A stretch of DNA of 64,000 nucleotides from the NCBI RefSeq assembly GCF_000442275.2, contig NZ_KE557314.1, positions 465,085 to 529,084 of the forward strand, given 5' to 3'. This DNA comes from Litoreibacter arenae DSM 19593. Its GTDB lineage: Bacteria > Pseudomonadota > Alphaproteobacteria > Rhodobacterales > Rhodobacteraceae. The notes beneath the pieces were generated by a model. The model was not told where the DNA came from. It worked only from the letters and a program-made list of their open reading frames with translations, and did no database searches. Positions 1-64,000 of this stretch are shown here, piece after piece (positions within the stretch are counted from its first letter, which is position 1; each line of letters begins with the position of its first letter). Both the position numbers and the translations under genes were made by a program.

Positions 1-588
1 CAGCGCCAGTCCGGGGCGTACAACAATCGCCTGAATGTTGTGGTTGAAAAGCACTGCGATCAAGGCATCCTCAAGACTGGGGACGACGACGGCTTCGTAG
101 TGAAACGGGTCCTCGGGGCGGCGCATGCGCGCTACATTGCTTTTTAGCCAGCGTTCTTGTTGGTCGTTGACGTTGTCGACGATCAGAACCTCGAAGTAGG
201 GGCGGGCCATCGCGCGGGCTTCGGGCGACAGCAGTGCCTCGTCGTTGTGTTCTTCGTCATCGGTGCTGTCACGGTCAAGCGGGATGCTGCGGCGACGATA
301 CGCCCCCGAGGTCAGAGCGCGCTTGACCCGGTTTACGGTGAATGACAGATCGTCAAAATTGCCATGTTCAAACTGGCGGCGCATGTGGTCAAATGCAGAC
401 ATTCCGGGAAATGCCCAATACGGTTCAATCAGCGCAAGCGAACTGAACAGGTCGGCGACGCGAACCTTAATGGACGCGGCTTTCTTGGCATTTTGCTCAC
501 GGCACAGAGACGTCACGGCCTCACGCAAAGCGCTCCACCTGTCGGCGCGAAGTTGGGTCGCGGAATAATAGTCGCTGACGGAATCCAT
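1..588 (-). CDS. Orn/Lys/Arg decarboxylase-like protein, N-terminal part (cut by window edge)
   Basis: Only the first 196 codons are present; the gene runs off the left edge. The ATG at 588 follows a GGGAGAAG ribosome-binding sequence. After a helical N-terminus (about residues 1-110) comes a segment starting YFEVLIVDN that resembles the receiver/flavodoxin-like wing domain at the front of PLP-dependent basic amino acid decarboxylases. The PLP domain would lie outside the window. It is 66 bases downstream of the amidohydrolase gene on the same strand, and gabT and puuR are close by, which supports a polyamine role. The family call is from fold resemblance and context, not from catalytic residues. 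Confidence 0.5.
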   Translation of the reverse strand, partial: MDSVSDYYSATQLRADRWSALREAVTSLCREQNAKKAASIKVRVADLFSSLALIEPYWAFPGMSAFDHMRRQFEHGNFDDLSFTVNRVKRALTSGAYRRRSIPLDRDSTDDEEHNDEALLSPEARAMARPYFEVLIVDNVNDQQERWLKSNVARMRRPEDPFHYEAVVVPSLEDALIAVLFNHNIQAIVVRPGLAL

Positions 589-654
589 CGGTTCTTCTCC
601 CAATTAGGGCTAAAACACGATGACCCCGCAACTTTATGCCGCAGACCCTCTGTT

Positions 655-1629
655 TTAGTTACCTGGTGTCTTGCCCATCGCGGGCGAAACCCCGAACCCC
701 AGTTTCGGTTCGCGGTCAAATACTTCGGCCTCAGCGCTGGCTGGTACATCTACATGCAGCCCTGCGCGGGACCCCTGCTGAGGCACCTGAAGGGGCCCAA
801 GCGTGTTCAAGAATGCGTCCGTGCCGCTGGTGCGGTCATAGACAGAGAAATCTGTGGGCCGATCGCGGAAGCTTTTGAGGACCTGACCCAGACCTTTCAT
901 GCCCGTCTCGCGTTGGCGGCGCACCATCGACAGATCGACCTCGATCGGGAACATGTCTTCTTGACCCGCCGACTGATGCAAGACCAGAGATGTTGGATCA
1001 ACGACGAGTGACTTGCCGACACCGCCGGCGCCCAATCCGTTGACGTCAATGACATAACACTGGAACTGAGCTGCGGTCGCCCGCGCGATGGCAAGCTCCG
1101 CGTCGCGGTCAGTTGTGCCGGTCAAGACCGGGTGCAACAGCACCTCCACGCCTTGTGAGGTAAGCTGACGGGTCGTCTCGGGGAACCACATGTCGTAGCA
1201 GATCGACAAGCCAAAGCGACCCACATCTGGCACATCAAAGACGCAAAAATCCGTGCCCGCAGCGACACCCGCCTCGTAGGGAAGGAATGGGAACATCTTG
1301 GCGTAGCGGCGAATGACGTCGCCATCTGGATTGATAACCAGAGACGTATTGTAAACCTTACCGTCCTCTGGATTCGTCAAGAACATTGAGCCGGGGATCA
1401 GCCATATCTTGTGGCGGCGTGCGGCCTCGCAGAACCGATCAATAACGTCGTTTTCGGGCGGGAGCTTGAATTTTTCCAAAGGTCCAAACGGCGCGAGCTC
1501 ACTGAACAACACCATTTGAGTCCACGGGAAGCGCATCATCAGAACGTCGAGGCGCTGCATCATGCCTTCAACATTGGGCTGAAGGGCGTTGACGTACATC
1601 TGCACGCCTGCAATTGCGAAAGGGGTCAT
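655..1629 (-). CDS. Carbon-nitrogen hydrolase (nitrilase superfamily), possible N-carbamoylputrescine amidase-type enzyme
   Basis: A 324-residue protein carrying the nitrilase-superfamily Glu-Lys-Cys triad: E44 in LFSELAPFG, K111 in RRYAKMFPF and C144 in LSICYDMWFPE. These enzymes hydrolyse amide or nitrile C-N bonds; N-carbamoylputrescine amidase (AguB) belongs to this superfamily. I chose the ATG at 1629 because GGAG lies about 10 bases upstream and the protein then begins directly with the first beta strand (MTPFAIAGVQMY). A further in-frame ATG at 1677 would add 16 residues but has only a weak ribosome site. It is transcribed ahead of the decarboxylase-like gene, probably in one operon. 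The exact substrate is inferred from context only. Confidence 0.8.
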   Translation of the reverse strand: MTPFAIAGVQMYVNALQPNVEGMMQRLDVLMMRFPWTQMVLFSELAPFGPLEKFKLPPENDVIDRFCEAARRHKIWLIPGSMFLTNPEDGKVYNTSLVINPDGDVIRRYAKMFPFLPYEAGVAAGTDFCVFDVPDVGRFGLSICYDMWFPETTRQLTSQGVEVLLHPVLTGTTDRDAELAIARATAAQFQCYVIDVNGLGAGGVGKSLVVDPTSLVLHQSAGQEDMFPIEVDLSMVRRQRETGMKGLGQVLKSFRDRPTDFSVYDRTSGTDAFLNTLGPLQVPQQGSRAGLHVDVPASAEAEVFDREPKLGFGVSPAMGKTPGN

Positions 1630-2040
1630 GTCTTGAATACTCCGTGAAAACAGAGGCGTCCCATCGGGGTCGTCCATCTCATCGTTTCACGCATCTTCTA
1701 GGCCCTTACATCCGGAACGGAAATAGGTGATCGGCGTACGCCCCAATTGGTTTGACCAAGCATCCGCCACGAAAAGCACAGCCAATAAGAACTCAAAAGT
1801 CTGCCGAACTCGGCCTTCTCTTGCAACAAGATTCATAGAATGCAGGGAAAAACGTTTAATATTTTTATCAAAGCGCTCGTATTCTGGTCAAGATGAGCAA
1901 GCTAACCCGTGATAATGCGCGACGCTTGGGCCCTTAGACTCATCGAAGTTAGATATGCTGAGTCCAGTTAGCGTGTTTGGCGACGACGCAATCCGGCCTC
2001 GCAAGCTACGACACAAGACTACAAACTGAAGACACTTCTG
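1630..2040. other. Intergenic stretch without a recognisable gene
   Basis: Sequence between the amidohydrolase start and the mgtE remnant. Short reading frames here have no recognisable protein features. It should hold the promoter of the amidohydrolase/decarboxylase unit, but I see no convincing -35/-10 pair. Confidence 0.5.
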
Positions 2041-2337
2041 ATGGATTGCAGCGAAACGCGAGAGACCGATATATCAGATGCGGTCGAGGTAGCCTTTGCG
2101 CAAGAAGACGCGATTCGTGTCTGGCTCAAGGAGGTTTCTGTCGGTGCGATCAATGGGGTTGTGCTGGGCATTTTGGTCGGCATTGTGTTTTGGATTTGGA
2201 AAAGAAACGCTTATCTGGGTCTCGTGGTAGGGCTGGCCTTGGCATCTGACCGTTTACTGACGACAATCACGGATATGGCCGGTTTTTTTCTAGCTCTCAG
2301 TCTTGCGACCCTGATGATGCCGCTACTTCTAAATTGA
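2041..2337 (+). pseudogene. Remnant of an MgtE-type Mg2+ transporter (C-terminal membrane domain)
   Basis: A 98-residue open frame whose residues from about 20 on resemble the membrane domain of MgtE magnesium channels: a [18 protein letters not shown]-like helix, then [10 protein letters not shown], then [18 protein letters not shown], which matches the family's last helix. The loop and helices normally found between the [10 protein letters not shown] and TTITD segments are missing, and so are the cytoplasmic N and CBS domains. This looks like a 5'-truncated gene with an internal deletion, not a functional transporter. The reading frame is still open, so a short membrane peptide could be made. 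It ends just before a strong hairpin terminator shared with gabT. Confidence 0.6.
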
Positions 2338-2339
2338 AA

Positions 2340-2376
2340 CGAATAAGGGCGGACCGCATTGGTCCGCCCTTATTCG
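2340..2376. terminator. Bidirectional hairpin terminator
   Basis: A perfect 16-base inverted repeat (arms 2340-2355 and 2361-2376) with a 5-base loop GCATT. The AATAA/TTATT edges give A and T runs on both sides. It lies 18 bases past the gabT stop (minus) and just after the mgtE remnant (plus), so it can end transcripts from both directions. Confidence 0.85.
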
Positions 2377-2394
2377 TCAGTTAGAGGCCTCGCT

Positions 2395-3780
2395 TTACGC
2401 GTGCTGCTCTGCAATCGCTGCTGCGAGGGATGCCTCAAAGATCGCCAACCCTTCGTCGATAATCTCGTCGGATGCTGTCAGCGGCACCATGATCCGCAAC
2501 GCATTGCCGTGCATACCGCAACCAAGCAAGATTAAGCCGCGTTGCAACGCATGGGCTATCACCGATTTCGTTAGCGCCGCGTCAGGCTTGGCCGTTTCAA
2601 AGTCGGTCACGAACTCAACGGCCAGCATCGCGCCAAGCCCACGGATGTCCCACATGCGAAGGGGCGAAATACGTGCGCCGATATCGGCAAACCGCTCGCG
2701 GAAATACGCACCGAGCGCTGTCGAGCGAGCCAGAAGACCCTCTTCCTCAATAGCCTCAATCGCGGCAAGGGCCGCAGCACAGGCAACAGGGTTGCCGCCA
2801 TATGTACCGCCCAAACCGCCCGGGATGACCGCATCCATTACTTCGGCGCGACCGATCACACCGGCAATCGGATAGCCGCCCGCCATGGATTTTGCCACGG
2901 TGATCAGGTCAGGCACAACGCCGGAATGTTCAATCGCAAACCAGGTTCCAGTCCGGCCGAAGCCCGCTTGAATTTCATCGGCGATCAGCATGATGCCATG
3001 GGTGTCGCAGATTTCTCGCAGGGCTTTGAGCATTTCGAATGGCACCGGAATATAGCCGCCTTCGCCCAGCACGGGTTCGATAATGATCGCAGCAACGCGC
3101 TCTGGCTGTGCATCGGTAAGGAACAGGTTTTGCAATCCTGTCAGTGCGTCCTGCACAGTGATGCCATCACGCACGCTTGGGAAGGGCGCGCGGAAGATGT
3201 CGGACGGGAATGGCCCTACGTCCTTTTTATAAGGCGAGATTTTGCCAGTCATGCCCAGCGTCAGCAAGGTGCGACCATGATAGCCACCGGTGAAAGCGAT
3301 CACACCCGGACGTCCTGTGGCGGCCCTAGCGATCTTGACCGCGTTTTCCACAGCCTCCGCACCTGTCGTGACAAGCAGTGACTTTTTGGCGTGATCCCCG
3401 GGTGCCAGCGCGTTCAGCTTTTCTGCCAGCGCGACATAGGGCTCGTAAGGTACAACCTGGAAGCTGGTGTGGGTATAGTGGTCCTCTTGTGCCTTGGCCG
3501 CAGCAATAACCTTCGGGTGACGGTGACCAGTGTTGAGAACTGCAATACCCCCTGCAAAGTCGACAAAGCGATTGCCTTCGACGTCCCAGAGTTCGGCATT
3601 TTCTGCATGGCTCGCGAAGATAGGCGCGGCAGAAGCAACCCCCCGTGCAACAGCGGCTTCGCGCCTAGCCACCAAATCCGCATTGGTCTTGATGGCTTGA
3701 ACGGGTTCGGAAACAACCGAAATGCTTGGCTTGACCTTCGCGGTGGTATTGCGAGACTTCTTTTTTACTGTATTCGTCAT
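2395..3780 (-). CDS. gabT: 4-aminobutyrate aminotransferase (class III, PLP-dependent)
   Basis: A 461-residue class III aminotransferase. Seen: the phosphate-binding [10 protein letters not shown] segment (about 138-147), the PLP-contacting D268-E269 in [14 protein letters not shown], and the Schiff-base lysine K297 in [15 protein letters not shown], which matches GABA transaminases. The enzyme moves the amino group of GABA (or related diamines/omega-amino acids) to 2-oxoglutarate, giving succinic semialdehyde. It has about 33 extra residues at the N-terminus compared with most family members (basic KKKSR stretch); no later Met is suitable and AAGGA precedes the ATG. It is divergent from puuR, and the gap contains an AT-rich region with TATAAT and a candidate PuuR site, so control by putrescine is likely. 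Confidence 0.88.
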
Positions 3781-3858
3781 TTCTGGTCATCCTTGTAAGG
3801 CTGAAGGCGATTTCTCTTGGCGGGCTGCATGATCAAGTGTTTAAAATTCTCAGTAATA

Positions 3859-3873
3859 CGTTTATTATATGTG
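3859..3873 (-). promoter_or_regulatory. Candidate PuuR operator in the gabT-puuR divergent region
   Basis: Read on the minus strand, CACATATAATAAACG matches 11 of 15 positions of the E. coli PuuR box as I remember it (AAAATATAATGAACA). It overlaps a TATAAT sequence upstream of gabT, where bound repressor would block transcription. The consensus is from memory. Confidence 0.4.
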
Positions 3874-4014
3874 TCAATATGCAATCGCACAGTTCAAAGC
3901 TCTAGATCTGAACACCCTAATTGGTAGCAATCCGCCGTTCGAAAAGTATTTCGATGAGCTGGATCCTGGATTAGGAGTTGTTCTTACGAACAAAAAACGT
4001 CAGAGGCGCCACGC

Positions 4015-4569
4015 GTGGATATTGGAAAAAGACTTCAAGCACTCCGAAAGGCACGTGGTCTGTCACAGCGTGAACTTGCCTATCGTGCAGGCTTGACGAA
4101 CGGAACGATTTCGCTGATCGAGCAAAATAAGACCAGTCCTTCGGTCGCTTCGCTCAAGAGCCTTCTAGACGCAATTCCTATGAGTATTGCAGAGTTTTTT
4201 GCAAACATTGAACAGGAACAACAAGCTACCTATTTCTATGCTGCGGATGAGTTCATCGAAATTGCCCCACAATCTGACGGCGCTACCGTATCATTGCGCC
4301 AACTCGGACAAGCCAGCCAACATGCGTTGCAGCTTCTCGACGAATCTTATCCACCAAATGCCGACACCGGGCCCGAGCCGTTGTCCCATATTGGTGAAGA
4401 AGCGGGGATCGTGATCCAAGGCGAAATTGAGATCACCGTGGCGGATCAAGTTAAGGTGCTCCGAGTTGGCGAAGGGTACCTCTTTGACAGCCAATTACCC
4501 CATCGCTTCCGCAACATAAGCGACTCCACGTGCCGGATTATCAGTGCCTGCACGCCGCCGACCTTTTAG
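4015..4569 (+). CDS. puuR: PuuR-type transcriptional repressor (XRE helix-turn-helix plus cupin)
   Basis: A 184-residue protein with an N-terminal XRE helix-turn-helix (about residues 3-60, motif LSQRELAYRAGLTNGTISLI) and a C-terminal cupin domain (about 105-180). The C-terminus CRIISACTPPTF is nearly the same as that of E. coli PuuR (CRIISAHTPTTF, from memory), the repressor of putrescine catabolism. The start is the GTG at 4015: it gives the typical MDIGKRLQALRKARG opening, and the frame is closed by a TGA at 3955 with no ATG between. It is divergent from gabT and near the amidohydrolase and decarboxylase genes, so it probably senses putrescine and controls this set. Confidence 0.85.
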   Translation: MDIGKRLQALRKARGLSQRELAYRAGLTNGTISLIEQNKTSPSVASLKSLLDAIPMSIAEFFANIEQEQQATYFYAADEFIEIAPQSDGATVSLRQLGQASQHALQLLDESYPPNADTGPEPLSHIGEEAGIVIQGEIEITVADQVKVLRVGEGYLFDSQLPHRFRNISDSTCRIISACTPPTF

Positions 4570-4886
4570 CGTCGAAGCCCCAACAATTCAGCCGGCTTTT
4601 GGCCGCCTACTATGATATTGTCACACGAATTGTTTCGGTTGGAGTCGGCAACATTCTTACTTAACGAATAAGTAGAAGTACTATTTCAACCATTGAGCTG
4701 CGCCGGCACTTCCGAGCCGCAAGCCAACTCTGCTGGTGGTGAAGTGGTCACGTCTGAGGGGGCGTCATTCCTATTGGTGGTCATTGGCTGCGACGCAGAA
4801 AACCTGAAACTTTGGGCTGATTTTGTTGAAAAACTCATGCTTGATCGTTTGTTGATCGGCTGGTTCAATTCTCTCAACGAGTGTAG
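4570..4886. other. Intergenic stretch without a recognisable gene
   Basis: Sequence between puuR and the antiporter remnant. Short open frames on both strands show no recognisable domain. It may contain the eroded 5' part of the antiporter gene, but I cannot identify it. Confidence 0.5.
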
Positions 4887-5879
4887 ATTTCTGTCGTCGC
4901 GCTGACGATGGTCGCTTTTCTGCTTGGTGGCGAGTTGACGCGCGAAAATTTGGCCAGCAATGGACGGGCGATCTTCTCGATCTCGCTGAGCGTCGTGATC
5001 GGGACAACTTTAGCTATCTGGGCTGGCCTCTCTGCATTTGGCCTCGATCCCCGCCTCGCGCTGTTACTGGGGGCGATTGCGACGGCAACGGACCCTGCTG
5101 CCATCTCCGAGGTCATCCGACAGTCCGGCATGCGCAACGGCTTCACCGCAACACTCAAAGGCATTGTCGCGATTGACGATGTCTGGGGCTTATTGATGTT
5201 CAGCATCTGCCTTGCGCTTGTGGATCAGTCCGGTGGTTGGGCGGCACCTATTCTGGGGGCGGGGCGCGATATCGGAGGCGCAATTCTGCTTGGTTTGTGT
5301 GTCGGCATCCCGTCCGCCATCCTGACTGGTCGATTGCCCCCCCGGAGAGCCGCTCCAGACAGAGGCTATTGGCGTCGTCCTGTTGACCGCGGGGCTCGCG
5401 ATATGGCTCGACGTCTCATACCTCGTGGCGGGTATGACGGCAGGCGCGTATATTGCGAACTTTGCCCGACATCACGGCCGTGCTTTTAACCAAGTCGAAC
5501 ATATCGAATGGCCTTTCATGCTGCTCTTTTTCTTGCTTGCGGGGGCGTAACTCAAAGTGCACGCGCTTTGGGCGCTTGGATGGATCAGTCTGGCCTATGC
5601 AGGTCTTCCGGTAGCCGCGCGCATAGCCAGTTGTGAGATAGGGGCACGGTTAGGCCGCGTGTCTGTTGAGCATAGGCATATATACGGTCCAGCACTTCAT
5701 CCGCAGGCAGGCGTAGCCGTTGGCATGACACTGGTCGCCGAAGAAACGTTTCCCGCATGGGGGCAACCATAGTGACGCTGACGATTACAAACACAGTCTT
5801 CTTTGAAATTGTCGGGCCGCCCGCTAGGCTTTTGACCTTGCGCATCTTCGAGCGCGCTCAGCAAGGCGGCGCAAAATAA
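4887..5879 (+). pseudogene. Broken monovalent cation/H+ antiporter (CPA-type Na+/H+ exchanger)
   Basis: Translation in pieces gives typical antiporter membrane segments: VALTMVAFLLGGELT, then ATATDPAAISEVI with the family's TDP motif, then AIDDVWGLLMF. At a run of seven C (5337-5343) the frame shifts; with one C fewer it continues as GEPLQTEAIGVVLLTAGLAI and VAGMTAGAYIANFARHHGRA. An in-frame TAA at 5548 interrupts it again, followed by LHPQAGVAVGMTLVAEE, and a further frame change near 5765 is needed to read TIVTLTITNTVFFEIVGPP. The N-terminal part is missing, with a stop directly before 4887. At least three lesions make this a dead gene. Confidence 0.8.
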
Positions 5880-6146
5880 GCTGCCGCGTCCTTCACCCAA
5901 ATTTCCGCTTTAGTTCGCACGGCTCTCGCAACGCCGCCCGGCAGCTGTCGTTTGTGCTGGATACAGCATTCGTCACTTTGGGCTCCAAGCTGACATATAC
6001 ACTGCACGGGCGCATTGCCTCACCTTCCAAAATCGCGTCCCACTCTAGAAGCAACATTCACCACTATCCCCACCCCTAGCAACAAGCCGCCTATCCCGAA
6101 ACACCGCGCTTGGCAGACCCACCCCAGCGCGGCTATCCCATCTGCT

Positions 6147-6614
6147 ATGATACGTACATTTCTTATCCTCATGGTGCTGGCCCTGCCCGCCTGCTCAAGT
6201 TCCGCCCCGAACGAGGGCGCAGGGCAACGCCAGGCAATTCCGCTGCACCCCAACGAGACGCCGGAGCTGCGCCTGCTCATCAACAAATACGCCGATCACT
6301 ACGAAGTGCCGCGCGCGCTGGTGCATCGCCAGATCATCCGCGAGAGCACCCACCGCCCCGAGGCCCGCAACGGGCCTTACTATGGCCTGATGCAGATCCT
6401 GCCCGCCACCGCCCGCACCATGGGCCACCGTGGCCCGCCGTCCGAATTGCTCGACCCGGAGACGAACCTGAAATACGCCGTCAAATACCTGCGCGGCGCG
6501 TGGTTGCTCTCCGACGGCAGCTATGACAACGCGGTCAAATGGTATTCCCGCGGCTACTACTACGAGGCCAAGCGCCGCGGCATGCTGGTCGAAACGGGGC
6601 TGCGGTCGGGATGA
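6147..6614 (+). CDS. Lytic transglycosylase lipoprotein (SLT domain)
   Basis: A 155-residue protein. The ATG at 6147 gives a lipoprotein signal peptide (MIRTFLILMVLALPAC, lipobox LPAC, lipidated C16). The same frame is open further upstream but adds a 44-residue proline-rich leader before the signal, so I reject that start. The SLT core shows catalytic E66 in IIRES, then YYGLMQILPATA, ending in KWYSRGYYYE. Such enzymes cut the MurNAc-GlcNAc bond of peptidoglycan from the periplasm or outer membrane. The domain is short but complete. The stop overlaps the next gene start (ATGA), so the two are translationally coupled. The 270 bases upstream hold no recognisable gene. Confidence 0.82.
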   Translation: MIRTFLILMVLALPACSSSAPNEGAGQRQAIPLHPNETPELRLLINKYADHYEVPRALVHRQIIRESTHRPEARNGPYYGLMQILPATARTMGHRGPPSELLDPETNLKYAVKYLRGAWLLSDGSYDNAVKWYSRGYYYEAKRRGMLVETGLRSG

Positions 6615-6967
6615 AGGCGGCGGCATTCGCACTCCTGCTGCTGCCGCTCCCCGCCCATGCCACCTATATGTCGGACTGCATTATCGAGGGTGTCGTGACC
6701 AACACGCCCGTTCTTGAGCTCCCCAACGACGCAGACGCCGAAGGCCCAGCTTTCGAGTTCCGCGTGACCGGCAGCAAACCTCCCCCCGATGGCGCGCGCA
6801 ATGACGGCGATTGCCGCGCATTCATGGACGAGGTTCTTGCCGTCACCCTTCCCTCGGGCAGCGCCATGCCGGTTCAAGGCGACCGCCTGACCCTCCGCCT
6901 GATGGAGTTCGACACCGAGGATATTCCCCGCACGCGAACCTTCACTCTGGCTCCGCCCGCGCGTTAA
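6611..6967 (+). CDS. Small secreted protein of unknown function
   Basis: A 118-residue protein starting at the ATG that overlaps the transglycosylase stop. MKAAAFALLLLPLPAHA is a clear signal peptide with cleavage expected after AHA. The mature part has two cysteines (DCIIEG and DGDCRAF) that could form a disulphide, and a beta-rich, acidic sequence. I do not recognise a family. The coupling suggests a cell-envelope role alongside the transglycosylase, but this is inference. The next 240 bases up to the transporter hold no recognisable gene. Confidence 0.65.
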   Translation: MKAAAFALLLLPLPAHATYMSDCIIEGVVTNTPVLELPNDADAEGPAFEFRVTGSKPPPDGARNDGDCRAFMDEVLAVTLPSGSAMPVQGDRLTLRLMEFDTEDIPRTRTFTLAPPAR

Positions 6968-7211
6968 CCTTTCGGCGGTTCCGCCCCCTGCGCCGCCCGC
7001 CTTGCCCGACGCAAAGCCGACACTTTGCCGACGCTTCGCAGACAGGCCGAGATCCCAGTCCTCTCAAGGTTAACAGCCCTCCCGAAGACCCGCGCCGTTG
7101 CAGGCCTTCCGTCGACCGTTCGCCAAGTTAACCCTTGCCAACGCCCGACCGGTCCCGTAAGTGCCGCCCCATCCAACAAGTCTCCGCTACCTTGTCAAAA
7201 CGGAACCCATT

Positions 7212-7838
7212 ATGACACGTCTCCTCCCCGGCATCCTTGCCATGGCCACCGTCGTGGTCGCCTCCAACATCCTTGTGCAATTCCTGTTCGGCAACTGGCT
7301 GACATGGGGCGCATTCACCTACCCGATCGCCTTTCTGGTGACCGATGTGATGAACCGCGTCTACGGCCCAAAAGCCGCACGGCATGTTGTTTTTGCTGGC
7401 TTTTTCGTGGGTATCGCCTGCTCCCTCATCGGCTCGCAAATCATGCTGGAATACGGCCCCGCCGTGCCCCTTCGCATCGCCGTGGCCTCCGCCATCGCGT
7501 TTTTGACTGCACAACTATTAGATGTGTCCATCTTCGACCGTCTGCGTCAGGGCGCTTGGTGGAAAGCCCCGCTGGCCTCGACCCTCATCGGCTCCATCGT
7601 GGACACCGCGCTGTTTTTCACCATCGCATTCTCGGCGTCCATCACGCTCTTTGGCGCGGGAAATGACGCAGCAATTTCATGGGCTTGGGAGAGCGTGCCG
7701 CTACTCGGACAAGGCCAAGCCCTGCCGCTCTGGGTCTCGCTTGCCATCGCCGACTGGTCGGTGAAACTGGCCGTAGCCCTGCTCGCGCTGATCCCCTTCC
7801 GCATGATCGTCACGAAACTTTCGCATCGGTCTGCGTAA
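7212..7838 (+). CDS. yhhQ: Queuosine precursor transporter (YhhQ / VUT family)
   Basis: A 208-residue inner-membrane protein with about six hydrophobic helices. The start MTRLLPGILAMATVVVASNI at 7212, the segment TYPIAFLVTDVMNRVYGP with its conserved TD near the second helix, and the later LLDVSIFDRLR fit the YhhQ/COG1738 family, which imports queuine-pathway precursors such as preQ0/preQ1 for tRNA modification. An in-frame upstream start at 7161 adds a proline-rich 17-residue tail and is less likely. I see no preQ1 riboswitch-like structure upstream. The structured RNA unit follows 54 bases after the stop on the same strand. Confidence 0.78.
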   Translation: MTRLLPGILAMATVVVASNILVQFLFGNWLTWGAFTYPIAFLVTDVMNRVYGPKAARHVVFAGFFVGIACSLIGSQIMLEYGPAVPLRIAVASAIAFLTAQLLDVSIFDRLRQGAWWKAPLASTLIGSIVDTALFFTIAFSASITLFGAGNDAAISWAWESVPLLGQGQALPLWVSLAIADWSVKLAVALLALIPFRMIVTKLSHRSA

Positions 7839-7907
7839 AAAACTCTTGCTTTGAACACAAGATGTGGCACCCTCCAAGGTAACAGCAACCAGAGAAAGGA
7901 GGTGTCC

Positions 7908-7964
7908 ATGTCTAGAGTGATATTGGAGCGAGGTGTCAGGCAAGGTACGGAGGTGCGTGTCTAG
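7908..7964 (+). CDS. 18-residue ORF with an extended Shine-Dalgarno sequence
   Basis: ATG at 7908 to TAG at 7964 encodes MSRVILERGVRQGTEVRV. The ribosome-binding sequence AGAAAGGAGGTG matches the anti-Shine-Dalgarno end of 16S rRNA over 12 bases with a 3-base gap to ATG (5 bases from the GGAGG core). This is far stronger than at neighbouring genes. The peptide is basic with no membrane segment. It may be a leader peptide, a regulatory target or only a ribosome-binding decoy; I do not recognise it. Confidence 0.5.
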   Translation: MSRVILERGVRQGTEVRV

Positions 7965-8030
7965 GGGCAGCCCCCTAACCCACACCGAGGTATCGGGTCA
8001 CACCATCTGACCCACCTCCATCAGATCTCG

Positions 8031-8065
8031 GAAAGGGCGCCCCTGCTGTGGGCGCCCTTTCTTTT
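8031..8065 (+). terminator. Rho-independent terminator of the small RNA unit
   Basis: Perfect 12-base stem GAAAGGGCGCCC (8031-8042) / GGGCGCCCTTTC (8050-8061) with a 7-base loop, followed by TTTT. Confidence 0.9.
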
Positions 8066-8108
8066 AAGCGTCGCTAGTCACAAAACCGCAGATGTGCTAC
8101 TGTCAGTT

Positions 8109-8360
8109 ATGGAAAAAACGAAGCTCACCATTGCACCCGATCTGGTCGTAGACCCCAACATCTCGGTCGAGCCGATGATGCAGGTCAAACGTGATGGCGG
8201 CGACTGGGAATACCTGTCCGACACCATCCACGGCTTCACCCATGAACCCGGCGTAGAGGCCGAGGTGGAGGTCGAGATAACCTCCGACCCGAACCCGCCC
8301 CCCGGCGCATCCAGCCTTCGCTATGACCTTGTCAGGGTGATTTCCAAACAGCCGCGCTGA
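8109..8360 (+). CDS. DUF4377-like small protein
   Basis: An 83-residue protein from the ATG at 8109; an in-frame ATG at 8094 would add five residues. The pattern MMQVKRDGGDWEYLSDTI-H-GFTHEPGVEAEVEVEI, then PPPGASSLRYDLVRVISK, follows the DUF4377 layout, in which a beta-rich domain contains a GF-x-EPG turn and ends in S-x-RY-x-LVRV-x-SK. DUF4377 proteins are often envelope lipoproteins, but this one has no signal peptide. Function is unknown. It stands alone, followed by its own terminator. Confidence 0.65.
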   Translation: MEKTKLTIAPDLVVDPNISVEPMMQVKRDGGDWEYLSDTIHGFTHEPGVEAEVEVEITSDPNPPPGASSLRYDLVRVISKQPR

Positions 8361-8386
8361 CCCCCGCAACAGGGATCAGCGCTTTT
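8354..8386 (+). terminator. Terminator after the DUF4377 gene
   Basis: The stem GCGCTGA-ccc / ggg-TCAGCGC (one irregular position) overlaps the stop codon and is followed by TTTTTT. It also lies at the end of the facing acidic-protein gene and may serve both. Confidence 0.75.
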
Positions 8387-8387
8387 T

Positions 8388-8828
8388 TCAGGCAAGTTCC
8401 GCCTCGTCCTCCACAAAGCCTTCCGGCTCGATGGCTGGAGCGGACCCGCCGTCCTCGGCATCGGACGGCGCATCCGGCACCGGAGCCTCCTCCTCGTCCA
8501 GTTCGGCATAGTCCTCCGGCGTGAAGTCCGGCGCAGCCCCGCCTTCGACCGCTTCGCCAGCTACCGCAACGCTCTGCTCCTCTTCGGTCGCTGGCTCTGG
8601 CAAATCCAGATCAGGCATGTCGGGTGGCCCGCCGGTATCCACGCCGGAGCTGCCTTCGTCCGGTTCTGACGAGGTATCGGCATCACCTGGTGCGTGATCC
8701 TCCTCTTCGGTTTCCGGCTCAGGCACGCTGCCCGGACCGCCGCTGTCCACGGCGTCGGCAAACTCGGCCTCGGCAGGCTTTGCAGCAGCCTTCTTGCGGG
8801 GTTTAGCTGTGGTCTTTTTCGCAGCCAT
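8388..8828 (-). CDS. Low-complexity acidic protein with basic Lys/Ala-rich N-terminus
   Basis: A 146-residue protein starting at the ATG at 8828, preceded by GAGGTAAGGG. Residues 1-22 are Lys/Ala rich (AAKKTTAKPRKKAAAKP), like the tails of histone-H1-like proteins. The rest is almost only Glu, Asp, Pro, Ala, Gly and Ser and is expected to be disordered. There is no signal peptide or known domain. It starts 5 bases after the stop of the astacin-type protease gene, so the two form an operon. It could be a partner, regulator or substrate of that protease; this is a guess from position. Confidence 0.65.
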   Translation of the reverse strand: MAAKKTTAKPRKKAAAKPAEAEFADAVDSGGPGSVPEPETEEEDHAPGDADTSSEPDEGSSGVDTGGPPDMPDLDLPEPATEEEQSVAVAGEAVEGGAAPDFTPEDYAELDEEEAPVPDAPSDAEDGGSAPAIEPEGFVEDEAELA

Positions 8829-8833
8829 GACCC

Positions 8834-9955
8834 TTACCTCACCCATCCAAGCACGTGATACCGCGCTTCGATATCAACTGGCGTTCCAGTGCGGTTCTTG
8901 ACCGTGATGAAGTATTTCAACAAAGAGCCGAAGTTGCGCGTGCTGTCAGTTTGCAACTGCACATGGGTCTTGAACTCGATGTCGCCGTTCATCGGTGACG
9001 TCGGCACCACGCTCCAGTCTACATGCCAATGCGCAGGCCAGCTATGTGTGAACCAGGTCCGTTCCTGATTGCCTGCAAGCCGTCCGGTGAACTGCGTGCC
9101 GAGCCAGGAACGCGACGGTTCCAGATTGGGATACATCGCCCGCACCGCCGCCACGTCACCTGCCGACAAACCGCTGCGCTGGCCGATCGTGGCACCCGCC
9201 TGCAACGGCACGATGGTCGGCTGCCCGTTGCGCGAGAACGCGGTCGCCCCATAGTGCATGATGGAGCCGTAGTCGTAGCGTCCATAATCATCGCCGTCGG
9301 TGATATGTTGGTTAAAATTATGCTCACGCCCGGGCTGGATATTGGCATAGTTGATACGCACATGGCTGTTGCGGTCTTCGCGGCTTTGCTCGTGCCACAG
9401 GCCCACGGCATGGCCGATCTCGTGGATGGTCGCGCCAAGTCCGCAACCGCCCGCAAGGCCGATATCCTGCTTTCCGCCACGCCGACCCACATAGCTCCAG
9501 CAGCCGCTTGCGACGCGGAAATTCACGTAGTCGGGATAGCGCGACGCGTTGGCGCTGGTGCGGCGCACGAAGCGGATTTTGGTTTTGGATTGCCAGTGCG
9601 CAATCGCTTGCTGGACGCGGCTCTGGTTGGGAAGGCTCGGATGAATTACATACGGCACGATCCCTTGCGGCCAGCGATACCTGCGACCGGTAATTCCGAC
9701 CCCATGGGACACATCGGGGTCTTCCGGGTCAGCATCCGCCGCCTGCCGCACTTCGGCAGCGTTCGCCGCCACCTCTTCCGCCGTGCCAAGCACGATGCAG
9801 CCTTCGAAAATCGCCAGCTTCTGGGTTTGACCCGTGTCCGGGTCTTCGTCCTCGACGATGGCGTATTTCACTGGTTTGTAGTCGAAATTCTGGCCAAAAA
9901 TATAGCCTTCTCCGGTTTCGTCGGAGTCGAGCATTGGTCCACATTTATCGCACAT
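8834..9955 (-). CDS. Astacin-family (M12A) zinc metallopeptidase
   Basis: A 373-residue protein with a complete astacin signature: HEIGHAVGLWHE at about residues 178-189 (three zinc-binding His plus catalytic Glu) and the Met-turn SIMHYG near 231-236, with the tyrosine expected in astacins. The catalytic domain runs about 90-275. A beta-rich C-terminal part (about 280-373) may bind substrate. The N-terminus begins MCDKCGPM and has no signal peptide, which is unusual for a family that is mostly secreted; residues 15-85 may act as a propeptide. It is co-transcribed with the acidic disordered protein downstream. Codon use is GC-rich like its neighbours. Confidence 0.87.
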   Translation of the reverse strand: MCDKCGPMLDSDETGEGYIFGQNFDYKPVKYAIVEDEDPDTGQTQKLAIFEGCIVLGTAEEVAANAAEVRQAADADPEDPDVSHGVGITGRRYRWPQGIVPYVIHPSLPNQSRVQQAIAHWQSKTKIRFVRRTSANASRYPDYVNFRVASGCWSYVGRRGGKQDIGLAGGCGLGATIHEIGHAVGLWHEQSREDRNSHVRINYANIQPGREHNFNQHITDGDDYGRYDYGSIMHYGATAFSRNGQPTIVPLQAGATIGQRSGLSAGDVAAVRAMYPNLEPSRSWLGTQFTGRLAGNQERTWFTHSWPAHWHVDWSVVPTSPMNGDIEFKTHVQLQTDSTRNFGSLLKYFITVKNRTGTPVDIEARYHVLGWVR

Positions 9956-10343
9956 GTGACGTCTCCTGAATGTTGATTAGAATTGGGTATCGGTAAAATG
10001 CGTCACCTTTGACGCTGGGTAATTTTACCATGAAAGACCCTCATTTCCAAAAATGAGCTAAGTCGGCTCCATTATTGAAAAAATAGAGATTTGTTGAGAT
10101 TTTTCGCAAAATTGGCACTGCTCAGACGCACAAATCACCCACATATCACGGCTTTTTCACGGCTTGCAGGATCGGTCTCTATTGCGTCAAAACGTCGTTT
10201 TTCCAAGCAGGCTCTATACTTCCGCCGCGATCAGGCGTAGACGGCGCAGCTTGCGGTGCGCGCTCGGGGCACGGGCCGCTTTTTGGTGGCCGACAGGGGT
10301 GGCCGCTGTTTCCCTTTTTGCCCTGACCAGAAAGACGTGACCC
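9956..10343. other. Divergent promoter region between the astacin gene and the helicase
   Basis: A 388-base gap between divergent genes. It holds a nested inverted repeat (9992-10029) close to the protease start, an AT-rich stretch around 10065-10110 and a GC-rich leader before the helicase. No open frame here looks real. Confidence 0.6.
9992..10029. repeat. Nested inverted repeat upstream of the astacin gene
   Basis: Outer arms GGTAAAAT (9992-9999) and ATTTTACC (10022-10029) enclose the inner repeat GCGTCA-cctt-TGACGC. The two palindromes are separated by a 6-base bulge on one side. It could be an operator or an RNA hairpin in the protease leader. Confidence 0.6.
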
Positions 10344-12455
10344 GTGATTGATACCATTCAAGACGCGCTTACAGAGCGCGGCTATACCGACCTGACACCT
10401 GTTCAAACTGCCGTAACCGCTTCCGAGCTTGGCGATGCTGACCTGTTGGTCTCGGCCCAGACAGGGTCCGGCAAAACCGTGGCGTTCGGCCTCGCTATCG
10501 CGCCCACTTTGCTGGGCGGTGAGCAAAAATTCGACCGCGCCGCAGCGCCGTTGGCCTTGATTATCGCACCGACCCGCGAACTGGCCTTGCAGGTCAAACG
10601 CGAGCTGTCCTGGCTCTATGCGAAAGCTGGGGCCGTTGTTGCGTCCTGCGTGGGTGGCATGGACATGCGTGACGAGCGCCGTGCGCTTGATCGGGGCGCA
10701 CATATCGTCGTAGCGACGCCGGGCCGTTTGCGCGACCACATCCAACGCAGCTCCATCGACCTGAGCGAAACCCGTGCCGTCGTGCTGGACGAGGCCGATG
10801 AGATGCTGGACCTGGGCTTCCGCGAAGATCTTGAGTTCATCCTGTCCGAGGCCCCTGACACCCGCCGCACCTTGATGTTTTCGGCCACGGTTCCGGCTTC
10901 GATTGCCAAGCTGGCGAAGAGTTACCAGAAGGACGCTGTTCGCGTCTCCACCAAGGCTGAAAATACCCAGCACGCCGACATTGAATACCGCGCCTTGACC
11001 GTAGCCCCGCGCGATGCAGAGAACAGCCTGATCAACGTGCTGCGCTACTACGAGGCGCCCACCGCGATCGTGTTCTGCAACACCCGCGCCATGGTGAACC
11101 GGCTGACCACGCGCTTTTCGAACCGCGGCTTTTCGGTCGTGGCCTTGTCCGGCGAGCTGAGCCAGAACGAGCGCACACACGCGCTGCAATCCATGCGCGA
11201 CGGTCGTGCGCGAGTTTGCGTGGCAACGGACGTTGCGGCCCGTGGCATCGACTTGCCCAATTTGGAGTTGGTGATCCACGCAGAGTTGCCGAACAACCAT
11301 GAGACCCTGCTACACCGTTCTGGCAGAACCGGACGCGCTGGCCGCAAAGGCGTGAGTGCGTTGATCGTACCAGCCAAGATGCGGCGCAAGGCCGAACGCC
11401 TGTTGCAGGGCGCCAAGGTCAAGGCCGAATGGGGCGAAGCGCCGTCCGCAGATGATGTAAACGCGCGTGACGAAGAACGCTTGTTCGCCAACCCCGTGTG
11501 GTCCGAAACCGCGACGAAAAGTGAGGCCGAGCTGGTCACGAAACTAGTCGAGCGCTTCTCGCCCGAGCAGATCGCCACAGCCTACACGCGCCTCTTCCGG
11601 GAGCGCCAGTCCGCGCCGGAAGATCTGGCGCCGTCAGGCTCCGACGCGCCGAAAGAACGCCCAGCATTTGGCGAAAGTGTCTGGTTCTCGATCTCTGTCG
11701 GTCGCAAGGACAACGCCGAGCCGCGCTGGCTGCTGCCCGCCATGTGCCGCGCGGGTGACCTGACCAAGGACGACATTGGCGCTATCCGTATCCAGCAGAA
11801 CGCCAGCTTTGTCGAAATCCTGAAAACCAGCGTCGATGGCTTTCTGAAAGCTCTTGGCGATGGCATGAAGCTGGAAGAAGGGGCAATCGTCACCCGTCTT
11901 GATAAAGCGCCGGATTTCAATGCGATGCCACGGCCTCAAGGGGGGAAGAAACCCTACGAGAAGAAGTCGTTCGACAAGAAGCCCTATGAGAAGAAACCCC
12001 ATCGCGGGGACTACGATACGCCTCCGCGGCCTGCGACAACCGAGCAGCCGAAGTCCGGCAAAAGCATCAGCGATGCGCGCCCGGAAGGTGCCGTGACTGA
12101 ACACAAGCCGCGCGTGACGGGTGAGAAGAAGCCGTATGAGAAAAAACCCTACGACAAAAAGGGCGAAAAGAAACCATACGATAAGAAGCCACGCGGCGAC
12201 AAACCCGCTTTCGACAAGAAAAGCGATGGAAAAAAGCCGTTCCGCAAGGCCGAAGGTGACAAACCTAAATTTGACAAAAAGCCCGGTGGTAAGAAGCCGT
12301 TCAACAAATCCGATGGCGGCAAACCCACCGGCAAACGCCCGGCCGCCAGTGCCAACGACACCTCCAAGCGTTTCACACCTCCGGGCGGCAAGGTGAAGCC
12401 ACGTGTGAGCAAGGGCGCAGGTGCCACCCCAAAGCGCGGCAAAGGGAAGCCTTAA
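10344..12455 (+). CDS. DEAD-box ATP-dependent RNA helicase with long Lys-rich tail
   Basis: A 703-residue helicase with all core motifs: Q-motif Q21, Walker A AQTGSGKT (38-45), PTRELA (76-81), DEAD (149-152), SAT (180-182), ATDVAARGID (294-303) and HRSGRTGRAGR (324-334). About 440-530 resembles the DbpA-type RNA-binding domain. From about residue 532 the protein is a highly charged tail built of irregular KKPYEKK / KKPYDKK / DKKP units, probably a disordered RNA-binding extension. It unwinds RNA, likely in ribosome assembly or cold adaptation. arfB follows 42 bases downstream on the same strand. Confidence 0.9.
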   Translation: MIDTIQDALTERGYTDLTPVQTAVTASELGDADLLVSAQTGSGKTVAFGLAIAPTLLGGEQKFDRAAAPLALIIAPTRELALQVKRELSWLYAKAGAVVASCVGGMDMRDERRALDRGAHIVVATPGRLRDHIQRSSIDLSETRAVVLDEADEMLDLGFREDLEFILSEAPDTRRTLMFSATVPASIAKLAKSYQKDAVRVSTKAENTQHADIEYRALTVAPRDAENSLINVLRYYEAPTAIVFCNTRAMVNRLTTRFSNRGFSVVALSGELSQNERTHALQSMRDGRARVCVATDVAARGIDLPNLELVIHAELPNNHETLLHRSGRTGRAGRKGVSALIVPAKMRRKAERLLQGAKVKAEWGEAPSADDVNARDEERLFANPVWSETATKSEAELVTKLVERFSPEQIATAYTRLFRERQSAPEDLAPSGSDAPKERPAFGESVWFSISVGRKDNAEPRWLLPAMCRAGDLTKDDIGAIRIQQNASFVEILKTSVDGFLKALGDGMKLEEGAIVTRLDKAPDFNAMPRPQGGKKPYEKKSFDKKPYEKKPHRGDYDTPPRPATTEQPKSGKSISDARPEGAVTEHKPRVTGEKKPYEKKPYDKKGEKKPYDKKPRGDKPAFDKKSDGKKPFRKAEGDKPKFDKKPGGKKPFNKSDGGKPTGKRPAASANDTSKRFTPPGGKVKPRVSKGAGATPKRGKGKP

Positions 12456-12473
12456 TCCGGCATATTCAACACG

Positions 12474-12505
12474 CGGATCATACGGTATCAAAGCCGCATG
12501 ATCCG
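12474..12505 (+). promoter_or_regulatory. Hairpin enclosing the arfB start codon
   Basis: CGGATCAT (12474-12481) pairs with ATGATCCG (12498-12505). The right arm begins with the arfB ATG. An inner CGG/CCG pair extends the stem to 11 base pairs with one A-C mismatch and an 8-base loop. If formed in the mRNA it would hide the start codon. Confidence 0.5.
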
Positions 12506-12920
12506 TGTGAATGACTCCATCACCATAGAAGACTGGGAACTGACCGAGAGCTTTACCCGCGCTCAAGGACCGGGCGGTCAAAACGTCAACAAGGTCGCCA
12601 CAGCGGTCGAGTTGCGGTTCGAAGCGGCGCGGTCCCCGAACCTGCCCGCCCATGTAAAAACCAGACTGAAACGGCTTGCCGGACGTCGCTGGACGACCGA
12701 GGGGGCATTGATTGTGTTCGTGCAGGACACCCGCTCTCAGGCGCGCAACCGCGCCATTGCCGAGGAGCGTCTGCGCGATTTGATATTGAAGGCGCTTGAA
12801 ACTCCGAAACGACGGATCAAGACTCGCCCCACATTGGGCTCTCAACGCCGCCGGATTGCGGCCAAGAAACAGCGTGGCCAAATTAAATCCCTGCGAGGAA
12901 AGGTAGACGATGACGACTGA
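12498..12920 (+). CDS. arfB: Alternative ribosome-rescue factor ArfB (YaeJ)
   Basis: A 140-residue peptidyl-tRNA hydrolase of the release-factor class. The catalytic GGQ is at residues 26-28 in GPGGQNVNKVAT, followed by the class I release-factor fold without codon-recognition domains. The C-terminus (about 105-137) is very basic (KRRIKTRP, RRRIAAKKQRGQIK), matching the tail that ArfB inserts in the empty mRNA channel of stalled ribosomes. It rescues ribosomes on truncated mRNAs. The start codon lies in a hairpin. The 3' end overlaps the next gene by 11 bases. Confidence 0.92.
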   Translation: MIRVNDSITIEDWELTESFTRAQGPGGQNVNKVATAVELRFEAARSPNLPAHVKTRLKRLAGRRWTTEGALIVFVQDTRSQARNRAIAEERLRDLILKALETPKRRIKTRPTLGSQRRRIAAKKQRGQIKSLRGKVDDDD

Positions 12921-14184
12921 CCTACTGGCGCGGCGCGAGCGTTTGCTCGGCCCCAACGTGCCCATTTTCTACGACGAGCCGGTGCATCTGGTACGTGGCG
13001 AAGGTGTGTGGCTTTGGGATGCCGACGGGCGCAAATATCTGGATTGCTACAACAACGTGCCACATGTCGGTCACTGTCATCCGCATGTGGTGGAGGCAAT
13101 CACGCGGCAGGCGTCCACCCTGAACACGCATACGCGGTATTTGCACGAGGGCATCCTCGACTACACCGAGCGTCTGACCGCGACGCTTTCTCACGACCTA
13201 AGCCAGTTGATCATGGTCTGCACAGGGTCCGAGGCCAATGACATCGCCCTGCGCATGGCGCAGGCGGTCACGGGGAAAACCGGGATCATCGCCACGGACA
13301 ACACCTATCACGGCAATACGCTGGCAACCTCACAACTATCGACGCGCCGCCCGCCCATCGGGGGTTATCCACGCAACGTCAGACTGGTTCCCGCGCCCGA
13401 TACGGTTCGTCCTGTCGGTGGCTCCCTCGACGGGCAGGCTCAAGCTTTTGCCGACAACGTCGCAAACGCCATCGCCGAGCTGGAGGCGGAGGGCTGTGGC
13501 TTTTCGGGCTTCATGTTCTGCCCGGTTTTCGCCAACGAAGGCATTCCTGCCATTAAACCCGGCTTTCTCGACCCCACGGCCGAAGTGGTCCGCCGCGCGG
13601 GCGGGCTGATGCTCTGTGACGAGGTGCAGCCCGGCTTCGGTAGGATCGGCGACACGTTCTGGGGCCATGACTGGCTCGGCATCGCGCCGGACGTTGTTAC
13701 AATCGGCAAGCCGATGGCGAACGGCCATCCTGCGGCAGCGGTCATCGCGCGGCCCGATATCATGTCGGCCTTCCGCACCGCGTTTGGCTATTTCAACACC
13801 TTTGGTGGCAATCCGGTCAGTTGCGCCGCCGCAATGGCGACGTTGGACGTTATTGAATCTGACGGACTACAGGAAAACGCGCGCGCGGTCGGCGCATACG
13901 CGCTGGACCGGCTGAGACGCCTTGAACATCCGTGGAAAGCAGAGGCGCGCGGGTCGGGATTGTTCTTCGGCGTCGAATTCGTTCGACCTGACGGAAAACC
14001 GGCAACGGACTTCGCGGCACAGTTGGTCGAATTCATGCGCCGGAACGGCGTGCTGATGAACCGGATCGGACGGGATATGAACACCCTGAAGATGCGCCCG
14101 CCCATGCCGTTCGGCACGGAACATGCCGACCTTGCGATTGACTTGCTGGAGCAGGCACTTCGGGAAGTTCCGCATGTTGAATGA
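12910..14184 (+). CDS. Class III PLP enzyme, likely a phospho-lyase of the AGXT2L type
   Basis: A 424-residue class III PLP enzyme: TGSEAND (105-111), D237-E238 in LMLCDEVQPGFGR, and Schiff-base K267 in VTIGKPMANGHP. The GKPM-NGHP pattern and N-terminal LDCYNNVPHVGHCHPHV are typical of the group containing ethanolamine-phosphate phospho-lyase (AGXT2L1) and 5-phosphohydroxylysine phospho-lyase (AGXT2L2). The next gene, a choline/hydroxylysine-type kinase, overlaps its end by 11 bases. A kinase followed by a phospho-lyase would phosphorylate an amino alcohol or hydroxylysine and then eliminate phosphate and ammonia. The substrate is inferred. Confidence 0.8.
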   Translation: MTTDLLARRERLLGPNVPIFYDEPVHLVRGEGVWLWDADGRKYLDCYNNVPHVGHCHPHVVEAITRQASTLNTHTRYLHEGILDYTERLTATLSHDLSQLIMVCTGSEANDIALRMAQAVTGKTGIIATDNTYHGNTLATSQLSTRRPPIGGYPRNVRLVPAPDTVRPVGGSLDGQAQAFADNVANAIAELEAEGCGFSGFMFCPVFANEGIPAIKPGFLDPTAEVVRRAGGLMLCDEVQPGFGRIGDTFWGHDWLGIAPDVVTIGKPMANGHPAAAVIARPDIMSAFRTAFGYFNTFGGNPVSCAAAMATLDVIESDGLQENARAVGAYALDRLRRLEHPWKAEARGSGLFFGVEFVRPDGKPATDFAAQLVEFMRRNGVLMNRIGRDMNTLKMRPPMPFGTEHADLAIDLLEQALREVPHVE

Positions 14185-15148
14185 GGTGGCGGCGAAAAAA
14201 GCGAAACTTGCCGCCGAGAGTTGGGGCGGCTTGGACGCGCCCGCGCGCATGATCCGCAACCGAGAGAACGCAGTGTTCGAGGTCATGCTGAAGTCCGGTC
14301 AACATGCAGCACTACGTCTGCATCGGATGGGGTATCAGACGCCCGCAGCGATAGAGGCAGAGCTTGTCTGGACGGACAAGTTGCGGGCAGAGGGTTTTGC
14401 CTGCCCCGAACCAATAAAGACGCAAGATGGCGGGTGGATTGCGAAATTGCCGGATGGCCAGATTGCTACTTGCGTGGGCTGGATCAACGCCACCCCGATC
14501 GGCGAAAACGGGGTGCTGTTCGATGGCTCCGTCGAAGCACACTGCGCCCAGTATCGTCAGGTCGGGGCGCTGATCGCTCAACTTCACCAAGCAACGGCGC
14601 GAATTGATTGCGCGGGGCTTGAACGCCCGATGTGGGATCTTGACGGCTTGCTGGGCGAGGACCCCCATTGGGGGCGCTTCTGGGAGAACCCCGCGCTTGA
14701 CCCTGATGAGGCCCGACTGCTGCTTCAAGTCAGGGACGCGGCGCGCGAGGATCTAGAGCGGCGAAACTTGCCCCTGTCGCTTATCCACGCAGATCTTCTG
14801 CAAGAGAATATCATGCAAGATAAAGACGGTCTGTGGCTGATTGATTTCGATGACGGCGGCTTTGGATATCACGGCTATGACTTGGGGACGGCGCTGATCC
14901 AGCATGCCGAACTGCCCTATCTTGACCAACTCAGTGACGCCATGCTGAGCGGGTACGAGGCCGTTCTGGGACCACAGCCCGATCTGGCAGAAGGCATGCC
15001 ACTGTTCATCATGCTGCGCGGTATGGCGTCATGTGGCTGGACTATCGCAAGAGCCGCACCCGACCACCCCAGCCACCGTGCCTACGCGGAACGCGCATTG
15101 CGCTGCGCGACCACCTACCTTCAGACGACCACCGCCATCTCTTCCTGA
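14174..15148 (+). CDS. APH-family small-molecule kinase (hydroxylysine kinase-like)
   Basis: A 324-residue aminoglycoside-phosphotransferase-fold kinase. Catalytic loop HADLLQEN (H205, D207, N212) and metal-binding IDFDDGG (223-229) are present. The start at 14174 overlaps the end of the PLP enzyme gene, while the upstream in-frame start at 14123 would lie well inside that gene. Linked to the PLP enzyme, it matches the mammalian pair hydroxylysine kinase (AGPHD1) / phosphohydroxylysine phospho-lyase, but homoserine, ethanolamine or choline are also possible substrates. Its 3' end overlaps the convergent pncB gene by 28 bases (15121-15148). Confidence 0.78.
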   Translation: MLNEVAAKKAKLAAESWGGLDAPARMIRNRENAVFEVMLKSGQHAALRLHRMGYQTPAAIEAELVWTDKLRAEGFACPEPIKTQDGGWIAKLPDGQIATCVGWINATPIGENGVLFDGSVEAHCAQYRQVGALIAQLHQATARIDCAGLERPMWDLDGLLGEDPHWGRFWENPALDPDEARLLLQVRDAAREDLERRNLPLSLIHADLLQENIMQDKDGLWLIDFDDGGFGYHGYDLGTALIQHAELPYLDQLSDAMLSGYEAVLGPQPDLAEGMPLFIMLRGMASCGWTIARAAPDHPSHRAYAERALRCATTYLQTTTAISS

Positions 15149-16413
15149 TCGCCCACGCCAAACACGCGCTTGTAGCGTTCAAGCTCCGAAGCTGGCCCCA
15201 TGGCTTTGCGCGGGTTATCAGACAGTTTGACCGTCGGACGATCGTTCGCCGAAACGGCCTTGCACACCAGAGAAAATGGCGCGAGGCCATTGTCCGGCAC
15301 AAGCCCGCGGAAGTCATTGGTCAGCAAGGTGCCCCACCCGAATGAAACACGTACGCGCCCTCGGAATTGCTTCTGAAGCTCCACGATCTTGTCGACATCC
15401 AACCCGTCCGAGAAAATGATAAGCTTGTTCTTCGGGTCTTCACCACGCGATTTCCACCAGCGAATGGCCCGCTCGGCACCTTCCGCCGGATCACCGCTGT
15501 CGATGCGGATGCCCGTCCAGCCCGCCAGCCAATCCGGTGCCCCCGCAAGGAAACCTTCCGTGCCGTAAGTATCCGGCAGGATGATGCGCAGGTTGCCTTC
15601 GTGTTCATCATGCCAGTCAGCCAGAACATCGTAGGGCGCCTGTCGTAGAGCCTCGTCGCTTTCAGCCAAGGCGGAATAAACCATCGGCAATTCGTGCGCA
15701 TTCGTGCCGATCGCCTCTACCTCACGACGCATGGCAATCAAACAGTTGGAGGTGCCGACGAATTTGTCGCCCAATCCTTCCTGCATGGCCTGAACGCACC
15801 AGTCCTGCCACATGAAGCTATGACGCCGCCGCGTGCCGAAATCTGCGAGGCGCAAGTCTTCAACGCCCTGCAACTTCTCGACCTTTTCCCAAAGCCGCGT
15901 CATCGCCCGCGCGTAGAGCACCTGAAGCTCGAACCGGCCCATGCTCTTCAATACGGCTCGCGATCTCAACTCCATCAAGACCGCCAAAGCCGGTATTTCC
16001 CAAAGCATGACCTCTGGCCACTTGCCCTCGAATGTCAGCTCATACTGGCCGTCACGCTTTTCGAGGTGATAGGCAGGCATTTTAAAGTTCTCGAACCACT
16101 CCATAAAGTCCGGGCGAAACATCTGACGCTTGCCGTAAAAGGTGTTGCCGCGCAGAAAGGTACTCTCGCCGCGCGATAGAGACAGCGAGCGGATGTGATC
16201 GAGTTGTTCGCGCAACTCGCCTTCGTCCACCAATTCGGCCAGCCGGATGTCTTTGGTGCGATTGATCAGCGAGAAGGTCACGTTGGTGTCCGGCTTGTTG
16301 CGGAACACCGACTGGCACATCAGCAATTTATAGAAGTCCGTGTCGATCAGTGACCGCACGATCGGGTCGATCTTCCATTTGTGGTTGTAAACCCGCGTCG
16401 CAATATCAACCAT
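15121..16413 (-). CDS. pncB: Nicotinate phosphoribosyltransferase
   Basis: A 430-residue enzyme that makes nicotinate mononucleotide from nicotinate and PRPP in NAD salvage. Seen: DTDFYKLLM near the N-terminus, DFGTRRRHS (191-199), and the phosphorylatable histidine H240 in GTNAHELPM, all hallmarks of PncB. IRIDSGDP and IIFSDGLD line the phosphoribosyl site. It follows pncA with an 8-base overlap (16406-16413), so nicotinamide is converted in two coupled steps. Length is normal for the family. Confidence 0.95.
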   Translation of the reverse strand: MVDIATRVYNHKWKIDPIVRSLIDTDFYKLLMCQSVFRNKPDTNVTFSLINRTKDIRLAELVDEGELREQLDHIRSLSLSRGESTFLRGNTFYGKRQMFRPDFMEWFENFKMPAYHLEKRDGQYELTFEGKWPEVMLWEIPALAVLMELRSRAVLKSMGRFELQVLYARAMTRLWEKVEKLQGVEDLRLADFGTRRRHSFMWQDWCVQAMQEGLGDKFVGTSNCLIAMRREVEAIGTNAHELPMVYSALAESDEALRQAPYDVLADWHDEHEGNLRIILPDTYGTEGFLAGAPDWLAGWTGIRIDSGDPAEGAERAIRWWKSRGEDPKNKLIIFSDGLDVDKIVELQKQFRGRVRVSFGWGTLLTNDFRGLVPDNGLAPFSLVCKAVSANDRPTVKLSDNPRKAMGPASELERYKRVFGVGDQEEMAVVV

Positions 16414-17014
16414 TGAGCCTGACCCCCGCCTTTTCCATCCCGGTCAAAGCGGCGTTCCGCGACCCATCAAGATCAATTGCACGGCACAGGGCCGTTTCTA
16501 CCGTCACCTCGAAGCCAAGCTTTGCGCCATCTACAGCCGTGAAGTTAACGCAATAGTCGAGGGCAAGGCCAACAATGGTCAATTTCGACACGCCGCGGGT
16601 GCGCAGGTAGCCTTCAAGCCCGGTTGGTGTCGCATGGTCGTTCTCGAAAAAGCCGGAATAACTGTCCACCAACGGGTTGAAGCCTTTGCGAATGACGACC
16701 TGAGCAGGGTCGGTTTTCAGCGCAGCGTGAAACGCAGCACCTTGGCTGCCTTGGACACAATGGTCAGGCCATAGAACTTGTGGCCCATAAGGCATCTGGG
16801 TGATGGAGAATGGCGCCGCCCCGTCATGTGAGGACGCAAATGAGGAATGGCCCGCCGGATGCCAGTCCTGCGTCAGAATGACCACACGGAACTCTTCCAT
16901 CAAATCATTGATAGGGTTGATGATTTCATCCCCGCCAGTAACGGCTAGCGCGCCGCCCGGGCAGAAGTCATTCTGGACGTCAATTACAATCAAGGCTTCG
17001 TCGGCCGCTCGCAT
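16406..17014 (-). CDS. pncA: Nicotinamidase
   Basis: A 202-residue isochorismatase-fold hydrolase deaminating nicotinamide to nicotinate. The catalytic triad is D12 (VIDVQNDFCPGG), K110 (IRKGFNP) and C155 (LALDYCVNFTA). D50, H52 and H56 in TQDWHPAGH bind the metal. I use the ATG at 17014 with GGAAGGACGAG before it; the upstream in-frame ATG at 17062 adds 16 residues not seen in the family. Operon with pncB. Confidence 0.93.
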   Translation of the reverse strand: MRAADEALIVIDVQNDFCPGGALAVTGGDEIINPINDLMEEFRVVILTQDWHPAGHSSFASSHDGAAPFSITQMPYGPQVLWPDHCVQGSQGAAFHAALKTDPAQVVIRKGFNPLVDSYSGFFENDHATPTGLEGYLRTRGVSKLTIVGLALDYCVNFTAVDGAKLGFEVTVETALCRAIDLDGSRNAALTGMEKAGVRLNG

Positions 17015-17117
17015 GTCTCGTCCTTCCGATGATGTGCCTGAACTTGCTAGGGGCAAGCCCACGTTGCGTCAACTGCCCGCACTTGATCCTGTTTGGCGAC
17101 AGTCGTAAAGCGTGGCC

Positions 17118-18017
17118 ATGTTTACCGTTGCCGCACTCTATCACTTCACCCGTTTCGATGATCCGAACGGACTGCGCCCCGCCATAATCTCGCTATGCGA
17201 GCGAGAAGGCCTACGCGGGACCTTGCTGGTTGCGAAAGAGGGGATAAACGGGACCGTCGCCGGAACGCGCGCGGGGATTGACGCATTGCTTGCGCATTTG
17301 CGGGCTGTCCCCGGTTGCTCGGATCTTGAGCATAAGGAATCCACAGCGTCCGACATGCCGTTCAACCGCATGAAGGTCCGCCTAAAGCGCGAAATCGTGA
17401 CGATGGGTCAACCGGACGTCGATCCGTTGGCGGGTACCGGTCACTACGTCAAGCCCTCCGACTGGAACGCGCTGATACAGTCGGACGACGTTGCGGTGAT
17501 TGACACCCGCAACGATTACGAAGTCGCAATTGGCACTTTTGAAGGTGCTGTCGACCCCAAAACCAAGAGCTTCGGTGAATTTCCGGCGTGGTGGGAAGCC
17601 AATAAAGACCGCTTTCACAACAAGCGAGTTGCGATGTTTTGCACCGGTGGCATCAGGTGCGAAAAATCAACGAACTACCTTTTGGGTCAGGGCGTGGAGG
17701 AAGTCTATCACCTGAAAGGCGGCATCCTGAAATATCTGGAAGAGGTTCCAGAGGCTGACAGCACCTGGAACGGGGAGTGTTTCGTTTTCGACGGTCGCGT
17801 ATCGGTCGGGCATGCGCTTAAAGAAGGCAACTTGCATCTCTGCTACGCGTGTCGGCGGCCCCTGCAGCCCGACGACTTGCACCGCGATGAGTACGAGGCG
17901 GGTGTCAGTTGCCACCATTGCCTGCACGAAACCACCGAAGCCGATCGCGCGCGCTTTCGCGAACGTCAGAAGCAAATCCGTCTAGCCGAGAAACGAGGCG
18001 AAAAACACATCGGCTAG
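17118..18017 (+). CDS. trhO: tRNA uridine-34 hydroxylase (rhodanese-related, YceA type)
   Basis: A 299-residue protein (301 from the GTG two codons upstream at 17112; the start is uncertain). The N-terminal domain (MFTVAALYHFTRF, KEGINGT) is followed by a rhodanese domain with IDTRNDYEV and the active loop FCTGGIRCEKS, in which the first cysteine is catalytic. A cysteine cluster (CYACRRPL, CHHC) lies near the C-terminus. TrhO makes 5-hydroxyuridine at tRNA position 34 using oxygen. Length and motifs are normal. It is convergent with the FAD oxidoreductase gene, overlapping it by 4 bases. Confidence 0.92.
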   Translation: MFTVAALYHFTRFDDPNGLRPAIISLCEREGLRGTLLVAKEGINGTVAGTRAGIDALLAHLRAVPGCSDLEHKESTASDMPFNRMKVRLKREIVTMGQPDVDPLAGTGHYVKPSDWNALIQSDDVAVIDTRNDYEVAIGTFEGAVDPKTKSFGEFPAWWEANKDRFHNKRVAMFCTGGIRCEKSTNYLLGQGVEEVYHLKGGILKYLEEVPEADSTWNGECFVFDGRVSVGHALKEGNLHLCYACRRPLQPDDLHRDEYEAGVSCHHCLHETTEADRARFRERQKQIRLAEKRGEKHIG

Positions 18018-19177
18018 GACCGGCTGACCGCGGCGCGCAACCGACGCCTAAGTGCTTGAGCCCCACGTCGTGCGATCATACCGCCACTAAACTCATTCCT
18101 GAAAAAGCGAATAAGCTCTTCAGGTGGAAGCGTCTTCATGCGTGCCACGGATCTGTCCCAGTCGCTGGGTGCGTAAGATGCGGCCCGTTGGTTTGCCGCG
18201 AACCCAATCCTGTATTGAAGCGCCAGCCGCCGACGTACTGATCGCTCCCACGATAAGAGGGCTGCGGGTGTGTTCTTTCCCAGCGCCTCCCCCAAGGCCC
18301 GGCCCTGCTCGATACAAATGCGAATACCCTCGCCCAATGTCGGCGTCGCCATGTTGGCGCTGTCACCGACGCGGATCACGCCGTCAAACAAGAGAGAGCT
18401 TTCGAAAGGAATTGACGGCAAGATACCCGAATTCAGGTGATAATTGCTCGGCTCAGGGAGCCCCATCCGTTCCAGCGCACCACTTTCCAGCAAGCGAACC
18501 ATCAGGTCCTTCGGGGATTGCTCCGACTCAGGTTTGATAACTCCGACGCCAAGACGCAGCGCAGCGCTTGTGGTGGGAAAGGCCCACCCATAGCCGGTTG
18601 GGGTGGCCGAGCCAAAGAAGAGCACCGCTCTCTCAGGGTCATGATCCGAGGCTGGGAACTCATACTCGATCCCGATGCCGGTCCTGTCAACTGGCTCGCA
18701 GAGTTTCAGACTTCGCAAGACGGCACAGTGCCACCCCGACGCGTCGACAATCTTGCGTGACGCGATTTCATATTCTTGCTGGCCAGCTCGAACGCGCGAC
18801 ACGAAGCCACGGTCATTTCTAACTGTAGAGAGAAATTTGGTGCCACAACGTAGGTCGCTTCGTGTGCCACATGCCAGCCAACGATATACCCCTGTGACAT
18901 CCAGCACGGCGACGGGGTTAGATGACAGATCAAGACTATGATGCTCGTTGTCGGAATAAATGTCTGCGTGTGTGACAGTATGAGCAAGCTCCGCCGGAAT
19001 GCCTAGCCTGTCCATGTCGCTTCGCCAGCATCCACCGGATGTCCTAACAGGCCGCCCGATCTTGCGATCTTGGTGAACCAAAACTGACGAGACGAAATCC
19101 GGCAGACGTGACGAAACCGCAAGTCCGGCCGGGCCACCCCCTACGATAAGAATTTCTGTCTCGACACGCTCTGGCAT
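18014..19177 (-). CDS. FAD-dependent oxidoreductase (geranylgeranyl reductase/halogenase-like)
   Basis: A 387-residue flavoprotein with an N-terminal dinucleotide fold (ILIVGGGPAGLAV, from about residue 9) and the second FAD motif RVGDSANMATPTLGEGI near 280-296. This pattern is typical of geranylgeranyl reductase-like and lycopene-cyclase-like enzymes. A more upstream ATG at 19213 is possible; I chose 19177 because the GGGPAG fold then begins at the usual distance. The substrate is unknown. It lies just upstream of the flagellar block but has no clear flagellar role. Gene order (both minus, 22 bp or more from neighbours) gives no further clue. Confidence 0.7.
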   Translation of the reverse strand: MPERVETEILIVGGGPAGLAVSSRLPDFVSSVLVHQDRKIGRPVRTSGGCWRSDMDRLGIPAELAHTVTHADIYSDNEHHSLDLSSNPVAVLDVTGVYRWLACGTRSDLRCGTKFLSTVRNDRGFVSRVRAGQQEYEIASRKIVDASGWHCAVLRSLKLCEPVDRTGIGIEYEFPASDHDPERAVLFFGSATPTGYGWAFPTTSAALRLGVGVIKPESEQSPKDLMVRLLESGALERMGLPEPSNYHLNSGILPSIPFESSLLFDGVIRVGDSANMATPTLGEGIRICIEQGRALGEALGKNTPAALLSWERSVRRRLALQYRIGFAANQRAASYAPSDWDRSVARMKTLPPEELIRFFRNEFSGGMIARRGAQALRRRLRAAVSRS

Positions 19178-19235
19178 AACTGCTTTTCGCACGGCTTGAG
19201 CAGGATGCACCATGGCAAACAGACAGGGACTGACG

Positions 19236-19706
19236 TTACTTTTTCAGTTCTGCCAAGTACGCCGCGACCTGACGCGCGGTTTGACCGCGCAGTTTTCGTA
19301 GCGCATCAAGCTGCTGCGGAGTCGTGAGCTTAACCAGATGTTTTGCGATCAAAGCAGGGTGTTGCGCCATGATTTCATCTGACTGCTCGGCTCTTGATTG
19401 GGTCGGAGTGCCTGCATTTGCCGGAGCAGGCACCGAGATTTTTCGCGCAGTGCTGCGATGCGTTTGTGGTTTGGCGAGTTGGCTGACGAGATTTGCCAGA
19501 GCCTTGCTCATATCTTGTGAGGCTGGGGTGCGCTCCACTGGGCACACGGCTTTTCGCGCCAGGTCTTTGAAGAACGGGTGCTTGGAACTCTTCGCAAAAT
19601 CCGCCCCCAGCATCGAGACTAGCATTCGCGCTTTGTTGACCTGATCCGATGTCGGTGAAGGTGCATCACTCGTTGCGACTGATGAGGAAAGAACGGGGTC
19701 TTGCAT
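19236..19706 (-). CDS. Unknown protein encoded directly after fliP
   Basis: A 156-residue soluble protein. Its ATG follows the fliP stop with no gap, so it is the last gene of the fliF-fliH-fliN-fliP operon. The C-terminal 50 residues (IMAQHPALIAKHLVKLTTP, then a helix rich in Arg, Leu and Lys) look helical. The middle is Ala/Pro/Thr-rich and probably a flexible linker. No known domain is recognised. Position suggests a flagellar assembly or export role. Confidence 0.65.
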   Translation of the reverse strand: MQDPVLSSSVATSDAPSPTSDQVNKARMLVSMLGADFAKSSKHPFFKDLARKAVCPVERTPASQDMSKALANLVSQLAKPQTHRSTARKISVPAPANAGTPTQSRAEQSDEIMAQHPALIAKHLVKLTTPQQLDALRKLRGQTARQVAAYLAELKK

Positions 19707-20453
19707 TTACATGTAACTCCTAACGAGGGCGCTGGAAATAAGACTCCAGCCATCGGCGACGACGAAAAACGCGAGCTTGAACGGCAACGAAACAATAGCC
19801 GGGGGCACCATCATCATACCCATGGACATAAGTACTGCGGCCACCACTAGGTCGATTATCAGGAAGGGTAGGAACACTAGAAACCCGATTTGAAATGCAC
19901 GCTCGATTTCGCTAAGCATGAAAGACGGGATCAAGAGCGAAAGCGAAGCCTCGTTTGGTGCGCCATCACCTGCCTGATCGGGTCTGAGTTCCGCAAGAAT
20001 TTGAAAGGTGTCCAGATCAAGTCTGGCTGCCATGAAGCCCCTAAATGGCTCCAGCGCTTTGGGAATAGCCTCTTCGATTGTAAGCACCCCGTCGCTGAGC
20101 GGCTTGAGACCGACTTCCCAACTTGCGGTGAACACTGGGTCCATCACGAAATACGTGAGAAATAAGGCCAGGCTGACGATCAGCATGTTTGGCGGCGCTG
20201 ATTGCAGACCGATTGCCTGCCGCAAAATGGATAGGACGGTGACCACAAACGGGAAGCAGGTAATCATGATTGCGATCCCGGGGGCCAAACTCAGCACCGT
20301 CATCAGCGCAATCAACTGCATGGCACGTGCACTCAAAGACGTATCATCGCCCAAAGAAATTGACAGATCCTGAGAGAACGCCGGAAGCGGCATAGTCATC
20401 AGCGCCAATAAGAGTGCTGCAAAACCAATGTAATACCGTGGTAGCGTAGTCAT
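19707..20453 (-). CDS. fliP: Flagellar export gate protein FliP
   Basis: A 248-residue inner-membrane protein with a cleavable signal peptide (LLLALMTMPLPAFS) and four membrane segments. Family signatures are FVVTVLSILRQAIGLQSAPPN and MSMGMMMVPPAIVSLPFKL. FliP with FliQ and FliR forms the export gate core; fliQ and fliR are elsewhere in this window. It overlaps fliN by 4 bases. Confidence 0.95.
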   Translation of the reverse strand: MTTLPRYYIGFAALLLALMTMPLPAFSQDLSISLGDDTSLSARAMQLIALMTVLSLAPGIAIMITCFPFVVTVLSILRQAIGLQSAPPNMLIVSLALFLTYFVMDPVFTASWEVGLKPLSDGVLTIEEAIPKALEPFRGFMAARLDLDTFQILAELRPDQAGDGAPNEASLSLLIPSFMLSEIERAFQIGFLVFLPFLIIDLVVAAVLMSMGMMMVPPAIVSLPFKLAFFVVADGWSLISSALVRSYM

Positions 20454-20728
20454 GAAAGGTCAGCAGTAGGATCGCCTATTGCAGTGAGTCGAACCGCCAA
20501 GGCACCGTATTCACTATCAGCCGAAGACTCCAGGAACCCCTTGGCGATCAACTTATCACCTATGTAGAGTTCAACGGGGTCATCAATTCTGGTGCTGAGC
20601 GGCAAGATTGAATTCGGCGTCAATTCCATCAGCTCTTTTATCGTGGGAGACGCCGAGCCGACACATACACGGAGATCAACACTCACGCCCTGTAACAACT
20701 CGTCTTTTGGATTTTTTTGATCAGGCAT
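20450..20728 (-). CDS. fliN: Flagellar switch protein FliN (SpoA domain)
   Basis: A 92-residue protein starting at 20728 (MPDQKNPKDELL). It is essentially a single SpoA/surface-presentation domain: VSVDLRVCVGSASPTIKELM-L-P-SILPL, then PVELYIGDKLIAKG. It is a C-ring component that binds FliM and the export ATPase complex. A longer in-frame version exists but would overlap fliH by over 80 bases; the chosen start overlaps by 8. Short for the family, which suits alphaproteobacterial FliN. Confidence 0.87.
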   Translation of the reverse strand: MPDQKNPKDELLQGVSVDLRVCVGSASPTIKELMELTPNSILPLSTRIDDPVELYIGDKLIAKGFLESSADSEYGALAVRLTAIGDPTADLS

Positions 20729-21317
20729 GCACGGGGCCCCTCGCCTTAGATGTTTCAAAAAATGTATCGATGCATTCGCGGACCGCTTCGATTGTGGCAT
20801 CGAGATCAATACGGACCTCTCCGCCTTTAAGCTGCAAAACAGCTTGCGCGGGTGACAAAGTTGGCTCGACCTTCACCTCAATTGGAAACTTTACGGTTTC
20901 CGTCACGAGCTCTCGCAGCATGGCTTCGCATTCGGGCGCACATGCCACGGTGATTGGCGGCATGGTTGCATCGGCCAGATCGTTCAATATTTCCACAACC
21001 CTGCCGCCCAGGCTTCTGGCCAGCAGTTCGGGTAGAACGGCATCTGTCATAGCTTCTAGAATCGGTCGCACAGACTGCATAATGTGTTGACGCGCCTCGA
21101 AATAGGTAAAGTTGAGGGCCTGCAACGCGGACGACAAAGCTTCTCTCACATCGCGATCCTGGTCGTCGGCGGCATCAGACGCATCTTGCCAGCCACACTT
21201 GTAGCCCTCATCAAAAGACCCGCGTAATTGTTGCGGATCGGCTTGCACGACCTTGGTGGTAACATGTGGGCTCTCGGCATCACTCGAGAAATCTTCAAAA
21301 ACCGTTGCTTTTGTCAT
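20721..21317 (-). CDS. fliH: FliH-like flagellar export ATPase regulator
   Basis: A 198-residue protein between fliF and fliN, the usual fliH position. It has an N-terminal charged part, then a helical stretch (about 55-120) with LNFTYFEARQHIMQ, and a C-terminal region rich in beta strands (VKFPIEVKVEPTLSPAQ...GGEVRIDLD), as in FliH/YscL. FliH holds the FliI ATPase at the C-ring; fliI is at 37 kb. Sequence conservation in this family is weak, so the call is partly from position. Confidence 0.72.
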   Translation of the reverse strand: MTKATVFEDFSSDAESPHVTTKVVQADPQQLRGSFDEGYKCGWQDASDAADDQDRDVREALSSALQALNFTYFEARQHIMQSVRPILEAMTDAVLPELLARSLGGRVVEILNDLADATMPPITVACAPECEAMLRELVTETVKFPIEVKVEPTLSPAQAVLQLKGGEVRIDLDATIEAVRECIDTFFETSKARGPVHA

Positions 21318-22963
21318 TGAGCACTCGCCTCTGGCGCTTCAATCCAGCTTTTCAGCACCTCGACGGTTTCCTCTTGCCGTTCGTCGATAAGAGATTTCAA
21401 CCTTTCAACGGGATCACTAATCTGCTCGGGCGCAGTTAGGGCACCGCCTGATGGTCGTGAAGCCTGCTCCGATATTGCAAGATCATTGCGCTGTGCACGC
21501 TCAGCAGCTGACCTATCTTCTAATGCTGGGACCGGCTTCGGGGCCGCCAACAAATCAGTTGGAGGCAACTCATTAAGCTCAGCATTACCGGTTTTTGCCG
21601 CAACAAGAATTGGGCGAAGCACAAAAATGCCAAGTGCAAGTACAACCACTGCGGCCACACCAATCTTCGTGAGACCGACCACATCGAGAGGGCGGGACGA
21701 GACCCACCCATTCTCCGGTGTCTCAACCAGGGTGGCAGCCGGCGCCAAATCCATCGAGCGAAGGGTAACGGAGTCCCCGCGCGCCTCATCGTAACCAATC
21801 GCGGACTTAACGAGCTCCTCAAGTGCCGCAAGCTCCTTCTCGTCGCGCGGCTCCCATATCTCTGCCCCTGTTTCATCAACCCTTCGCGTTCCATCCACCA
21901 GCACGGCCGCAGTAACCCGTTTGATCGATCCTGCGACGCGATGCACCTCACGGGTGGTCTCGGACACCTCGTAGTTTACGATTTCCCGCGTGTCAGAATT
22001 CTGATCCGACCGCTCACTTGTCCCCTGCCCCTCCCCTTCCGGTAGATTGCTGGCGACCGTCACGTTTCCTCCTCCTTGATTGCGGGAGGAACTAGAGGTC
22101 TCTTGGGTATTTGTGCTGATCGCGACACGACTATCAGGATCAACTTTGCGTTCGGTGATCCGTTCCGCATCGGTCAGAGTTTCGACGTTGACCTCAACCA
22201 CCGCTCCTCCGCTGCCGGTACGAGCTAGAACCAAGCGTTCAACATTCTGCTTCAGTCTCTCGCCGTGCTCGAGCGCAGTTCTGGAAGGCGTATCCTCGCC
22301 CGATTGTGCCATCACTGCACCCAGATCAGCATTAATGATAGAGACATCCTCGGGCCGAAGTCCGGATACTGCCGACGCAACCAAAAAACGGATCGCGTCT
22401 GCACTGGCATTTGAAATGCTGCCACCATCGCCACGCAAGGAAACTGATGCTGTAGGCCGCAACGTACGTCGAAACGGACTTTGCGAAGATTCGGCGATGT
22501 GTACTCTCGCAGCACTAATTTGGGGATTCGCAACGATCGTCCGCGCAAGCTCTCCCTCCTTTGCACGAAGGTACGCGGCATCGAACATCTGGGAGGTTGT
22601 ACCAAATCCGCTAAGCTTATCTAGCAGTTCGTATCCATCGCCGCTATTCGCGGGCAATCCCTCGCCAGCAAGTGTCAGGCGTAATTGGTCGCGACTAGCT
22701 TCAGGCACAAATATTGCACCGCCTTTCACTTCAAACGGTACATCCTTGGCTTCCAGCTGCGCGATGATTTCACCAGCGGCGTTGGGTGCCAAACCACTGT
22801 AGAGCAGGCTCATATTTGGAGTCGCAGCCATCCGCGTCAAAAACAGAACACCGATCATCACTAGTAGTGTCGAGCCGACGACTACAACGCGCTTTCTTGC
22901 ATCCAATGCGCCCCAAAGTTCCTGGAATTGTTGCACTGCTCGACCTTTCAACTGGCGAGTCAT
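21314..22963 (-). CDS. fliF: Flagellar MS-ring protein FliF
   Basis: A 549-residue protein with two membrane segments: residues about 25-47 (RKRVVVVGSTLLVMIGVLFL) and about 437-460 (KIGVAAVVVLALGIFVLRPIL). Between them are ring-building motifs: YSGLAPNAAGEIIAQLE, SQMFDAAYLRAKEGELARTI and the QNVERLV...VVEVNVET region. FliF forms the membrane ring on which the motor is built. It is the first gene of the minus operon fliF-fliH-fliN-fliP-unknown and shares its upstream region, with a CtrA-like box, with fliL. Confidence 0.95.
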   Translation of the reverse strand: MTRQLKGRAVQQFQELWGALDARKRVVVVGSTLLVMIGVLFLTRMAATPNMSLLYSGLAPNAAGEIIAQLEAKDVPFEVKGGAIFVPEASRDQLRLTLAGEGLPANSGDGYELLDKLSGFGTTSQMFDAAYLRAKEGELARTIVANPQISAARVHIAESSQSPFRRTLRPTASVSLRGDGGSISNASADAIRFLVASAVSGLRPEDVSIINADLGAVMAQSGEDTPSRTALEHGERLKQNVERLVLARTGSGGAVVEVNVETLTDAERITERKVDPDSRVAISTNTQETSSSSRNQGGGNVTVASNLPEGEGQGTSERSDQNSDTREIVNYEVSETTREVHRVAGSIKRVTAAVLVDGTRRVDETGAEIWEPRDEKELAALEELVKSAIGYDEARGDSVTLRSMDLAPAATLVETPENGWVSSRPLDVVGLTKIGVAAVVVLALGIFVLRPILVAAKTGNAELNELPPTDLLAAPKPVPALEDRSAAERAQRNDLAISEQASRPSGGALTAPEQISDPVERLKSLIDERQEETVEVLKSWIEAPEASAQ

Positions 22964-22998
22964 TCTGACCCGCTAGCCAACACTTAAAGTGCTTCGCC

Positions 22999-23013
22999 TT
23001 AACAATCGGTTAG
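22999..23013. promoter_or_regulatory. CtrA-like box between fliF and fliL
   Basis: TTAACAATCGGTTAG has the CtrA layout TTAA-N7-TTAA with one mismatch. It lies in the 91-base gap between the divergent fliF and fliL operons, 41 bases before the fliL ATG. Confidence 0.55.
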
Positions 23014-23054
23014 TCGATTAGTCGCTATAGCTGAAAAAACCTCGAGAGAATCAA

Positions 23055-23543
23055 ATGCCTGATAAAACAGATATACAGACAACAGTCGAACCTGCCAAAA
23101 AGGGTAAACTGGGATTGATTGTCGGACTTGTGCTCGCGCTGATTGGCGCAGGCGGTGCATTTTTCACCGTCAACTCCGGCATGTTGTTTTCAGCGGAAAG
23201 CGAACACGATGTTGCGGCCCCCGGAGAACATACAGAGCAACTTCCAGCCATCAGCTTTGTACCTATTCCGCCCATTGTAGTAACCGTCGGACCAGCAGGA
23301 TCGCGGCAGCTACGATTTCGGGCAGAAGTGGAAGTAGCACCGGAAAGAACAGAGGACGTCGCGATGCTCATGCCGCGCATTCTAGACGTTCTGAACGGAT
23401 ACTTACGTGCGGTAGATCTCGCCGAGTTAGAAAATCCAGCGTCGTTGATAAGACTGCGCGCACAAATGCTGCGCCGCATACAAATCGTTACGGGCACAGG
23501 CCATGTCCGAGATCTTTTGATTACTGAATTCGTATTCTCGTAA
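23055..23543 (+). CDS. fliL: Flagellar basal-body protein FliL
   Basis: A 162-residue protein with one N-terminal membrane helix (LGLIVGLVLALIGAGGAFFTV) and a periplasmic domain (about 75-162) with PIPPIVVTVGPAGSRQLRFRAEVEV and the ending VRDLLITEFVFS, typical of FliL. FliL supports the MotAB stator. It begins a plus-strand operon with an unknown gene, motE, motA and a periplasmic protein. A second FliL-like protein is at 32.4 kb. Confidence 0.9.
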   Translation: MPDKTDIQTTVEPAKKGKLGLIVGLVLALIGAGGAFFTVNSGMLFSAESEHDVAAPGEHTEQLPAISFVPIPPIVVTVGPAGSRQLRFRAEVEVAPERTEDVAMLMPRILDVLNGYLRAVDLAELENPASLIRLRAQMLRRIQIVTGTGHVRDLLITEFVFS

Positions 23544-23551
23544 GGAACAAG

Positions 23552-23935
23552 ATGGATTTTCTAGCAGACATTTTACTGGGCTTTGGCGCAATTGCAGCTG
23601 CGATCTACTGTTTCGTTCTCTCACGCAAACTGTCGAAGCTGCGAGGTTTGGACCAAGAACTCGGGTCCGCGATTGCGGTACTTTCCAGACAGGTCGATGA
23701 GATGACGAGAATACTCTCACTAGCTCGTGAAACTGCAGGAGATGCTGCTAGCGAACTTCAAGAGAAGACGGATACAGCGACGAGCGTAGCTGACCGTTTG
23801 GAGTTCATGATCGCGGCCCTTCAGGACGTCACTGATCTCGAAAGAGTCGCTGACGAGCGATTCGAAGAAGAGGTGGAAAACTCACGCAGCGAAGTCAATG
23901 TTTTCATTAGAAATGCCGCGCGGAAAGTATCTTGA
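23552..23935 (+). CDS. Membrane-anchored coiled-coil protein in the flagellar operon
   Basis: A 127-residue protein with an N-terminal membrane helix (ILLGFGAIAAAIYCFVL) followed by a long predicted helix/coiled coil (about residues 25-115, e.g. LSRQVDEMTRILSLARE and ELQEKTDTATSVADRLEF). No enzyme motif. It lies 8 bases after fliL and its stop overlaps the motE start (TGATG). Similar small anchored proteins are common in flagellar clusters of this family; role unknown, probably motor-related. Confidence 0.7.
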   Translation: MDFLADILLGFGAIAAAIYCFVLSRKLSKLRGLDQELGSAIAVLSRQVDEMTRILSLARETAGDAASELQEKTDTATSVADRLEFMIAALQDVTDLERVADERFEEEVENSRSEVNVFIRNAARKVS

Positions 23936-24513
23936 TGAATACAAAACACAAAGCCAAGTCGCCAAAATATATTCTTTTGGTGGTTGTAATGATGCTACTT
24001 GTGTCGGGCAGCCTAAAGCTGGGATCTGTAGGGATTGCTGTGGCATCAAGCCCGCCAGAATCTTCCAAAGACAAGATCGGAGAAATTTCTGGGTGTGCGA
24101 CTGACGCCGAGACCGAAAAGCTTTTGGAGATGCTGAAGACACGTGCTAAAGAGCTGTCTCTTCAAGAAGCAGAACAGGCAGAGAGACGAGCCGCTTTGGA
24201 AAAATCTGAAGCCGACATTCTTTTGAATTTGGAACGGCTGGAAGCTGCTGAAGCCAAACTAGCCGAGACGATTCACAACGTAAGCGGGGCATCCGAAAAA
24301 GACTTAATGCGTCTTACCGAGGTCTACGAATCGATGAAGGCCAAGGATTCTGCGCCCCTGTTCGAGAAAATGAGCGCGGAATTTGCCGCTGGCTTCCTCG
24401 CCAAAATGAGTCCTACATCTGCCGCGGGAATTATGGCGGGCCTAAGTTCCGAAAAAGCCTACGCTGTGAGCGTAATTTTAGCGGGGCGAAACGCTAACGC
24501 ACCGAAGCGTTAG
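23935..24513 (+). CDS. motE: MotE-like flagellar chaperone
   Basis: A 192-residue protein: N-terminal membrane/signal segment (ILLVVVMMLLVSGSLKL), a central coiled coil (about 55-120), and a C-terminal MgtE-N-like domain (about 130-185, EKMSAEFAAGFLAKMSPTSA-AGIMAGLSSEKAYAV). This layout is that of MotE, a periplasmic chaperone for motor assembly described in alphaproteobacteria. Start ATG 23935, overlapping the previous stop; a TTG directly before it is unlikely. motA follows after 32 bases. Confidence 0.8.
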   Translation: MNTKHKAKSPKYILLVVVMMLLVSGSLKLGSVGIAVASSPPESSKDKIGEISGCATDAETEKLLEMLKTRAKELSLQEAEQAERRAALEKSEADILLNLERLEAAEAKLAETIHNVSGASEKDLMRLTEVYESMKAKDSAPLFEKMSAEFAAGFLAKMSPTSAAGIMAGLSSEKAYAVSVILAGRNANAPKR

Positions 24514-24545
24514 TAGTTTGGAAAAACGGAGTATCGACAAAGAAG

Positions 24546-25415
24546 ATGGTTGGAATAGTTGGCGTTGTAGTGGTGTTCGTAATGGTATTCGGTGGCTATC
24601 TTGCCGCCGGTGGCAAGATGGGCATTATTCTTAAATCTCTTCCCTTTGAGCTTACCATGATTGGCGGTGCCGCTATCGGAGCATTTTTGATTAGTAATGA
24701 TTTCTCTGGCGTGAAACACACCATCAAAGACGTTGGAAAGGTCTTCAAAGGTCCTAAGTGGAAAAAGCAAGATTACCAAGATCTACTCTGCCTTCTATCG
24801 GAACTTTTGCGCGTATCCAGACGAAGCCCTGTTGAGCTAGAGCCGCATATCGAGACGCCCTCCGAGTCATCAATATTCTCCGAATATCCAAGAATCGCAA
24901 CTGATACCGAAACTGTTAATTTAATCTGTGACACCTTGCGCGCAGGCGGGATGAACTACGATGATCCACATCAGGTTGAAGAGGTTCTCGACAAGCGCAT
25001 CGAGGGAAATGATCATCATGCAATGCATTCAAGTCACGCGATGCAAACTGTCGCGGACGGCCTTCCAGCGCTGGGAATTGTTGCAGCGGTTTTGGGAGTC
25101 ATCAAAACCATGGGTTCAATTGACCAGCCTCCCGAAATTTTGGGCAAACTAATTGGTGGTGCGTTAGTTGGGACCTTTCTTGGTGTCTTTCTGGCGTACG
25201 GATTCGTTGGTCCATTCGCTGCCAAGATCAAAAGTGTGATCGAAGATGAAGCGCATTTTCAATCTCTCATTCGTGAAGTTCTTGTTGCAAACCTACACCA
25301 ACATCCAGTGAACATGTGCATCGAGGTTGGGCGTCAGAATACTCCAAGTTCAATGCGTCCAACATATTCAGAATTAGAGCTTGCTCTAAAGGGCAGTCGA
25401 AAGGACGCCGCTTGA
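24546..25415 (+). CDS. motA: Flagellar stator protein MotA
   Basis: A 289-residue stator subunit with four membrane helices: two at the N-terminus (VGIVGVVVVFVMVFGGYLA and ELTMIGGAAIGAFLI) and two after the cytoplasmic loop (GLPALGIVAAVLGVIKTMG, with the conserved proline, and LVGTFLGVFLAYGFVGP). The loop has charged residues that contact FliG. It drives rotation with MotB, which here is 36 kb away. The stop overlaps the TTG start of the next gene. Confidence 0.95.
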   Translation: MVGIVGVVVVFVMVFGGYLAAGGKMGIILKSLPFELTMIGGAAIGAFLISNDFSGVKHTIKDVGKVFKGPKWKKQDYQDLLCLLSELLRVSRRSPVELEPHIETPSESSIFSEYPRIATDTETVNLICDTLRAGGMNYDDPHQVEEVLDKRIEGNDHHAMHSSHAMQTVADGLPALGIVAAVLGVIKTMGSIDQPPEILGKLIGGALVGTFLGVFLAYGFVGPFAAKIKSVIEDEAHFQSLIREVLVANLHQHPVNMCIEVGRQNTPSSMRPTYSELELALKGSRKDAA

Positions 25416-27232
25416 AATTTTTTGTACTGTTTATTGCAGCACTTTCAACGGGTGCCGCCCATTCAGAGCCTGCAGTCATAAAGTCAGGTGAGCATGACGA
25501 TTTTTCAAGGCTGGTTCTATATACTGGAAAGTCTCAATCATGGTCCATGCGACGCCAAGAGCAACTTGTCTCAATCGCTATTGAGGGATGGAATTCGGGG
25601 TTTGACACATCAAGAGTCTTTTCAATGATTCCTAGAAATCGAGTTACCAGTGTCTCGAGCGACTTAAGCGGAATCACTCTTTCCCTGGACTGCAATTGCG
25701 ACGTAGTCGTCAAACCCGTTAAGCGCGATGGAATAATGGTGGACGTGCGAGACAAGCCCGAAGTTGATTCCCTCACTTTCTCACAGAACACAACTCTGAA
25801 GAGGTGGCCCGAGAGGGAAGAATTGATCCTTCAAAGTAAGAATGACGAAATTCTCTCCGTGTTTACAAGAAAGCTTTCAGAGAGCATTGCTCACGCTGAA
25901 ACACAGGGCGTCCTGCTTCCAGCTGAGCCACGCGCGCCTAAGAAAAAAACAACTAGCGATCACTCCCAAATTGCAGATACACTTCGCATTCGAACCACCT
26001 CCGCCACTCAACGCGCAGCGAAAACTCGCCAAGACGAATTACCGCCTTATTCCATATGCCCACCAGATAACTTTGGCGATATCGAAAACTGGGGAACCGA
26101 AGAACCATACTCACAGCAAATTGGAGCACTCCGCCAAAGCCTAGTCGGCGAATTTGATACTCTTGACGAAGACGGTGTCATTCAACTGGCTAAATTATAC
26201 TTGTATTTTGCAATGGGCGCCGAGGCAAACGCGGTATTTGAGATTTTTGGCCGCACAGGGCATCAAGTGGAGTTCCTACGCATCCTAGGTCGCCTGTTGG
26301 ACAACCCCGGAACTGGGAAAGCGACCTATGACCTTCCGCAAAATGAGTGTATCGGAACCCAATCCGTATGGGCAGCGGTACTTAGTACTTCTCGTGAAAT
26401 GATAACCGAAACACAAACAAAGAAGATCACTGAGAGTTTTGATCGCCTTCCACAGCACCTAAAGTCAGTTTTGGGCCCAAAACTTATTTCAAGACTACAA
26501 TCAGAAGGCCATACGGCTGGCGCAAGCGTTATACGAAATTCAATTGCGCAGAAGGTATCAAGTATTTCCAATTCCCAACCGAGCATTAGCGACTTTGAAT
26601 CGCTAGAACTAGATGAGCTCAAAAAAATCATAAGCCGGACAAACGCTAGTACGCCTGAAGCAATCTCCGCGTTTTTAAAGCAACAGATTGACCGAAACAC
26701 ACCTCTGGACGCAACGATGCGACAGGTTGCCAGCTCATTTGTTGTGCAGCAGAAAGGCGACAGTATTGCGCTGGAAATTGCCATGCTCCTAGCGAAAGAC
26801 TCCGTAAATCGAGGAAACTACTCCGATGCCGTAAGGGTGGCGCTTGATAGTTCGCTGGAAACACACACTTCCGAAATACTATCGTTCGCGGCGAGCCGTT
26901 TAGTGAAGGAAGAGAATAACTCAAAGATCGCTAAGTTTGCATTGCAGGTCGGCTCGCAACGCGCATCAAGGCATCTTGACAAAAAAGAAATTCGCGCGAT
27001 ATCAGACCGACTGTCAGAAATGGAATTGCCCGCGCTCTCAAGATCATTTCAGGCCTTGCCCCCACTGTACTATCAGCCTGACGAAGTCGAAATTGTGTCA
27101 GAAATACCGAATGCTGTGAATATTGCTCGTCCTGAGGTAGCTGAATTGACGATTAAGAGCGCACAAGAGCTTTTGATGGCCAGCAGGCAGGCAAGGCAAG
27201 GTGCTCAAGTAGCACTTGAAAGTAGTGAATAA
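25412..27232 (+). CDS. Large periplasmic protein with AMIN-like N-terminal domain; 3' end fused to an IS relic
   Basis: A 606-residue protein. I chose the TTG at 25412, which overlaps the motA stop and gives a signal peptide (KFFVLFIAALSTGAAHSEP). An upstream start inside motA would destroy this signal. Residues about 20-120 form a beta-rich region (DDFSRLVLYTGKS, then DCNCDVVVKPVKRDGIMVDV) that resembles AMIN domains, which bind cell-wall components. The rest is helical and repeat-like, possibly TPR-type. It could anchor or organise the stator in the wall. The last two residues and the stop codon lie in the inverted repeat of the IS element (from 27226), so the native C-terminus is lost. Confidence 0.7.
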   Translation: MKFFVLFIAALSTGAAHSEPAVIKSGEHDDFSRLVLYTGKSQSWSMRRQEQLVSIAIEGWNSGFDTSRVFSMIPRNRVTSVSSDLSGITLSLDCNCDVVVKPVKRDGIMVDVRDKPEVDSLTFSQNTTLKRWPEREELILQSKNDEILSVFTRKLSESIAHAETQGVLLPAEPRAPKKKTTSDHSQIADTLRIRTTSATQRAAKTRQDELPPYSICPPDNFGDIENWGTEEPYSQQIGALRQSLVGEFDTLDEDGVIQLAKLYLYFAMGAEANAVFEIFGRTGHQVEFLRILGRLLDNPGTGKATYDLPQNECIGTQSVWAAVLSTSREMITETQTKKITESFDRLPQHLKSVLGPKLISRLQSEGHTAGASVIRNSIAQKVSSISNSQPSISDFESLELDELKKIISRTNASTPEAISAFLKQQIDRNTPLDATMRQVASSFVVQQKGDSIALEIAMLLAKDSVNRGNYSDAVRVALDSSLETHTSEILSFAASRLVKEENNSKIAKFALQVGSQRASRHLDKKEIRAISDRLSEMELPALSRSFQALPPLYYQPDEVEIVSEIPNAVNIARPEVAELTIKSAQELLMASRQARQGAQVALESSE

Positions 27233-28098
27233 CCCCTAGTTTCTTCGACACCTTCTTGGTTCACATTGCGCTGCCTGTTCTCAAAATCGACGGGCGACAG
27301 CATCCCGTTTCTGGCATGTTTGTGTTTGGGGTTATAGACCATCTCGATGTCGTCAAAGATGTCCTGTCTTGCCTGCTCCCGCGTTTCTAAGTCCGGCGGT
27401 GGACACGTTCGCGCTTGAATGGGTTGAAGAAGCTCTTGACGACAGCACTGTCATGCCAATTTCCGCACCTGCTCATCGAATGTTCAACGCCCTGAGCCCG
27501 CAGAAATGCCGCCCGATCCCGGCTGATATACTGCGAACCTTGATCAGTGTGAAACAAGATGGACCGCTTTGGTTTACGCCACCACACGGTCATGAGCAGC
27601 GTCCGCAAAACAAGGTCGGTTGGGCGCCGTGATTGCGTGGCCCAGTCGATCACACGGCGTGAGTAAAGATCGATGACGACGGCCAGATACAAGAACCCTT
27701 CGTAGGTTTTGATGTAGGTGATATCTGACATCCATGCGACATCCGCCTCAGCCACAAACGCGTATTTCATTTTGAATCCTTGGCGAAGTACGCGGCTGCA
27801 TTTTAGGATGTCACGCTCCTCCATCATCCGCGTCAACCCACGTTTAAGCCTGGCGTTCTCAGCCACGTGGTCACAGATGACGCCTGTGACGTGGCCTTCA
27901 CATACAGCTTCATCCATCTGTACAAAGAATAGCTGCTGACGCCCAAACGCTCAGACATCTCTCGAACGGCATACCCGCGAGATGCAATGTGATGCACCGC
28001 ATATCGCTTGAAATCCTCACTGGAATCCGGCTTCCACATGACGGCCTCTTTCCCTCAAAATCGGGGAAGAAGGCGTTTACAATACCGGGGCCTAATCA
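27226..28098 (-). mobile_element. Degenerate IS3-family insertion sequence
   Basis: An 873-base relic. The ends are imperfect inverted repeats beginning TGA (left TGAATAACCCC..., right read inward TGATTAGGCCCC...), both containing CCTTCTT about 26 bases in, so the TG...CA limits are fairly certain. No target duplication is seen. It is about 350 bases shorter than a typical IS3 member because the middle of orfB is missing. It sits between the motA-operon protein and flhA. Confidence 0.8.
27240..28039 (-). pseudogene. Transposase OrfA/OrfB remnants (IS3 family)
   Basis: OrfA begins at 28039 (MWKPDSSEDFKRYAV, with the helix-turn-helix REMSERLGVSSYSLYRWMK) and shifts frame near 27925, continuing as AENARLKRGLTRMMEERDILK. 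The N-terminal half of OrfB is deleted, and the text jumps to MSDITYIKTYEGFLYLAVVIDL and FHTDQGSQYIS (the two catalytic Asp). The third catalytic residue, Glu in the usual MESFF motif, is Lys here (VVKSFF). A further frame change near 27390 precedes IEMVYNPKHKHARNGMLSPV. The transposase is inactive. Confidence 0.85.
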
Positions 28099-28134
28099 GT
28101 CAGATCAATCCATTGTTGAATAAAGTTACTCTGA

Positions 28135-28149
28135 TTAACCCCTCGTTAG
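28135..28149 (+). promoter_or_regulatory. CtrA-like box upstream of flhA
   Basis: TTAACCCCTCGTTAG: TTAA-N7-TTAG, 57 bases before the chosen flhA ATG and just downstream of the IS relic. It would give flhA-fliR-flhB its own promoter. Confidence 0.6.
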
Positions 28150-28206
28150 CTCGGATTTCCTTAAGATGAGTTGTTAACGCAGACTCTGCTGGCAGGCGAC
28201 TCCCTG

Positions 28207-30270
28207 ATGAAAATGTTCTTCCAACCAACTGTGATTTTGGCTGTGGCGTTGATGGCAATTATTGTCATGATGATTCTACCAATGCCATCATGGGTGCTGG
28301 ACCTTGGCCTTGCAGTGTCCTTTGGCCTTGCGATTTTGATGTTCACAACAACTCTATTTCTTGAACGCCCACTGGACTTTTCTGCATTTCCTACTTTTTT
28401 GCTCGCCGCTCTTATGCTGCGCCTTTCGCTTAATGTGTCCTCCACAAAGCTGATTATCGGTGAGGGCCACACCGGAACCGGCGCCGCCGGAGACGTGATC
28501 GAGGGGTTTGCGAGCTTCGTGATGGGGGGCAGCGTATATCTCGGTTTAGTTGTGTTTTGCGTTCTCATGATTGTGAACTTTATCGTAATAACAAAGGGTG
28601 CAACCCGTATGGCCGAGGTGGGGGCGCGCTTCGCCCTGGACGGCATGCCAGGTAAGCAGCTAGCCATTGATAGCGATATGTCAGCGGGCGCAATTGACCA
28701 TGCGGAAGCAAAATCCCGCCGTGAACTAGAACAAGCTGAAACCACTTTCTTTGGGTCTCTGGATGGCGCATCCAAATTTGTCAAAGGTGATGCTGTAGCT
28801 GGATTGCTCATCACCTTGCTAAACCTTGTGATGGGTTTGATCATAGGTACGGTGGCACACGACATGCCTCTCGGCTTAGCGTTTGAAACCTACGCGATAC
28901 TTACTGTTGGAGATGGCCTAGTCACTCAGATACCCGCAGTGATCATTTCAATTGCCACTGCCTTGTTGCTCGCTCGCGGCGGGACAAGTGGGACAACAGA
29001 TATCGCACTGGTACAGCAAATTGGTCGGCATCCCGCAGCGGTAGCTACGGTTGGTGTACTAATGGTATTTTTCGCACTTGTACCAGGCCTTCCTTTCGCA
29101 CCTTTTCTTTTTGGCGCAATCGGGCTTCTGGCGTCCGCACTTTACTTCAAGAAAAACCTTAATAGCGAAACCGAAATTGACATCCCCCTTTCAATAGAGA
29201 GGATCCCCGAAAAATCTATGGGTGACATTCTAGATCTTGATGAGATCCACGTTGAATTTTCACCTGACCTCGTCATGATGGCCCTTGACCCGGTTACTGG
29301 ACTTGAAACCCGAATAGTCAACATGCGAAATCACGTTGCGAGTAACTTTGGTCTGATATTGCCGGAAATCAGGCTGACTGACGACGCCTCGTTGGGGGCC
29401 GGCAAGTATCGAATTCGCATTCAAGGCGTAACGAAGGCCGAGGACCGGCTACAACCAGACTCGATCTTGGCTTTGCTGCCAGCAGACGCGCCCAATGCAA
29501 TCGAAGGTGAGATTGTAAAAGAACCCGTCTACGGAGCACCCGCAAAATGGCTGGGTCGAAAATATAAGGAGGATGCTGCACTCGCGGGGTGCACAGTTGT
29601 TACCCCTCCAGAAATACTAGCAACTCATCTTCTTGAGGTGGTAAAGGCAAATCTTGCCCGACTGCTAAGCCTGAGGGGAATGCGACGTATTCTAGATGAG
29701 TTCACAAATTTGTCCGATCAAAATAGAAGTGCAGCTAATCAAAAGGTACTTAACGAGCTGATTCCGGAAAAGGTATCAACTGAAACGCTTTTACAAGTTC
29801 TTAGACTACTTCTTGAAGAGCAGATTTCAATTAGGAATCTTCCTCTCATTCTGGAGAGTATCGCTGAGGTCCGCACCACCCACGCCTCAGCGGAAGAGTT
29901 GTGCGAGCACACAAGGCAAAGGCTCGGAGCGCAATTATTTTCCGATCTGAAACGATCTGATGGCACATTGCCCCTGGTCAAACTCGCTGATGATTGGGAG
30001 AAACTCTTCAGCCAATATAGCTCGCCAGACAAGACAACGACCAGCGTGGCCTTGCCTCCTGAAGAGTATGCCCGTTTGGCGGACAATGCATCGCAAAAGC
30101 TGTCGCAATTGAGCCAGAATGGCGTCTTTGCCGGGTTAGTAACCTCTGTGGATCGGCGGCGCTTTCTACACCGACTGTTGGCAAGCCGTGGAGTTAGCGC
30201 ACGAGTGTTTTCCTACGAAGAGATCGCACATGATAGCCGACCTGCGATTGTCGGCATGGTACAGGCGTGA
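28207..30270 (+). CDS. flhA: Flagellar export gate protein FlhA
   Basis: A 687-residue protein: an N-terminal domain with about eight membrane helices, including the very conserved stretch RLSLNVSSTKLIIGEG and the FHIPEP-type region GARFALDGMPGKQLAIDSD, then a large cytosolic domain (about 340-687) which docks export substrates. I chose the ATG at 28207 because MKMFFQPTVILAVALMA starts at the expected distance from the first helix; a TTG at 28171 would add 12 residues. FlhA is needed for export of rod, hook and filament proteins. Its stop overlaps the fliR GTG. Confidence 0.93.
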   Translation: MKMFFQPTVILAVALMAIIVMMILPMPSWVLDLGLAVSFGLAILMFTTTLFLERPLDFSAFPTFLLAALMLRLSLNVSSTKLIIGEGHTGTGAAGDVIEGFASFVMGGSVYLGLVVFCVLMIVNFIVITKGATRMAEVGARFALDGMPGKQLAIDSDMSAGAIDHAEAKSRRELEQAETTFFGSLDGASKFVKGDAVAGLLITLLNLVMGLIIGTVAHDMPLGLAFETYAILTVGDGLVTQIPAVIISIATALLLARGGTSGTTDIALVQQIGRHPAAVATVGVLMVFFALVPGLPFAPFLFGAIGLLASALYFKKNLNSETEIDIPLSIERIPEKSMGDILDLDEIHVEFSPDLVMMALDPVTGLETRIVNMRNHVASNFGLILPEIRLTDDASLGAGKYRIRIQGVTKAEDRLQPDSILALLPADAPNAIEGEIVKEPVYGAPAKWLGRKYKEDAALAGCTVVTPPEILATHLLEVVKANLARLLSLRGMRRILDEFTNLSDQNRSAANQKVLNELIPEKVSTETLLQVLRLLLEEQISIRNLPLILESIAEVRTTHASAEELCEHTRQRLGAQLFSDLKRSDGTLPLVKLADDWEKLFSQYSSPDKTTTSVALPPEEYARLADNASQKLSQLSQNGVFAGLVTSVDRRRFLHRLLASRGVSARVFSYEEIAHDSRPAIVGMVQA

Positions 30271-31043
30271 CTATCGATTTTTCGGAACTCCTCAGCTTAG
30301 ACATGTCGGAAATAAAATTTGTCTCGCTGATAGTTTTCCGTGTCGGTGCCGCGATGGCTTTTTTGCCTGTCTTTGGTGAGCAGGTCGTCCCCCCACGAAT
30401 AAAGCTCTTCGCAACATTGTCGCTAACGGCACTTCTTGCACCAATGATTTGGCCACAAATTGATACCCTCCCGGCCAATAAGCATTGGTTTGCCCTGATC
30501 GCTTCAGAGGTTATAGTCGGCCTATTGATCGGATTGGCCTTTCGTCTGTTGGTATTTGCGCTGCAAATAGCCGGGACTATTGCGGCGCAATCAACGTCAC
30601 TGTCGCAGTTCTTTGGAAGCGGCTTAGGCGTCGACCCTCAACCCGCATTCAGCACCCTGCTTGTTATATCAGGCTTGTGTTTGGCGATAATGCTTGGCCT
30701 GCACATACGGGTGGTCGAGCTGTTGCTCTATTCGTACGAACGGTTCCCGCTTGGGGCCAACTTGGAGAGTTCCGTCCTAACAGGTTGGGTCGTTGAAAAT
30801 GTAGGATACGCGTTCGGATTGGCATTCTCGCTCGCGGGACCTTTTGTCTTTGCATCGCTAGTTTACAATTTGGGTCTCGGTGCAATCAACAAAGCTATGC
30901 CGCAGTTAATGGTCGCATTGGTTGGTGCGCCGGCAATAAGCTTGGGTGGGCTGACACTACTGTTGATCGCAAGTCCGATTCTACTTTCTGTGTGGGGCCG
31001 TGCGTTTGTAAGGCTTACGAGTCCTGAAGGGATAGGGCTCTAA
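30267..31043 (+). CDS. fliR: Flagellar export gate protein FliR
   Basis: A 258-residue membrane protein with about six helices, typical of FliR (VFRVGAAMAFLPVFGEQVVPPRIK near the N-terminus and LGLGAINKAMPQLMVALVGAPA near the C-terminus). The GTG start overlaps the flhA stop (GTGA), and the stop overlaps the flhB ATG (TAATG). It forms the gate with FliP and FliQ. Confidence 0.94.
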   Translation: MTIDFSELLSLDMSEIKFVSLIVFRVGAAMAFLPVFGEQVVPPRIKLFATLSLTALLAPMIWPQIDTLPANKHWFALIASEVIVGLLIGLAFRLLVFALQIAGTIAAQSTSLSQFFGSGLGVDPQPAFSTLLVISGLCLAIMLGLHIRVVELLLYSYERFPLGANLESSVLTGWVVENVGYAFGLAFSLAGPFVFASLVYNLGLGAINKAMPQLMVALVGAPAISLGGLTLLLIASPILLSVWGRAFVRLTSPEGIGL

Positions 31044-32128
31044 TGGCAGAGGCACCCGAAGACGGCGAAAAGACACTCGACCCCACACCCAAGAAGCTTG
31101 CCGACGTACGCAAAAATGGAGACGTCCCTAAGTCAACGGATATATCGGCCTCAGCCGCATTCCTGGGCCTGATACTGGCACTTACTGTTCTGGGGCCGAC
31201 ATCATTATTGGAGGCAGCTGACAAACTTACCGACTACGTCGCGAACCCAGAACAGTTACTGATAAATGGCTCATCCTTCGATGCGAGCAGTATAAGTAGC
31301 ATCATCTTTTCGGTATCATCCTTTTTCCTTTTACCGTTAATGCTAGCGCCAGCGGCAGCAGTACTCTTAAGTCTAGTTGCACAGAAAGCGATTGTGTTTT
31401 CGCCTTCCAAACTCTCGCCTAAGGTCAGTCGGATTTCTCCAATCACGTCCGCAAAAAACAAGTTTGGCGCAGCCGGCTTGTTCGAATTCTCCAAGTCAGC
31501 AATTAAACTTTTGATAGTTTGCGTCATCATGTATTGGTTCTTAAAGAAGAGTCTACCTGACATTTTACTCACGCTCGATCTAGAACCCGTACAAATGACC
31601 TTAATTCTGGGCAATGGAATCATCTCGTTTCTGTTGTTGGTTTTCGTAGTTTCACTAATTGTCGGTGGTGGTGACTACCTATGGCAGCTTTCTGAGCACC
31701 TTCGTAAAAACCGTATGAGTCGTAAGGAAGTAGAGGATGAGAATAAGGAATCAGAAGGCGACCCGCACAATAAGCAAGCCAGAAGACAGCGTGGCTACGA
31801 AATCGCAATGAATCAGATGCTTTCTGACATTCCACAAGCGACTGTGGTGATAGTTAACCCAACCCATTACGCGGTCGCTTTGAAATGGAGTATTCACAGC
31901 GGCTCAGCACCAATTTGCATTGCCAAAGGCGTTGACGAAATTGCAGCCAGAATACGAGAGGTAGCTACTAAACACGCGATACCGATATATAGTGATCCAC
32001 CAACCGCTCGCGCACTCTTTTCCAAAATCAAGGTGGGTGAGGAAATTCAATCGGATGACTACCAGGCGGTCGCGGCCGCGATCAGGTTTACGAGATCTAT
32101 GTCGTCGCTTGCTGAAAGAAGTAAATGA
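31043..32128 (+). CDS. flhB: Flagellar export switch protein FlhB
   Basis: A 361-residue protein with four membrane helices and a cytoplasmic domain. The autocleavage site NPTH is present (N272-P273 in VIVNPTHYAVAL); cleavage there changes export from rod/hook to filament substrates. The N-terminus EKTLDPTPKKLADVRKNGDVPKS is the family signature. Coupled to fliR in front and to a FliJ-like gene behind (ATGA overlap). Confidence 0.96.
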   Translation: MAEAPEDGEKTLDPTPKKLADVRKNGDVPKSTDISASAAFLGLILALTVLGPTSLLEAADKLTDYVANPEQLLINGSSFDASSISSIIFSVSSFFLLPLMLAPAAAVLLSLVAQKAIVFSPSKLSPKVSRISPITSAKNKFGAAGLFEFSKSAIKLLIVCVIMYWFLKKSLPDILLTLDLEPVQMTLILGNGIISFLLLVFVVSLIVGGGDYLWQLSEHLRKNRMSRKEVEDENKESEGDPHNKQARRQRGYEIAMNQMLSDIPQATVVIVNPTHYAVALKWSIHSGSAPICIAKGVDEIAARIREVATKHAIPIYSDPPTARALFSKIKVGEEIQSDDYQAVAAAIRFTRSMSSLAERSK

Positions 32129-32445
32129 AGAAGCGTGCACTCCTGCCGCTTCTCGAAGCAATTTACCTGCGTGATGAAGAGGTCTTCAAAAAACTTGCTC
32201 TACAACTGCGCGATCTCGAAGCACAAAGAGTCTCCCTCACCCAAGTACCACCAAGCGATGTGGAGCATGTTGACCTGTGCCTCGTCCGAGAAACACATCT
32301 ACGCTGGCGGCGTGAAAAAATTGACGAGATTCTCGATCGTGAACGCAAGCTGAAGGCTGATATGCGAATTGCCAAACAGAAGTTCGGGAAGGCGTTAGGT
32401 CGGTTTGAAGCAATGAAGCGGATAATCGGGGACGTCGAGCGCTAG
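32125..32445 (+). CDS. FliJ-like small coiled-coil protein
   Basis: A 106-residue, highly charged, almost entirely helical protein (LLPLLEAIYLRDEEVFKKLALQLRDLEAQ and KIDEILDRERKLKADMRIAKQKFGKALGRFEAM) encoded with a 4-base overlap to flhB. Size, coiled-coil character and the location with export genes fit FliJ, the stalk of the export ATPase, but no sequence motif proves it. It is convergent with, and overlaps by 4 bases, the FliL-like gene. Confidence 0.6.
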   Translation: MKKRALLPLLEAIYLRDEEVFKKLALQLRDLEAQRVSLTQVPPSDVEHVDLCLVRETHLRWRREKIDEILDRERKLKADMRIAKQKFGKALGRFEAMKRIIGDVER

Positions 32446-32924
32446 ACGTCTTGCCGCACTATATCCGTTATCAGCACACTTGAGATATGTGCACCCGCGA
32501 TGTTTCTGGCACTTGCCAGCAATGCGCGCTTCAATGATTCCATCGCCGGCGATGCGGTGTAAACTCCGTCAAATCCACCCATGTATGCGTGGTCGAAGAG
32601 GACTTGAAGAAATGCATCTCGTAGCTTGGGTTCCCGATCGTATATGGCGCTTGTTTCGGCGGCGTTGGTTTCCAGGCTAATCGATAAAACTACCAAAGCA
32701 GACACCCGATCATCTTCGATCACCGGCACAACGAATTGATTGTTGATCTTAACGTAGCTCAGATCCGCGTCAGCTTCGGACTCATCCTCCTGTGGTTTAG
32801 GAAGATCTTTCGTTGTTGCATCACTGGCTTCGTTTTCGTCGACAGGAGGTCGAAGAAGAAATCCCGCCGCCCCACCAGCAGCTATACCGACTATCAGTAA
32901 AACCAAGGGAATCACCAACCGCAT
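32442..32924 (-). CDS. Second FliL-like basal-body-associated protein
   Basis: A 160-residue protein with an N-terminal membrane helix (LVIPLVLLIVGIAAGGAAGFLL), an acidic linker (about 27-52) and a FliL-like periplasmic domain (VKINNQFVVPVIEDDRVSALVVLSISLE... ISSVLITDIVRQDV). It is the last gene of the flgB-flgH operon, 9 bases after flgH. Its ending, VLITDIV, parallels FliL's LLITEFVFS. It may act with the L/P rings or stator; role not known. Confidence 0.72.
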   Translation of the reverse strand: MRLVIPLVLLIVGIAAGGAAGFLLRPPVDENEASDATTKDLPKPQEDESEADADLSYVKINNQFVVPVIEDDRVSALVVLSISLETNAAETSAIYDREPKLRDAFLQVLFDHAYMGGFDGVYTASPAMESLKRALLASARNIAGAHISSVLITDIVRQDV

Positions 32925-32933
32925 ATCGAGCTC

Positions 32934-33674
32934 CTAAAATGGCAACAGAATGTCTGCAACCTGCTGGCCATAGCGAGGTTGTTGAACGTCGGTAATCTGC
33001 CCACGGCCACCATACGAAATACGGGCGGCCGCTATACGATCATACGAGACTTCATTTTTTCGGTTGATATCCGCTGGCCGCACGTATCCACTGACAAGTA
33101 ATTCGCGTAACTCGAAGTTAACTCGCACCTCTTGCGAGCCTTGTATTGTCAGGACTCCGTTCTGCAGGACATCAACGACAGTGGCCGCAACCCTTACGGA
33201 GAATTTCTCCTTTCGACGGACAGAACCATCCCCCGAGGACGCACTCGCTGAGTTAGTCGATACGGCACTATCCAAGCTCGCCCCCTCTGGAAGCGAATCG
33301 TTAATTCTCTGAGGAAGGCCAAGAAATGACGGAATACCCAAAGTTTCAGTCCCAGCCCGTGCCCGTGAGGTGCTGTTTGATATCTCCGCTCGCTCGTCAA
33401 TCTCGACTACAACGGTGACAATATCGCCGATCTGCTCCGCTCGCTGGTTCCCTAACAGTGAATTGCGGCCCGACTCCCATAAGGATGCGTCATCCGCAGC
33501 CGATTCTGGAGCTGTATTTTGGGGCAGCGGCACCCTCATCATCGCAAAATGTTCGTCGGAATTCGAAATTGGACTGATTTCAGGGGCTTGCCCAACTTTT
33601 TCCAAACGGCTGCATCCCGATGTTACGCCCAAGGCCATCAGGGTGAAAAGGCATACACGGCTAAAATCGATCAT
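32934..33674 (-). CDS. flgH: Flagellar L-ring protein FlgH
   Basis: A 246-residue outer-membrane lipoprotein. The ATG at 33674 overlaps the flgA stop (ATGA). The signal ends in VTSGC, giving lipidated Cys. Family motifs include SLWESGRNSLLGNQRAEQIGDIVTV and ELLVSGYVRPADINRKNEVS. FlgH forms the ring in the outer membrane. An ATG four codons upstream is less likely. Confidence 0.93.
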   Translation of the reverse strand: MIDFSRVCLFTLMALGVTSGCSRLEKVGQAPEISPISNSDEHFAMMRVPLPQNTAPESAADDASLWESGRNSLLGNQRAEQIGDIVTVVVEIDERAEISNSTSRARAGTETLGIPSFLGLPQRINDSLPEGASLDSAVSTNSASASSGDGSVRRKEKFSVRVAATVVDVLQNGVLTIQGSQEVRVNFELRELLVSGYVRPADINRKNEVSYDRIAAARISYGGRGQITDVQQPRYGQQVADILLPF

Positions 33675-34111
33675 CGGGCACTCCAACCTTCGCTTACAAC
33701 TACTTCGCCAGTGTTCGTGACCCGCCCAACCACCGCATTCCGCGAGCCGAGGTTGATTACTTTGATTCTTTCCCCCAGAGCACCACGGGCTAAGGCGCGA
33801 CCCTCAGTAGAAATGCTTAAAGTTCGCGTCTGATATATCAGCGCAACAATTGCATTCCGCTCGACCAGAGCCGGAGGCCCGATGTCATTTTCCTGAATCG
33901 GACGGTCACGATATAAGGCGCGCTTCGCCTCAAGTCCGATGACCTGTGCTAGTCGGGAAATGGGTGCCTCCACCTCGCTATCGACAACACGAACATCTGC
34001 CGCCGCGATGGTGTCACCTGCTCTTATAGTGTGCAGAGGCACGACCGTTTGAGCGGATAACTGGCATGCACATGTAAGAGCCAATACAGTTGGTATAATG
34101 ATCTTTATCAT
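33671..34111 (-). CDS. flgA: Flagellar P-ring assembly chaperone FlgA
   Basis: A 146-residue periplasmic protein with signal peptide (IIPTVLALTCACQLSAQ) and an SAF-type domain: IRAGDTIAAADV, LIGLEAKRALYRDRPI and LGERIKVINLGSRNAVVGRV. FlgA helps FlgI form the P ring. Overlaps flgG by 4 bases. Short for FlgA, as often in alphaproteobacteria. Confidence 0.88.
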   Translation of the reverse strand: MIKIIIPTVLALTCACQLSAQTVVPLHTIRAGDTIAAADVRVVDSEVEAPISRLAQVIGLEAKRALYRDRPIQENDIGPPALVERNAIVALIYQTRTLSISTEGRALARGALGERIKVINLGSRNAVVGRVTNTGEVVVSEGWSAR

Positions 34112-34893
34112 CGGATTTGAGTCGTCGCGCTTAGCATCTGATCCGCAGCGGTAATGACTTTTGCATTCAGCTCGTAGCCCCGTTGCGCCTCAATCAGCTC
34201 CGTTACTTCTCTCACCGCATCCACCGAAGAATCCTCTAGGTATCCGTGCCGAAAGCTTCCCAGTCCGTTCGTCCCTGCAGTACCGACGATAGCTCCGCCC
34301 GAAGCGCCAGTTTCAGAAAAGAGGTTGCTGCCAATAGCTTCCAGTCCTTTCTCATTGGCAAAGCCGGAGATTGTAAGTTGCCCCAATTGTTCCGGTTCAA
34401 TCCGATCAATGAAGTATGCGAAAACTTCGCCCTCGGGGTTAATTGAAATGGAACGCGCATCTTCAGGAATCGTAATGTTGGGAACTACCGGAAATCCATC
34501 CGAAGTTACCAGCAATCCGTCCCCGGTTCGCTTTAGCCCGCCATCACGCGTGTAGGCCGCTGCGCCGGACGGCAGCACAACTTCAAGATAGCCGCGTCCC
34601 TCAATCGCAAGGTCCAGATCGCCGCCAGTTTGCGACAGCGCACCTTGCTCAACATTAACCGAAACCGCAGTCGGCCGTACACCGAGCCCCAATTGAACAC
34701 CGGCTGGAACCAGAGTTCCATCGGCCGCACTGATGCTGCCAGCTCGGCTCGGCTGTTGATAATGTAGGTCCGCAAACTCAGCGCGGCGCGCATTGTAGCC
34801 CGTTGTCGACATATTCGCGAGATTGTTGGAAATAACATCAACGCGCATTTGCTGCGCGGCCATGCCTGTAGCCGCAATTTTTAGAGCATTCAT
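34108..34893 (-). CDS. flgG: Flagellar distal rod protein FlgG
   Basis: A 261-residue rod protein from the ATG at 34893 (MNALKIAATGMAAQQMRVDVISNNLANMSTTGYNARRAEF is the usual opening). The C-terminus VTELIEAQRGYELNAKVITAADQML is the conserved rod/hook motif. The upstream in-frame start at 34926 is inside flgF and unlikely. Confidence 0.95.
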   Translation of the reverse strand: MNALKIAATGMAAQQMRVDVISNNLANMSTTGYNARRAEFADLHYQQPSRAGSISAADGTLVPAGVQLGLGVRPTAVSVNVEQGALSQTGGDLDLAIEGRGYLEVVLPSGAAAYTRDGGLKRTGDGLLVTSDGFPVVPNITIPEDARSISINPEGEVFAYFIDRIEPEQLGQLTISGFANEKGLEAIGSNLFSETGASGGAIVGTAGTNGLGSFRHGYLEDSSVDAVREVTELIEAQRGYELNAKVITAADQMLSATTQIR

Positions 34894-34909
34894 AACAAAT
34901 TCCTTTGTT

Positions 34910-35629
34910 CTACCGTCCACCGACAAGTGTCAGTATAGATCGAAGACGTTCATCCTCTTTTTCAAGAAATGACTGCCCCATTTCATAAGATCGTTGTACT
35001 TCGATCATGCGTGCCACTTGCGTAACAGCTTCGACATTCGAGGCCTCCAAGAAGCCCTGGCTCATGCTCGCTCCTTCAGCAGGAAGTACATCTGACGCTG
35101 TCTTGAACATTACGCCGTCTTCCCGCTCTAGGTCATTTTCATCCGATGGCACGACCAAAGCGATCTGACCGATCGGGTTGCCGTCCGCAGACACTGTTCC
35201 GTCCCCAGAAATCGAAATATCGGTCACATCAACCGGCACGGTAAGCGAGGCACCACCAGCATCCAATAATGGGTACCCTTCCGGTGAAACGAGCTCACCT
35301 GTCGGCAAAATACTGAAAGCGCCCGCACGTGTCAGCCGAACACCCGCAGGCGTTTCGATCTGGAAGAAGCCGTTGCCTTCAATTCCCAAGTCAAAAGTGC
35401 CACCAGTTTTGGTTAAAGCACCTTGTGCAAAATCCGTTACATGAGCTCCAGCTCTTGCCATGGACAAGCTTTCGCCATCGAGCCCTAGCTGAACTACATG
35501 CTCCGAGAAAATTGCCTTCTCCGAACGAAATCCGGTCGTCGCCATATTCGCAATGTTGTTTGCAACAAGGCGCATTTCTTTCATCAATCCCGATTGACGG
35601 GTAATCGTCGAGTATAAGCTATTCCCCAT
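34910..35629 (-). CDS. flgF: Flagellar proximal rod protein FlgF
   Basis: A 239-residue rod protein with the opening MGNSLYSTITRQSGLMKEMR and VANNIANMATTGFRSE, and the ending VARMIEVQRSYEMGQSFLEKEDERLRSIL. The ATG at 35629 is 2 bases after the fliQ stop. A longer open frame upstream overlaps fliQ and is not used. Confidence 0.93.
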   Translation of the reverse strand: MGNSLYSTITRQSGLMKEMRLVANNIANMATTGFRSEKAIFSEHVVQLGLDGESLSMARAGAHVTDFAQGALTKTGGTFDLGIEGNGFFQIETPAGVRLTRAGAFSILPTGELVSPEGYPLLDAGGASLTVPVDVTDISISGDGTVSADGNPIGQIALVVPSDENDLEREDGVMFKTASDVLPAEGASMSQGFLEASNVEAVTQVARMIEVQRSYEMGQSFLEKEDERLRSILTLVGGR

Positions 35630-35631
35630 TG

Positions 35632-35904
35632 TTAGCCGCCAGCGATTAGAGGAATGAGTGTGTCGGACCAATAGATAGTCAGATGGCGTGTCATGAAGCT
35701 CATGGTTACCCAGAACACGGCCAACATGGCGCCAACCTTGGGGACGAAGGTCAATGTCATCTCCTGAATTGAAGTCAGCGCTTGGAACAGACCTACAAGG
35801 AGTCCGACACCAAGCGCTACCGCGAGGATGGGGGCAGAGATAATCACCGACACCCACAAGCCCTGTCGCAGCACATCGAAGAATGCCGCTTCGCTCAGCA
35901 TCAC
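35632..35904 (-). CDS. fliQ: Flagellar export gate protein FliQ
   Basis: A 90-residue protein with two membrane helices (SVIISAPILAVALGVGLLVGLFQA and VGAMLAVFWVTMSFM) and the family loop LTSIQEMTLTFVPK. ATG overlaps the fliE stop. Confidence 0.95.
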   Translation of the reverse strand: MMLSEAAFFDVLRQGLWVSVIISAPILAVALGVGLLVGLFQALTSIQEMTLTFVPKVGAMLAVFWVTMSFMTRHLTIYWSDTLIPLIAGG

Positions 35905-36176
35905 ACGGGCATCCTTAAAATCTCTTGGTAGGCTTCGACGACCTTGTCCCTTACGCTCACGGCGGTTTGCACAGCGAGTTCAGACTGGGTAAGTGCCTCC
36001 ACAAGGCTATGGGCATCTGCGCCCCCACTCATTGAAGCCATAGCGACGTCTTCGCCACGTTGTAAAACATCGGCAAAATTCTTTGCCGCTTGGCCAAGTT
36101 GCTCACCTGCTGCTGGTTCGGTAGCAGGCTTCGCTGCTCCATACGCTCGAAGCGCGGCTGTAGTTGTAATATCCAT
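35901..36176 (-). CDS. fliE: Flagellar hook-basal body protein FliE
   Basis: A 91-residue rod adapter joining FliF to the rod. The C-terminal half (ADVLQRGEDVAMASMSGGADAHSLVEALTQSELAVQTAVSVRDKVVEAYQEILRMPV) matches FliE, with its VxAYQEILRMPV ending. Confidence 0.92.
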   Translation of the reverse strand: MDITTTAALRAYGAAKPATEPAAGEQLGQAAKNFADVLQRGEDVAMASMSGGADAHSLVEALTQSELAVQTAVSVRDKVVEAYQEILRMPV

Positions 36177-36203
36177 TCTGGATAGCCCTTCTGTTCTTAG
36201 CGA

Positions 36204-36596
36204 TTAACGCCGTAAAAGATCCATCAGCGACGTCGACATCTTCCGAGTTTGCTCGAACATCTTCAGATTCGCTTCGTAGCTTCGCTGCGCCTCCCGCGCG
36301 TCTGCAATCTCAATCATCAATTCAACGTTAGAGCCCTGATAATATCCATCAGCGTTGGCTAGTGGATGTGATGGATCATGAATTTCTGGAAGTTCGGCTT
36401 GATCAAGTTTGGTTCGCCCGATCGTGACTTCGCCCGGCACCGAACTAAAGCCTGCAGCTTCTTCAAATGAAGCGACTTTTCGTCGGTACCCAGGCGTATC
36501 AACGTTGGCCAGGTTTTCGGACGTAAGGCGTAGGCGCGCCGAGTGAGCCCGCATGCCACTCGCAGATATTACAAGGCTGTTAGAAATGTCGCTCAC
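36204..36596 (-). CDS. flgC: Flagellar rod protein FlgC
   Basis: A 130-residue rod protein: SASGMRAHSARLRLTSENLANVDTPGYRRK at the front and MIEIADAREAQRSYEANLKMFEQTRKMSTSLMDLLRR at the end. Follows flgB by 6 bases. Confidence 0.94.
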   Translation of the reverse strand: MSDISNSLVISASGMRAHSARLRLTSENLANVDTPGYRRKVASFEEAAGFSSVPGEVTIGRTKLDQAELPEIHDPSHPLANADGYYQGSNVELMIEIADAREAQRSYEANLKMFEQTRKMSTSLMDLLRR

Positions 36597-36602
36597 AGTT
36601 CC

Positions 36603-36995
36603 CTACCTTCCCCTACCGATTGAAATTTTCAGAATGTCCATAGAGTTTTGGTATATTGCCATGGCTTTCGAATGCTGGCGCTCGGCTTCAATTGCGCTGA
36701 GCATTTGTGCCTCTAATGAAACAGTATTGCCATTGGGCTTGGCGAGATGATCAGCATCACGCTCTATCAAATTTTCATCATAAAGCGAGTTTTTTGAAAT
36801 ATGTTCTGACCTTGAAACCTTCATTGCGCTTGCAGAAGTGGTATTTTCATCAAGCTCGGTGAAAGCGCTAACCTTCTGTGCCCGATAGCCAGGCGTATCG
36901 ACGTTCGCTACATTTTTCGAAACCACGTTTTGCTGAAGAGCGGCATGACGCGCCAACAGGCTCGATTTCTGTAGCAATGCGATACTTCCGAACAT
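36603..36995 (-). CDS. flgB: Flagellar rod protein FlgB
   Basis: A 130-residue rod protein; the ATG at 36995 has AAGGGAGAAG in front. Signature LARHAALQQNVVSKNVANVDTPGYRAQKV and C-terminal AEREQHS-type KAMAIYQNSMDILKISI. First gene of a nine-gene operon flgB-flgC-fliE-fliQ-flgF-flgG-flgA-flgH-FliL-like, and divergent from fliI. I see no good CtrA-like box in the 82-base gap. Confidence 0.93.
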   Translation of the reverse strand: MFGSIALLQKSSLLARHAALQQNVVSKNVANVDTPGYRAQKVSAFTELDENTTSASAMKVSRSEHISKNSLYDENLIERDADHLAKPNGNTVSLEAQMLSAIEAERQHSKAMAIYQNSMDILKISIGRGR

Positions 36996-37077
36996 CTGGG
37001 CTTCTCCCTTGAAGTTGTACACATTCTTTTAAGAGTGATTCCTTTAGAAAAAGTAATCGAAATGAAAGAGCCCAAAA

Positions 37078-38409
37078 ATGTCGACAAGCTTTGCACCTCT
37101 TATCTCATCCATAAGGAATATCCCACTCGTCGAAAGACGCGGTGCTATTACCGCAATTCGTTCAAACACCCTGCAGATTAGCGGTTTGTCAGGAGCAGCT
37201 AAGCTTGGCGACTTGGTGTCAATTCGTCGCGAAGATTCTCCTGAAATGTTTGGCGAAGTACTCTCACTTCAGGGACAGGCTATCGAAATTTTGCCAGAGC
37301 ATGGTTGCCAAGGTGTTTCGCTGAAAGACGCGGTTATACATGTGGGTTCGCAGCGAATCATGCCGGATCAAAGCTGGCTAGGTCGCGTCCTCGACCCCTT
37401 TCTTAGACCATTGGATGGAAATCCACTGATCCACGGCATGGTTGAGATGCCGCTCAAATCTAATCCGCCCGCGGCCGCCACCCGAAAACGGCTTGGAGGA
37501 CGAATGTCCACCGGTGTCGCTGCGCTGGATACATTCGTCCCAATCGTACGTGGGCAACGGATGGGAATATTTGCGGGGTCTGGTGTCGGGAAATCGACGC
37601 TGCTTGCGGACCTCGCCAAAGGAGTAGACACTGACGTAGTCGTCATCGCTCTTATTGGCGAAAGGGGCCGTGAGGTGCGAGACTTTGTCGAGGATGTTCT
37701 TGGCTCGGAAGGCATGAAACGTTCAGTTGTGGTCGCCGCAACATCTGATCAGTCTTCGATGATACGCAGGCGATGCGCGTGGGTTGCAACTGCGATCTCC
37801 GAATTTTTCAGGGACAAGGGCGCACATGTTCTACTCCTTGCAGACTCAGTGACACGTTTTGCTGAGGCACATCGCGAGATTGCCCTGTCATCTGGTGAAC
37901 TTGCAGGCCCTCAAGGTTTTCCACCCTCCACGTCACAGGAGTTGATGGCATTGTGCGAGCGCGCGGGTCCTGGAAAATCGGGAGCCGGCGATATTACAGC
38001 TGTGTTTTCCGTTCTCGTCCAAGGTTCTGATATGGAAGGCCCGATCGCCGATGTTATGCGTGGCATATTGGATGGGCATCTCGTATTGTCACGCGAAATT
38101 GCAGAGCGTGGTCGCTTTCCCGCGATAGACGTTTTAAAGTCCGTCTCACGAAGCCTGCCCTCCGCGGCCTCACCAGAGGAGCTCGAGATACTAACGCAGG
38201 CCCGAAATTTGATGAGTGAGTATGAAGACGCGAGCATTATGATCAAAGCAGGCCTTTATGAGGTTGGCACCGATGAAAACATAGATCGAGCCATCTCCTC
38301 CCGCCCAAAAATTGAAGCTTTCCTTTCGGGCAGCAAGCCAAAATCATCTACCGATATTTTCACGCAGCTATCGAATTGTATTAACTTCAATTCGCTTCAG
38401 AAATTCTGA
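37078..38409 (+). CDS. fliI: Flagellar export ATPase FliI
   Basis: A 443-residue F1-type ATPase energising export. Walker A GSGVGKST lies near residues 166-173. Walker B-like HVLLLADSVTRFAEAHREIALSSGE and the following PPSTSQELMALCERAGPG fit FliI. The N-terminal domain (IRREDSPEMFGEVLSLQGQAIEILP) is a beta barrel. The stop is directly next to the stop of the convergent DUF1217 gene. Confidence 0.95.
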   Translation: MSTSFAPLISSIRNIPLVERRGAITAIRSNTLQISGLSGAAKLGDLVSIRREDSPEMFGEVLSLQGQAIEILPEHGCQGVSLKDAVIHVGSQRIMPDQSWLGRVLDPFLRPLDGNPLIHGMVEMPLKSNPPAAATRKRLGGRMSTGVAALDTFVPIVRGQRMGIFAGSGVGKSTLLADLAKGVDTDVVVIALIGERGREVRDFVEDVLGSEGMKRSVVVAATSDQSSMIRRRCAWVATAISEFFRDKGAHVLLLADSVTRFAEAHREIALSSGELAGPQGFPPSTSQELMALCERAGPGKSGAGDITAVFSVLVQGSDMEGPIADVMRGILDGHLVLSREIAERGRFPAIDVLKSVSRSLPSAASPEELEILTQARNLMSEYEDASIMIKAGLYEVGTDENIDRAISSRPKIEAFLSGSKPKSSTDIFTQLSNCINFNSLQKF

Positions 38410-39216
38410 TCAGAGCTTCAATGATAGTCCGTTTTGGAGCAATGTGAGTGCTGTCGTTGCTCCGTTTAGACTAACGGTTTCAGAAAGCTGTTTCGCTAAC
38501 AGAAAGTTTGTTCGCAATTGATCACGAGCTTCAGATTTTTCAAGTACAATTATATCTGAGCGACCAAAAATTGAACTCATTTTATCTTTATAGATATCAA
38601 TTTGCCGATCAAGTGGCAATTTTCCAAAGGCGAGTGGCAACGAGAATGCACTATCGAAAAAGGTTTTAAGCGGAGGATTTCCAAGTATATCAAGCCATTT
38701 TGCTGTTTCTGACGATTTCTTCTTGAGTATTCTTTCAATCTCACGATCAAATGACAGTGCCTGCCGCAAGTCGCTGTCTTTCTCGCCTACCAATATCTCG
38801 AATTTTCTTGCAGTATATTTCTCAATCACTTCATCTGGAAAACCGCTGAGAGCTGTTCTTGGCACACTATAATCACCAAAACCAAACGCTTTGGAAAGCT
38901 CAAAATACCTCTTGTCCGAAAATCTATTAGCAAGTGAAGAAGGGGCTAAGGTTCCTTCCTCCAATACCTTCTTGATCAAAAATTTGTTCTGTAGATCTGC
39001 CTCCAACCCGAAGGCAGTAAGCGCGACTGAAAGCAAACTACGATTGCTGACAAGATCTTCCGCCGAACGTACGCTAGAAATCTCTGCCCTGAAAAATTCC
39101 AGATCACGCTTGACCGTCCCGGACTGCACAAATGTGTTTTTCTGCACCTCTAATGTTCGCTTCAAATACGCCCAGCCTTGAAGGCCCCCTTGGGGTATTA
39201 TGGCCAAAAAACTCAT
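38410..39216 (-). CDS. DUF1217 flagellar-cluster protein
   Basis: A 268-residue protein of the DUF1217 type, which appears only in alphaproteobacterial flagellar clusters. It has helical segments with repeated DxxYFELSKAFGFGDYS-like and FEILVGEKDSDLRQAL stretches. No catalytic motif. It is last in flaF-flbT-DUF1217 (4-base overlap with flbT). DNA here is notably AT-rich: I count 22 G/C in the 60 bases 38581-38640. Function unknown. Confidence 0.8.
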   Translation of the reverse strand: MSFLAIIPQGGLQGWAYLKRTLEVQKNTFVQSGTVKRDLEFFRAEISSVRSAEDLVSNRSLLSVALTAFGLEADLQNKFLIKKVLEEGTLAPSSLANRFSDKRYFELSKAFGFGDYSVPRTALSGFPDEVIEKYTARKFEILVGEKDSDLRQALSFDREIERILKKKSSETAKWLDILGNPPLKTFFDSAFSLPLAFGKLPLDRQIDIYKDKMSSIFGRSDIIVLEKSEARDQLRTNFLLAKQLSETVSLNGATTALTLLQNGLSLKL

Positions 39217-39617
39217 TCCGCACTCGCGTTCAACAGCCTCGCCTCTCTTGCAAGCAGCAGCCTAAGTGACTTCAACCCTAGATAATAGCGGCCTGAAATC
39301 ACACTGTCTGTGGCTGCATCTAACACTCGACGACTATCAACATCCCAAAACGCCTGGCTGAGCTGTTCGATACCCCTAAGTACTTGATGCTTCGCCTCTT
39401 CAGCACATGCGTCGCCTGACAGTATAAGCTGCAAAATGTAACAAACTCGGCGAACAGGCGTCGTAACCTGATCAGGATGAATCGCATCCTTTAGTCTCAA
39501 GATTTTTGCGTTTGGCGTGATTATGCTAACACGCCCACGGCGATCACCATTCTCCACCACAACACCATTAATCAAAACGCGCTCTTTTGGACCTAACTTC
39601 AAAACCAAACCAGTCAT
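39213..39617 (-). CDS. flbT: Flagellin mRNA regulator FlbT
   Basis: A 134-residue protein with the FlbT pattern LKLGPKERVLINGVVVENGDRRGRV and ILRLKDAIHPDQVTTPVRRVCYILQLILSG. In Caulobacter FlbT binds the flagellin mRNA leader and limits translation until the hook is complete. Overlaps flaF and DUF1217 by 4 bases each. The target, flagellin, is encoded just upstream. Confidence 0.92.
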   Translation of the reverse strand: MTGLVLKLGPKERVLINGVVVENGDRRGRVSIITPNAKILRLKDAIHPDQVTTPVRRVCYILQLILSGDACAEEAKHQVLRGIEQLSQAFWDVDSRRVLDAATDSVISGRYYLGLKSLRLLLAREARLLNASAE

Positions 39618-39991
39618 GTATGACTCTCCTGAGCGCCAAGCCCCTTCATCACGGCCAGATTGACATCCACCAAGGCCGCAATCGATGCATCTCCCTTTAG
39701 TATCTTCTTAGTGTGAAAATTCACAAATTCTGAGAGATAGAAAATTTGGCCTTTCAAATCGTTGGATAGTTCGTTTTTTGTGTTTGAAACATCCACCGCC
39801 AGAGCATTCCACATCATTCTGTTGGCATGAAGGGCGTTGACTAGTTCAGCATATTTCGAGTCTTTAGCAGTATACGCGCTCTTTAGCTCCCGGGTTATTC
39901 TTGCAAAAACCTGGAACTCAATTCCCCGACTTGTTTGCAATGCCGCGCTCTCTTTTCCGTATCCGGACATTGCCTGTGAAGTAGCTGTCAT
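39614..39991 (-). CDS. flaF: Flagellin synthesis activator FlaF
   Basis: A 125-residue helical protein with the FlaF features GIEFQVFARITRELKSA, LVNALHANRMMWNALAVDV and LPDDLKGQIFYLSEFVNFHTKKIL-like region (here NDLKGQIFYLSEFVNFHT). It promotes flagellin synthesis and opposes FlbT. First gene after the flagellin terminator. Confidence 0.9.
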   Translation of the reverse strand: MTATSQAMSGYGKESAALQTSRGIEFQVFARITRELKSAYTAKDSKYAELVNALHANRMMWNALAVDVSNTKNELSNDLKGQIFYLSEFVNFHTKKILKGDASIAALVDVNLAVMKGLGAQESHT

Positions 39992-40016
39992 CTCATCATC
40001 CTATTGTGTGCAAGAC

Positions 40017-40045
40017 TTGTGGGGCGCTACCATTGCGCCCCACAA
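40017..40045 (-). terminator. Flagellin gene terminator
   Basis: Perfect 11-base stem TTGTGGGGCGC / GCGCCCCACAA with a 7-base loop, starting 11 bases after the flagellin stop and before flaF. Confidence 0.85.
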
Positions 40046-40055
40046 TTTGAACTGA

Positions 40056-41540
40056 TTACCGGAAGAGCGAGAGGATGCTCTGGGGCGCTTGGTTCGCAAT
40101 GGACAACGCTTGGACGCCTAGCTGTTGCTGAACCTGGAGCGCCTGTAGCCGAGCCGAGGCTTCCTCCATGTCCGCATCCACAAGCGTGCCAATGCCCGAT
40201 TTCAAAGAATCGGTCAACTTGCCCACAAATTCTGACTGCGTCTCAATTCGACCTTGCGCAGAACCAAATTCCGCCGCAGCGTCAATCGAGTTCTGGATCA
40301 GAACCTCAATGTTGCCCAATGCGGCTTCAGCTCCGTGGTTCGTAGTAACATCGACATTCCCCAGTCCGAACAGCCCGCCAGACGCGACCCCGCCATCTTC
40401 TCCAACAGCCGTAAAGGACGTAATGGGTGTACCGGAGTTATTGTCAATCTTCAGAACCCGCTCGCCATTGTCATTCGTCGTCACGCGCGTCGAAACACCT
40501 TCCATACCGGCCGCATCGATCGCAGCCTTCAAGCCATTCGCGACATCTTCAAATGTCTCACCTTCTCCGGCGACATAAGTGGCCACATCAGAACCAACGG
40601 TGACCCGATATCCGTCTCCAGCATTTACTTGGGCAACCGCCGAGAAGGTCACATTCTCAGCACGTTCGGCGATGGTTGCTGTACCATCGGAAACGGATGA
40701 CCCGGAGAACGAAAGATCAACAGCTTGAAACGCTCGGGTGGACGTCAGTTCAAGATCACTACCGTTGCGAGCCGCACTAATGCCTTCAAGTCCAAGTGCA
40801 TTGATTGCCCCGGCAATTTGGTCAATCGCCAGCTCCTCAGTATCAGTCGGAGCGAATGTGCCGGCGGCAAAGTTAAGCGTCGAGCCTGCAACAGTAATCT
40901 GGAAGTCAGCAGCAGACATATCAGTGCTGTCCGTGAAGGTAATTGCTTCGGTATTTCCTGCGTTGGAAATTGTCCCCGCGGATGCTATTGCATTTGCTGC
41001 GAGGGATACGCCACCTCCGCCATAAGTACCTGCGCTATCCGACAAATCAGCGCGTGCGATCGAGATGCTGGAAGCACTCACCGAACCATCCCCAAGACGG
41101 TCCAGAGATGAAAGGATGTCGACTGCGTCCGTACCCTTCAGCATGTTCAAGCCGTTGAACTGAGCGGCTCCGACGACTGACTCGATTTGTGAGGTTAGTG
41201 CATCAATATCAGTTTGAATCTTCTCCCGATCGACGTTCTCTTCCTGAGCTGATACAACTTTCCCTTTGATTTGCGTAAGCAGGTCGGTCACGGTTTCTGC
41301 ACCCTGACGCGCAACGGCGATGGTCGACTCCCCCAAAGAGAGGCTTTCCGAGATCGCCTTGAAACCTTTGACGTCAGATTCCATAACTTTGGATATCGCC
41401 CACAAAGCGGAATTGTCTTTTGCGGACGCAACCGACTTGCCGGTTGAAATTTCCGACTGTGTTTTGAGAAGATCAGAGTTGATGGACTTAAGCGTTTGCA
41501 GGGCGACCATCGCGCCGTTATTAGTTAGGATACTAGACAT
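40056..41540 (-). CDS. fliC: Flagellin
   Basis: A 494-residue filament protein. The N-terminal D0/D1 helices (SSILTNNGAMVALQTLKSINSDLLKTQSEISTGKSVASAKDNSALWAIS) and C-terminal ones (about residues 405-494, DMEEASARLQALQVQQQLGVQALSIANQAPQSILSLFR) are typical for alphaproteobacterial flagellins, ending in QSILSLFR. A surface region (about 140-400) rich in Thr, Ser, Ala and Gly is larger than in many relatives and may be glycosylated. GC-richer than nearby flagellar genes. AGAGGAAAA precedes the ATG. The 146-base leader has a hairpin and a CtrA-like box. Confidence 0.96.
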   Translation of the reverse strand: MSSILTNNGAMVALQTLKSINSDLLKTQSEISTGKSVASAKDNSALWAISKVMESDVKGFKAISESLSLGESTIAVARQGAETVTDLLTQIKGKVVSAQEENVDREKIQTDIDALTSQIESVVGAAQFNGLNMLKGTDAVDILSSLDRLGDGSVSASSISIARADLSDSAGTYGGGGVSLAANAIASAGTISNAGNTEAITFTDSTDMSAADFQITVAGSTLNFAAGTFAPTDTEELAIDQIAGAINALGLEGISAARNGSDLELTSTRAFQAVDLSFSGSSVSDGTATIAERAENVTFSAVAQVNAGDGYRVTVGSDVATYVAGEGETFEDVANGLKAAIDAAGMEGVSTRVTTNDNGERVLKIDNNSGTPITSFTAVGEDGGVASGGLFGLGNVDVTTNHGAEAALGNIEVLIQNSIDAAAEFGSAQGRIETQSEFVGKLTDSLKSGIGTLVDADMEEASARLQALQVQQQLGVQALSIANQAPQSILSLFR

Positions 41541-41580
41541 GATTTTTCCTCTTGTGTGGCGATTTTGACGCCAGGATTTC

Positions 41581-41595
41581 GTTACCTAAAGTAAC
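41581..41595 (-). promoter_or_regulatory. Hairpin in the flagellin mRNA leader
   Basis: GTTAC-ctaaa-GTAAC, 41-55 bases upstream of the fliC ATG. A candidate FlbT recognition structure, by analogy with Caulobacter; not shown here. Confidence 0.4.
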
Positions 41596-41686
41596 ACGAG
41601 AGATCTTTTGATACCTGCCCGTCATATTTTTCTGACGCGCGCCATCCCGGTTTTTCAGGATGCTTGTCCCTTTGAAAGCATCCACC

Positions 41687-41701
41687 CTAAGAATTTCCTA
41701 A
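41687..41701 (-). promoter_or_regulatory. CtrA-like box upstream of flagellin
   Basis: Read on minus: TTAGGAAATTCTTAG, i.e. TTAG-N7-TTAG. It lies 147 bases upstream of the fliC ATG and next to an 8-base inverted repeat GGATGCTT/AAGCATCC (41658-41683) on its promoter side. Confidence 0.45.
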
Positions 41702-41739
41702 AGACAAATGAGAAACATGCTCTGATTTTATAAAACTCT

Positions 41740-42090
41740 TCAGAAACGAGTTTCCTTGTCACTAGCAATCATGTGGCATCTTTGGCCGCCGGCAGTATAC
41801 GTATGGAATACTTGGTCCGCATTATTCAGCGACGAAATTCGCTTCTGAGCGGATTTTATTCCGTCGATCGCCGCCTTGTGCAGAAGTGCAATCTCGTCAC
41901 AAAGCCTCTGGATCTCTTGGACTTGACGAATACTCGGACGCTTGGCTCCCTCGTGCAAGGATACCAGTACTCGCTCTTTTTGTTTGGCAATATCAGACAA
42001 GCTGTCAAGCGCTCCTTTCCGAAGAGCGTCATGCTCTTGAATGAGTAGGGAAATCAAACGGCCTCCTGCCAAATTACTGCTAAACCCCAC
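41740..42090 (-). CDS. FlgN-like small helical flagellar protein
   Basis: A 116-residue helical protein (LISLLIQEHDALRKGALDSLSDIAKQKERVL, then a second helix with LLHKAAIDGIKSAQKRISSL) with the size and opening pattern of FlgN export chaperones, which serve hook-associated proteins FlgK/FlgL. It follows flgJ by 4 bases. FlgN sequences are very variable, so this remains a structural guess. Confidence 0.55.
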   Translation of the reverse strand: MGFSSNLAGGRLISLLIQEHDALRKGALDSLSDIAKQKERVLVSLHEGAKRPSIRQVQEIQRLCDEIALLHKAAIDGIKSAQKRISSLNNADQVFHTYTAGGQRCHMIASDKETRF

Positions 42091-42094
42091 GGTA

Positions 42095-42367
42095 CTAGTT
42101 CTTCGCGAGGCTTTTCATAAAATGCTCGGACAATCCAAGCCCGCCACTCTCTACAATCAAGCGAGCTTGTTCGTTTCTCAGGAACGATTGGAATTGCTCT
42201 TCACCGGCACCCCCACCGAAACTTCCTCCGGCCCCATCCAGCCCTGCAAGATCAAGCATTTTTGTCACAAATGCGATTTCCAGATTCTTTGAAGTTTCCT
42301 TGATGCGCGCATCATTTGACCTGTTGACCTCAGGGCCAACAGGCATTGCTTGGGATGAAATTTCCAT
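42095..42367 (-). CDS. flgJ: Rod-binding protein (FlgJ N-terminal domain)
   Basis: A 90-residue protein corresponding to the N-terminal rod-capping domain of FlgJ (NLEIAFVTKMLDLAGLD and EEQFQSFLRNEQARLIVESGGLGLSEHFMKSL). It lacks the muramidase half found in enterobacterial FlgJ, as is usual in alphaproteobacteria. It is divergent from fliK. Confidence 0.82.
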   Translation of the reverse strand: MEISSQAMPVGPEVNRSNDARIKETSKNLEIAFVTKMLDLAGLDGAGGSFGGGAGEEQFQSFLRNEQARLIVESGGLGLSEHFMKSLAKN

Positions 42368-42475
42368 ATTGACCTCGTATGAATCTAATATCGCTTAGAT
42401 AAAATCCCATTAGTAAAGATTGAGTAACCCGGTTGTGCAAAAGATAAAGACGAACAGAACAGAAAGAGCCTTATC

Positions 42476-43795
42476 GTGTTATCGGGAACTTCGCTTTCTA
42501 CAGCAAACGTCAAAGCTGCAAATTACCCTCATTGCGACGTCTCCGAGGACCGCGTTCAAGATCCTCTGCTGTCCGGCATTGAATTTGGGCATGCGGTTAC
42601 TGCGAGCAACCCAGATTTAACTCCAATGGGGTCAATGACCAATGGGCAGGTTCAAATTGGAGAGCAATCAGAGATTGTCTCTCAGAAGAGAGGCTTAATT
42701 ATGCAGGAAGCGGCTGCCAACAGCGGGGCGGCAGTTAACACTGACGCACAGCCATATCAGCCCAGTGGACAGGTTGGTGCCAGTATTGTTTCCGAATTGC
42801 TCCACGAATCGATGTCGTCGCTGCAAAGTTCTATGACCTCTTCGCTTGTTCATAAGACTTCGGGGGTCCAATCCGGCGACACAGCGAAATCCCCAGTAAA
42901 ACCAGAGAATAGTGCACCCGACTACGTCGCGGCGCTTCCAGTAGATGGTGCGAATGGGTTAACTAGCTCGCCCATCGAGCAGATCGCAGGAAAACTCGAG
43001 CCAGCTTCCCAAATCGCGCGAGAACCTTTTGGGGCGACAGCCCATAGTTCGATACCCCGGGAAGTGAGCTTGGGCACCACCAGTGGGGGGCACCTGTCGG
43101 ATGGACCCGGCCCAACAATCATGGAGATCCTCGAATCATCCATTCGACGCAATTCACAACAGGATTCAGACCTGCGCAGGACTTCCACAAACAATCAGCA
43201 CGAAAACCAGAATCTGTTTCCACCACCTGAAGTGCGCTCTTCCGTCACTGCGCGACCTGCGCCCGGCTCAGCGGTGTCATTTCCGTTGGCAGATGCCAGC
43301 ATACCCGGCAGCGAAACCCAAATTCCGCTCCCCTCCGTTCCAGAAATTCAGCCCAAAACGCTACCACTCGCGAATGGCGCCCCCCGAACCGTTCCTGTCA
43401 CGCAACTGCCCGACCATGTTGCTGCGCAAATTCGCACTGCAGTGAACGGTGAAAAATTTGGAAGCATTGAGATTCGCTTGGACCCCGAAGAACTGGGTCG
43501 TCTTCGCATCGTTCTTTCACCAAGAGAGAATGGAATGAATATCGCGATTTATACTGACGTCCAGGAAACGCTGGAGCTACTGCGCCGTCATTCTGGGATG
43601 TTGCAATCAGACTTTGAGAGCCTCGGCTACGAGCAGGCGAGCTTCACATTCCAGCAGGAACGGAAGAGCGATCAAGCTGCCCCTTTGCAAACTACCGACC
43701 TCAACGAATCAGAGCCGCAGTCTGACACGAGGGAACAACAGCACTCCGTGAAGCACCTCCAAGCCGGGCTCGCGCGCTTAGACCTCAAATTGTAA
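42476..43795 (+). CDS. fliK: Flagellar hook-length control protein FliK
   Basis: A 439-residue protein. The N-terminal 300 residues are Ser/Pro/Gln-rich and variable (the molecular ruler). The C-terminal domain (about 320-405) holds the conserved AAQIRTAVNGEKFGSIEIRLDPEELGRLRIVL and NIAIYTDVQETLELLRRHSGMLQSDFESLGYEQASFTF core. It uses a GTG start at 42476 with AAAGAG in front. flgD follows 10 bases later. Confidence 0.87.
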   Translation: MLSGTSLSTANVKAANYPHCDVSEDRVQDPLLSGIEFGHAVTASNPDLTPMGSMTNGQVQIGEQSEIVSQKRGLIMQEAAANSGAAVNTDAQPYQPSGQVGASIVSELLHESMSSLQSSMTSSLVHKTSGVQSGDTAKSPVKPENSAPDYVAALPVDGANGLTSSPIEQIAGKLEPASQIAREPFGATAHSSIPREVSLGTTSGGHLSDGPGPTIMEILESSIRRNSQQDSDLRRTSTNNQHENQNLFPPPEVRSSVTARPAPGSAVSFPLADASIPGSETQIPLPSVPEIQPKTLPLANGAPRTVPVTQLPDHVAAQIRTAVNGEKFGSIEIRLDPEELGRLRIVLSPRENGMNIAIYTDVQETLELLRRHSGMLQSDFESLGYEQASFTFQQERKSDQAAPLQTTDLNESEPQSDTREQQHSVKHLQAGLARLDLKL

Positions 43796-43805
43796 GGAAA
43801 ACAAT

Positions 43806-44456
43806 ATGGAACCAGTGTCATCGCCGACGACCACAAATCCTGCCTCTTCGGGCAAGTCCTCGCAAAGCAATGTAATCAGTTCGGATTTCGAAACATTCTT
43901 GGTCATGTTGACTACACAGATGGAGAACCAAGACCCGCTGAACCCACTTGATTCGCAAGACTTCGCCACACAGCTCGCTACGTTTTCCGGTGTTGAACAG
44001 CAGGTAAAAACCAACGACCTTCTTGGCGCACTCAACGCCAAACTTTTGGTCTCAAGCATGGGTGACATGGCGAGTTGGGTGGGTATGGAAGCAAGAATGG
44101 CAGCACCTGCGTACTTTGACGGTGCCCCTGTCGAGATCGTTGCCAACCCACCGAATTTCGCACAAAGCGCCGAACTCATTGTGAAAAATGCCGACGGCAA
44201 TGAGGTTCAGCGGCTTCCCGTGCCGGTATCCGACGCCCCATTTGATTGGGCAGGTGTCACAAGTAGCGGCCAACCATTCGCGCACGGATCTTACAGCTTC
44301 GAGGTCGCCGCCTATGCAAACGGGGAACTGATAGATTCACATGTCCCCGACATTTTCGCAAAAGTCACAGAGATTCGAACGGTGGATCGAGAGCCGGTAG
44401 TGGTAGTCGACGGGGGCGCAATCTACCAAGCCGCCCTCGTGACAGGGCTACGATAG
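43806..44456 (+). CDS. flgD: Flagellar hook cap protein FlgD
   Basis: A 216-residue hook-capping protein. The N-terminal conserved box FETFLVMLTTQMENQDPLNPLDSQDFATQLATFSGVEQQVKTNDLL (residues about 24-70) is diagnostic. A beta-rich C-terminal part follows. Its end overlaps the convergent ubiB by 9 bases, the junction of flagellar and housekeeping DNA. Confidence 0.94.
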   Translation: MEPVSSPTTTNPASSGKSSQSNVISSDFETFLVMLTTQMENQDPLNPLDSQDFATQLATFSGVEQQVKTNDLLGALNAKLLVSSMGDMASWVGMEARMAAPAYFDGAPVEIVANPPNFAQSAELIVKNADGNEVQRLPVPVSDAPFDWAGVTSSGQPFAHGSYSFEVAAYANGELIDSHVPDIFAKVTEIRTVDREPVVVVDGGAIYQAALVTGLR

Positions 44457-45980
44457 GAGAGCCACTAAACCTGCCACACCCGCAGCCGCAACAGCACCCG
44501 CTACGAAACTGAACAAGTGATCTCGCCTGCGTGTGGGTTGCACAGGCGAGCTTACGCGGCCTTGCTGCGACAACGCCGTCTCGACCATATGGGGCAGCTT
44601 TGGTCCAAACCGGCCCAATACGCGAGCCGTGGCGACCAGATCACGCAACAGCGCGCGAGGTCCGACATTTTGTTTGATATAGTCTTCTACCACGGGTTGG
44701 GCGACCTGCCAGATATTGATCTGGGGGTACATTGTTCGGGCCACGCCCTCGACCACAACCATAGTTCGCTGTAGCAGGATAAGCTCGGTCCTTGTCTCCA
44801 TGCCGAACCTCTCCGTCACCTCGAAAAGATACGCGAGTACCCGCCCCATGGACATTTGGCTCGCATTCATTCCGAAAATTGGCTCGCCGACCGCGCGTAA
44901 GGCTTGCGCGAATTCGTCCACGTCGCGATCCGCGGGGACATAACCGGCCTCGAAATGCACTTCGGCCACACGCCGGTAGTCTTTGCGAATGAAACCAATC
45001 AGGATTTCGGCATAGACCCGGCGCGTGTACTCGTCGATCCGGCCCATAATACCGAAGTCATAGGCGATAATGTCACCGGCAGCACTTACCTTGAGGTTGC
45101 CTTGGTGCATATCGGCGTGAAAGTACCCGTCATTCAGTGCCTGTCGCAAAAACAACTGCAATACCCTCTCGCCCAAGGCCTTTCGATCATGACCGGCTGC
45201 CCCGATCGCCTCGACCTCGCCAAACGCAATCCCTTCCGCCCATTCCATTGTCATCATCCGCTTCGCGGAGTGGAAGAAATGCGTTTGTGGGACGACAAAC
45301 CCAGCGTCATCTGCGGTTTTTGCAGCGTATTCGCCGGCCGCAGCAGCCTCTAGGCGCAAATCCAACTCACCCTGCACCACGCCGTCGAAATGCTTTATGA
45401 CCTCTGTCGGGCGCAGTCGTCGGGAAGAAGGTGAAACAAACTGAATGATTGAAGCGGCAAGGTAAAAGGCATCAATATCCTTACGAAATGCCTTCTCGAT
45501 ATTAGGGCGCAGCACCTTTACCGCGACCTCCTCGCCCGTGGTGCGGAGCCTGGCTTTGTGAACCTGCGCAATCGAAGCGGCGGCCACCGGCTCTGAGAAT
45601 TCCGAAAAAACCGTGTCGACGGGAACACCAAGTTCGGTCTCAACCGTTGATCGTGCTTGTCGGGTAGAAAACGGCGGCAACTTGTCCTGTAGCACCCTGA
45701 GTTGCAGCGCAAGGTCATCACCGACGACATCGGGACGCGTGGACAGCACCTGCCCAAATTTGATGTACGCAGGCCCAAGCGCGGTCAGGGCACGCGTCGC
45801 GGGCGGCATGTTCGGATCACCTTTCAGGCCCAGCCACTTGAACGGCCAGCCAAGCACGCGTGCCACCAAACGCAATGATGGGGGCGCATCGAATGCATCC
45901 AGCACGAGGCTCATCGCGCCTGTACGCTCCAACGTCGCCCCGGTCCGAACAAGGCGCCAGATATTGTGTGGCCCACGCAC
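44448..45980 (-). CDS. ubiB: Ubiquinone biosynthesis kinase-like protein UbiB
   Basis: A 510-residue ABC1/UbiB-family atypical kinase: LTALGPAYIKFGQVLSTRPD (the KxGQ motif), EPVAAASIAQVHKA, and active-site HADMHQGNLKV with YDFGIMGRI. One or two membrane helices at the C-terminus (FVAGAVAAAGVAGLVALLS). It supports ubiquinone production. GTG start immediately after the ubiE stop; the two form an operon. Confidence 0.93.
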   Translation of the reverse strand: MRGPHNIWRLVRTGATLERTGAMSLVLDAFDAPPSLRLVARVLGWPFKWLGLKGDPNMPPATRALTALGPAYIKFGQVLSTRPDVVGDDLALQLRVLQDKLPPFSTRQARSTVETELGVPVDTVFSEFSEPVAAASIAQVHKARLRTTGEEVAVKVLRPNIEKAFRKDIDAFYLAASIIQFVSPSSRRLRPTEVIKHFDGVVQGELDLRLEAAAAGEYAAKTADDAGFVVPQTHFFHSAKRMMTMEWAEGIAFGEVEAIGAAGHDRKALGERVLQLFLRQALNDGYFHADMHQGNLKVSAAGDIIAYDFGIMGRIDEYTRRVYAEILIGFIRKDYRRVAEVHFEAGYVPADRDVDEFAQALRAVGEPIFGMNASQMSMGRVLAYLFEVTERFGMETRTELILLQRTMVVVEGVARTMYPQINIWQVAQPVVEDYIKQNVGPRALLRDLVATARVLGRFGPKLPHMVETALSQQGRVSSPVQPTRRRDHLFSFVAGAVAAAGVAGLVALLS

Positions 45981-46733
45981 CTAGATTTTCCAGCCTGAAT
46001 GCAGTGCTGCGATGCCAAAGGTCATATTGCGGTACTTCACGTTCTCGAACCCGGCAGTTCGGATCATGGCTGCGAAGTTCTCCTGATCAGGAAACTTGCG
46101 AATCGACTCGACGAGATATTGGTAGCTTTCGCTGTCCCCAGCGATCACCTGACCCATTCTTGGGATCACATTGAAAGAATACAGGTCGTAGGCGCTCTGC
46201 ATCATCGGATTCGGAAGCTGCGAGAACTCCAGGACCATCAAGCGCCCTCCCGGTCGAAGGACCCGATAAGCCTCGGACAGCGCGTCCGATATGCGCGTGA
46301 CGTTCCTGATGCCGAAGCTGATTGCGTAGACGTCGAAGCTGTTATCCTCAAACGGCAAAGCCATGGCGTCACCGACCACCCAGTCCAAACTATCGGTCAT
46401 CGCAGAAGCCTCGGCCCGCTTGCGACCCTCGATCAGCATCGATTCCGTCATGTCCAAAACGACTGCTTCGGCCTGTCCGGCGCGTTTGAGAAAACGAAAA
46501 GACACATCGCCGGTGCCCCCCGCCACATCCAGTAGCCGTTGACCAGACCGTGGTGCCAACCAGTCCATCATTGCGTCTTTCCAGATGCGGTGGACGCCGC
46601 CAGACATGACATCATTCATGATGTCGTACTTGGAGGCCACGTTGGTAAATACCCCGTGCACCAAGCCGGCTTTCTGGTCTTCAGGAACGTCGGTAAATCC
46701 GAAATGCGTGGTTTTCTGCGAATCTTCAGTCAT
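45981..46733 (-). CDS. ubiE: Ubiquinone/menaquinone C-methyltransferase UbiE
   Basis: A 250-residue SAM-dependent methyltransferase. Motif [15 protein letters not shown] and the family signatures [17 protein letters not shown] and ISFGIRNV are present. It methylates the quinone ring in ubiquinone synthesis. Divergent from mutM. Confidence 0.95.
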
Positions 46734-46820
46734 CTGCTCTTGCGGTCCTTAAATTCTCACCCTTGTTATAGGCTTAGCTTCCTGGGTTACAATGCGACCC
46801 GAAGGACCAAGGGGAATTGT

Positions 46821-47669
46821 GTGCCGGAGCTTCCAGAGGTCGAAACCGTACGACGCGGCCTCCAACCAGTGATGGAGGGGCGAGTAGTTGCGCGGGTCAA
46901 GGTCAATCGGCCCGATTTGCGATGGCCCTTTCCTGACCGAATGGCGGATCGGATCACGGGCAGAACCGTGATGCTGCTGCGCCGCCGCTCGAAATACATC
47001 CTAGCGGATCTCGACAGCGGCGAGACGCTTATTATCCATCTCGGCATGTCTGGACGCATGCAAATAGATCACACCACACCGGGACAATTTCATCATTCCC
47101 CCCCAGTTGCGCAGAAACACGACCATGTCGTGTTTCACATGGAGGACGGCACCCGGATCGCCTTCAACGATGCTCGCAGGTTCGGGGCCATGGATCTGGT
47201 GCAGACAAGCGCGGTTGAGCAGCATTGGCTGATCGACAAGCTTGGACCGGAGCCTTTAGGAAACCAGTTCGACGAAAGCTATCTCATCGACGCGCTCAAG
47301 AAAAAAAGCTCACCGATCAAAAGCGCCCTCCTGGATCAGCGGGTGATTGCGGGGCTGGGAAACATCTACGTCTGTGAAGTGCTGTTTCGTACTGGAATTT
47401 CACCCAAGCGGAAAGCCTCGAATCTTAACGCATCCCGAATAGAATCACTTGTGCCCGCGATCAGAGACGTCCTGAACGAGGCAATAGAGTCAGGTGGGTC
47501 TTCGCTTCGAGATCATCGCCAGACCAACGGCGAGCTAGGCTACTTTCAGCACCAATTTGCAGTCTACGATCGGGAGGGCGAGGCCTGCCAGAACGAATGC
47601 GGAAGCAAGATATTCAGAATCGTTCAATCGGGCCGCTCCAGCTTTTACTGCCCGAAATGTCAAAGATGA
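46821..47669 (+). CDS. mutM: Formamidopyrimidine-DNA glycosylase MutM (Fpg)
   Basis: A 282-residue DNA repair enzyme that removes 8-oxoguanine. The GTG at 46821 gives the required [13 protein letters not shown]-terminus, in which processed Pro2 is the nucleophile and Glu3 assists. K58 in [20 protein letters not shown] and a C-terminal zinc finger (CQNEC...YCPKCQR) are present. The longer open frame upstream is artefactual. Confidence 0.96.
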
Positions 47670-47727
47670 ATTGAACCTTCCTCCGAACATGGTACGTCTG
47701 GTGGCCTGTTACAAACGAGGCCCCATC

Positions 47728-48504
47728 ATGGCATTCAAGACAATTATCGTTGAAAATGAAGATCATATAGCACTTATCAAACTGAATCGGCCCGACGCGC
47801 TGAATGCCTTGAATGCTACCCTATTGACCGAACTCTCTCAGGCTTTGGTGGAAGCAGATAAGAACAGCAAAGTACGTTGCATTGTACTAACCGGCTCCGA
47901 AAAGGCATTTGCCGCAGGTGCAGACATTACCGAAATGGCTGATAAGACCTTCGTTGACGCTTTCGGTGGCGATCTGTTCTCCGAGTTTCCAAATAAATTC
48001 TTGCGCGTGCGCAAGCCGATAATCGCGGCGGTCTCGGGCTACGCTTTGGGCGGCGGATGCGAGTTGGCCATGATGTGCGACATCATAATCGCCTCTGATA
48101 CCGCCAAGTTTGGCCAGCCGGAAATCAACCTTGGCGTCATGGCGGGCCTTGGCGGCACGCAGCGGCTGACCCGCTTCGTTGGCAAGTCAAAGGCCATGGA
48201 CATGAACCTCACCGGCCGCTTCATGGATGCGGAGGAAGCAGAGCGATCGGGTCTGGTGAGCCGCGTCGTCCCAGCCAAAAAGCTGATGAGCGAAGCGATG
48301 GCAACTGCCGCAAAAATCGCCGAGAAATCCGCGCTTGCTACCATGGCTGTGAAGGAATCCGTAAACCGCAGCTACGAGTCTTCGTTAAACGAGGGCTTGC
48401 TGTTCGAGCGCCGCGTGTTCCACTCCCTCTTCGCAACGGAAGACCAAGCCGAAGGCATGGCCGCCTTCATGGAAAAACGCGAACCTCAGTTCCGCGATAA
48501 ATAA
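47728..48504 (+). CDS. Enoyl-CoA hydratase
   Basis: A 258-residue crotonase-fold enzyme. Oxyanion segments AAGADITEM and [11 protein letters not shown], with catalytic glutamates E112 and E132 (GQPEINLG). It hydrates trans-2-enoyl-CoA in fatty-acid or related oxidation. Start ATG 47728. It stands between mutM and rpsT as usual in this family of organisms. Confidence 0.93.
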
Positions 48505-48518
48505 CACCATTTAGGGCG

Positions 48519-48547
48519 TTGACTTGCCTGTGAGTCGGTCCTAGAAG
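48519..48547 (+). promoter_or_regulatory. Candidate sigma-70 promoter of rpsT
   Basis: TTGACT, 17-base spacer, TAGAAG, 44 bases before the rpsT ATG. The -35 is close to consensus; the -10 is weaker. Confidence 0.5.
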
Positions 48548-48590
48548 CGCAGTCTCAGATTTACACACCGAACCATCGGGGTCCTTAAGT

Positions 48591-48854
48591 ATGGCTAATT
48601 CGCCTCAAGCTAAAAAGCGCGCGCGTCAGACAGAGCGTCGCACCGAAGTGAACAAAGCGCGCCGCTCGCGCATTCGCACGTTCCTGCGCAACGTGGAAGA
48701 AGCTATCACCTCCGGTGATTCCTCCGCTGCGAAAGATGCACTCAAGTCCGCTCAGCCTGAGTTGATGCGCGGTGTATCAAAGGGCGTGATGCACAAAAAC
48801 ACGGCGGCACGCAAAATGTCACGACTGTCTTCGCGGGTCAAAGCTCTGGGCTAA
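48591..48854 (+). CDS. rpsT: 30S ribosomal protein S20
   Basis: An 87-residue, very basic protein with the S20 opening [17 protein letters not shown] and ending [23 protein letters not shown]. Binds 16S rRNA. Followed by a strong terminator, and upstream of dnaA as in many alphaproteobacteria. Confidence 0.97.
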
Positions 48855-48886
48855 TCCTGAGCCGAGACTTCGACACTTGGTTTTAG

Positions 48887-48913
48887 AAACGCGCCTAACG
48901 GGCGCGTTTTTTT
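48887..48913 (+). terminator. rpsT terminator
   Basis: 9-base stem AAACGCGCC/GGCGCGTTT with 5-base loop followed by a run of T. Confidence 0.9.
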
Positions 48914-49063
48914 GTATTCAAAGGACTTAGCTGGCGTAGCTCAATCGCCACACAGAATCGGGTTTTGACTAACTTGTGAGTCAAGCGCGAAGATAAGTTG
49001 CGATGGCCCCCTCACAGTCGGTATCCATGTCGAGCGATTCACTTCGTCTCGGGGGGACATGGA

Positions 49064-49513
49064 ATGAGCACGGACACCGGTCCGGCTGTGCAAGAGTTGC
49101 TGCCAACTCAAGCATGGAGCCTTTTGGAAAACGACCCAAACGCTGTGCTCATAGACGTCAGGACAAAGGCCGAATGGTCTTTTGTGGGAAAGCCTGACCT
49201 GTCGAGCCTTGATCGTTCGATCATCACGATCGAATGGGCAAGGTATCCAGATATGTCCGTTAATCCGCGGTTTGTTGAAGAATTGAACAATATTCTGGAC
49301 GGCAGCATTCCGTCCAAAATCTTGTTCATTTGCAGGTCGGGCGTGCGCTCCATGAGCGCAGCCAAAGCGGTTCAGGCGTCTCTGGCTGGAGATACGCAGG
49401 GGCCGGACCTATTCAACGTAGCCGAGGGGTTCGAAGGCGATTTGGACGCAGAGAAACATCGGGGGGGTCTTTCCGGTTGGAAGGCCCATGGATTGCCATG
49501 GCGGCAATCATGA
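49064..49513 (+). CDS. Rhodanese-like sulfurtransferase
   Basis: A 149-residue single-domain rhodanese: VLIDVRTKAEWSFVGKPDL, then active-site loop FICRSGVRSMSAA with the catalytic Cys. The start at 49064 gives MSTDTGPAVQELLP. An extended in-frame start at 48998 is less likely. It sits between rpsT and dnaA, 18 bases before dnaA; its sulfur role there is unknown. Confidence 0.85.
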   Translation: MSTDTGPAVQELLPTQAWSLLENDPNAVLIDVRTKAEWSFVGKPDLSSLDRSIITIEWARYPDMSVNPRFVEELNNILDGSIPSKILFICRSGVRSMSAAKAVQASLAGDTQGPDLFNVAEGFEGDLDAEKHRGGLSGWKAHGLPWRQS

Positions 49514-49531
49514 TCTGCGGGACGGGTAAAA

Positions 49532-50908
49532 ATGACGAACGACACTTGGGGCCAAGCACGTGAGACGCTGCAAACAACCATCGGAAAGAACAACTATCAA
49601 ACGTGGATAGAGCCGCTGACCTTTGTTTCCTGCGAGGGCGGTGTTGCGGAATTTGGTGTACAAACCAGCTTTCAGGGCGACTGGGTTTCCCGCAACTTCG
49701 GTGACGAGATTCTGCGTCAGTTCGACAAGCTCGGTGAACCCGTTGACCGATTGAAGTTTTCCGTTCAGTCCAACCGACCAAGAATGGCCGCGGCCACGAA
49801 ACCTTCCCCAACTCCAGAGAAATTTCTCAAGAAATCTGCCCAAATCACCAACGCGCCAGATGAAACTATTCTGGGTGCGCCTTTGGACAAGCGCTTCACA
49901 TTCGACAGCTTCGTCGTCGGTAAACCGAACGAACTGGCCCACGCAGCGGCCCGCAGGGTCGCGGAAGGTGGGCCTGTCAGCTTCAACCCGTTATTTCTTT
50001 ATGGCGGTGTCGGTCTTGGCAAGACCCATTTGATGCACGCTATCGCATGGGAGCTTCAAAGCCGCTCACCAGAACTGCGGGTCGTGTATCTATCCGCCGA
50101 ACAATTCATGTATCGTTTCATCCAAGCCTTGCGCGACAAGCAAATGATGGATTTCAAAAGCCTTTTCCGCTCCGTCGATGTTCTGATGGTTGATGATGTC
50201 CAGTTCATCGCCGGAAAAGACAGCACACAGGACGAATTCTTCCACACCTTCAACGCGCTGATCGACCAGCAAAAGCAGATTATCATTTCTGCCGACCGTG
50301 CACCGGGTGAGATCGACGGCTTGGAGGAACGTATTCGCTCGCGCCTGCAATGGGGCCTGGTGGTTGACCTGCACCCGACTGATTACGAGTTGCGTTTGGG
50401 CATATTGCAACAAAAAGTCGAGCTCTACCGCTCGCAATATCAGGAGCTTAAGATCTCTGATGGCGTTCTTGAGTTCCTCGCCCACCGCATCTCCAACAAC
50501 GTTCGCGTTCTTGAAGGCGCCCTGACCCGTCTGTTCGCCTTGGCGTCGCTGGTAGGTCGTGAAATCACGTTGGAGATGGCGCAAGAAAGCCTTGCCGATA
50601 TTCTCCGCCAGTCTGATCGCAAGGTCACCATGGACGAAATCATGCGTAAGACCTGCGATTATTACAACGTGCGCATGTCCGATCTGCTGTCGCCCAAACG
50701 TTCCCGCAATATCGCGCGTCCACGTCAGATGGCCATGTGGCTGGCCAAACAGCTAACTCAACGCTCCTATCCCGAGATCGGCAAGCGTTTCGGAAACCGT
50801 GACCACACCACGGTGATACATGCTGTGCGCAAGATCGACGAACTGAAAGCCCAAGACAGTCAGGTAGCAGAAGATGCAGAAATGTTGCGTCGCATGCTGG
50901 AAGCCTAA
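49532..50908 (+). CDS. dnaA: Chromosomal replication initiator DnaA
   Basis: A 458-residue initiator. Walker A GGVGLGKTHLMHA (about 157-169), Walker B VLMVDDVQF, and the DNA-binding signature in RSYPEIGKRFGNRDHTTVIHAVRKI near the C-terminus. It opens oriC. No cluster of DnaA boxes is visible beside it. dnaN follows after 108 bases with a hairpin between. Confidence 0.97.
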   Translation: MTNDTWGQARETLQTTIGKNNYQTWIEPLTFVSCEGGVAEFGVQTSFQGDWVSRNFGDEILRQFDKLGEPVDRLKFSVQSNRPRMAAATKPSPTPEKFLKKSAQITNAPDETILGAPLDKRFTFDSFVVGKPNELAHAAARRVAEGGPVSFNPLFLYGGVGLGKTHLMHAIAWELQSRSPELRVVYLSAEQFMYRFIQALRDKQMMDFKSLFRSVDVLMVDDVQFIAGKDSTQDEFFHTFNALIDQQKQIIISADRAPGEIDGLEERIRSRLQWGLVVDLHPTDYELRLGILQQKVELYRSQYQELKISDGVLEFLAHRISNNVRVLEGALTRLFALASLVGREITLEMAQESLADILRQSDRKVTMDEIMRKTCDYYNVRMSDLLSPKRSRNIARPRQMAMWLAKQLTQRSYPEIGKRFGNRDHTTVIHAVRKIDELKAQDSQVAEDAEMLRRMLEA

Positions 50909-50964
50909 TTGGCTTGACGACCCCCCAAGAAAAGCGGACTTTTCAACAAAATGTTTGCATAAGC

Positions 50965-50990
50965 GGGCGGAGAGGATACCTTCTCCGCCC
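50965..50990 (+). promoter_or_regulatory. Hairpin between dnaA and dnaN
   Basis: 9-base perfect stem GGGCGGAGA/TCTCCGCCC with an 8-base loop, 27 bases before the dnaN ATG. It lacks a T run, so it may pause or attenuate rather than terminate. Confidence 0.55.
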
Positions 50991-51016
50991 CAGCTATCTT
51001 CCAAAGAGGGACGGAT

Positions 51017-52135
51017 ATGAAAATCAGTGTGGAGCGTAGCGCCTTGCTCAAGGCGGTCAGCCAGGCCCAATCCGTGGTCGAGCGCCGCAACACCATCCCG
51101 ATCCTCGCAAACGTCTTGATCGAGGCAGAAGGCAACGATGTCACCTTCCGCGCAACGGATCTCGACATTGAGGTGGTCGACAAGGCCCCTGCACAGGTCG
51201 AACGCGCTGGCGCGACCACAGTTTCTGCAACAACTTTGCATGAAATTGTCCGAAAACTCCCTGACGGGGCTTTGGTGTCCCTGACTGACGATGGCGCTTC
51301 TGGTCGGCTAACGGTTGAAGCCGGGCGCTCCAATTTTTCCTTGGCGACGCTGCCTAAAGAAGACTTCCCCGTCATGGCTTCGTCCGAATATCAATCGAAC
51401 TTTTCCGCCCCTGCGCCGGTGCTGCGCCGGTTATTCGACAAGTCCAAGTTTGCAATTTCCACCGAAGAAACCCGCTATTACCTGAACGGCGTCTACATGC
51501 ATGTGGCCGATGCGGACGGCGGCAAGGTGCTGCGCTGCGTGGCGACGGACGGTCACCGACTTGCCCGTATCGACGCCGATTTACCGGAAGGTGCCGCTGA
51601 CATGCCCGGCGTAATTGTCCCGCGCAAAACCGTCGCGGAGATGCGCAAGCTGCTTGAAGATGATGACATGCAAATCGCCGTCTCAGTATCGGAAACCAAG
51701 GTGCGCTTTGCGACACCGGATATCACCCTGACATCCAAGGTCATCGACGGCACGTTCCCCGACTACACGCGAGTTATTCCGCAGGGCAACACGCGCAAGC
51801 TCGAAGTTGATGCGACTGAGTTTGCCAAAGCGGTTGACCGCGTGGCGACCGTGTCGTCGGAGCGCTCCCGTGCGGTCAAACTGTCACTGGATGCGGACAA
51901 GCTGATCCTTTCGGTCAACGCCCCTGATAGCGGCGCGGCGGAGGAAGAACTGGCCGTGGCTTATAGTGACGAGCGTTTGGAAATCGGCTTCAATGCGAAG
52001 TATCTGCTTGAAATCGCAGGACAAGTTGACCGCGAAAACGCCGTCTTCATGTTCAACTCAGCAGGCGATCCGACGTTGATGCGCGAAGGCAATGACCAGT
52101 CAGCGGTCTATGTCGTGATGCCAATGCGCGTTTAA
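51017..52135 (+). CDS. dnaN: DNA polymerase III beta subunit (sliding clamp)
   Basis: A 372-residue clamp: MKISVERSALLKAVSQAQSVVERRNTIPILANVLIEA at the front, SLATLPKEDFPVM in the centre, and the C-terminus YVVMPMRV. The dimer holds polymerase on DNA. GAGGGACGG precedes the ATG. Nine bases before recF. Confidence 0.97.
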   Translation: MKISVERSALLKAVSQAQSVVERRNTIPILANVLIEAEGNDVTFRATDLDIEVVDKAPAQVERAGATTVSATTLHEIVRKLPDGALVSLTDDGASGRLTVEAGRSNFSLATLPKEDFPVMASSEYQSNFSAPAPVLRRLFDKSKFAISTEETRYYLNGVYMHVADADGGKVLRCVATDGHRLARIDADLPEGAADMPGVIVPRKTVAEMRKLLEDDDMQIAVSVSETKVRFATPDITLTSKVIDGTFPDYTRVIPQGNTRKLEVDATEFAKAVDRVATVSSERSRAVKLSLDADKLILSVNAPDSGAAEEELAVAYSDERLEIGFNAKYLLEIAGQVDRENAVFMFNSAGDPTLMREGNDQSAVYVVMPMRV

Positions 52136-52144
52136 CGCGCGACG

Positions 52145-53251
52145 ATGGCGGGGCTGCACCTCTCTGCGTTAACCCTATCTCATTTCAGGTCACACCGGCG
52201 GGTGGAGCTGGAACTTGACGCCCGACCGATCGCAATATTCGGTGCAAACGGTGCCGGGAAAACCAACATTTTAGAGGCGATTTCAATGCTTTCACCCGGT
52301 CGCGGGTTGCGTCGCGCGAAAGCCGACGAGATCGCCCGAACGCCGGAGGCAGTGGGTTGGAAGGTTTCTGGCGTGCTGCACAGCTTGACCCAAATCCATG
52401 AAGTCGAAACGCAGGCCGAGGCTGGCGGCAACCGCACAGTCAGCATTGACGGCAAAACCGCGCCTCAGGTCGCACTTGGCCGCGTTGCGCGCGTGGTCTG
52501 GTTGGTGCCCGCGATGGACCGCCTATGGCTCGAGGGGGCCGACGGGCGGCGACGGTTCCTTGACCGGATCACCCTGAGTTTCGAGCCGAAGCATGCCGAA
52601 GTTTCAGTCGCTTACGAGAAGGCAATGCGAGAGCGGAACCGACTGTTAAAAGACATGGTGCGCGACGCGATGTGGTATGGCGCGCTGGAGGCGCAGATGG
52701 CCGAGGCGGGGGCGCGGATCATTGCGAACAGGGCGACTGCGCTGGCCCGTCTGCAAAGCGCGATGGATGATGCGCGGACCTCTTTTCCAACGGCGGAACT
52801 GTCGATTGAGAACCCGCAAGACGCTGATTTTATTGACAGCGCGGATGCCTTGCTTGCCGCACTTCAAGCATCGCGCCAGACAGATTTACGGGCCGGACGC
52901 ACCCTAACCGGGCCGCACCGCGCTGATATGAAGGCCATTTACAAGACCAAGAATATTGAGGCAAAACAATGTTCTACCGGCGAACAGAAGGCCTTGTTGC
53001 TGTCTCTGATCCTCGCAAATGCCCGTGCCCTGTCCGAAGATTTTGGCGCGGCCCCTATCATCTTGCTTGATGAAGTCGCCGCGCATTTGGACGCTGACCG
53101 GCGCGCCGCGCTTTATGACGAAATATGCGCTCTCAAAGCGCAAGCCTGGATGACCGGAACGGGTGCGGAGTTGTTCGCGGAGTTGGGCGACCGTGCGCAG
53201 CATTTCGAAGTCTCCGAAATCGACGGCACATCACGGGTGACACGGCTGTGA
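52145..53251 (+). CDS. recF: DNA recombination/repair protein RecF
   Basis: A 368-residue SMC-like ATPase. Walker A GANGAGKTNILEAI near residue 34, signature STGEQKALLLSLILA and Walker B PIILLDEVAAHLD. Loads RecA at gaps. Part of dnaA-dnaN-recF. Confidence 0.95.
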   Translation: MAGLHLSALTLSHFRSHRRVELELDARPIAIFGANGAGKTNILEAISMLSPGRGLRRAKADEIARTPEAVGWKVSGVLHSLTQIHEVETQAEAGGNRTVSIDGKTAPQVALGRVARVVWLVPAMDRLWLEGADGRRRFLDRITLSFEPKHAEVSVAYEKAMRERNRLLKDMVRDAMWYGALEAQMAEAGARIIANRATALARLQSAMDDARTSFPTAELSIENPQDADFIDSADALLAALQASRQTDLRAGRTLTGPHRADMKAIYKTKNIEAKQCSTGEQKALLLSLILANARALSEDFGAAPIILLDEVAAHLDADRRAALYDEICALKAQAWMTGTGAELFAELGDRAQHFEVSEIDGTSRVTRL

Positions 53252-53254
53252 AAA

Positions 53255-53299
53255 TGTACAACACGTACGCCACGCACATCGTTTTTCGCAGTTTGTACA
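53255..53299. repeat. Inverted repeat before the LysE-family gene
   Basis: TGTACAA (53255-53261) and TTGTACA (53293-53299) flank the 49-base gap, the second 1 base before the ATG. Could be a split operator or chance. Confidence 0.35.
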
Positions 53300-53300
53300 A

Positions 53301-53921
53301 ATGACCATCACGCCATTCGAGCTTCTCTTCTACGCAGGCGGGTTGCTGATCCTGTTTCTGACCCCCGGACCGGTTTGGGTGGCGCTGTTGGCGCGATCCA
53401 TGTCGGGGGGCTTTCACGCGGCATGGCCGCTGGCGCTAGGCGTCGTCGTGGGCGATGTCATCTGGCCACTGGTGGCGGTTCTGGGCGTGTCTTGGATCGT
53501 CGATCAGGTCAGCTGGTTCATGGATGTGCTCAAATGGGTTGCGGTGCTCATGTTCATCGTCATGGGCGGCCTTCTGATCCGCAACGCTGATGCGGAGTTG
53601 TCCAAGGATAGCCGCCTGACCCGCCCGGGCATGTGGGCGGGGTTCATAGCCGGGCTAGTCGTCATCCTCGCGAACCCGAAAGCGGTGCTGTTCTACATGG
53701 GGGTTTTGCCGGGCTTCTTCGACCTGACACGCATCACGTGGGCCGATATCGCGGCGATCTGCTTTCTCAGCTTCATCGTGCCGCTGACCGGCAACCTGAT
53801 CCTTGCCCTGTCGGTCGACCGCGTCAGGGGCCTTCTGAAAGCCCCCGGCGCAGTCGGCAGAATGAACACAATCGCGGGTTGGTTGCTGGTCGGCGTGGGT
53901 ATCGTGATCGGCTTGACCTAG
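53301..53921 (+). CDS. LysE/RhtB-family amino acid exporter
   Basis: A 206-residue inner-membrane protein with about six helices and the family opening LILFLTPGPVWVALLARSMSGG. ILANPKAVLFYMGVLPGFF is the conserved middle. It exports amino acids or related compounds; substrate unknown. It lies between recF and gyrB. Confidence 0.85.
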   Translation: MTITPFELLFYAGGLLILFLTPGPVWVALLARSMSGGFHAAWPLALGVVVGDVIWPLVAVLGVSWIVDQVSWFMDVLKWVAVLMFIVMGGLLIRNADAELSKDSRLTRPGMWAGFIAGLVVILANPKAVLFYMGVLPGFFDLTRITWADIAAICFLSFIVPLTGNLILALSVDRVRGLLKAPGAVGRMNTIAGWLLVGVGIVIGLT

Positions 53922-54008
53922 CCCGCCAGCACATGTCGAAACACGCCCCGCCGACGTCGCGGCGCGAGGCACAATATATTGCGCCATTTGCGTGACATTC
54001 CCCTGTAA

Positions 54009-56462
<2,454 letters not shown>

Positions 56463-56466
56463 ACCC

Positions 56467-57570
56467 CTACTGAACGATGAATTCTGCATGCAAGGCCCCT
56501 GCGGCCTTGATGCTTTTCAGGATATCAATCATGTCCATCGGCGAGACCCCCAGCGCGTTGAGGCCTGACACCACATCTTTCAACGTCGTACCCGGTGCCA
56601 GTTCCGCGAGGCCGGTTCCGGGCTCTTCGTTGATCGCAGCGGTCGTACGGGGAACAACGACAGTTTCCCCTTCACTGAACGGGTTGGGCTGAACCACCAT
56701 CGGCCCCTCCTCGATGGTGAGTGTCAGGTTTCCCTGCGCAACTGCAACGCGGGAGATGCGGACGTTTTCATCCATGACGATGGTGCCGGAGCGCTGGTCG
56801 ACGACCACTCTTGCGCGTCTTTCCGGCTCCACGATGATGTTCTCGATCCGGCTGAGCACATGAGCCGGAGAGCGCAGGCCGGTGGCGTCAATATCCAGTT
56901 CCACCGTGCCGCCGTCCAGCATCAACGCCACGCGGCGGTTCAAAGCCGCGTTGATCGCACGTTCGATCTTTTCTGCGGTAGAGAAATCGGGCGTGCGGAG
57001 CGCCAGACGGATGCTTGTCATATCTGCAAACTCGAATTCGACCTCGCGTTCAACCCGACCGCCGGACGGCACGATGCCTGCGGTCGGCACACCATGAACG
57101 ACACGGGCTGCGTCGCCCTCAGCAGCTATTCCCCCGGCGATTACAGTGCCTTGTGCCACCACATATACATCGCCATCGGCAGCGTTCAGGGGCGTCATGA
57201 TCAGGGTTCCGCCCAGCAGGCTTTTCGCGTCGCCGATGGCGGAGACCGTCACGTCGACTTTGCTGCCCGCGCGACTGAACGCCGGAAGCGACGACGTGAC
57301 CAGAACAGCCGCGATATTCTTGGGGCGAAATTGCTCGCCGCCGACATTTACGCCCAGTCGCTCCAGAATGTTCACCATCATTTCCTCGGTGAACGGCGAA
57401 TTCCTGAGGCCATCGCCTGTGCCGTTCAGCCCCACGACCAGCCCGTAACCGACCAAATCGTTGCCACGCACACCGTCGAATTCTACCAGATCCTTGAGTC
57501 GGACGCTGGAGGCTGCGACGACGCCTGGCATGATCGCCAGCGTCAGGACAAGGAGTGCCGCGCGGATCAT
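56467..57570 (-). CDS. flgI: Flagellar P-ring protein FlgI
   Basis: A 367-residue periplasmic ring protein with signal peptide (IRAALLVLTLAIMPGVVAAS) and family motifs LVGYGLVVGLNGTGDGLRNSPFTEEMM and DVYVVAQGTVIAGG. C-terminus LNALGVSPMDMIDILKSIKAAGALHAEFIVQ. GC-rich: I count 40 G/C in 57241-57300. Overlaps flgL by 4 bases; last gene of the second flagellar block. Confidence 0.96.
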   Translation of the reverse strand: MIRAALLVLTLAIMPGVVAASSVRLKDLVEFDGVRGNDLVGYGLVVGLNGTGDGLRNSPFTEEMMVNILERLGVNVGGEQFRPKNIAAVLVTSSLPAFSRAGSKVDVTVSAIGDAKSLLGGTLIMTPLNAADGDVYVVAQGTVIAGGIAAEGDAARVVHGVPTAGIVPSGGRVEREVEFEFADMTSIRLALRTPDFSTAEKIERAINAALNRRVALMLDGGTVELDIDATGLRSPAHVLSRIENIIVEPERRARVVVDQRSGTIVMDENVRISRVAVAQGNLTLTIEEGPMVVQPNPFSEGETVVVPRTTAAINEEPGTGLAELAPGTTLKDVVSGLNALGVSPMDMIDILKSIKAAGALHAEFIVQ

Positions 57571-58577
57571 CGCAGGTAGTCCGAAAGGCGCAATTGCGAC
57601 GTACGGGCAGTCAGCACATAGAGCGTTTCGATCTGGTGCTGGACGGCCTCCAGCGCGCTGGCGGTCTCATATGGGTCGGCGGAGGTAATCTTGGAAATCG
57701 CCCCGTCGAGCAATCCGCGCTCCACGCGGCCCGCGACATCTGCTTCTGACAGCAACTGTTCGGTCACGCCGGTATCGCGCCGCATGCTGATCAGGGCTTG
57801 CTCCGACGCGATCAAGCCCTCACCCACACTGGACAGGACCGCGCGCTTTTCCATGTCGGACATAGGGAGCGTGCCTTCAGACACGACCGCGGCGATGGCC
57901 AAATCCCTGAGCATGGACCGTATTGCGCCGTCGTCGGCCTTGACCGGCAGCCCGATTGTATGAGCCTCGGAAATTGCTACGCCTGACTGTGCTTGCGCCG
58001 CACCGTTATACGCGAGCGTATCGAACCCACCGCCGCTGTCGTCGAACCAACTGTTCACTTGAGTGACAAAATCCGAAGCGTCCGTCGCTGTCATCGCGAT
58101 ATTGCGTATGTGCGTCAGCAACTCTGCCCCGTCGGGCAGCGGTTTGCGGTCCGATGCTACGCCGGAAAACAGATACTGCCCCGACACCTGGGCATTGAGG
58201 TAGGAGACGACCTGATTGAACCTTTCCGGTGCATTGGCAAGCTTTGCGTCAAGTACGCCGGGTTGCTCCAACGAGGCTGCGCCGATCAGGTCCGTGCCGA
58301 AGGTGGCAACTGTGTCTTGCATCGCACCAAGGCTGGTCTGCACCCCGGTCACGCGTAGGCTCAGCGCATCGCGGCCTAGTGCAAACCCGTCGAGGCGCTT
58401 CACCGAGCGCTCCAGTGCGGCGAGCGGGCCGAAATCCCCACGCACATAATCGCTGACATTTTCGCGTCGGCCGGTCGTCAATTCGGTGGTTAGCGTGGAC
58501 AGCGAGGTCTTCAACCCCGCTCCTTGCCGGCGTAGCATCATGTTTTGGCCCAGATCGCTTAGGCTGCCATAGTTCAT
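57567..58577 (-). CDS. flgL: Flagellar hook-filament junction protein FlgL
   Basis: A 336-residue protein with flagellin-like ends: LGQNMMLRRQGAGLKTSLSTLTTELTTGRRENVSDYV at the front and ALEAVQHQIETLYVLTARTSQLRLSDYLR at the end. Follows flgK by one base and joins hook to filament with FlgK. Confidence 0.9.
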   Translation of the reverse strand: MNYGSLSDLGQNMMLRRQGAGLKTSLSTLTTELTTGRRENVSDYVRGDFGPLAALERSVKRLDGFALGRDALSLRVTGVQTSLGAMQDTVATFGTDLIGAASLEQPGVLDAKLANAPERFNQVVSYLNAQVSGQYLFSGVASDRKPLPDGAELLTHIRNIAMTATDASDFVTQVNSWFDDSGGGFDTLAYNGAAQAQSGVAISEAHTIGLPVKADDGAIRSMLRDLAIAAVVSEGTLPMSDMEKRAVLSSVGEGLIASEQALISMRRDTGVTEQLLSEADVAGRVERGLLDGAISKITSADPYETASALEAVQHQIETLYVLTARTSQLRLSDYLR

Positions 58578-58578
58578 A

Positions 58579-60015
58579 TTATATCCTCAGCAGTGATTGC
58601 AGCATTTCGTCGACGGCCTGAATGACCTTGGCATTGGCGGCGAAGTTTCTTTCGATGAGCAGCAGCTTTTGCATCTCCTGATCAGTATTGACGCCGCCTG
58701 CGCGCTCAACATCTTGGAACGCCTGGACTTTCGCGGCGGCATAGCTTTGGCGTTGGCTCGCAAGCTGCCGCTCCTGCCCAATCTGAGATGTGAAGTCTGC
58801 CATCAAGGCGGAACTGGACCCCCCGTTTGAGAAGGCCCCGCTTACCGGCAGCCCTGCGTCCGAAAAGGCCCGCTCATAGGCACCGAGAAGTGTGCCGTCG
58901 GAGGCAGGGCCAGGCGTTGCGGCATTTATACCGTCGCGCAGTCGCCAAACCGCGCCGCCAGACGACGGCCTGACCGCGTCGTTAATGGCAAGGCGCGACG
59001 CCAGCCCCGCCTCCAGAGCCGGGTCAAGCGATACGCCGCGGTCGGTGAAAAGCCCGACCTGACCAGGGGCCGGCGAGCTATCTGCGGCTGCCGAGCGTTC
59101 CATAAGATCGCGCGACAATGCGTCGAGATTGGCCTGAAGCTGTGGTATGTCGTCGTCGCGCAGCGTGAAGGACGCAGCCAGTGAACCGCCCGCGATTGCG
59201 TCGAACGGCGTGCCGCTGACACTGGACGCCCCGTCGATTTCCAGCCCGCTGAGTGCGCCACTTGCAAGGCTCATGTCCGGCGTAATGGTGCCTGTTGGGC
59301 TGAACCTGAACTGGGCCGCCTGATAGTCGACCAGCGTCGTACCGTTCGGAGTGACAAGCGCAACCTGCCCGTAGCTTCTGGTAACCGTCTGAACCGGGAC
59401 GACTGCACTGACACTGTCGATCAGCACCTGCCGCTGATCCATAAGCCCCGACGGGTCGCCGCCAGAATTGACCTGCTGGTGGATTTCCTTGTTCAGTCGC
59501 GCCACATCCTGCAAGGCAGAATTCAACTGGTTGACCTGCGAGCCGATAGCGCGATCTGCCGTTTCGCGGTCCGACTGCAGGCCATCCGATATCTGGTTTA
59601 TCTTGCCCGCCAAACCGACAGCCGCGTCCAGAACCGCAGTCAGGCGCGACGCATTGGATGGATCGGCACTGGCCGTGATCAGACTTTGGTCGAACCGGTC
59701 CATAAAGGCTGTTAACGACGACGCGCTGTCCGGTGTGCCCACCGCCTGCTCGACCCGTGTGAAAAAGCTGGCGCGTGCGTCCTGAAACCCCTGTTCGGCC
59801 TGCGACAAACGCCGGTCAGCGATTGCAGCCTGACTTACCACGCGCTCCACGCCGTTGATCTGCACGCCGCCGACGGTCGCCGACCCTAGGGACAGATCCC
59901 TGCGGCCATAGCCTTCGGTCATGGCATTGGCGACGTTGGCAGATACAAGTTCTGCGGCGCGGGACACCGCGTTTATACCGGAGATTGCGTTGGAAAGGGA
60001 CGCGGACATGCTCAT
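58579..60015 (-). CDS. flgK: Flagellar hook-associated protein FlgK
   Basis: A 478-residue protein with the opening LSNAISGINAVSRAAELVSANVANAMTEGYGRRDLS and ending NTDQEMQKLLLIERNFAANAKVIQAVDEMLQSLL. The middle includes SGLMDQRQVLIDSVSA. First hook-filament junction protein. Encoded after flgE. Confidence 0.93.
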   Translation of the reverse strand: MSMSASLSNAISGINAVSRAAELVSANVANAMTEGYGRRDLSLGSATVGGVQINGVERVVSQAAIADRRLSQAEQGFQDARASFFTRVEQAVGTPDSASSLTAFMDRFDQSLITASADPSNASRLTAVLDAAVGLAGKINQISDGLQSDRETADRAIGSQVNQLNSALQDVARLNKEIHQQVNSGGDPSGLMDQRQVLIDSVSAVVPVQTVTRSYGQVALVTPNGTTLVDYQAAQFRFSPTGTITPDMSLASGALSGLEIDGASSVSGTPFDAIAGGSLAASFTLRDDDIPQLQANLDALSRDLMERSAAADSSPAPGQVGLFTDRGVSLDPALEAGLASRLAINDAVRPSSGGAVWRLRDGINAATPGPASDGTLLGAYERAFSDAGLPVSGAFSNGGSSSALMADFTSQIGQERQLASQRQSYAAAKVQAFQDVERAGGVNTDQEMQKLLLIERNFAANAKVIQAVDEMLQSLLRI

Positions 60016-60036
60016 GATGGGGGTCCTTGGTCTGGA

Positions 60037-61344
60037 TTAGCGTTTGATATTGGTGGTTTCCTGCAACATCTCGTCCACTGTCTGGATGACCTTTGCGTTG
60101 GAGGAGTAGGCCCGCTGGGTCTGGATCAGCGCGGTCAACTCGCCCGCGACATCGGTGGTGGACTCCTCCAGCGCGTAGCCGAGAACCTCTCCTGTCGGAC
60201 CATCTCCCGCATCCCACAGGAAGAAAGAGCCGCTTTCGCTGGAAGGCGCGTAGGTCTGGTTGTCCATTGCCGTCAACCCGTTCGGGTTGGCCAAATCGAC
60301 CAGAGGTATCTGGTAGATTGTCCGGGTGATCCCGATGTCGAAGGTTGCTTGCACATACCCGTTAGCGTCGACATTGACGGAGGTCATGTTGCCGACAGGA
60401 GAGCCGTCCTTGGTGATCTGCGTCGGGGCAAAACTGTCGGACAACTGGGTTACGCCTACGCCGGAGCCAAGTTCACCGATGGTGATGTCGAGCGGGCCGC
60501 CGTCGAGAGTTACTTCAAAGCTGCCTGTCGCCGGATCATAGTCCCCGCCTTCCACTGACGTGCGGGTCACAGACGCCAATGTACCGCCCTGACCGCGAGT
60601 GTCGTCGAAGACCATGGTATATTGTCCGACCAACGCGCCGCCGCTGGCGGAATCGCGCAGCTCCATCGTCCATTCGTTAGACGCGCCGGACGCCGGAACG
60701 ACGGGTGTATAGGTGACCATCAAGTTCTGAGACGTCCCGAGATTGTCGAAATACTCCACCGACAATTCCAGACTTTCGCCGCTGGCACCGGCCTCGCTTT
60801 CGGTCGCAGGCAGGTTGACGCCAAGACCCATGCGCGTTGTCGGCTCACCTGCATATTGGTTTACGTTGATTTGGACTGGGCGCAGCCCGTCGGCCGTATC
60901 GCGCGGGAAAGTGGGCACGGTGCCGTCCGCATCGGCGGGCCAGCCCATCAAAACCATGCCGCTGTCAGTGGTCAGGTAACCCTGAGAATCGGTACGAAAC
61001 GAACCTGTCGTTGCCAGCCGGAACGGAAGGTCACCCGACTGCGCATTGACGGCGGATTCCGTTGTGATGGGAAGAAAGCCCCGTCCACGAACCGCAAGAT
61101 CGGTCGAGTTCGTGGTCGTCAGGAGCGAGCCCGCCTGATCTATCAGCCGCTGCGAAGTCACACGGACACCACCGGCAGAATAGCTGCCGCGCCCGTTCGA
61201 GACTACCATGGAGTGGAACTCGGTTTCCGCGCGCTTGTAGCCGTTTGTGCCGGAATTGGCGATGTTGTCCGAGATCGTCGACAGGCGACTTGCGTTGGCG
61301 GCAAGACCGGCCACGCCGGCATTCAGGGAAGATGAAATCGTCAT
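60037..61344 (-). CDS. flgE: Flagellar hook protein FlgE
   Basis: A 435-residue hook protein. Start ATG 61344 (MTISSSLNAGVAGLAANASRLSTISDNIANSGTNGYKRAETEFHS). Ends with VAGELTALIQTQRAYSSNAKVIQTVDEMLQETTNIKR. A longer frame from 61389 would include a CtrA-site-proximal leader and is rejected. Confidence 0.94.
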   Translation of the reverse strand: MTISSSLNAGVAGLAANASRLSTISDNIANSGTNGYKRAETEFHSMVVSNGRGSYSAGGVRVTSQRLIDQAGSLLTTTNSTDLAVRGRGFLPITTESAVNAQSGDLPFRLATTGSFRTDSQGYLTTDSGMVLMGWPADADGTVPTFPRDTADGLRPVQINVNQYAGEPTTRMGLGVNLPATESEAGASGESLELSVEYFDNLGTSQNLMVTYTPVVPASGASNEWTMELRDSASGGALVGQYTMVFDDTRGQGGTLASVTRTSVEGGDYDPATGSFEVTLDGGPLDITIGELGSGVGVTQLSDSFAPTQITKDGSPVGNMTSVNVDANGYVQATFDIGITRTIYQIPLVDLANPNGLTAMDNQTYAPSSESGSFFLWDAGDGPTGEVLGYALEESTTDVAGELTALIQTQRAYSSNAKVIQTVDEMLQETTNIKR

Positions 61345-61395
61345 AATGCGCCTTTCTGAAGCATAGAACTTGAAGGCGACTATGCGCACGGTGCC

Positions 61396-61410
61396 TTAAC
61401 ATCGCGCTAA
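61396..61410 (-). promoter_or_regulatory. CtrA-like box upstream of flgE
   Basis: Read on minus: TTAGCGCGATGTTAA (TTAG-N7-TTAA), 52 bases before the flgE ATG. Confidence 0.55.
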
Positions 61411-61430
61411 CAGGTACAATTGAACCTAGT

Positions 61431-62246
61431 TTACTGCCGGGCCCGCAAAAGGGTGACTTCCAGCCGGTTGTTGCGCGGCGCCATGGGATCGTCGAGCAAG
61501 GGCGTGCTCTGACCATAGCCCGTCAACCGCTCGAAGCGCGCCGGATCGAAACCGTGGATATCCATCAGGTCGCGCATCAAATGCGCGCGCGTCGTCGTTT
61601 CATCCCAAGCGGGATTTTCTGCCAGAACCGATGGGTATGCCCGGGAGTGGCTAGAGATGGAAACACGGTTGGCCGCAATCTGAAAAACCTCGACCAGCAT
61701 TTTAGATATCTCGCGCAGGATCTGCGTCGGACGACCGGTCTCGGGCTCGAATAGGGGGGCGCCGTCCAGATCGAAAATCTCGACCACCAGACCTTCGTCG
61801 GTAACATCAGTGATAATGTGTTCCAGTGCCATTTCCTTGATCAGGCTTTCGCCGCCTTTTCCCATGATGCCTGTTGCAAGTTTTGTGAGCTCGGCTCGCT
61901 CCTCCTCGCCCAGTGCGCCTTGCGGGCTGTTGGCGGAGGTCGGAGTATCCGGCAGGCCACCTTGCCCCGATTGCGGCAAACGGCTTTGTATCAGCAGAGA
62001 ATCACCGCCGAAGGCACCGTTCCCGCCACCCGACACCCGCGCCACCGCGATTGTCGGAGCGAAATAGTCCGCCAGGCCCTTGCGCTGCTTTTCGGTAGTG
62101 GCATTCAACAGCCACATGAGCATGAAAAACGCCATCATCGCGGTCACGAAGTCAGCGTAAGCAACCTTCCACGCGCCGCCGTGATGCCCGCCACTGACGA
62201 TCACCTTCTTGCGCTTTATGATGATGGGTCGGGCGTTGTCGCTCAT
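61431..62246 (-). CDS. motB: Flagellar stator protein MotB
   Basis: A 271-residue protein: one membrane helix with the proton-carrying aspartate (D32 in WKVAYADFVTAMMAFFMLMWLL), a linker with the plug region, and a C-terminal OmpA-like peptidoglycan-binding domain (about 140-270, ISSHSRAY, RAHLMRDLMDIHGFDPARFERLTGYGQ, NNRLEVTLL). Start ATG 62246 with GAGG in front; the TTG at 62273 is rejected. Its partner motA is 36 kb away. Confidence 0.93.
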   Translation of the reverse strand: MSDNARPIIIKRKKVIVSGGHHGGAWKVAYADFVTAMMAFFMLMWLLNATTEKQRKGLADYFAPTIAVARVSGGGNGAFGGDSLLIQSRLPQSGQGGLPDTPTSANSPQGALGEEERAELTKLATGIMGKGGESLIKEMALEHIITDVTDEGLVVEIFDLDGAPLFEPETGRPTQILREISKMLVEVFQIAANRVSISSHSRAYPSVLAENPAWDETTTRAHLMRDLMDIHGFDPARFERLTGYGQSTPLLDDPMAPRNNRLEVTLLRARQ

Positions 62247-62289
62247 CTCGGTCCTCGCAGAATCGTGGGACAAGATAAGCAGGGGCGAC

Positions 62290-62304
62290 TGAAACCCCGG
62301 TTAA
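62290..62304 (-). promoter_or_regulatory. Weak CtrA-like box upstream of motB
   Basis: Read on minus: TTAACCGGGGTTTCA (TTAA-N7-TTCA), 43 bases before the motB ATG. One half-site is perfect, the other has two mismatches; the spacing from the gene matches the other boxes. Confidence 0.35.
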
Positions 62305-62322
62305 CAGATACAATTTTCGGGA

Positions 62323-62745
62323 CTATCCCCGCGCGCGGTCAAGTAGCAGGGAGGTTTCACTGCCAGTCACACCGGAGACTTCGCGGACCTGCCGCAAGAC
62401 GCGGTCGAAATCGGGAAGGCTTACGGTTTCGATCCGCGCGACCAGATCCCAAACACCATTTGTCGTATGCAGATCCACAATCTCTGGCATCCGCCGAAGC
62501 TGTCTGACGACCGACGCCGTTTGCGCGCCTTTAACCTCAACCATCATCACGGCATGGATCAGATCATCCAGGCCAACCTGCCCCAACTCGATCGTGAAGC
62601 GCCGGATTGTTCCATCCCGCCGCATCCGGTCCAGCCGGGTCTGAACGGTCATCCGGGACACGCCAAGCTGCCCCGCCAAAGTGGTGATCGAGGCGCGGCC
62701 ATCCTGCTTGAGAAGTGCAATCAGCTGCTGGTCAGTATCGTCCAT
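62323..62745 (-). CDS. Lrp/AsnC-family transcriptional regulator
   Basis: A 140-residue regulator: N-terminal winged helix (TDQQLIALLKQDGRASITTLAGQLGVSRMTVQTRLDRM) and C-terminal RAM ligand domain (VMMVEVKGAQTASVVRQLRR, then GVWDLVARIE). It is divergent from arginase, so it probably responds to arginine or ornithine and controls those genes. Upstream of motB on the same strand but not obviously linked. Confidence 0.9.
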   Translation of the reverse strand: MDDTDQQLIALLKQDGRASITTLAGQLGVSRMTVQTRLDRMRRDGTIRRFTIELGQVGLDDLIHAVMMVEVKGAQTASVVRQLRRMPEIVDLHTTNGVWDLVARIETVSLPDFDRVLRQVREVSGVTGSETSLLLDRARG

Positions 62746-62877
62746 CTCGCTATCAACCTACCAATATGATTAACGCACTATGTATATTGTAAATTAATAT
62801 CATCAATTTTGCCATAGTGATTGTCGCAAATGTCAATCGTACCACCTATCCTGAAACCAACATCACAGGAGAGATCA

Positions 62878-63807
62878 ATGACCTCGAAGACATGCACACT
62901 CGTCGGCGCGCCCGTCCAGTCCGGCGCAAGTCAGCCCGGCTGTATCATGGGTCCGGATGCGTTTCGCACGGCCCGGCTGGCAGAAACCCTGGGTGAGCTT
63001 GGCCACAGCGTCAGCGATACAGGCAATGTCAGCGCGACCGACTTGCCGGATGTGAGCCACTCTAACGGGGCGATCCATGATCTGGCGCAGACAGTGGCGT
63101 GGGCGAAGGCACTGGAAAGCGCAGCGTTCGAGGCGGCGCAAAGTTCCGACATGCCGATCTTTCTGGGCGGCGATCACAGCCTGTCCATCGGCACCGTGCC
63201 AGGCATCGCGCGACATTGGGCAACGAAAGACCGCCCGTTATTTGTCCTGTGGCTGGACGCGCACCCCGACTTCCACACGCTGGAGACCACCTCCAGCGGC
63301 AACCTTCACGGTACGCCGGTTGCCTATTTCAGCGGGCTGCCGGGCTTCGAGGTTTATCCGCCGCTGGCAGCGCCCGTCGATCCGGCAAACCTGTGTATGC
63401 TCGGCATCCGCTCGGTCGATCCGGCAGAAAACGCCGCGCTGGCGGAACGTGAGGTGGATGTGAGCGACATGCGTGCGATTGACGAGCATGGCATCGCCGC
63501 CCCACTACGCGCGTTCCTTGAGCGGGTGCGCGAAGCGAACGGTGCGCTACACGTCTCGCTCGACGTGGACTTTCTGGAGCCATCCATCGCCCCCGCCGTC
63601 GGCACCACGGTGCCCGGCGGTGCCACGTTCCGCGAGGCGCATCTGGTGATGGAAATGCTGTGTGACAGCGGCCTCGTGACCTCGCTCGATATGGTAGAGC
63701 TGAACCCGTTTCTGGACGAGCGCGGCCGCACCGCCAGTCTGATGGTCGACCTGTGCGCAAGCCTGATGGGCCGCAAGGTTCTCGACCGCCCAACCCGGAG
63801 ATTCTGA
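62878..63807 (+). CDS. rocF: Arginase
   Basis: A 309-residue manganese enzyme that splits arginine to ornithine and urea. Metal-binding motifs GGDHS (97-101), DAHPDFH (127-133) and SLDVDFLEP with D229 and D231; GNLHG (141-145) fits arginase rather than agmatinase. GGAGAG precedes the ATG at 62878. Ornithine cyclodeaminase follows with one base between stop and start. Confidence 0.93.
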   Translation: MTSKTCTLVGAPVQSGASQPGCIMGPDAFRTARLAETLGELGHSVSDTGNVSATDLPDVSHSNGAIHDLAQTVAWAKALESAAFEAAQSSDMPIFLGGDHSLSIGTVPGIARHWATKDRPLFVLWLDAHPDFHTLETTSSGNLHGTPVAYFSGLPGFEVYPPLAAPVDPANLCMLGIRSVDPAENAALAEREVDVSDMRAIDEHGIAAPLRAFLERVREANGALHVSLDVDFLEPSIAPAVGTTVPGGATFREAHLVMEMLCDSGLVTSLDMVELNPFLDERGRTASLMVDLCASLMGRKVLDRPTRRF

Positions 63808-63808
63808 T

Positions 63809-64000
63809 ATGACGACGCCATCCAAACTTGCCCTCGTCCCGTTCGTGTCGGTCGACAACATGATGAAGCTGGTCAACGCGATCGGCCCCGCCAAGATGAT
63901 CGCCGAGATCGCGGAGTATATCGAGGCCGACTTCAAACGCTGGGAGAAGTTCGACAAGACCCCCCGCGTCGCCGCGCACTCGGACGAAGGCGTGATAGAG
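63809..64000 (+). CDS. Ornithine cyclodeaminase, 5' part (cut by window edge)
   Basis: The first 64 codons only: begins MTTPSKLALVPFVSVDNMMKL and continues MIAEIAEYIEADFKRWEKFDKTPRVAAHS. This opening (an FxKxPR-like FDKTPRVAAHS) matches ornithine cyclodeaminases, which convert ornithine to proline. One base after arginase in the same operon, which supports the call. Confidence 0.8.
   Translation, partial: MTTPSKLALVPFVSVDNMMKLVNAIGPAKMIAEIAEYIEADFKRWEKFDKTPRVAAHSDEGVIE

Follow-up and report, generated by a model that had tools for sequence, protein, structure and literature searches.

A conserved putative small RNA gene of the Rhodobacterales with an 18-codon open reading frame and a predicted Shine-Dalgarno lock

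Organization and occurrence of the locus

The window, that is, the whole stretch of 64,000 nucleotides of Litoreibacter arenae DSM 19593 DNA that was analysed, contains what appears to be a small-gene unit at positions 7880-8065. The unit comprises a putative promoter, a 12-base complement to the 16S rRNA 3' end, which serves as an extended Shine-Dalgarno sequence (SD), an 18-codon open reading frame (ORF) and a strong terminator hairpin. It is separated by 54 bases from the stop codon of the upstream gene, Vut_1 (VUT), whose product presumably has a queuosine-precursor role. The features were assigned as follows.

7212-7838, + strand: Vut_1 gene (PF02592; Pfam E-value 9.7e-30), putative vitamin uptake transporter, upstream neighbour
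7846-7851, + strand: candidate -35 element, TTGCTT in the window (TTGACA in most relatives), placed by conservation; the window copy matches at 4/6 positions
7868-7873, + strand: candidate -10 element CACCCT with TGn before it, placed by CAnnnT, which is kept 16 bp after the -35 element in relatives
7893-7904, + strand: extended SD AGAAAGGAGGTG, complementary to the 16S rRNA 3' end (duplex with the 16S tail, -26.1 kcal/mol)
7905-7927, + strand: start-codon hairpin P0 (7905-7912 with 7919-7927), from the minimum-energy fold (MFE) and the covariation alignment
7908-7964, + strand: 18-codon ORF MSRVILERGVRQGTEVRV with ATG at 7908 and a TAG stop at 7962-7964
7944-7994, + strand: stem P1 (7944-7948 with 7990-7994) around P2, from the MFE and the covariation alignment
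7962-7967 with 7972-7977, + strand: stop-codon hairpin P2, inside P1, from the MFE and the covariation alignment
8013-8019, + strand: anti-SD CACCTCC, predicted partner of 7898-7904, from the motif count and the RNAalifold consensus pair
8030-8065, + strand: intrinsic terminator, a hairpin at 8030-8062 (-26.4 kcal/mol) followed by the tail TTTCTTTT
8109-8360, + strand: gene for a DUF4377 small protein, downstream neighbour, by domain call

At other same-genus loci, the sequence found 3' of the unit differs from the DUF4377 gene of the window.

An earlier sequence-only reading had described two copies of GGAGGTG followed by an exact complement. Both copies (7898 and 7949) and CACCTCC at 8013-8019 were confirmed, and AGAAAGGAGGTG from 7893 was found to be a single copy in the whole window, both strands counted. 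Patterns for the 16S 3' end gave no match in the window's own assembly; one of nine genomes matched, namely the same-genus genome G003, whose 16S rRNA ends in CTGGATCACCTCCTTTCT. Therefore, the perfect 12-base complementarity that had been claimed is confirmed for that genome.

The best match to TTGACA was 6/6 in 53 of 71 loci and 5/6 in a further 14, compared with 0.9 and 13.7 of 71 in shuffled upstream DNA. Judged by its letters, the window promoter is a poor consensus match (TTGCTT, CACCCT), weaker than those of the relatives. A simple consensus scan of 7700-8200 with a strict TATAAT listed no promoter and no terminator; the promoter is therefore proposed on the basis of conservation. The strong terminator of the earlier reading held up through its hairpin and tail, although the scan did not list it. 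It was also found that TTATNCACA, which we take to be the DnaA-box consensus, occurred in the promoter region (75 bases upstream) of 17 of 21 same-genus sequences (L001-L021), and TTATCCACA in nine. In the family-wide set, TTATNCACA was present in 5 of 72 rows only, and the window carries TTTGAACACA.

The occurrence of the unit was studied with a covariance model of its body, built from 40 sequences from which the SD and start region had been removed beforehand. The model matched 163 of 198 family genomes, with one copy per matched genome and a single exception. A gene so widespread in the family bears a place-holder name at most, or none. A 236-base DNA query matched 20/20 same-genus genomes and 45/101 overall, including the window's own genome, certain of the weakest matches spanning the terminator end only; a pattern scan of GTDB contigs gave at least 119 loci. 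Among the matches listed (80 titles), the labels were Rhodobacteraceae, Paracoccaceae, member genera (Cereibacter, Paracoccus, Thioclava, Rhodobacter, Litoreibacter and others) or broader. A plasmid search with one relative's locus gave no match, and no known Rhodobacter sphaeroides sRNA was identified at the corresponding place.

Of 149 loci, 140 had VUT upstream of the unit, in most cases 54-91 bases from the SD, and VUT was also present in 4/4 further family loci. For six of the nine remaining loci, less than 200 bases of upstream sequence were available, and three (L019, L114 and L132) lack VUT. Outside the family, no VUT link was found in the loci examined. On the 3' side, the sequence past the terminator differs even inside the genus, certain sister genomes having it in common, and no neighbour recurring between families outside the Rhodobacterales was seen in 17 loci inspected by eye. 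With its short ORF and, further on, its alternative helices and terminator, the unit resembles a leader or attenuator controlling a downstream gene. However, an attenuator or leader peptide would call for a conserved gene downstream, and the variability described above disfavours this explanation, which is considered hardly probable.

Constraints on the 18-codon ORF

The 18-codon ORF noted in the earlier reading proved to be a nearly constant feature: of 152 loci, 149 had an ORF of precisely 18 codons. One further locus was dropped from this set as cut, and some genomes are present in it twice. The remaining three ORFs had 17, 20 and 22 codons. All three stop codons were in use (TGA 71, TAG 47, TAA 34). 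Among the 117 unique 18-codon ORFs, no in-frame stop occurred within codons 11-18, whereas the other frames contained stops in 13/117 and 6/117.

The synonymous share of changes was compared with that in permuted data. For codons 2-10 it was 0.40 vs 0.28 ± 0.06 (7/300 permutations reached it), whereas for codons 11-18 it was 0.34 vs 0.32 (90/300), with no amino-acid constraint; for codons 2-18 together, the excess was weak (0.35 vs 0.31; 30/300). Codon 2 encoded serine in 116/117 unique ORFs, each of the four TCN codons being represented, and codon 3 was AGA, likewise in 116/117. The near-invariance of codon 3 points to a constraint at the RNA level as well.

Considering the stop and synonymous-change statistics, the frame and length of the ORF are conserved, whereas the peptide is unconstrained in its second half. 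These comparisons support selection on the tiny ORF to be translated, and translation seems to be more important than the peptide. The data on codons 2-10, together with the conserved serine and AGA, could also be explained if the RNA were simply the mRNA of a functional 18-residue peptide and its structure did no more than tune expression. However, the lack of amino-acid constraint in codons 11-18 argues against this explanation, which is regarded as unlikely.

Folding of the RNA and the SD/anti-SD pairing

The 7893-8075 RNA folded with -79.9 kcal/mol, compared with a mean of -64.5 ± 4.3 kcal/mol in dinucleotide shuffles (z = -3.57; 1/200 folded as well). In the lowest-energy fold, 8013-8019 was paired with the SD at 7898-7904, and CCCACCTCCA was not a hairpin loop. 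In the earlier reading, the anti-SD had been placed in the loop of a separate hairpin around CCCACCTCCA; this was not borne out, since the partner kept in relatives is the SD.

The consensus fold of 72 non-redundant sequences contained the SD paired with CA[CU]CUCC, P0, a short P3 and P1, the 5' arm of which lies within the ORF; P2 was added afterwards on the basis of the covariation list and the fold of the window unit. In the whole structure (72 rows), 90.3% of cells were paired, compared with 40-53% in slid controls. Double-change cells numbered 116 vs 34.8 ± 5.9 in shuffles (0/500 reached this number) and 10-46 in slid controls. They were located mostly in P1, with two-sided changes at 6/6 aligned pairs and 88.4% of cells paired, and in P2, with two-sided changes at 6/7 pairs yet only 73.5% of cells paired. 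P2 is loose, as two of its seven pairs were unformed in 39/72 rows. For P0, 97.7% of cells were paired across the 72 relatives. Thus, the check by covariation in relatives that the earlier reading had proposed came out in favour of a structured RNA with a body recurring through the family, whereas the third hairpin it had drawn (ATCTGA/TCAGAT) was not kept in relatives.

In the SD/anti-SD helix, five of seven pairs were invariant and two had one-sided changes only. The pairing in 72/72 rows is partly by construction, the rows having been picked for carrying the motif. Because of this selection and the near-invariance of the helix, covariation gives no proof of the lock, and the evidence for it is the motif count. 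In 151 loci unselected for the motif, C[AG][CT]CTCC occurred in 143 vs 14.7 expected from simple shuffles, and a longer form, with CTCG following, in 141 vs 3.3. Comparison of these sequences indicates that the SD/anti-SD lock is conserved and that the third hairpin of the sequence-only reading is not.

The accessibility of the SD was then computed for growing prefixes of the 72 sequences. It was 0.56-0.59 up to 25 bases before the end of the anti-SD, 0.39 two bases before it, 0.06 at the end and 0.02 three bases later. In the full-length RNA it was 0.04, and shuffling of the downstream sequence raised it to 0.31. Similar values were obtained for the 151 unselected loci (some genomes twice): 0.57 at 75 bases and 0.06 at 150 bases, where the accessibility was below 0.2 in 132/151 and above 0.3 in 13/151. 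The model therefore predicts that the SD/anti-SD lock closes the ribosome-binding site in the full RNA, in line with the self-sequestering suggested earlier. As a whole, the earlier interpretation is partly supported.

When a ribosome-sized footprint was forced to be single-stranded, the mean predicted exposure of the anti-SD rose from 0.02 to 0.26; for the window unit, the corresponding values were 0.00 and 0.41. The anti-SD pairs in cis with -13.8 kcal/mol in the window; considering that the 16S tail binds the SD region with -26.1 kcal/mol, a ribosome arriving first should keep the SD, as far as duplex energies can tell. Since CCUCC-type seeds act in alphaproteobacterial sRNAs, a trans-acting sRNA that blocks the SDs of other mRNAs via CACCUCC, the ORF being a switch that frees the seed, has to be weighed. 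The partial release of the seed upon ribosome occupancy and the resemblance of the unit to a standalone gene speak for such an sRNA, but in the free RNA its seed would be almost wholly paired (0.02 unpaired), and this explanation is considered improbable.

Relation to CC2171 RNA and the proposed mode of action

CC2171 is reportedly a Caulobacter sRNA, said to have been described by Landt et al. in 2008, and the Rfam type of its family (RF01867) is 'Gene; sRNA'. The RF01867 model gave a full-length but weak match to window 7886-8058 (26.6 bits, E 4.5e-4), far under the gathering cut-off of 75; at the gathering level, Rfam had no match in the window or in five relatives' loci, and the window element is not filed under RF01867. 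The window and RF01867 have in common a 5' module of a CAAC leader, GAAAGGAGGUGAUCC and an (A/G)UGUC start, so that in both, CAAC..GAAAGGAGGUGAUCCAGUGUC is followed by a short ORF, but past the start no body similarity was detectable. In the window's genus, the module is two bases shorter (GGTG--TCC). In the RF01867 consensus, a GUG follows the extended SD, and a length-limited ORF is preserved at the related loci. A family typed by Rfam as an sRNA appears to be related to RNAs with a constrained ORF.

A search of 385 genomes of the class with RF01867 gave matches in 95 at E up to 0.01, 13 of them above the cut-off; the window's own genome was absent from the matches. Among 14 control genomes, Caulobacter and Deinobacterium matched, one above the cut-off, and weak RF01867 matches alone are therefore no proof. 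The 5' module (AAAGGAGGTG-like SD, start codon, usually TC next) with a short ORF was found in 69 of 70 loci read, L217 having none. A 20-base pattern of the module occurred in 78/385 class genomes, never more than once per genome (reversed control, 0), and, in a phylum sample, in 70/398 genomes, all 70 of them Alphaproteobacteria with one copy at most. At two loci, L186 and L255, ORFs of 55 and 56 codons followed the 5' module, and their proteins look signal-peptide-bearing.

A single module per genome would also suit a decoy that ties up 30S subunits or the 16S 3' end and in which the ORF plays no part, as would the complementarity of relatives to the 16S tail, which reaches 18 bases (-33.6 kcal/mol for L022 with the G003 tail). 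However, a decoy would need neither a fixed stop place nor a limit on ORF length, yet both are kept, and this explanation is very unlikely. In the loci of the class outside the family, the ORF had 18-30 codons in 89% of 89 unique sequences vs 20% in shuffles; their Met-Ser start is partly imposed by the search pattern and model. Past the first residues, the peptides of different class groups are unlike one another (e.g. MSHCHxPR..., MSS[DE]...EQP...), and this wide divergence further weakens the case for an mRNA of a functional peptide.

The body model R1 detected none of 86 non-family alphaproteobacterial loci at E up to 10 and 4/4 family loci in the same search. A class-wide SD lock was rejected: in 92 other alphaproteobacterial loci, SD accessibility was 0.31-0.32 vs 0.25-0.28 after shuffling, and the wider gene must therefore have a function other than the lock. 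In 91 such loci, exact CACCTCC was not found (0.9 expected), which also counts against an sRNA acting through this motif, and GGATCACC was likewise found in none, with no enrichment. RCCTC was enriched about 76 bases from the SD (55/91 vs 31.8 ± 4.1). Another motif seen in the other Alphaproteobacteria was ATGGA[AG], at a median of 127 bases past the SD (32/91 vs 4.7 ± 1.7 in shuffles) and often directly before a terminator-like hairpin.

Of the 35 family genomes without the body, 20 were examined. The strict module pattern was found in two and VUT in 16. In 8 of these 16, a module starting with AAAGGAGGTG lay 50-80 bases past VUT, which is the place of the window element; in the other eight no module was seen, although for one of them only 175 bases were available. 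Four of the eight post-VUT modules were read and had ORFs of 18-25 codons and no window-type body. L287 was a fifth module-bearing body-less locus, with no VUT in the available stretch. A short form of the module, AAAGGAGGTGCC[AT]ATG, was seen after VUT in the body-less family loci L289, L290, L292 and L294. By sequence comparison, the window element is a Rhodobacterales form whose 5' module is also that of an RNA gene of the Alphaproteobacteria to which Rfam CC2171 belongs; the two are likely of common descent, with the body replaced or rapidly changed.

As far as the literature was searched, a window-type element as a coding RNA was not found in print. The mentions of RF01867 found were Rfam 15 and a Mesorhizobium huakuii paper, whose available table gives MH_s33 as RF01867 in a 215-base region; the name CC2171 was not found in the main text, as available, of a Caulobacter ribosome-profiling paper (PMC4117421).

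The unit is probably an independent RNA gene of about 185 bases, the ORF of which is translated during synthesis, after which the SD is locked by the anti-SD. Its product would most likely be a small mRNA or a dual-function RNA translated mainly while being made. RNA polymerase would start near 7880 at the sigma-70-type promoter and stop near 8065 at the terminator. The extended SD would emerge first, largely open, and capture a 30S subunit, so that the ORF could be translated while the remaining RNA is made. CACCTCC would emerge about 115 bases later, pair with any unoccupied SD and shut the RNA to new ribosomes, a closure predicted by folding and backed by motif conservation. Because the anti-SD emerges late, each transcript would be translated within a short window after synthesis. 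Selection would then act on translation as such (start, frame, length and stop) and on the first ten codons, and would leave the peptide's second half unconstrained. A ribosome on the SD would partly free the anti-SD, and contact of the latter with other messages is only a possibility. If real, the lock would be a compact natural case in which translation is restricted to the period of transcription and would allow a direct test, in the cell, of the competition between a 16S-tail complement and an internal anti-SD.

A bolder reading, held to be improbable, is that of a class-wide single-copy RNA gene that senses ribosome availability through its near-perfect 16S-tail complement, with its own anti-SD in the Rhodobacterales. 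The tiny ORF would be translated whenever free 30S subunits arrive; the rhodobacterial anti-SD would compete with the ribosome, and the folded state, stability or trans activity of the RNA would report ribosome supply. In that case, what Rfam lists as an sRNA family would act as a translation sensor throughout the class.

The proposed small mRNA or dual-function RNA can be compared with several known systems. Pos19 of R. sphaeroides, a 219 nt sRNA with a 150-nt ORF and an RpoE promoter, is an sRNA gene of the same order containing a translated small ORF; according to the available text, it is absent outside R. sphaeroides strains (PMC5036791). The same text names CcsR1-4 of R. sphaeroides (PMC5036791). 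They resemble the window unit as rhodobacterial RNAs with an anti-SD-like element, which is a loop in CcsR, but the window unit occurs as one copy behind VUT and has an ORF of its own. CcsR1-4 presumably carry CCUCC-type loops in several homologous copies behind a DUF1127 gene. The rnTrpL/peTrpL RNA of Sinorhizobium meliloti contains a tiny ORF, the peptide of which is able to act in trans, as stated in the available text (PMC7298713). No trp-type operon lies downstream of the window unit, which distinguishes it from rnTrpL. The latter RNA reportedly also acts in trans itself and is said to originate from the trp attenuator. In structured type I toxin mRNAs such as AapA1 and Hok, the SD of a small ORF is closed by long-range 3' pairing, and the window SD is similarly predicted to be closed by the 3' part. 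However, the window peptide is not hydrophobic but, by inspection, charged and polar, and the window unit occurs in most family genomes, nearly always single. The sole family genome of 198 with two body-model matches was G940 (C41 and C19).
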